Of a stretch of DNA of 19,466 bases, positions 1 through 19,466 are shown one piece after another. The DNA comes from Altererythrobacter sp. (GTDB taxonomy: Bacteria > Pseudomonadota > Alphaproteobacteria > Sphingomonadales > Sphingomonadaceae): the NCBI GenBank assembly GCA_011524425.1, contig WTKI01000233.1, forward strand, positions 1 through 19,466, given 5' to 3'. The notes under the pieces were generated by a model. The model was not told the origin of the DNA, made no database searches, and saw only the letters and a list, made by a program, of their open reading frames with translations. Position numbers and translations under genes: made by a program. Numbering within the stretch: the first letter of the stretch is position 1; each line of letters starts with the position of its first letter.

Positions 1-87
1 GGCACTATCCGCTTCACCGCCGCTGACGTGGTGCGGCACCCGATCGTGGGCCGCATAGTCGAGGCTTATGAGGGGCCCTCTGCTTAA
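1..87 (+). CDS. phoH: PhoH-like ATPase, C-terminal 28 residues only
   Basis: The first 28 codons are open and end in TAA at 85-87. The visible tail (RFTAADVVRHPIVGRIVEAYE) matches the C-terminal end of the PhoH/PhoL P-loop ATPase family, where the segment 'DVVRHPLVxRIVxAYE' is highly conserved. The ATPase core lies upstream of the window. Its stop is immediately followed by the ybeY start, the classic phoH-ybeY arrangement. PhoL-type proteins are linked to RNA metabolism together with the endoribonuclease YbeY. The family call is supported by only a short tail plus the context. Confidence 0.85.
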   Translation, partial: GTIRFTAADVVRHPIVGRIVEAYEGPSA

Positions 88-573
88 GTGCAGCTCGACA
101 TCGACATTGACGGTTGGCCGGCTGGCGAGTGGGAAGCGCTCGCTGAACGCGCCTGCGCTGCTGCTGCTGAAGTGGAGCTATCGCTTGCCAATCCGCGTCT
201 GACCGCCAGCGTGCTGTTTACGACGGACGATGAAGTGCATACGCTCAACCGCGAATGGCGCGAGCGCGACAAGCCGACCAACGTCCTCAGCTTTCCTATG
301 CTGACCCGCGAAGAACTGGTTGAACTCGCAGGTGAGGGCCCTCCAGCTATGCTTGGCGATATCGCGCTCGCTCATGAAACTTGCGCGCGTGAGGCAGAGG
401 AAAAGGGGATCGCGTTAGAGCACCACGCCGCGCATCTCGTCATCCATGGATTGCTTCATCTCGCTGGTCACGATCATGTCCAAACTGATAAGCAGGCCGA
501 AGCGATGGAAGCTCTGGAAATCACCGCACTTGCCAAACTGGGTATACCGGACCCATATGGGGACCGCACATGA
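88..573 (+). CDS. ybeY: Endoribonuclease YbeY (16S rRNA maturation and quality control)
   Basis: This 161-residue protein is a complete YbeY/UPF0054 metalloprotein. The zinc signature H-x3-H-x5-H is seen as HGLLHLAGHDH (H120, H124, H130). The conserved basic stretch NREWRERDKPTNVLSFP lies at about residues 54-70. YbeY is a cytoplasmic single-strand RNase needed for 16S rRNA 3'-end processing and ribosome quality control. The start is GTG directly abutting the phoH stop codon, so translation is probably coupled. The next gene begins 20 bp downstream, consistent with a phoH-ybeY-corC operon. Confidence 0.95.
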   Translation: MQLDIDIDGWPAGEWEALAERACAAAAEVELSLANPRLTASVLFTTDDEVHTLNREWRERDKPTNVLSFPMLTREELVELAGEGPPAMLGDIALAHETCAREAEEKGIALEHHAAHLVIHGLLHLAGHDHVQTDKQAEAMEALEITALAKLGIPDPYGDRT

Positions 574-593
574 CAGGAGCAATTTAGAGGGCC

Positions 594-1517
594 ATGCCCG
601 ATTCCCAATCCGCCGCAGGAGATGCGGAGAGTAGACGCGGGCTTTTGCCCGCTATTCGAAAACTGTTGAGGCTTGATGCTGGCGACCGTTCTTTGCGCGC
701 TCAGCTCGAAGATGCGATCGACGAGCATGAAGACGAGAACGGCGATGAAGAAGTCTCTTCCCCGGACAATGGCGACCTTTCGCCGGTCGAGCGGCAAATG
801 CTGCGCAACTTGCTGCACTTCTCGGAACACGATGCTGACGATGTAGCGGTTCCGCGTGGAGAGATTGTGGCGGTCCCGACCTCTTCCAGCTGGGATGAGT
901 TGATTGCAGCTTTTTCAGAGCATGGCCATTCGCGCATGCCGGTCTATCGCGAGACGCTGGATGAAGTGATTGGGATGATCCATATCAAGGACGTGTTTCC
1001 ATTCCTGGCAGAGCGCAAAGAGCCTCCCCGCGATTGGACCACATTGATGCGCCAGCCGCTCTATGTGCCGCAAGCGCGCGGCGCGCTGGATGTGCTTGCG
1101 GATATGCGGGCTCGCCGGGTGCATCTGGCGATCGTGCTGGATGAATTTTCCGGTACTGACGGCATCATCACCATCGAAGATCTGGTCGAGGAAATTGTCG
1201 GCGAGATTGAAGACGAGCATGATGATGCTCCTGAAGAGCTGATCGTGCCGATCGGGGAAGGGCAGTGGGATATTGATGCCCGAGCCGAGCTTGAAGACAT
1301 TGCCGAACAGGTCGACCCGCGCTTGGCAGAGGTCGAGGAATCCGTCGATACTCTAGGCGGCCTGACCTTTGTTCTGGCCGAGCAGGTCCCCCCTGTGGGC
1401 ACGATTGTCGAACACAGCAGTGGTTGGCAGATTGAAGTGACCGCAGGCGATGAAACACATGTGAAAAGGTTGAGGTTGCACGCCCCAGTCAATGCGGGCG
1501 ACACAAGTAACACCTAG
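594..1517 (+). CDS. CorC/HlyC-type CBS-pair protein (cytosolic transporter-associated domain protein)
   Basis: This is a 307-residue protein. It has an acidic N-terminus, the hallmark VAVPRGEIVAV at about 85-95, and two CBS motifs (about 83-142 and 150-205, the second with VLDEFSGTDGIITIEDLVEEIVGEIEDEHD). A CorC_HlyC (transporter-associated) domain follows from about 220. No membrane-spanning DUF21 region is present, so it belongs to the short cytosolic group called CorC/TlyC/HlyC. Family members are linked to Mg2+/Co2+ efflux; the 'haemolysin' label is historical. GAGG lies 3-6 bases before the ATG. Position after ybeY is typical, but the usual next gene, lnt (apolipoprotein N-acyltransferase), is not here. 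Confidence 0.9.
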   Translation: MPDSQSAAGDAESRRGLLPAIRKLLRLDAGDRSLRAQLEDAIDEHEDENGDEEVSSPDNGDLSPVERQMLRNLLHFSEHDADDVAVPRGEIVAVPTSSSWDELIAAFSEHGHSRMPVYRETLDEVIGMIHIKDVFPFLAERKEPPRDWTTLMRQPLYVPQARGALDVLADMRARRVHLAIVLDEFSGTDGIITIEDLVEEIVGEIEDEHDDAPEELIVPIGEGQWDIDARAELEDIAEQVDPRLAEVEESVDTLGGLTFVLAEQVPPVGTIVEHSSGWQIEVTAGDETHVKRLRLHAPVNAGDTSNT

Positions 1518-1531
1518 TTTTTTTCTCGTTT

Positions 1532-1547
1532 GTGCATTTTTTTGCAC
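1532..1547. promoter_or_regulatory. Perfect palindrome upstream of the LysR gene (possible LysR-type operator)
   Basis: GTGCA-TTTTTT-TGCAC is a perfect 5-bp inverted repeat with a T-rich centre, 45 bp before the LysR start at 1593 and 14 bp after the upstream stop. LysR-type regulators bind interrupted dyads of the T-N11-A kind close to their own promoters. This makes it a plausible autoregulatory site. The T-run is inside the loop rather than after the stem, so it is a poor intrinsic terminator. Confidence 0.4.
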
Positions 1548-1592
1548 CTTTTCTGGCGTTTCAAGCGTAGATGGGGCGAGAGGATAGAAAAT

Positions 1593-2477
1593 ATGCCGTC
1601 ACGTCGCCTTCCCCCATTGCGCGCTTTAGAAGCATTCATGCGTACAGTGCGTCTTGGATCTGCCAGAGCCGCTGCCGAGGAAATTGGCCTGAGCCCATCT
1701 GCTTTGTCGCGGCGCATTGCAAATCTGGAAGAATTTGTCGGTAAGAAGCTGTTCACACGTGCGCGGCAATCCATGCAGCTGACCGATGAAGGGCAGGCCT
1801 TCTACGAAGCGGTGAACCCGCATCTGGAATCGCTTGCCCGGGCGGTTGAGAACCAGTCTGACAACATTTCACTTTTGCGCTTACGCTTGGGTGTCTTGCC
1901 TCTGTTTGGCAGCCAAAGGCTGTTTCCAAGGCTCGGCGAATTGCGCAAACGCCACCCCTTGCTGCACATCGATATCGATACCGGTCCCCATCTGGAGGAC
2001 CGGGTTGGCGATACTCTGGATGCAGCGATTATCCTGTCGCAAGGGCCGAACACAAATCTGCATGCTGTTCGGCTGGATCACAACATGGTGCATGCTATTT
2101 CCAGCCAGGATGTCGCTCAAAAGTTAGGGGAGGAGCTGGATAGGGAGATCCTCGCTAAGCAGACCTTTCTTATCCATAATGAACTGCCTGCCAGCTTCGA
2201 GGCTTGGAAGCGCGCGCTTGGTTGCGAGGACTTGGATCCGGCGGCGATCGATCACTATGATTCCGGGCAATTGATGCTGGAAGCGGCAGCGCAAGGGCTG
2301 GGTATTGCCATTATGCATGACGATCACTTGCGCCGCTCGGAAGACAATCGTTTGACCAATCTTTACGGGCTCGAAGTGGAAAGCCCATACAGCTACTGGT
2401 TTGTATGCAAGCCGACCGCACTGGAATTGCGGCCTGTCCGGTTGTTCCACGACTGGCTGGTTCGCGCGGGTCTCTGA
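1593..2477 (+). CDS. LysR-family transcriptional regulator (GcvA-like)
   Basis: The protein has 294 residues. It begins MPSRRLPPLRALEAFMRTVR, followed by the winged helix-turn-helix of LysR regulators (SARAAAEEIGLSPSALSRRI and NLEEFVGKKLFTRA, about residues 23-57). A two-lobed substrate-binding domain fills the rest. The opening LPPLRALEAF is typical of the GcvA subgroup. I chose ATG 1593 because the LysR homology begins there and a GAGAGGA Shine-Dalgarno lies about 9 bases upstream; the frame also extends upstream to an ATG at 1530 that would add 21 unlikely residues. The effector and targets cannot be read from sequence. Its stop lies 15 bp from the convergent plsC stop. Confidence 0.9.
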   Translation: MPSRRLPPLRALEAFMRTVRLGSARAAAEEIGLSPSALSRRIANLEEFVGKKLFTRARQSMQLTDEGQAFYEAVNPHLESLARAVENQSDNISLLRLRLGVLPLFGSQRLFPRLGELRKRHPLLHIDIDTGPHLEDRVGDTLDAAIILSQGPNTNLHAVRLDHNMVHAISSQDVAQKLGEELDREILAKQTFLIHNELPASFEAWKRALGCEDLDPAAIDHYDSGQLMLEAAAQGLGIAIMHDDHLRRSEDNRLTNLYGLEVESPYSYWFVCKPTALELRPVRLFHDWLVRAGL

Positions 2478-2492
2478 CGCCGCATCGACTGC

Positions 2493-3410
2493 TTACTCAA
2501 GCGGGAACGCATCTTCTGGCGCGATATAACGGATCGCTTCGACAGTGTGCGCAAAGTCGCGCAAGGGCTTGCCCAGAGCGGTTTCCAGTGCAGCTTCTAT
2601 TTCCTCGCGTGCTTTGGCCGCAATGGCTTTGCGTCCGCGATAATCGGCAGGGCTGAACGGTTCGAGATAGTTGATGCGAAGCTGAAAGGTGCCTTTGCGA
2701 GCCAACACCCGCATCGCGTTATGCAAGCCGGTTTCATCGCCGACCCAGCCGATTTCTTCGGCTACACTGCCGTAATCGAGCATGACCGGCTGAACGAGAA
2801 CGCCAGCAGGAGGCGGCTCTAGCACAGAAAGCATAGAGCTTTTGAAAGGGAGCAGAGAATGCCCGTCTGTCACCGTCCCTTCAGGAAACACAGTGACAGA
2901 CCAATTGTCTTGCAGAGCCTCTTTCAAGGCATTGATCTGCTCTGCCACTCCCATCCGGTTTTCGCGTTTCACAAACACTGTGCGGTTGAGGCTGCAAAGC
3001 CAGCCGATGACAGGAACCTCTGACAATTCCTGCTTGGCAACAAAAGCGGTCCCGCTTGCGCCGGCAGATGCCAGAATATCTATCCATGACAGGTGATTGG
3101 AGATGAAGAATACATCGCGCTTTAGCGGAGTGCCAATGATCTTTACCCGCGCGCCAGCCACTCTTGCGGTGTAGCGCAGAAACAGCATGGGGAAGGGCGA
3201 GCCATAGGCAAAAATGCGGTAAGCGTAGTGCAAAGGCACGAACACCAAGAGCAAAACAAGGATTGCTAGCGTTCGCAGGATAAACCGAAACCAGCCCGGT
3301 ACGGTTAGCGGGACTGTCTCGCCTCGCATTGCGGCCATCCGCTTGCGACCATATTTTTCCGCGCGGCGACGAGCTTTATCGCTAATCTTTTCGGTCGAGG
3401 CGGACGCCAT
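2493..3410 (-). CDS. plsC: 1-acyl-sn-glycerol-3-phosphate acyltransferase (PlsC-type)
   Basis: The protein has 305 residues and carries the acyltransferase motifs NHLSWID (H106 to D111, the catalytic H-x4-D) and FPEGT (175-179). A membrane segment lies at about residues 41-66 (LAILVLLLVFVPL). It would transfer an acyl group to lysophosphatidate in phospholipid synthesis at the inner membrane. The N-terminus is basic and lies in the cytoplasm. Start ATG at 3410 is preceded by TGGAG with good spacing and overlaps the 3' end of fur by 29 bp, suggesting translational coupling. A longer frame starting at 3458 would lie deeper inside fur and adds non-conserved residues. Related ornithine-lipid acyltransferases (OlsA) cannot be excluded. 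Confidence 0.88.
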   Translation of the reverse strand: MASASTEKISDKARRRAEKYGRKRMAAMRGETVPLTVPGWFRFILRTLAILVLLLVFVPLHYAYRIFAYGSPFPMLFLRYTARVAGARVKIIGTPLKRDVFFISNHLSWIDILASAGASGTAFVAKQELSEVPVIGWLCSLNRTVFVKRENRMGVAEQINALKEALQDNWSVTVFPEGTVTDGHSLLPFKSSMLSVLEPPPAGVLVQPVMLDYGSVAEEIGWVGDETGLHNAMRVLARKGTFQLRINYLEPFSPADYRGRKAIAAKAREEIEAALETALGKPLRDFAHTVEAIRYIAPEDAFPLE

Positions 3411-3804
3411 ATAGCTCCATCCGGTGGTCGACCAGGCGATAGCCCAGCTTCTCAGCAATCACGCGCTGCAATGCTTCCAGCTCCGGATCAACAAACTCCA
3501 CCACTCTGCCGGTCTCAACGTCAATCAGGTGATCATGATGCGCTTCTGGCGCCGCTTCATAGCGCGCTCTGCCATCGCCGAAATCATGGCGGTCAAGAAT
3601 GCCGGCCTCTTCGAACAGGCGAACCGTGCGATAGACTGTAGCGATAGAGATCTTCGGATCGACTGCTGATGCGCGCTGATGCAACAGCTCCACATCCGGG
3701 TGATCGTCGCTATCTGACAGGACCTTGGCAATGACCCGGCGCTGCTCAGTAATGCGCAGGCCTTTGTCAGCACACAACTGCTCAAGGTCAATTCTCTGAG
3801 TCAA
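3382..3804 (-). CDS. fur: Fur-family metalloregulator (alphaproteobacterial Fur/Mur type)
   Basis: The protein has 140 residues. A winged helix includes ISIATVYRTVRLFEEAGIL (about 52-70). The metal-binding segment is HHDHLIDVETGRVVEF (H89, H90, D91, H92). The CxxC structural-zinc cysteines found after this motif in E. coli Fur are replaced by DVETG, as in the alphaproteobacterial Fur/Mur branch, several of which respond to manganese. It probably represses metal-uptake genes. The start is TTG at 3804, chosen because GGAGG lies 5 bases upstream and the protein length fits the family. It lies in a minus-strand run with mucR upstream and overlaps plsC downstream. Confidence 0.9.
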   Translation of the reverse strand: MTQRIDLEQLCADKGLRITEQRRVIAKVLSDSDDHPDVELLHQRASAVDPKISIATVYRTVRLFEEAGILDRHDFGDGRARYEAAPEAHHDHLIDVETGRVVEFVDPELEALQRVIAEKLGYRLVDHRMELYGVRLDRKD

Positions 3805-3832
3805 TCAAACCTCCAACGCACGCTTAATTCTC

Positions 3833-3883
3833 CTCCCTGCAAAACCCTTAGAGCGCCTAAAGGCTCTGCTCAAGTGCAGGGAG
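3833..3883 (-). promoter_or_regulatory. Inverted repeat with nested stem in the mucR-fur interval
   Basis: CTCCCTGCA at 3833-3841 and TGCAGGGAG at 3875-3883 form a perfect 9-bp inverted repeat. The 33-nt loop contains a smaller dyad (AGAGC-N8-GCTCT, within 3850-3867). On the minus strand it lies 29 bp before the fur start and 38 bp after the mucR stop. There is no T-run after the stem in either direction, so it is not a textbook terminator. It could be a structured fur leader, a processing site, or a weak mucR terminator. Confidence 0.4.
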
Positions 3884-3920
3884 CGCTGCTGCATGCAGTG
3901 AGTTGGGGATCGCTTTGCGA

Positions 3921-4361
3921 TTAAGCGGCCTTTTTGCGACGACCGCGCTTCTGACCGGGTTTGCGGCCGAGGCCAATCTTCTTCGCAAGATCTCGTCTCG
4001 TGTCTGCATAGTTGGGCGCGACGATCGGATAATCGGCACTCAGTCCCCAACGTGCGCGATATTCCTCCGGAGACAGACCGTGTTCAGTCGACAAATGCCG
4101 CTTGAGCATTTTCATCTTCTTGCCGCAATCTAGGCACACGATGTGATCTTTCTTGACCGATGCGCGGATGGACACAGCGGGATCGGGACGTGCCTGGGCT
4201 TGATTTGTGTCGTCGCCTAAAACAGACAGCGCGCTAAACACATTAGTGATCAGGTTGGGTACTTCATCGACATTGACGTCGTTATTACTGACATGTGCCG
4301 CGACGATGTCCGAAGTAAGCGTAATAAGGGTCTCTTTCATATCGACTTCTAGTGCGCTCAT
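3921..4361 (-). CDS. mucR: MucR/Ros-family zinc-finger transcriptional regulator
   Basis: The protein has 146 residues. It has the prokaryotic Cys2His2 zinc finger C-x2-C-x9-H-x4-H (C76, C79, H89, H94 in CLDCGKKMKMLKRHLSTEH). This is followed by the conserved MucR tail GLSPEEYRARWGLSADYPIVAPNYA and a very basic C-terminus (RKPGQKRGRRKK). The N-terminal half is the helical oligomerisation region of the family. MucR/Ros proteins are H-NS-like repressors of AT-rich promoters controlling exopolysaccharide, motility and cell-cycle genes in alphaproteobacteria. The ATG at 4361 has a GAGGAA Shine-Dalgarno just upstream; an internal ATG (4340) is a weaker candidate. Confidence 0.95.
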   Translation of the reverse strand: MSALEVDMKETLITLTSDIVAAHVSNNDVNVDEVPNLITNVFSALSVLGDDTNQAQARPDPAVSIRASVKKDHIVCLDCGKKMKMLKRHLSTEHGLSPEEYRARWGLSADYPIVAPNYADTRRDLAKKIGLGRKPGQKRGRRKKAA

Positions 4362-4408
4362 GAGTTCCTCGTTCTGGTTATTTTTTATTTGGCCTGTTTG
4401 GCTCTAAT

Positions 4409-4423
4409 GTTCACTCCATGAAC
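4409..4423. promoter_or_regulatory. Dyad upstream of mucR (possible operator)
   Basis: GTTCA-CTCCA-TGAAC is a perfect 5-bp inverted repeat 48 bp upstream of the mucR start. The interval down to mucR also holds an AT-rich stretch (4378-4391), the kind of DNA that MucR/Ros proteins bind, and mucR-type genes are commonly autoregulated. No convincing -35/-10 pair is visible. The assignment as an operator is inference. Confidence 0.25.
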
Positions 4424-4484
4424 CTTTGCACCTGCGAATGCAAGTCAGGCAAAGCCCTGTAAGCGGTTTAGTTGCAGACGCCCT

Positions 4485-4952
4485 TTAAGTAACCAGGCGG
4501 ACAGCAAATGTAATGGCATCCATGCGTGCGCCAGTGGCAAGCCGGTAATAGTCTTTGCGCTGCCCAATCGGATCAAACCCGGCCCGTCGATACAGCGCTT
4601 CAGCCGGGTTATTAGAGCGCATCTCAAGAAATATACGGGAAACTTCGCGTTCCCTTGCCCGCGCAAACAAAGCCTTGATCAGCGCTAGGCCGATACCGCG
4701 GCCGCGGGCCTCTGGACGCACTCCGATCAGCAGCAGCTCTTCTTCGTCAGCGGCATGGCGGCTCATGACAAAGCCTGCAGGTCGGTTTTCCGTCTCCGGT
4801 GTCCAAACCGTTCCTGAAGTGGAGGCAAGAATGGCGTGAGTATGAGGCAGAACGAGCGCGTCGCTTACTTGCCTGCGGTTCCATGCTTCGCCCCAATGCG
4901 GATCGAAAGCAGCATCCATGATGTCCATAATGTGATCGACTTGATCCATCAT
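4485..4952 (-). CDS. rimI: Ribosomal protein S18-alanine N-acetyltransferase RimI (GNAT family)
   Basis: The protein has 155 residues. The acetyl-CoA binding motif VRPEARGRGIGLAL is at about 78-91. The typical RimI segment FLEMRSNNPAEALYRRAGF follows at about 108-126, and then the C-terminal DYYRL. RimI acetylates the N-terminal alanine of ribosomal protein S18 in E. coli. The start overlaps the tsaB stop by 4 bp (ATGA), the common tsaB-rimI pairing, which strengthens the call. Two ATG codons stand in tandem (4952 and 4949); either could be used. Confidence 0.92.
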   Translation of the reverse strand: MMDQVDHIMDIMDAAFDPHWGEAWNRRQVSDALVLPHTHAILASTSGTVWTPETENRPAGFVMSRHAADEEELLLIGVRPEARGRGIGLALIKALFARAREREVSRIFLEMRSNNPAEALYRRAGFDPIGQRKDYYRLATGARMDAITFAVRLVT

Positions 4953-5572
4953 GACGCCCCGCTTTGTGGCAGTTTTGCATCCGGTGCGCGGCCATAGACC
5001 GGTGAAAGCTCGGATGAAATGAGTTCAGGCCGTATAGTCAACGCCAGCCGCGCATCAGGATAGATTGGCGCTGCAATTCCGTGACCACGGGTAAATTGAA
5101 CTTCCTCTGCGGCCGTTCCGGCAATTATCGCCACTTCGGCCTGTTCGGCAGCCAATGCAGGAGCAAGCGACTGGACCTCCTCTTTTGGAAGCCCGGCGCT
5201 GTCGAAGGTTTGAAAGAAGACTTCGCCATGACCGCCATGCATCGCAACACAGCACGGCTTTTCCGGATAGCGGTGGCGGGCGACTGCGTTGACCAGCGCT
5301 AAAGTCGGGTACCCTTGCACTTGGGCGCGCCACGCAAACCCAAGTGCGCGCGCGGCAGCGAGGCCAATGCGAACACCCGTGAAGCTGCCGGGGCCCAGTG
5401 ATACAAGGATCCGGTCTGCATAGCCTTTGTCAGGAAGCTCCGCGATAAGAGGGATAAGCCGCTCAGCATGGCCTCGGCCGAGCACTTCGTGATGCCCGGT
5501 CACGAGCTCTGTCTCATCGAACAAAGCGATGGAGCACGCCTGTGTGGCTGTTTCAATGACGAGCGTACGCAT
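4949..5572 (-). CDS. tsaB: tRNA t6A37 threonylcarbamoyltransferase subunit TsaB
   Basis: The protein has 207 residues and an ASKHA fold. It begins MRTLVIETATQACSIALFD (phosphate-1-like loop) and contains SLGPGSFTGVRIGLAAARAL at about 58-77, the signature of TsaB/YeaZ. TsaB is the scaffold partner of TsaD and TsaE for making t6A at position 37 of ANN-decoding tRNAs in the cytoplasm. It is slightly shorter than the E. coli protein (231), with a trimmed C-terminal half. The 36-bp gap upstream carries no strong promoter. The Shine-Dalgarno is weak (GAGG about 11 bases upstream). Confidence 0.94.
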   Translation of the reverse strand: MRTLVIETATQACSIALFDETELVTGHHEVLGRGHAERLIPLIAELPDKGYADRILVSLGPGSFTGVRIGLAAARALGFAWRAQVQGYPTLALVNAVARHRYPEKPCCVAMHGGHGEVFFQTFDSAGLPKEEVQSLAPALAAEQAEVAIIAGTAAEEVQFTRGHGIAAPIYPDARLALTIRPELISSELSPVYGRAPDAKLPQSGAS

Positions 5573-5608
5573 GATCGCGCAGTGCCTCAGCCAGCCAGCG
5601 CTCGCAAG

Positions 5609-6217
5609 TCAGATAATTGTATTGAACTTTGCAAAATCAGGGCGCGGTGAACGATCGAAGATACTTGCCGGATCACCATAACCGATGGAGCAGATGAAAT
5701 TCACCCGGTGACGCGGCTCATCTGCAAAGAATGCCTCGTTGACCATCTTCTCGTCAAAGCCGGACATTGGTCCGCAATCGAGCCCCAAAGAACGCGCTGC
5801 GAGCATCAGATAAGCGCCTTGCAGTGAAGAGTTACGAAAAGCGGCATCTACGCGTCCGTCCTCGTCTCCTTCAAACCAGCTTTTGGCATCGGTATGAGGG
5901 AACAGCCATGGCAATTCCTCATGAAAGTCGATGTCATAGCCGATAATCGCAGTTACAGGCGCGGCTTCGACCTTCGCCTTGTTGCCTTCCATCACGCAGC
6001 CAGCAAGCTTGGCTTTTGCTTGCGGCGATTTGACCCAGACAATACGGGCCGGAAGCATATTCGCTGATGTCGGAGCCATCTTGGTAAGGTCCCAGATCGC
6101 TTCAAGCTGTGCGTCCGATACAGGCTTGTCGAGCCAGTCATTATACGTGCGTGCTTCGTTAAAAACCTGATCCAGCGCGTCCGCACTCAGAGTTATGTCG
6201 TGAAATTGCTTGGTCAT
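5609..6217 (-). CDS. Nitroreductase-family FMN oxidoreductase, RutE/HadB-like
   Basis: The protein has 202 residues. It follows RutE (malonic semialdehyde reductase, 196 residues) closely: EARTYNDWLDKPVSD, MAPTSANMLPARIVWV, PWLFPHTDAKSWF, AFRNSSLQGAYLMLAARSLGLDCGPMSGFD and ICSIGYGD. These segments cover the FMN-binding and dimer core of the RutE/HadB branch. No other pyrimidine-degradation (rut) genes are nearby, so a general NAD(P)H-dependent reductase of aldehydes, quinones or nitro compounds is as likely. ATG 6217 is chosen because GAGGGG lies 6 bases upstream and homology starts there; the frame extends 11 codons into nfu. The gap to nfu is 10 bp, so they are probably co-transcribed. Confidence 0.88.
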   Translation of the reverse strand: MTKQFHDITLSADALDQVFNEARTYNDWLDKPVSDAQLEAIWDLTKMAPTSANMLPARIVWVKSPQAKAKLAGCVMEGNKAKVEAAPVTAIIGYDIDFHEELPWLFPHTDAKSWFEGDEDGRVDAAFRNSSLQGAYLMLAARSLGLDCGPMSGFDEKMVNEAFFADEPRHRVNFICSIGYGDPASIFDRSPRPDFAKFNTII

Positions 6218-6227
6218 AGCCGGCCCC

Positions 6228-6809
6228 TCAAGCAGCGCGCACTTCCACAACCTCAGGGACGTAATGCTTCAACAGCCCTTCTATGCCGTGCTTGAGGGTA
6301 GCTGTGGAAGAGGGGCAGCCGGAACATGCACCTTGCAGAGTGAGATAAACGATACCGTCCTTGAAACCGCGATAGGCGATATCGCCGCCATCGCCTGCAA
6401 CAGCCGGGCGCACACGGGTTTCCAGCAGCTCGTTGATTTGCGTGACGATATCAGCATCGGCCGGATCTTCTTCGACCATCAGGCCCGCGTCATCATCCGG
6501 CACAGAAATTCCCGACGCATCGCCGCCTGCGAAAAGCGGAGCTTCTGAAACGAAGTGATCCAGCAAAATAGCGACTACTTGGGGCTTCAGGTCTGACCAA
6601 TTTACGCCGGGCGCCGCGGTGACAGACACAAAGTCGCCTCCAAAGAACACATTCACCACTTCTCCTGTGTCGAAGATGGCTTGCGCAAGCGGGCTCGCTT
6701 CTGCTGCCTCAGGGGTGGCAAACTCGCGGGTTCCGCCGGACATGACTTCACGGCCAGGCAGGAATTTAAGGCTGGCGGGGTTGGGAGTGGTTTCTGTCTC
6801 GATAAACAT
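6228..6809 (-). CDS. NfuA-like iron-sulfur cluster carrier (Nfu_N plus NifU C-terminal domain)
   Basis: The protein has 193 residues. It begins MFIETETTPNPASLKFLPGR, the unmistakable Nfu_N (scaffold N-terminal) motif. It ends with a NifU-like domain carrying the cluster-binding C-x2-C (C162, C165 in LQGACSGCPSSTATLKHGIE). Such proteins receive 4Fe-4S clusters and deliver them to apoenzymes in the cytoplasm. Start ATG 6809 is chosen by homology. The frame continues upstream to 6884 but those residues are not conserved. No good Shine-Dalgarno is visible before 6809. It heads the minus-strand block and is divergent from the M16 peptidase gene across a 115-bp gap. Confidence 0.93.
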   Translation of the reverse strand: MFIETETTPNPASLKFLPGREVMSGGTREFATPEAAEASPLAQAIFDTGEVVNVFFGGDFVSVTAAPGVNWSDLKPQVVAILLDHFVSEAPLFAGGDASGISVPDDDAGLMVEEDPADADIVTQINELLETRVRPAVAGDGGDIAYRGFKDGIVYLTLQGACSGCPSSTATLKHGIEGLLKHYVPEVVEVRAA

Positions 6810-6924
6810 GGTGGTGATGTAGGGAGCACAGGCTGTGGCGGCAAGATGCAAGGTGAACCAATCGTGCGGTGATAATCCACTCATTCACTATCCCTTCACA
6901 CCTTCGCCCTCTATAAAGGTGGGT

Positions 6925-9882
6925 ATGAACGTCTTTTCTCGCGCGGTTTGTGCGCTTTCCATCCTTGCGGCTCCATTTGCAGTTCCGGCCTTTGCTCAGG
7001 ACGCAGGCTCGCAAGCCATGCCCGCCGCCCTTCAGACCGGCGATGAAACGCCATGGATTTATCGCGATAGCGATGTCCCGCGCGATAAAGAATGGCTGTT
7101 CGGAGAAATGGACAATGGTCTGCGCTATGCGGTGCGTCGCAACGGCGTACCTCCCGGCCAGGTTTCAATCCGCGTGCGCGTTGATGCTGGCTCTCTGCAC
7201 GAGCGTGACAGCGAACAGGGTTACGCGCACTTGCTGGAGCATTTGCTGTTTCGGGAAAGCAAATACCTCGGACCGGCTCAAGCGATCCCGAAATGGCAGC
7301 GGCTGGGGGCGACTTTCGGCAGCGATACAAATGCGGAGACCAGCCCAACGCATACAGTTTACAAGCTTGATTTGCCGGGCGTCACGAAAGCCAAGCTGGA
7401 TGAAGGCTTCAAACTGCTTTCAGGTATGATCCGCGAACCGGTCTTAAGCCAGTCTAATGTTGATGCAGAAGTGCCCATCGTTATGGCGGAGAAGCGTGAA
7501 CGCGGCGGTGCTGGCAAACGCGTGAGCGATGCAACACGCCGGATTTTGTTTGCCGGGCAAAGGCTGGCGGTGCGCAACCCGATCGGGATCGATGAAACTT
7601 TGCGCGCTGCGACAGGCGAAGCTGTGCAGGCGTTCTACGATCGCTGGTACCGGCCTGAAAATACAGTGATAGTCATTGCAGGCGATGCTGATCCCATGGA
7701 TTTGGCTAGGCGGATCGAGCAATGGTTTGGTGACTGGGAAGGCAAGGGCCCGCTTGAAGCGGCACCTGACTTTGGCGACCCTGTTGCACCACAGGGCTCT
7801 GACCCTGCCAATCCCGTTGGCGAAGTGGGTGTGGTTGTCGAACCCGATATGCCGCGCTCTTTAACCTATGCAGTCATGCGTCCGTGGAGGCCGGTCAAGG
7901 ATACAGTGGTCTACAATGAAGGCTTGCTGCTCGACGCGATTGCACAAGCGATCATTAACAGGCGGCTGGAAGCCCGTGCGCGCGGCGGCGGAAGCTATCT
8001 TTATGCGCAGGTCCAGCAAGACGATGTCTCTCGCTCGACCGATGCGACATTTGTCAGCTTTGCCCCGCTCACAGATGACTGGGAAACCGCGCTGGGCGAC
8101 GTACGCGCCGTTATTGCCGATGCTCTTGCAGCAGCTCCTACTCAGGAAGAGATCAACCGTGAAGTCGCAGAATTCGACATCGCTTTCGCAAGCGAAGTTG
8201 AACAAGCCTCGGTTCAGGCCGGCTCTGAGCTGGCGGACCAGATCGTGCAAGCGGTCGATATTCGCGAAACCGTCGCGTCGCCTCAGACAGTGCTTGATGT
8301 GTTTCGCGGCATGTATGCGCGCTTCACGCCGGATGAAGTGCTGACCCATACGAGGAAGTTGTTTGAAGGCGATGTGATCCGCAGTGTGCTGGTCACGCAA
8401 AATGCAGATGATGCCGATAATGCGGCGCTGCGCCTTGCGATGGTGCGCGATGTCGCGCCTGATTCAAGCTCGCGGCTCGCTGCGAAAACCGTTTCATTCG
8501 ACGAGCTTCCACCTGTGGGAGAGCCGGGCGAAGTTGTCCTCGACCAGCCGCTTGGCTTGCTTGATATCGAGCGGGTCCATTTTGCGAACGGTGCGCGTGC
8601 AATTCTATGGGCGAATGATGCTGAGCCTGGCCGGGTCACTGTAAAAGTACGCTTCGGGGCCGGTTATCGCGCGTTTGATCCTGAGGACGCAGCCTATGTC
8701 GCGCTTGGCGAAGTCGCGCTGGTAAGCTCGGGCCTTGGTGAATTGGGTCAAGAAGAACTCGACCGTCTGGCAACAGGGCGCAAAATGGGCTTCGACTTTG
8801 CGATTGAAGACGCAGTCTTCAGCTTCACAGCGCAAACGCGGTCAGAGGACGTCGCGGATCAATTGTATCTGTTTGCGGCCAAGCTTGGCATGCCGCGTTG
8901 GGACGCAAACCCGTTGATACGGGCCAAGGCCGCCGCGCTGCTGGCTTATGACACCTTTGCCACAAGCCCGGGCGGAGTGCTTAGCCGCGATCTGGAATAT
9001 TTGATCTCCGCCAACGATCCGCGGTTTGTGACACCTGATCAAAAGATGCTGGAGCAAGTCACACCGCAAGGTTTCCGCGAGGTGTGGGAACCGCTTTTGT
9101 CTCAAGGACAGCTGGAAATTCTGGTCTTTGGTGACTTTGAACGTGCTGGCACAGTCGAAGCTCTGCGCCGCACCTTCGGGGCGCTGCCGCCGCGGGAGAA
9201 TTTTGAGCCAGGAGTCTCCATCCGGGTGCCAGCTTTCCCGAGGCCTGATGCTGAGACAGCTGTCATCAAACACCGCGGGGACGCAAATCAGGCGGCGGTT
9301 GTGATCGCATGGCCAACAGGCGGCGGGGTCGAGCGCGTGCGCGAATCTCGCCAGCTCGAAATTCTGGTGCAGCTGTTTAACAACCGGTTGCTTGACGCGA
9401 TGCGCGAGCGGGCAGGGGCGAGCTATGCACCGCAAGTTGTCTCTGACTGGCCCGTCGATATGAGCAGTGGAGGAAAGATCATGGCGCTCGCGCAGCTTCA
9501 GCCGAAGGACGTCCCGGTGTTCTTTGCTGAAGCAACACGCATTGCAAATGATCTTGCCGCCAATCCGGCAGGTGCTGACGAGCTTTCGCGTGTGACAGAG
9601 CCTCTGCGCCAATTGATCAGCCGCGCTTCGACCGGCAACGGCTTTTGGCTGTATAATCTCCAAGGTGCCAGCTTCGATCCGCGCCGCGTGGCCGCAATAC
9701 CCACGCTGCTGGGCGATTATTCGAACACAACGCCAGAAATCATGCAGATCCTTGCCAAGCGCTATTTAGCTGCGCGGCCCGGTTTCCAGATTGCTATCAT
9801 ACCTGAGGGGCAAACTCTGGCTGAAGCGATCCCTGCCGGTACTGCGCCGGTGCGATCAGCGCCTGTGATCATGGGACGCTGA
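6925..9882 (+). CDS. Secreted M16-family zinc metallopeptidase (PqqL/pitrilysin-like), two M16 repeats
   Basis: The 985-residue protein opens with a signal peptide (MNVFSRAVCALSILAAPFAV, probable cleavage after AFA at about residue 24), pointing to the periplasm. The inverse zinc motif HLLEH is at 102-106. The distal glutamate is most likely E189 (VMAEKRERG), by comparison with insulin-degrading enzyme; E182 is nearby. The conserved FYDRWYRPENTVIVIAGD closes the first catalytic unit. A second M16 repeat from about residue 550 (VHFANGARAILW...) lacks HxxEH, as expected for the inactive half of a full-length M16 enzyme. Likely role is degradation of oligopeptides in the periplasm; the substrate is unknown. 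ATG 6925 was chosen over the upstream frame start at 6835 because it gives the signal peptide and has AAGGTGG just before it. Confidence 0.92.
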   Translation: MNVFSRAVCALSILAAPFAVPAFAQDAGSQAMPAALQTGDETPWIYRDSDVPRDKEWLFGEMDNGLRYAVRRNGVPPGQVSIRVRVDAGSLHERDSEQGYAHLLEHLLFRESKYLGPAQAIPKWQRLGATFGSDTNAETSPTHTVYKLDLPGVTKAKLDEGFKLLSGMIREPVLSQSNVDAEVPIVMAEKRERGGAGKRVSDATRRILFAGQRLAVRNPIGIDETLRAATGEAVQAFYDRWYRPENTVIVIAGDADPMDLARRIEQWFGDWEGKGPLEAAPDFGDPVAPQGSDPANPVGEVGVVVEPDMPRSLTYAVMRPWRPVKDTVVYNEGLLLDAIAQAIINRRLEARARGGGSYLYAQVQQDDVSRSTDATFVSFAPLTDDWETALGDVRAVIADALAAAPTQEEINREVAEFDIAFASEVEQASVQAGSELADQIVQAVDIRETVASPQTVLDVFRGMYARFTPDEVLTHTRKLFEGDVIRSVLVTQNADDADNAALRLAMVRDVAPDSSSRLAAKTVSFDELPPVGEPGEVVLDQPLGLLDIERVHFANGARAILWANDAEPGRVTVKVRFGAGYRAFDPEDAAYVALGEVALVSSGLGELGQEELDRLATGRKMGFDFAIEDAVFSFTAQTRSEDVADQLYLFAAKLGMPRWDANPLIRAKAAALLAYDTFATSPGGVLSRDLEYLISANDPRFVTPDQKMLEQVTPQGFREVWEPLLSQGQLEILVFGDFERAGTVEALRRTFGALPPRENFEPGVSIRVPAFPRPDAETAVIKHRGDANQAAVVIAWPTGGGVERVRESRQLEILVQLFNNRLLDAMRERAGASYAPQVVSDWPVDMSSGGKIMALAQLQPKDVPVFFAEATRIANDLAANPAGADELSRVTEPLRQLISRASTGNGFWLYNLQGASFDPRRVAAIPTLLGDYSNTTPEIMQILAKRYLAARPGFQIAIIPEGQTLAEAIPAGTAPVRSAPVIMGR

Positions 9883-9930
9883 GCGGATTTGCCGATCACA
9901 GCGTCTTGAAATATTATTTGCGCGCTGAGC

Positions 9931-9958
9931 GCTTGCGCTTTGCAATTCGAACGCAAGC
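9931..9958. promoter_or_regulatory. Inverted repeat upstream of the DAHP synthase gene
   Basis: GCTTGCG (9931-9937) and CGCAAGC (9952-9958) form a perfect 7-bp dyad around a 14-nt loop containing TTCGAA. It lies between the M16 stop and the DAHP synthase start, in the 131-bp gap. No T-run follows, so a terminator is doubtful. A TATAGT hexamer at 9980-9985 is a possible -10 box for the gene at 10014, without a clear -35. The dyad could be an operator upstream of that promoter. Confidence 0.3.
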
Positions 9959-10013
9959 CGTGTAGGCGCGCGCACCGACTATAGTGCATCAAAAAGACTG
10001 AACGAGAATAGCA

Positions 10014-11390
10014 GTGGCTCAGAACTGGACCCCGGATGGCTGGAAAGCCCATGAAGCGCGGCATTTGCCGGCTTATGAAGACGCAAGCGAACTTGCCGCT
10101 GCTGAGGCCACTCTGGCTGCATATCCGCCGCTGGTCTTTGCAGGTGAAGCTCGCGCGTTGAAAGCCGATTTGGCTGAGGTTGCTGAAGGGAAGGCCTTCC
10201 TTCTGCAAGGCGGTGACTGCGCAGAAAGCTTTGCCGAATTCCACCCGAACAATATTCGCGACACATTTCGCGTGCTGCTGCAAATGGCGGTTGTGATGAC
10301 CTTTGCCAGCAAGCATCCGGTCGTCAAAGTCGGGCGCATGGCTGGGCAATTCGCCAAACCAAGAAGCGCGCCCACTGAAACGCAAGGCGATCTGACTTTG
10401 CCGAGCTATTTCGGTGACAACATTAACGGCATCGAATTTGCGCCGGAAAGCCGTCGCAACGATCCGGGACGGATGGTCAAAGCTTATTCGCAAGCTGCAG
10501 CCACGTTGAACCTTTTGCGCGCATTTGCCGGAGGTGGCTACGCAAACCTGCGCCAGGTCCACCAATGGACGCTTGATTTCATGGGGCGTACGCCGTGGGC
10601 TGAAAAGTTTGCCGAGACAGCGGACAAGATCGGCGATGCACTGGATTTCATGGAAGCTTGCGGCGTTGACCCTGCAACGGTTCCGCAATTGCAAGGCACC
10701 AGCTTTTTCACCAGCCACGAGGCTTTGTTGCTCCCTTACGAGCAAGCGCTAACGCGGCAGGATTCCCTCACAGGGGATTGGTATGCGACCAGCGCGCATA
10801 TGGTCTGGATTGGCGACCGCACCCGTTTTCCGGGCAGCGCACATATCGAATTTGCGCGCGGTATCGGCAACCCGCTAGGCATGAAATGCGGGCCGAGCCT
10901 GGAAACCGATGATTTGCTCAACCTGTTGGATACGCTGAACCCTGCGCGCGAAGCGGGGCGGATCACGCTGATCAGCCGCTTTGGGCACGACAAGGTGGAA
11001 GAGGGGCTGCCGCGCTTGGTGCGTGCTGTTGAGCGCGAAGGCCATCCGGTGGTGTGGAGCTGCGATCCAATGCATGGCAATGTGATCAAGTCAGACAGCG
11101 GCTACAAGACGCGACCCTTCGACCGGATCCTGAAGGAAGTGAAAGGCTTCTTCGCTGTCCATAGGGCGGAAGGAACGCATCCGGGCGGTATTCATATAGA
11201 AATGACCGGTCAGGATGTGACGGAATGCGTCGGCGGCGCAGTAGCAATTACCGATGAAGCCTTAGGCGATCGGTATCACACGCATTGCGATCCAAGGCTG
11301 AATGCAGCTCAGTCGCTTGAACTGGCATTCCTGATTGCAGAAATGCTCAATGACGAGGCTGTCGAAAGGCGCGCTGCAGACGCGGCTTAG
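10014..11390 (+). CDS. Class II 3-deoxy-7-phosphoheptulonate (DAHP) synthase
   Basis: The protein has 458 residues and is full length for class II (plant/actinobacterial-type) enzymes. It catalyses phosphoenolpyruvate plus erythrose-4-phosphate to DAHP, the first step of the shikimate pathway, in the cytoplasm. Visible motifs are [13 protein letters not shown] (metal-binding Cys at 69), [36 protein letters not shown] (metal His), [16 protein letters not shown] (metal Glu) and [11 protein letters not shown] (metal Asp). The start is GTG at 10014 with a weak upstream ACGAGA; no ATG fits better. It stands alone between two intergenic regions with dyads. Allosteric properties cannot be predicted from sequence alone. 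Confidence 0.96.
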
Positions 11391-11492
11391 CCGGCGTTTC
11401 CGTAAGTTTGCTTAATTTCGCTTAGGTATTTGCCTAGGTGGCCATCCCTGCTGCCTCAGGTCATTTTTGTGACCGATCCTGCACTAAACCCA

Positions 11493-11513
11493 TCTCAGTT
11501 AGTTTTACTGAGA
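11493..11513. promoter_or_regulatory. Hairpin dyad upstream of the GGDEF gene
   Basis: TCTCAGT (11493-11499) and ACTGAGA (11507-11513) pair perfectly over a 7-nt loop, ending 22 bp before the GGDEF start. A second small dyad, GGTCA-TTTTTG-TGACC (11459-11474), lies just upstream. The 145-bp gap otherwise shows no strong promoter. Either dyad may be an operator, a leader hairpin, or part of termination after the DAHP synthase gene. Confidence 0.35.
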
Positions 11514-11535
11514 GCGAGCAGGCGCGACTTCCACC

Positions 11536-12600
11536 ATGTGGTTCATTGGGTTCGATCTTCAAGCAACGGTGCTTGCGCTCGCCATTCTGGCGATAGCAAT
11601 GGCGATGTTGCAAGCGGCTCGCGGGATGCATGTCAGCAGGCGCTTGCAGCAAACCGCGCATTTGCTCAGACGCCGGCGGGAACAGTTCAGCAATATGAGC
11701 CGAATTCTGCGCATGACGGAGCAATTAGGAGACTTTGGCGTCTGGCAATATTGTTTAACAGACCAGCGTCAGGACTGGACCCGTGGATTGCAGGAACTGT
11801 TCGGTATCGATGCAAGTGAAGAATTCAAGGAAGGCGATGCGGAAACACTGCTTCAGGCAAACGGCATTGACCTAGTGGTGTTAGCTCAAGATGCGAGTAC
11901 TAAAGGAGGTGTCATTTCGTCTGAATTCAAAGTGCAAGGGCTAGACGGAAAGACACGCATTCTTGAAATGCGCATGTGTGCGATAGGGGCGGGCAAGGCC
12001 CCGGCAAACCGGATCTTTGCAGTATTTCTGGACGTGACCCGGCAATCGCAGCGCGAAGAGCGTCTGCAGCACTTTCAACGTCTCGCTCTTGCAGAAGCCA
12101 TAAAGGCCAGGAACGAGGCAAACCTCGACCCGCTGACTGAATTGGCAAACCGACGATTTGTCATGCGTGATCTGGATCGCAGATTGTCGGTACTGAATGC
12201 AGATCGCGGTGCGATGTCGCTCATTTTCTTTGATGTGGATCACTTTAAATCCGTCAATGACGAGCATGGTCACCTTGTTGGAGATAAAGTGCTTAAACGG
12301 ATCGCTAGGATCGCTAAGGAACAAGCGCGCGATGGCGATTTGGTCGGGCGTATCGGCGGCGAAGAGTTTGTTTGGGTCGCTCAAAGTGCTGATACAGCCA
12401 CCGCACGTACAATCAGCGAGCGACTGCGACGGGCAATTGCTTTAGGCAGCGGTGTAGGGGGCTTGCCCGCTGTCACGATCAGTATCGGATTCGTCACAGC
12501 GGAGCCGGGAGATAGCAGTCTTGCGCTATTCGCGCGCGCTGATGAAGCGCTCTATGAAGCGAAAAACAACGGCAGAAATACAGTTCGCATGGCCGCCTGA
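11536..12600 (+). CDS. Membrane-anchored diguanylate cyclase (PAS-like plus GGDEF)
   Basis: The 354-residue protein has one N-terminal membrane helix (about residues 7-28). A short basic/helical stretch follows, then a PAS-like region (about 55-170: FGVWQYCLTDQRQDWTRGLQELFGI through RIFAVFLDVTRQ), a linker helix, and a GGDEF domain (about 195-354). The active-site signature is GGEEF (274-278), a form known to be catalytic. FFDVDHFKSVNDEHGHLVGD supplies the GTP and metal-binding residues. An RxxD inhibitory site is present (RDGD, 265-268), five residues before GGEEF, so product inhibition by c-di-GMP is expected. No EAL domain is present. The signal sensed is unknown. Confidence 0.93.
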   Translation: MWFIGFDLQATVLALAILAIAMAMLQAARGMHVSRRLQQTAHLLRRRREQFSNMSRILRMTEQLGDFGVWQYCLTDQRQDWTRGLQELFGIDASEEFKEGDAETLLQANGIDLVVLAQDASTKGGVISSEFKVQGLDGKTRILEMRMCAIGAGKAPANRIFAVFLDVTRQSQREERLQHFQRLALAEAIKARNEANLDPLTELANRRFVMRDLDRRLSVLNADRGAMSLIFFDVDHFKSVNDEHGHLVGDKVLKRIARIAKEQARDGDLVGRIGGEEFVWVAQSADTATARTISERLRRAIALGSGVGGLPAVTISIGFVTAEPGDSSLALFARADEALYEAKNNGRNTVRMAA

Positions 12601-12614
12601 GACCGAATAGGATT

Positions 12615-12665
12615 GCTCCGAACTCGGGGTTCGCGTGACCGCCGTTCAATTCTGATATTCGGAGC
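12615..12665. repeat. Separated 8-bp inverted repeat in the egtB upstream region
   Basis: GCTCCGAA (12615-12622) and TTCGGAGC (12658-12665) are perfect inverted copies, 35 nt apart, in the 134-bp gap between the GGDEF gene and egtB. They could be paired operator half-sites or a long hairpin. A chance match of this length is possible, so the assignment is tentative. Confidence 0.25.
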
Positions 12666-12734
12666 TTTCCCTTTCAATTGCAGCCTGCTTGCGGCATGGG
12701 CTGGCTATCGCTTGGTAGCTGGGAGTATATCTCC

Positions 12735-13970
12735 GTGTCTGGAAGGCCTGTGCAATCTGTCATCGCTAAACCTGCGACCTTGTCGTGTGGTTTCGATGCG
12801 GTGCGAGCGCTGTCTGAAACGCTCGTCGCGCCGCTTAGCGATGCTGACGCTACGCTTCAGTCTATGGAGGATGCCTCTCCTGCAAAGTGGCATCTGGCGC
12901 ACACTACATGGTTTTGGGAAACCTTTCTCTTGCGCGATCACGCGGCGGGATATGCGCTCTATGACGAGCAATATCCGTTCCTGTTCAATTCCTATTATGA
13001 AGCTGAAGGCGAGCGTATTTCGCGCTTTTCGCGCGGCATGCTGTCACGGCCGACATTGCCGGAAATTCTGGCTTGGCGTGAGCATGTCAATGCCGCGATG
13101 CAGCCCCTGCTAGAGCGGGAGGACTTGGCATCTTTGGTCGCGCTCGGCATCGCGCATGAGCAGCAGCACATTGAATTGCTGCTAACCGACATCAAACACG
13201 CGCTTTTCCAAAATCCGATAAAGCCCGCTATGTGGGACGCTGCGGATCCACCCAAAGGCGGCCAAGCGGAAGGCTGGTCTGAGCATCCGGGCGGGATCGC
13301 ACTTATCGGCCATGGACACGAAGGATTTGCTTTCGACAATGAAGGGCCGCAGCATAGGGTTCTGCTGGAGCCGTTCGCTTTGTCGAAGCGGCTAGTGACC
13401 AATCAGGAATGGCAAGCCTTTATTGATGACGGCGGTTATGGAGACGCGCGGCTATGGCTGTCCGATGGCTGGGCTTGGGTGCGGGAAAATGGCATCGCTG
13501 CTCCGCTTTACTGGAGCGAGGAAGCGCATTTCACACATGCAGGGATGCAAGATCGCGATCCGCATGCGCCTGTAACCCACATATCCTATTACGAGGCAGA
13601 CGCGTTTGCGACATGGGCGGGAGCCCGCCTGCCCACTGAATTCGAATGGGAAGCGGTTGCACAAGGGGCTGATCCGAACATCGGGAACCAGCTGGATACA
13701 GCAGCGCCTCCGCTACCGACAGGGTGCGAGAGCCTGTTTGGTGATTGCTGGCAATTCACCCGCTCAGCCTATTTGCCATATCCGCGCTTTCGCCCCGCCA
13801 GCGGCGCTGTAGGCGAATATAACGGCAAATTCATGAGCGGGCAGTTTGTCCTTAAAGGGGCCAGCTGCGCCACAGTAAGAGGCCATTCACGCGCATCCTA
13901 CCGCAATTTCTTCTATCCCCATCAACGCTGGCAATTTACCGGCCTGCGATTGGCAAAGGACAATCCATGA
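12735..13970 (+). CDS. egtB: Ergothioneine biosynthesis sulfoxide synthase EgtB (type II-like)
   Basis: The protein has 411 residues: a DinB-like N-terminal domain fused to a formylglycine-generating-enzyme-type (FGE-sulfatase) C-terminal domain. The non-haem iron ligands are H56 (KWHLAHTTWFWE) and H141/H145 (HEQQHIELL). The enzyme joins hercynine to a thiol with O2 to give a sulfoxide. Y87-Y88 in FNSYYEAEGER match the tyrosine pair described as catalytic in the cysteine-using type II enzyme of Chloracidobacterium. The start is uncertain: GTG 12735 has GGGAG 9 bases upstream; TTG 12678, ATG 12696 and GTG 12750 are in frame. The 3' end overlaps egtD by 4 bp. Confidence 0.93.
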   Translation: MSGRPVQSVIAKPATLSCGFDAVRALSETLVAPLSDADATLQSMEDASPAKWHLAHTTWFWETFLLRDHAAGYALYDEQYPFLFNSYYEAEGERISRFSRGMLSRPTLPEILAWREHVNAAMQPLLEREDLASLVALGIAHEQQHIELLLTDIKHALFQNPIKPAMWDAADPPKGGQAEGWSEHPGGIALIGHGHEGFAFDNEGPQHRVLLEPFALSKRLVTNQEWQAFIDDGGYGDARLWLSDGWAWVRENGIAAPLYWSEEAHFTHAGMQDRDPHAPVTHISYYEADAFATWAGARLPTEFEWEAVAQGADPNIGNQLDTAAPPLPTGCESLFGDCWQFTRSAYLPYPRFRPASGAVGEYNGKFMSGQFVLKGASCATVRGHSRASYRNFFYPHQRWQFTGLRLAKDNP

Positions 13971-14953
13971 GCAGCGCTAAGGGCATCAAGCTCGTCGATC
14001 TGGATGCTGATGGCGTGGACCGCGCATTCCGGTCCGATGTGCTGGCGGGATTGCGCCAGAGGCAAAAGGCTGTTCCTGCGCGCTGGCTGTATGACGATGC
14101 GGGATCACAGCTGTTTGAAGACATCACTCAACTGCCTGAATACTATCCCACGCGCGCAGAGACGCAGTTGCTTAAAGGGCTGAGCGCGCATTTCGCAGAG
14201 CGCATCGGGACTGGCCGGGCAGTCGTCGAATTTGGCTCCGGTAGTTCTGTAAAAACGCCGCTGCTCCTCCAAGCGATTGATCCGGCCGCTTATGTTCCGC
14301 TCGATATCTCAGGAGATTTCTTGCGCGCATCAGCAGAGGAATTGCGAAGCAAATTTCCCGGCCTGTCTGTTTATCCGGTCGAAGCGGACTTCATGCGGCA
14401 GGTGGAATTACCGCAAGAGATCGCGCAATTGCCTAAGCTTGGCTTCTTTCCAGGTTCGACTATCGGCAATATGGTGCCGAGAACTGCTGTCGATCTGCTG
14501 CGAACCATGCGCCAGACTCTGGGCGAAGATTCCCAGCTTTTGATCGGCATGGATCTCATCAAAGCCAGAAAGACGCTGGAAGCCGCCTACGATGATGCAG
14601 CAGGCGTTACCGCGCAGTTCAACCTTAATCTCGCGCACAGGATCAATCGCGAGCTTGGTGGCACCATTCCGGTCGAGGAACTCAATCATGAAGCGCGATG
14701 GAACGATGATTACGCGCGCATCGAAATGCATCTTGTGGCTTCTAAAGCGATTGCTTTTAACGTTGCAGGGGTCGCCTTCGAGATGGCGGCAGGCGAAAGC
14801 ATTCATACTGAAAACAGCCACAAGTTCGGGCGGCGCAGCTCGAACACCTTGCTCCTTGCTGGTGGGTGGACTCCGGTTGCCAGATGGCTTGATGATCAGG
14901 AGCGTTTCTCGCTTATTTTGGCAGAAGCGAGCATTCCGCGAAGCGCCCCGTAA
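13967..14953 (+). CDS. egtD: L-histidine Nα-methyltransferase EgtD
   Basis: The protein has 328 residues, matching the family (about 320). It trimethylates histidine to hercynine with three S-adenosylmethionine. Visible motifs are LPEYYPTRAE (56-65, histidine-binding tyrosine region), VVEFGSGSSVKTPLLL (about 86-101, SAM loop), VPLDIS, FFPGSTIGN, and GESIHTENSHKF near the C-terminus (the Glu/Ser pair holding the substrate amino group). ATG at 13967 overlaps the egtB stop (ATGA), so the two are translated together. No egtA, egtC or egtE is seen in the window, in line with a minimal two-gene pathway using cysteine rather than gamma-glutamylcysteine. Confidence 0.96.
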   Translation: MSSAKGIKLVDLDADGVDRAFRSDVLAGLRQRQKAVPARWLYDDAGSQLFEDITQLPEYYPTRAETQLLKGLSAHFAERIGTGRAVVEFGSGSSVKTPLLLQAIDPAAYVPLDISGDFLRASAEELRSKFPGLSVYPVEADFMRQVELPQEIAQLPKLGFFPGSTIGNMVPRTAVDLLRTMRQTLGEDSQLLIGMDLIKARKTLEAAYDDAAGVTAQFNLNLAHRINRELGGTIPVEELNHEARWNDDYARIEMHLVASKAIAFNVAGVAFEMAAGESIHTENSHKFGRRSSNTLLLAGGWTPVARWLDDQERFSLILAEASIPRSAP

Positions 14954-14976
14954 AAGCGCGGGAAACCGCTTGGCCG

Positions 14977-14995
14977 GCTGCGCGTTGAGCGCAGC
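14977..14995 (+). promoter_or_regulatory. Perfect hairpin directly abutting the start codon of the renalase-like gene
   Basis: GCTGCGC-GTTGA-GCGCAGC is a 7-bp GC-rich stem with a 5-nt loop. Its last base is immediately followed by the ATG at 14996. It occupies the place of the Shine-Dalgarno sequence, which is otherwise absent. In mRNA it would hide the ribosome entry site, so translation of the downstream gene may depend on ribosomes arriving from egtD, whose stop is 42 bp upstream. Confidence 0.5.
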
Positions 14996-15952
14996 ATGGA
15001 CGAAAGCAGCTTTAGCGAAACGATTATCATTGGCGCAGGCATGGCAGGCCTTGCTTGCGCACACGCGCTGCGGTCAGCAGGACGCCCAGCGAAATTGTTC
15101 GATAAAGGCAGGGGGCCAGGCGGGCGAATGGCAACCCGGCGCGTCGATCGCGAAAGCGGACAGCTCTACTTCGATCATGGCGCCCAATTCTTCACTGCGC
15201 GCGATCCTGTCTTCCAGCAACGCGTTCTGGATTGGGAACAAGCCGGAGCAGTGGCGAAATGGCCAGCAATCGGGGCGGATGCCTGGGTCGGCACGCCGGG
15301 CATGAACGGCCCTCTCAAGGCCATGGCAGCGCCGCTGGATGTCACTTGGAGCGCTCGCATTGATGCGGTGCGAAAGTCTGATGAGCATTGGCAGGTCGAG
15401 ATTGAGGGAGAGCTCCATTCTTGCACGCATCTCCTGATAGCGATCCCGCCTGAGCAAGTTGGAGACTTGCTTGAAGATGCAGCGCCTGAACTTGCTGAAA
15501 CGGCCAGACAGGTTCAGTCACGGCCTTGCTGGACAGTTATGGCGCATTTTGAGCAGCCAATCGGCATTTCCTCTGACTTTGTTCGTAGCGACACAGGCGC
15601 GATTGCCTGGGCTGCGAGAAATGGCGCTAAGCCGGGTCGGACCGGAAGCGAAAGCTGGGTTTTGCAAGCGTCAGCCGCCCGCTCGCAAGAAGCGCTGGAA
15701 CTGGAAAAGGACGAAGCGGCAAAATTGTTGCTCGCTGAATTCTTCGAGCAGAATGGCTTGGACGCGCAAGCGCCTGCGCATCTAACAGCACATCGCTGGC
15801 GTTATGCCTTGCCGAAAGTGGAGGAATCCCCGGTTGCACTCTGGAATGCGGACAAGCGCATCGGGCTTGCCGGGGACTGGCTTCACAGCCCTCGCGTAGA
15901 GGGCGCGTGGTTGTCCGGCACTAGGCTTGCGAGCTTGATGATCGGATCCTGA
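14996..15952 (+). CDS. Renalase-like FAD/NAD(P)-binding oxidoreductase
   Basis: The protein has 318 residues, the size of bacterial renalases. The N-terminal Rossmann motif GAGMAG (13-18) sits in ETIIIGAGMAGLACAHALRS. FDKGRGPGGRMATRR and LYFDHGAQFFTARDP follow, a pattern typical of the renalase/COG3380 group of amine-oxidase-fold flavoproteins. The C-terminal FAD-binding segment is IGLAGDWLHSPRVEGAWLSG. Known bacterial renalases oxidise mis-reduced isomers of beta-NAD(P)H; whether this one does is unknown. It is co-directional with egtBD and 42 bp from egtD, so probably in the same operon. No Shine-Dalgarno is visible because a hairpin abuts the start. Confidence 0.87.
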   Translation: MDESSFSETIIIGAGMAGLACAHALRSAGRPAKLFDKGRGPGGRMATRRVDRESGQLYFDHGAQFFTARDPVFQQRVLDWEQAGAVAKWPAIGADAWVGTPGMNGPLKAMAAPLDVTWSARIDAVRKSDEHWQVEIEGELHSCTHLLIAIPPEQVGDLLEDAAPELAETARQVQSRPCWTVMAHFEQPIGISSDFVRSDTGAIAWAARNGAKPGRTGSESWVLQASAARSQEALELEKDEAAKLLLAEFFEQNGLDAQAPAHLTAHRWRYALPKVEESPVALWNADKRIGLAGDWLHSPRVEGAWLSGTRLASLMIGS

Positions 15953-15997
15953 TCTGCCGGCGTGGACGGTGCGTCTGAACCTCCCTATATTGCCTGT

Positions 15998-16669
15998 ATG
16001 AGTTTGGAGAACCTCTGGAACAACATCATTGCCGCAATTGCGGCGATTCCGCGTTCAGAGCTTCTCATTGCCGTGTTGGTCGTGGTTATCATTGGCTGGA
16101 TTGGCGCTGTTCTGGCACGTCGGGGAATGCGTTTTGGCAGGTTCGTACGCGGAGCGAGCACTTTTGTGCTGGTCGGAATACTCGTTGTTGTTGTCCTGCA
16201 ATTATCACGGCTTGATCCGAGACTCGAAGTCGCTGTTCCGCAAATCGGTCTGCCAGAGCAGGTTGTTGAAGGCGGAGAAACACGCATTCCCTTGGCGCGC
16301 GACGGGCATTTCTGGCTGCGGGCGGAACTCAATGGAGCGCCTGCCAATTTTCTGGTCGATACAGGTGCGACGCTGACGGCCGTCTCTTCAGGCCTTGCAG
16401 AGCGCGCAGGGCTGGAGCCGAGGCGAGGGGGCCTGCCGGTAACTGTAGGAACAGCAAACGGACCTGTCGCCGCCGAGCTTGCAACGGCGGAAGAGCTAAG
16501 GTTCGGTAATGTCTCGGCACGCGGGCTGGATGTGGTGATAGCGCCTACTTTGGGTGACACCAATGTAGTGGGCATGAACCTGCTTTCGAGACTCGCTTCG
16601 TGGCGCGTGGAAGGGGACACGATGATCCTTGTCCCTGCCAATCCTCAAACACCTTTGGAAACCCAGTAG
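15998..16669 (+). CDS. Membrane-anchored retropepsin-like aspartic protease (TIGR02281/clan AA)
   Basis: The protein has 223 residues with two hydrophobic helices (about 21-40 and 52-69). A single-domain aspartic protease follows, with the active-site motif FLVDTGATLTAVSSGLAERAGL (D121-T-G) and the later hydrophobic-glycine segment VVGMNLLSRL. Only one DTG is present, so it would work as a homodimer. The protease domain is probably periplasmic. ATG 15998 is chosen because it starts just before the hydrophobic region; the frame extends upstream to 15962. No clear Shine-Dalgarno is seen. Substrate unknown. It is followed by a strong terminator. Confidence 0.88.
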   Translation: MSLENLWNNIIAAIAAIPRSELLIAVLVVVIIGWIGAVLARRGMRFGRFVRGASTFVLVGILVVVVLQLSRLDPRLEVAVPQIGLPEQVVEGGETRIPLARDGHFWLRAELNGAPANFLVDTGATLTAVSSGLAERAGLEPRRGGLPVTVGTANGPVAAELATAEELRFGNVSARGLDVVIAPTLGDTNVVGMNLLSRLASWRVEGDTMILVPANPQTPLETQ

Positions 16670-16684
16670 ACTCTCAATAGGAGC

Positions 16685-16730
16685 AGTGGACCAGTGCTTG
16701 GCTAGCGTCCAAGCATTGTGCCACTTTTTT
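16685..16730 (+). terminator. Strong intrinsic terminator between the aspartic protease and SDR genes
   Basis: An interrupted hairpin is seen: outer stem AGTGG/CCACT (16685-16689 with 16721-16725), a 2x2 mismatch, and inner stem CAGTGCTTGG/CCAAGCATTG (16692-16701 with 16709-16718, one G-T pair) over the 7-nt loop CTAGCGT. Six T residues follow at 16725-16730. This is a textbook rho-independent terminator on the plus strand. Unusually, its T-run ends only 13 bp before the SDR start. Confidence 0.8.
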
Positions 16731-16743
16731 GTGGGAGACTATG

Positions 16744-17505
16744 ATGCAGGACTTATTCGATCTGACTGGCAAAGTGGCGGTTGTTACGGGCGCTGGCAGA
16801 GGCATTGGCGAAGGTATTGCAACCCTTCTCGCTGAAGCTGGCGCAGACGTGGTTTGTGCAGCACGCAGCAATGATCAAATCGACCATACGGCTAAGCTGA
16901 TCAACGAAAGCAATTCCGGCGGCAGAGCGATTTCGCACAAGACAGATGTCTCCAGCGCTGAAGACATGGCAGCCCTGGCTGCGCGTGCAGTGGACGAATT
17001 TGGCGGGCTGGATATCTGGGTCAACAATGCTGGCGGGTCTTTGGTCTCCGCACCGTTGGCAGAGCTTGATCCGGCAGAATGGGACAAGACCCTGGCGGTC
17101 AATCTGAGCTCTATATTCTACAGCGTCAAAGCCGCGGTTCCGCATTTGCGTGACAAGAGTGCGATGGTGAATATCTCTTCGCTTGCCGGGCTCGAGCCGT
17201 TTCCCGGCAGCGCTCATTACAGTGCCGCAAAAGCCGGTGTGAACATGCTGACGAAGACATTGTCGATGGAGCTCGGTCCGAAAACCCGAGTGAACACGAT
17301 TATGCCGGGTTTCATTCCAACTGACACTGTGAAGAAAGCGCTCAGCATGGAAGATGAGGACTTTATCCAGCTGGAAAAGGATCTGAATTTACCTGCGGGC
17401 CGTTTGGGTACACCGCAAGATATTGCCGGACTTGTCCTCTACCTCGTTTCGCCAGTGTCGGAATGGATCACAGGCCAGTCCATCGCGATGGCTGGCAAGC
17501 CTTAA
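16744..17505 (+). CDS. Short-chain dehydrogenase/reductase (classical SDR)
   Basis: The protein has 253 residues. The cofactor motif TGAGRGIG is at 15-22, NNAG at 94-97, and the catalytic triad is S146, Y159, K163 (NISSLAG... HYSAAKAG). PGFIPTD and the C-terminal SEWITGQSIAMAGKP fit the classical SDR fold. It is a cytoplasmic NAD(P)(H)-dependent oxidoreductase; the substrate cannot be told. ATG 16744 is preferred because GTGGGAG ends 6 bases upstream; the adjacent ATG 16741 is possible. The gene sits just behind an intrinsic terminator, so it needs either read-through or a promoter within the preceding hairpin region. Confidence 0.92.
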   Translation: MQDLFDLTGKVAVVTGAGRGIGEGIATLLAEAGADVVCAARSNDQIDHTAKLINESNSGGRAISHKTDVSSAEDMAALAARAVDEFGGLDIWVNNAGGSLVSAPLAELDPAEWDKTLAVNLSSIFYSVKAAVPHLRDKSAMVNISSLAGLEPFPGSAHYSAAKAGVNMLTKTLSMELGPKTRVNTIMPGFIPTDTVKKALSMEDEDFIQLEKDLNLPAGRLGTPQDIAGLVLYLVSPVSEWITGQSIAMAGKP

Positions 17506-17526
17506 AACGGAGGGCAAGGTGAAAAG

Positions 17527-17601
17527 TGGCTGGGGTGGCAGGATTCGAACCTGCGCATGCCGGTACCAAAAACCGGTGCCTTACCGCTTGGCTACACCCC
17601 A
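17527..17601 (-). tRNA. tRNA-Gln (anticodon TTG), CCA encoded
   Basis: The reverse strand starts at 17601 with acceptor arm TGGGGTG, pairing with CACCCCA at 17537-17531. The D-arm region is AGCCAAGCGGTAAGGC. The anticodon stem is CCGGT/ACCGG around the loop TTTTGGT (anticodon TTG), and the T-arm contains GGTTCGAATCC. The discriminator is G and CCA is encoded at 17529-17527. The sequence closely follows E. coli tRNA-Gln(TTG). Total length is 75 nt. Confidence 0.97.
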
Positions 17602-17643
17602 GCAAACGCGCCCACCGAATGGATTTTCGGACGCGGGGCGCTT

Positions 17644-17671
17644 CCTATAGCGCCTAACGAAGCGTTGTGAA
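17644..17671 (-). promoter_or_regulatory. Candidate sigma-70-type promoter for tRNA-Gln
   Basis: On the minus strand TTCACA (17671-17666; one mismatch to TTGACA) and TATAGG (17649-17644; two mismatches to TATAAT) are separated by 16 bp. Transcription would begin near 17637, leaving a leader of about 36 nt before the tRNA. Confidence 0.45.
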
Positions 17672-17719
17672 GAGGGTTCCGAACTCTAATTGGGGGCAAT
17701 CGGGTGCCGGAACCCTTTT
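17670..17719. terminator. Long inverted repeat after the GST gene, candidate terminator
   Basis: AAGAGGGTTCCG (17670-17681) and CGGAACCCTTTT (17708-17719) form a 12-bp stem with one G-T pair and a 26-nt loop. It starts 2 bp beyond the GST stop on the minus strand. The only T-run (TTTT, 17716-17719) lies on the plus strand end, so its action as a minus-strand terminator is uncertain; it may block read-through into tRNA-Gln. It overlaps the candidate tRNA -35 box by two bases. Confidence 0.4.
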
Positions 17720-17721
17720 GG

Positions 17722-18576
17722 TCAGTATTTCTTGCCTTCAAAATCAGCTGGAGAGTGGCGTTCTAGCAGCTTTTCGTCCTCTTCACCCAAAGCCTTATTG
17801 ACGATGCGGCCACGCCGCACGCCCGGGCGGGCGGCAATCTCGTCGACCCAGCGTTTTACGTTTGTGTATTCGTCGATCGAGAGGAAAATGTTCGCATCAT
17901 TGTACATTTGACCGGTGGTGAACGGGGCAAGCCAAGGGAAGGTCGCCATGTCAGCGATCGTATAGTCGTCGCCCGCTAGAAACCGGGTTTCAGCGAGGCG
18001 CTTGTCAGCTACGTCGAACAGACGCTTGGTTTCCATAGAATAGCGATTGATCGGATATTCGTATTTCTCCGGCGCGTAAGCGTAAAAGTGACCAAAGCCG
18101 CCGCCTATAAATGGTGCGCTGCCTACCTGCCAGAACAGCCAGCTTAGCGTTTCTGCGCGCGTTGCGGCATCGGTTGGCAGAAAGGCGTCAAACTTCTCTG
18201 CCAAATGCATCAGGATTGCGCCGGATTCAAACACGCGGACAGGTTCCGGTCCGCTGCGATCAACCAGAGCGGGAATTTTGGAATTGGGATTGATACCTAC
18301 AAAGCCGCTGGTGAACTGGTCTTGGTCCATAATGTTGATGGTGTAGGCATCATACTCAGCGCCCGCGTGACCAGCCTCGACCAGTTCTTCCAGCATGATC
18401 GTCACTTTGACGCCGTTGGGGGTAGCAAGGGAGTAGAGCTGCAGCGGATTGTCGCCAACAGGCAGTTCCTTTTGAGTACGCGCACCTGCTGTCGGACGGT
18501 TGATGCCAGTAAACCGGCCCGCTTCATCGCTGTCGAAAGTCCAGACTGCTGGCGGCGTGTAAGTGGGATCAGCCAT
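17722..18576 (-). CDS. yghU: YghU-type glutathione S-transferase (disulfide-bond reductase)
   Basis: The protein has 284 residues and follows E. coli YghU almost end to end: INRPTAGARTQKELPVGDNPLQLYSLATPNGVKVTIMLEEL, FVGINPNSKIPALVDRSG, RVFESGAILMHLAEKF, LFWQVGSAPFIGGGFGHFYAYAP, FLAGDDYTIADMATFPWL and PGVRRGRIVN. It has a thioredoxin-like N-terminal domain followed by an all-helical C-terminal domain. YghU-class (nu) enzymes bind two glutathione molecules and show organic peroxidase and disulfide-reductase activity in the cytoplasm. ATG 18576 is supported by AAGGA about 11 bases upstream and by full-length homology. Divergent from the HTH-NAD synthetase frame. Confidence 0.94.
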   Translation of the reverse strand: MADPTYTPPAVWTFDSDEAGRFTGINRPTAGARTQKELPVGDNPLQLYSLATPNGVKVTIMLEELVEAGHAGAEYDAYTINIMDQDQFTSGFVGINPNSKIPALVDRSGPEPVRVFESGAILMHLAEKFDAFLPTDAATRAETLSWLFWQVGSAPFIGGGFGHFYAYAPEKYEYPINRYSMETKRLFDVADKRLAETRFLAGDDYTIADMATFPWLAPFTTGQMYNDANIFLSIDEYTNVKRWVDEIAARPGVRRGRIVNKALGEEDEKLLERHSPADFEGKKY

Positions 18577-18607
18577 TATATTCGCATTCCTTCTAAGAGC
18601 ATTTGAT

Positions 18608-18624
18608 TGCTAGTTTCGCTAGCA
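18608..18624. promoter_or_regulatory. Inverted repeat in the 5' region of the GST gene
   Basis: TGCTAG-TTTCG-CTAGCA is a perfect 6-bp dyad 31 bp upstream of the GST start, in the 163-bp divergent gap. It could be an operator or leader hairpin for the GST gene. I see no clear -35/-10 pair for this gene. Confidence 0.3.
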
Positions 18625-18712
18625 GGTTTGGATCGGTTACGGAAACAGCGCTTTGCATGGTGAAATGATCCCGCGCGGTCTTTCAAGCGCAGCCAAACAG
18701 GGCTTGCGTATT

Positions 18713-18729
18713 GTATCCTTATAGGATAC
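18713..18729. promoter_or_regulatory. Palindrome immediately upstream of the HTH-NAD synthetase frame (candidate operator)
   Basis: GTATCC-TTATA-GGATAC is a perfect 6-bp inverted repeat with a 5-bp AT-rich centre, ending 10 bp before the ATG at 18740. Size and symmetry fit a dimeric Cro/XRE-type regulator. Weak -10-like hexamers (TATAGG 18720-18725, GATACT 18725-18730) overlap it, so binding would cover the promoter. There is no Shine-Dalgarno between it and the ATG, which suggests a leaderless or near-leaderless message. Confidence 0.5.
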
Positions 18730-18739
18730 TAATTGGGCC

Positions 18740-19466
18740 ATGCACAAAGCTGGTGAGAAAATACGCGCTTGGCGCGAGGCGCAGAACCCTCCTTTATCTG
18801 CCGAGGAGTTTGGAGTGCAGTTTGGTGCTCCGAAGCCTTGGCCTAGCAGGACGGTTTATGGCTGGGAAGCGAAGGGGAAAATCGCTCGTGCTCCTGTGCA
18901 ACAGCGGTTGGCTCAGCTTGGAATTTGCCAGCCAAATGATTGGGTTACGCCGATAGGGGCGGGCGGAGAAGCTGCAGAAGTGCAGGCTTTTAGCACGCAA
19001 AGTAGGCAGCAAACCGGTAAGGAAGGCGAGCATCCGTTTTTCGATTTGCATACACATGGTTTTGTCCGCGTCGCGACCAGCACACCCAAGGTCCGGACAG
19101 CCGATATAGCTTACAATGCAAAAGGGATACTCGAACAGGCAAAGATCGCTGAGGAGCGTCATGTCGACCTGTTGCTCTATCCCGAGCTTTCGCTGTCTTC
19201 TTACGCTCTTGATGATTTGCATTTGCAGTCGGCCCTGCTCGACAGTGTCGAGCAAAACCTCTCAATGATCGTTCAGGCGAGCAGTGACCTTGCAGTCGTT
19301 CTTGTCATCGGCGCTCCGCTGCGCCGCAATGGACGCATCTACAATTGCGCCGTTGTGATATCGCGGGGGCAGATCCTTGGTGTGGTTCCCAAGAGCTTCC
19401 TCCCGAACTATCGCGAGTTTTACGAAAAGCGCTGGTTCGCTCACGGGCGCAATTGCATTGGCTTGA
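18740..19466 (+). CDS. nadE: XRE-like HTH domain fused in frame to glutamine-dependent NAD+ synthetase (N-terminal part; cut by window end)
   Basis: One frame runs from ATG 18740 to the window end (242 codons) without a stop. Residues 5-65 form a Cro/XRE-like helix-turn-helix: GEKIRAWREAQ, SAEEFGVQFG, SRTVYGWEAKGKI and VQQRLAQLG. A linker of about 30 residues (69-97) leads to HPFFDLHTHGFVRVATSTPK, the usual start of the glutaminase domain of two-domain NAD+ synthetases. The nitrilase-type catalytic Glu (E149 in YPELSLSSYALDDL) and Lys (K218 in VVPKSFLPNYREFYEKRWF) are visible; the catalytic Cys and the synthetase domain lie beyond the window. The enzyme part would make NAD+ from deamido-NAD+, ATP and glutamine. 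An internal GTG at 18980 could start a synthetase without the HTH. A sequencing error joining two genes is not excluded. Confidence 0.8.
   Translation, partial: MHKAGEKIRAWREAQNPPLSAEEFGVQFGAPKPWPSRTVYGWEAKGKIARAPVQQRLAQLGICQPNDWVTPIGAGGEAAEVQAFSTQSRQQTGKEGEHPFFDLHTHGFVRVATSTPKVRTADIAYNAKGILEQAKIAEERHVDLLLYPELSLSSYALDDLHLQSALLDSVEQNLSMIVQASSDLAVVLVIGAPLRRNGRIYNCAVVISRGQILGVVPKSFLPNYREFYEKRWFAHGRNCIGL

Follow-up and report, generated by a model that had tools for sequence, protein, structure and literature searches.

An HTH head joined in frame to NAD synthase

The window, that is, the whole stretch of 19,466 nucleotides that was analysed, ends inside an open frame of 242 codons (18740–19465) with no stop before its last base. 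The encoded protein comprises, in order, an XRE-like HTH module of about 72 aa (18740–18955, forward strand), a linker of about 26 aa (18956–19033, forward strand), and a glutamine-dependent NadE, whose glutaminase domain begins at 19034 and runs to 19465 on the same strand, as supported by NF002730 and CN_hydrolase matches. Directly past the last window base, the contig (C188 of genome G000, 24,148 bases) carries 100 N at 19467–19566, a placeholder rather than a true gap size, beyond which NadE restarts and, as read on the contig, reaches its stop at 20922. The NAD(+) synthase model NF002730 matched protein residues 99–239 at model positions 3–143 before the gap and, with the post-gap part alone, positions 231–675 (725 bits versus a cut-off of 473), so that both parts belong to one gene with about 86 residues hidden. 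The uninterrupted HTH–NadE frame claimed in the preliminary description of this DNA is thus borne out, both by these 242 open codons and by the same fusion in 42 of 249 family genomes, and extending the contig, a check proposed there, showed that NadE continues past the gap. Among neighbouring features of the window, two adjacent ORFs at 12678–14953 (forward strand) resemble an ergothioneine-type pair, presumably EgtB/EgtD, and a tRNA-Gln (ttg) at 17527–17601 (reverse strand) lies between a short-chain dehydrogenase-like ORF, so identified by reading, and a glutathione-dependent oxidoreductase gene.

The catalytic residues of the glutaminase are Glu, Lys, and Cys; YPEL and VPKS lie inside the window and SGGLDS beyond the gap, while the position of the glutaminase Cys falls within the gap, and EICED is present in a relative from Erythrobacter vulgaris (L081). 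CN_hydrolase and NAD_synthase are the only Pfam domains seen in HTH–NadE. The E. vulgaris protein (771 aa) aligned to 3dla, the solved NAD(+) synthetase of M. tuberculosis, over residues 93–770 (858.9 bits), and its first 92 residues are therefore a pure addition. Two weak PF02540 matches elsewhere in the window's own genome correspond, by reading, to GMP synthase and MnmA rather than to NAD synthases.

Pfam found no match within residues 1–107 of the window protein, and the added head was identified through its relatives. HTH_31 was matched by four of nine relatives of the module (best E 6.7e-6), and a free-standing relative from Stakelama pacifica exceeded the HTH_3 cut-off (24.8 versus 23 bits). 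Profile–profile comparison (hhalign) of ten NadE-type heads with a small XRE-domain profile gave 96.7%, a value that is not fully independent because that profile was built largely from weak matches of the searches made in this analysis, and a PDB sequence search with the head returned weak matches only (best E 0.0052). Judged from this set of comparisons, the head module is an XRE-like HTH, despite the lack of a Pfam match in the window protein. Two classes of NadE-type head were distinguished: class-1 heads, including that of the window, read PWPSRTVYGWE where class-2 (Qipengyuania-type) heads read GFKTQTVFGWE.

Distribution of the fusion

Across the 249 family genomes, 47 matched the first 107 residues of the window protein; these included 42 HTH–NadE fusions, three cases of the module on another enzyme, one free-standing module, and one doubtful weak match with stops. 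The fused proteins span 762–863 aa in 40 of the 42 genomes, the window's own being shortened by the gap and that of G176 by a contig end. NadE of the NF002730 type occurs in 126 of the 249 genomes, and one third of these are fused. Named carriers include Erythrobacter vulgaris, Qipengyuania xiamenensis, Q. aquimaris, Q. gaetbuli, Altererythrobacter segetis, and Alteraurantiacibacter buctensis. This search of the head together with NadE in relatives, likewise proposed in the preliminary description, found both in one frame in all 42 fused genomes, some of them single-contig, and such conservation rules out the suggested alternative of a lost stop codon joining two genes.

When about 5.8 billion proteins were searched, 199 candidates emerged, of which 167 matched the head. 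Among the 120 matches listed, PF00795 was found in all, PF02540 in all but two, and an annotated HTH domain in none; the listed database records, both here and in the DAHP-synthase search described below, are named and assigned Pfam domains for the enzyme part alone, so that the regulatory part is overlooked. A literature search covering the titles and abstract openings listed, in some cases a small share of the matches (e.g., 20 of 8,506), with few subscription journals, found neither an HTH–NadE nor an HTH–DAHP-synthase fusion, which is weak evidence of absence.

In the NadE tree, one larger clade takes in the fused proteins, intermixed with unfused relatives, so that the head has been repeatedly lost or gained. 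The tree, like the others, is a quick one without bootstrap, and its 13 changes are an overcount, since one fused locus (L045, genome G235) was mislabelled as unfused. None of 24 named unfused loci carries an HTH module ahead of NadE or an exact GTATCC-N5-GGATAC, the palindrome described below, and for many of these loci the nearest start is immediately upstream of the HPF..HGFVRVA segment. In the same tree, the unfused NadE of a record named Paracoccus saliphilus (L091) groups with the Erythrobacteraceae side, and a ‘Bradyrhizobium’ MAG (L107) and Novosphingobium sp. HII-3 (L108) have nearly identical NadE, as might follow from mislabelling, contamination, or recent transfer.

A palindrome and promoter-like elements upstream of nadE

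Upstream of the ATG lies a perfect 17-bp palindrome, GTATCC-TTATA-GGATAC (18713–18729), whose chance expectation in the window is 0.01 with one mismatch allowed, and which is a candidate autoregulatory operator. An exact GTATCC-N5-GGATAC was found near the ATG in 29 of 30 fused loci, the remaining locus having one mismatch. Genome-wide, the exact pattern occurs in 40 of 42 fused genomes versus 12 of 207 others, and 18 of the 249 genomes contain a reversed control pattern. The two fused genomes lacking it have a site with one mismatch (G146) or a class-2 site instead (G239).

Most fused genomes hold this site only once, as does the window's own assembly (77% complete). A second exact site occurs in seven fused genomes, six of them (L073–L078) in one common coding context and the seventh (L079) in another ORF; the ORF around the extra site was identified in L073 only, where it is TldD-like by reading. 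These extra sites are taken as coding coincidence, and a wider regulon was rejected.

Promoter-like elements surround the palindrome. In the window, a −35-like TTGCGT (18704–18709, forward strand) precedes it, and its right arm plus one base forms a −10-like GATACT (18725–18730, forward strand). A TTG is found 9–10 nt upstream of the operator in 43/44 class-1 fusions, 13/13 class-2 fusions, and 17/18 fusions of a related head to class II DAHP synthase (see below), and the right arm with its next base reads GATACT in 29/44 class-1 and GATAAT in 13/13 class-2 fusions. This arrangement suggests that the operator sits on a likely promoter, with a predicted transcript start near the ATG.

HTH type and operator type change together

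The palindrome differs with the class of head. Class-2 fusions carry TTATC-N7-GATAA upstream in 13/13 cases, and the 47 class-1 fusions carry the exact GTATCC palindrome (42), a version with a GTAGCC left arm (4), or a site with two mismatches (1, L182). HTH type matched operator type in all 60 distinct NadE fusions, with none crossed, a count that includes L182 through a pattern added for it. The underlying tables (60 NadE and 20 DAHP-synthase fusions) hold only fetched loci caught by a regular expression, which missed the NadE fusion of G235 and one DAHP-synthase locus (L199). A later set of 20 loci, two of which (L302 and L303) are species already covered by L083 and L082, agreed in 20/20, with 15 class-1 loci (11 exact, four with one mismatch) and five class-2 loci (5/5). 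At the genome scale, 13 of 15 class-2 genomes have a single ATTATC-N7-GATAAT, in every case at nadE, and 12 Sphingomonas control genomes have none; the two class-2 genomes without this longer palindrome have the shorter TTATC-N7-GATAA.

Along the NadE tree, HTH type and operator type switch three times and at the same places; only two or three of these contrasts are independent, which does not suffice for a sign test. The clearest case is the pair formed by E. vulgaris L081 (class 1) and L080 of genome G239 (class 2), for which NadE DNA is 85–100% identical per 60-bp window from +300 onwards, versus only 40–77% from −600 through the operator and HTH. The breakpoint is less sharp in a second close pair (L020/L183), whose sequences are more diverged. 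In the sequences compared, HTH head and palindrome occur together, are absent together, and are exchanged together.

A related head on class II DAHP synthase

In Sphingomonas and Stakelama, a module of this kind stands ahead of class II DAHP synthase (TIGR01358, 702 bits; L069–L071, L193–L210). In a search with this type, 52 of 127 candidate proteins matched, all with PF01474. Here the palindrome is TTACCC-N5-GGGTAA, exact near the ATG in 18 of 21 fused genes read and with mismatches in L070, L199 (one, in the left arm), and L200; some genes have two copies of it ahead of the ATG. Across whole genomes, 22 exact sites were found in 19 of 22 carriers, every one at the fused gene, and none in 12 control genomes. 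Class II DAHP synthase is present once per genome in each of 16 genomes searched, and that of the window genome is unfused (window 10014–11390, forward strand, located by this search at 10026–11354). At the head/DAHP-synthase junction, a conserved GGAG lies upstream of an internal ATG in several loci (L069, L071, L195, L196, L202, and L204–L210), where a second product is possible.

Free-standing heads are rare (L191, 2475–2708, reverse strand; L068, about 1486–1698; and L192). Two of them adjoin primase/Toprim/DUF7146-like genes, a context that suggests, without showing, a mobile-element origin of the head. Strong head matches across the order (396 genomes) and class (385 genomes) comprised NadE-length frames, DAHP-synthase-length frames, and a few free-standing heads, the four strong matches in the class set all coming from the window's family and five others being weak. 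Seven weaker matches, considered as further enzyme partners, turned out by reading to be generic XRE proteins or HTH-bearing DNA methyltransferases. Three weak head matches (L269, L270, and L271) show, by reading, an HTH ahead of DNA methyltransferase-like sequence, in an M.SsoII-like arrangement.

It is somewhat probable that the operator and XRE head form a portable autorepressor cassette, related to small regulators beside mobile-element-like genes, which in Sphingomonadaceae has been set before two biosynthetic enzymes that are unrelated to each other, NAD synthase and class II DAHP synthase, and is exchanged and lost as a unit, each enzyme then being its own single-target repressor.

Autorepression as the proposed mechanism

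By comparison across these loci, HTH–NadE is very probably an NAD synthase with an attached repressor of its own gene, which supports the preliminary description of a self-regulating NAD-synthesis enzyme: the HTH is paired with a matched palindrome in its own promoter region, and the two are exchanged jointly. Within the NadE oligomer, a pair of N-terminal HTH heads would bind the 17-bp palindrome overlapping the promoter before the ATG. Because a likely promoter lies under the operator, a bound head should block RNA polymerase, making negative autoregulation more probable than activation. With enough enzyme present nadE would be shut off, and as the enzyme is diluted its transcription would come back on. 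The simplest reading is thus a thermostat for enzyme amount, and the variable linker, 21–37 aa long and poorly conserved across 60 NadE fusions (counted from DW to the HGFVR motif), favours this simple form.

The head might also report on the state of the enzyme, an idea raised for glutamine and deamido-NAD in the preliminary description: if the active sites of NadE were occupied by glutamine, deamido-NAD, ATP, or NAD, the HTH heads could be rearranged, and transcription would then follow NAD status as well as enzyme amount. Such gating would fit the direct attachment of the head to the enzyme, seen for two biosynthetic enzymes unrelated to each other, and the behaviour of the enzyme-repressors PutA and BirA, which couple repression to their metabolites; however, linkers that differ in both sequence and length do not suggest a fixed signal path, and we consider this extension possible at best.

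It is rather unlikely that the fused genes yield two products, with a start in the linker giving free NadE and the long form serving as a minor regulatory product. A linker Met is kept near the unfused NadE start in 44/60 NadE and 14/20 DAHP-synthase fusions, and Shine-Dalgarno matches of at least 4 nt precede it more often than control Met codons in both (22/44 versus 81/591 for NadE; 13/14 versus 42/236 for DAHP synthase). Mean anti-Shine-Dalgarno pairing energy is raised for the DAHP-synthase linker Met (−6.76 versus −3.39 in controls), but that of the NadE linker Met equals its controls (−3.33 versus −3.30), and the linker Met could be what is left of the start used before fusion. Some family members may make free enzyme as well. 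The internal start envisaged in the preliminary description is possible in many relatives with a linker ATG, but the linker of the window gene contains a GTG (18980) and lacks any ATG.

Although its arms are able to pair in RNA, the palindrome is very improbable as an RNA leader hairpin with no protein-binding role, given that arm sequences are fixed within each HTH type and follow the HTH, and that the promoter-like elements would put the transcript start past the palindrome. Finally, an assembly error or missing stop that fused two neighbouring genes might be imagined for a genome this fragmented (431 contigs, with the gap inside nadE), but is hardly credible when HTH, linker, and the first 143 NadE model positions all precede the gap and the same fusion occurs in single-contig genomes (e.g., G015, G033, G078, and G158).

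If autorepression by the attached head is correct, an essential enzyme of central metabolism, predicted from sequence alone to be its own transcription factor, comes with a named binding site. Three matched HTH/operator specificities, found almost only at their own gene and naturally swapped between close relatives, would provide a ready system for studying the conversion of an enzyme into a repressor and the evolution of HTH specificity. Should the head also read active-site occupancy, NAD synthesis would be directly tied to the control of its gene.

Comparison with known systems

The enterobacterial NadR combines an HTH with NMN adenylyltransferase and ribosylnicotinamide kinase domains and represses NAD genes. 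Identity with NadR is ruled out by the Pfam content of HTH–NadE, and NadR controls several genes (PMC5343134), whereas HTH–NadE has essentially one site per genome. The same source describes NadQ, which regulates nadE in some alphaproteobacteria (Rhodobacterales and Caulobacterales), as a separate protein with a C-terminal HTH, the site ttATRCTCannntGAGYATaa, and nadABC as core targets (PMC5343134). With its N-terminal head and its GTATCC-N5-GGATAC site, HTH–NadE is not NadQ.

PutA uses a ribbon-helix-helix domain. Like BirA, it is named as an enzyme that doubles as a transcription repressor (PMC6978683). Both resemble the proposed HTH–NadE in uniting a metabolic enzyme with a repressor, but differ from it in their folds and reactions.

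The closest parallel is offered by the cytosine methyltransferases M.SsoII and M.Ecl18kI, which have a regulatory N-terminal region. That of M.SsoII comprises about 70 residues, is followed by a flexible linker, and binds a 15-bp quasi-palindrome in the promoter region; there the protein, in competition with RNA polymerase, reduces expression of the gene that encodes it (PMC3978073). M.SsoII shares with HTH–NadE an N-terminal head of similar size and a palindrome over its own promoter, but it modifies DNA, also stimulates a second gene, is monomeric in solution, and recognizes a different site. By analogy, and with an HTH and a promoter palindrome both found at nadE, the best reading of HTH–NadE is that of a single-target autorepressor in the manner of M.SsoII.
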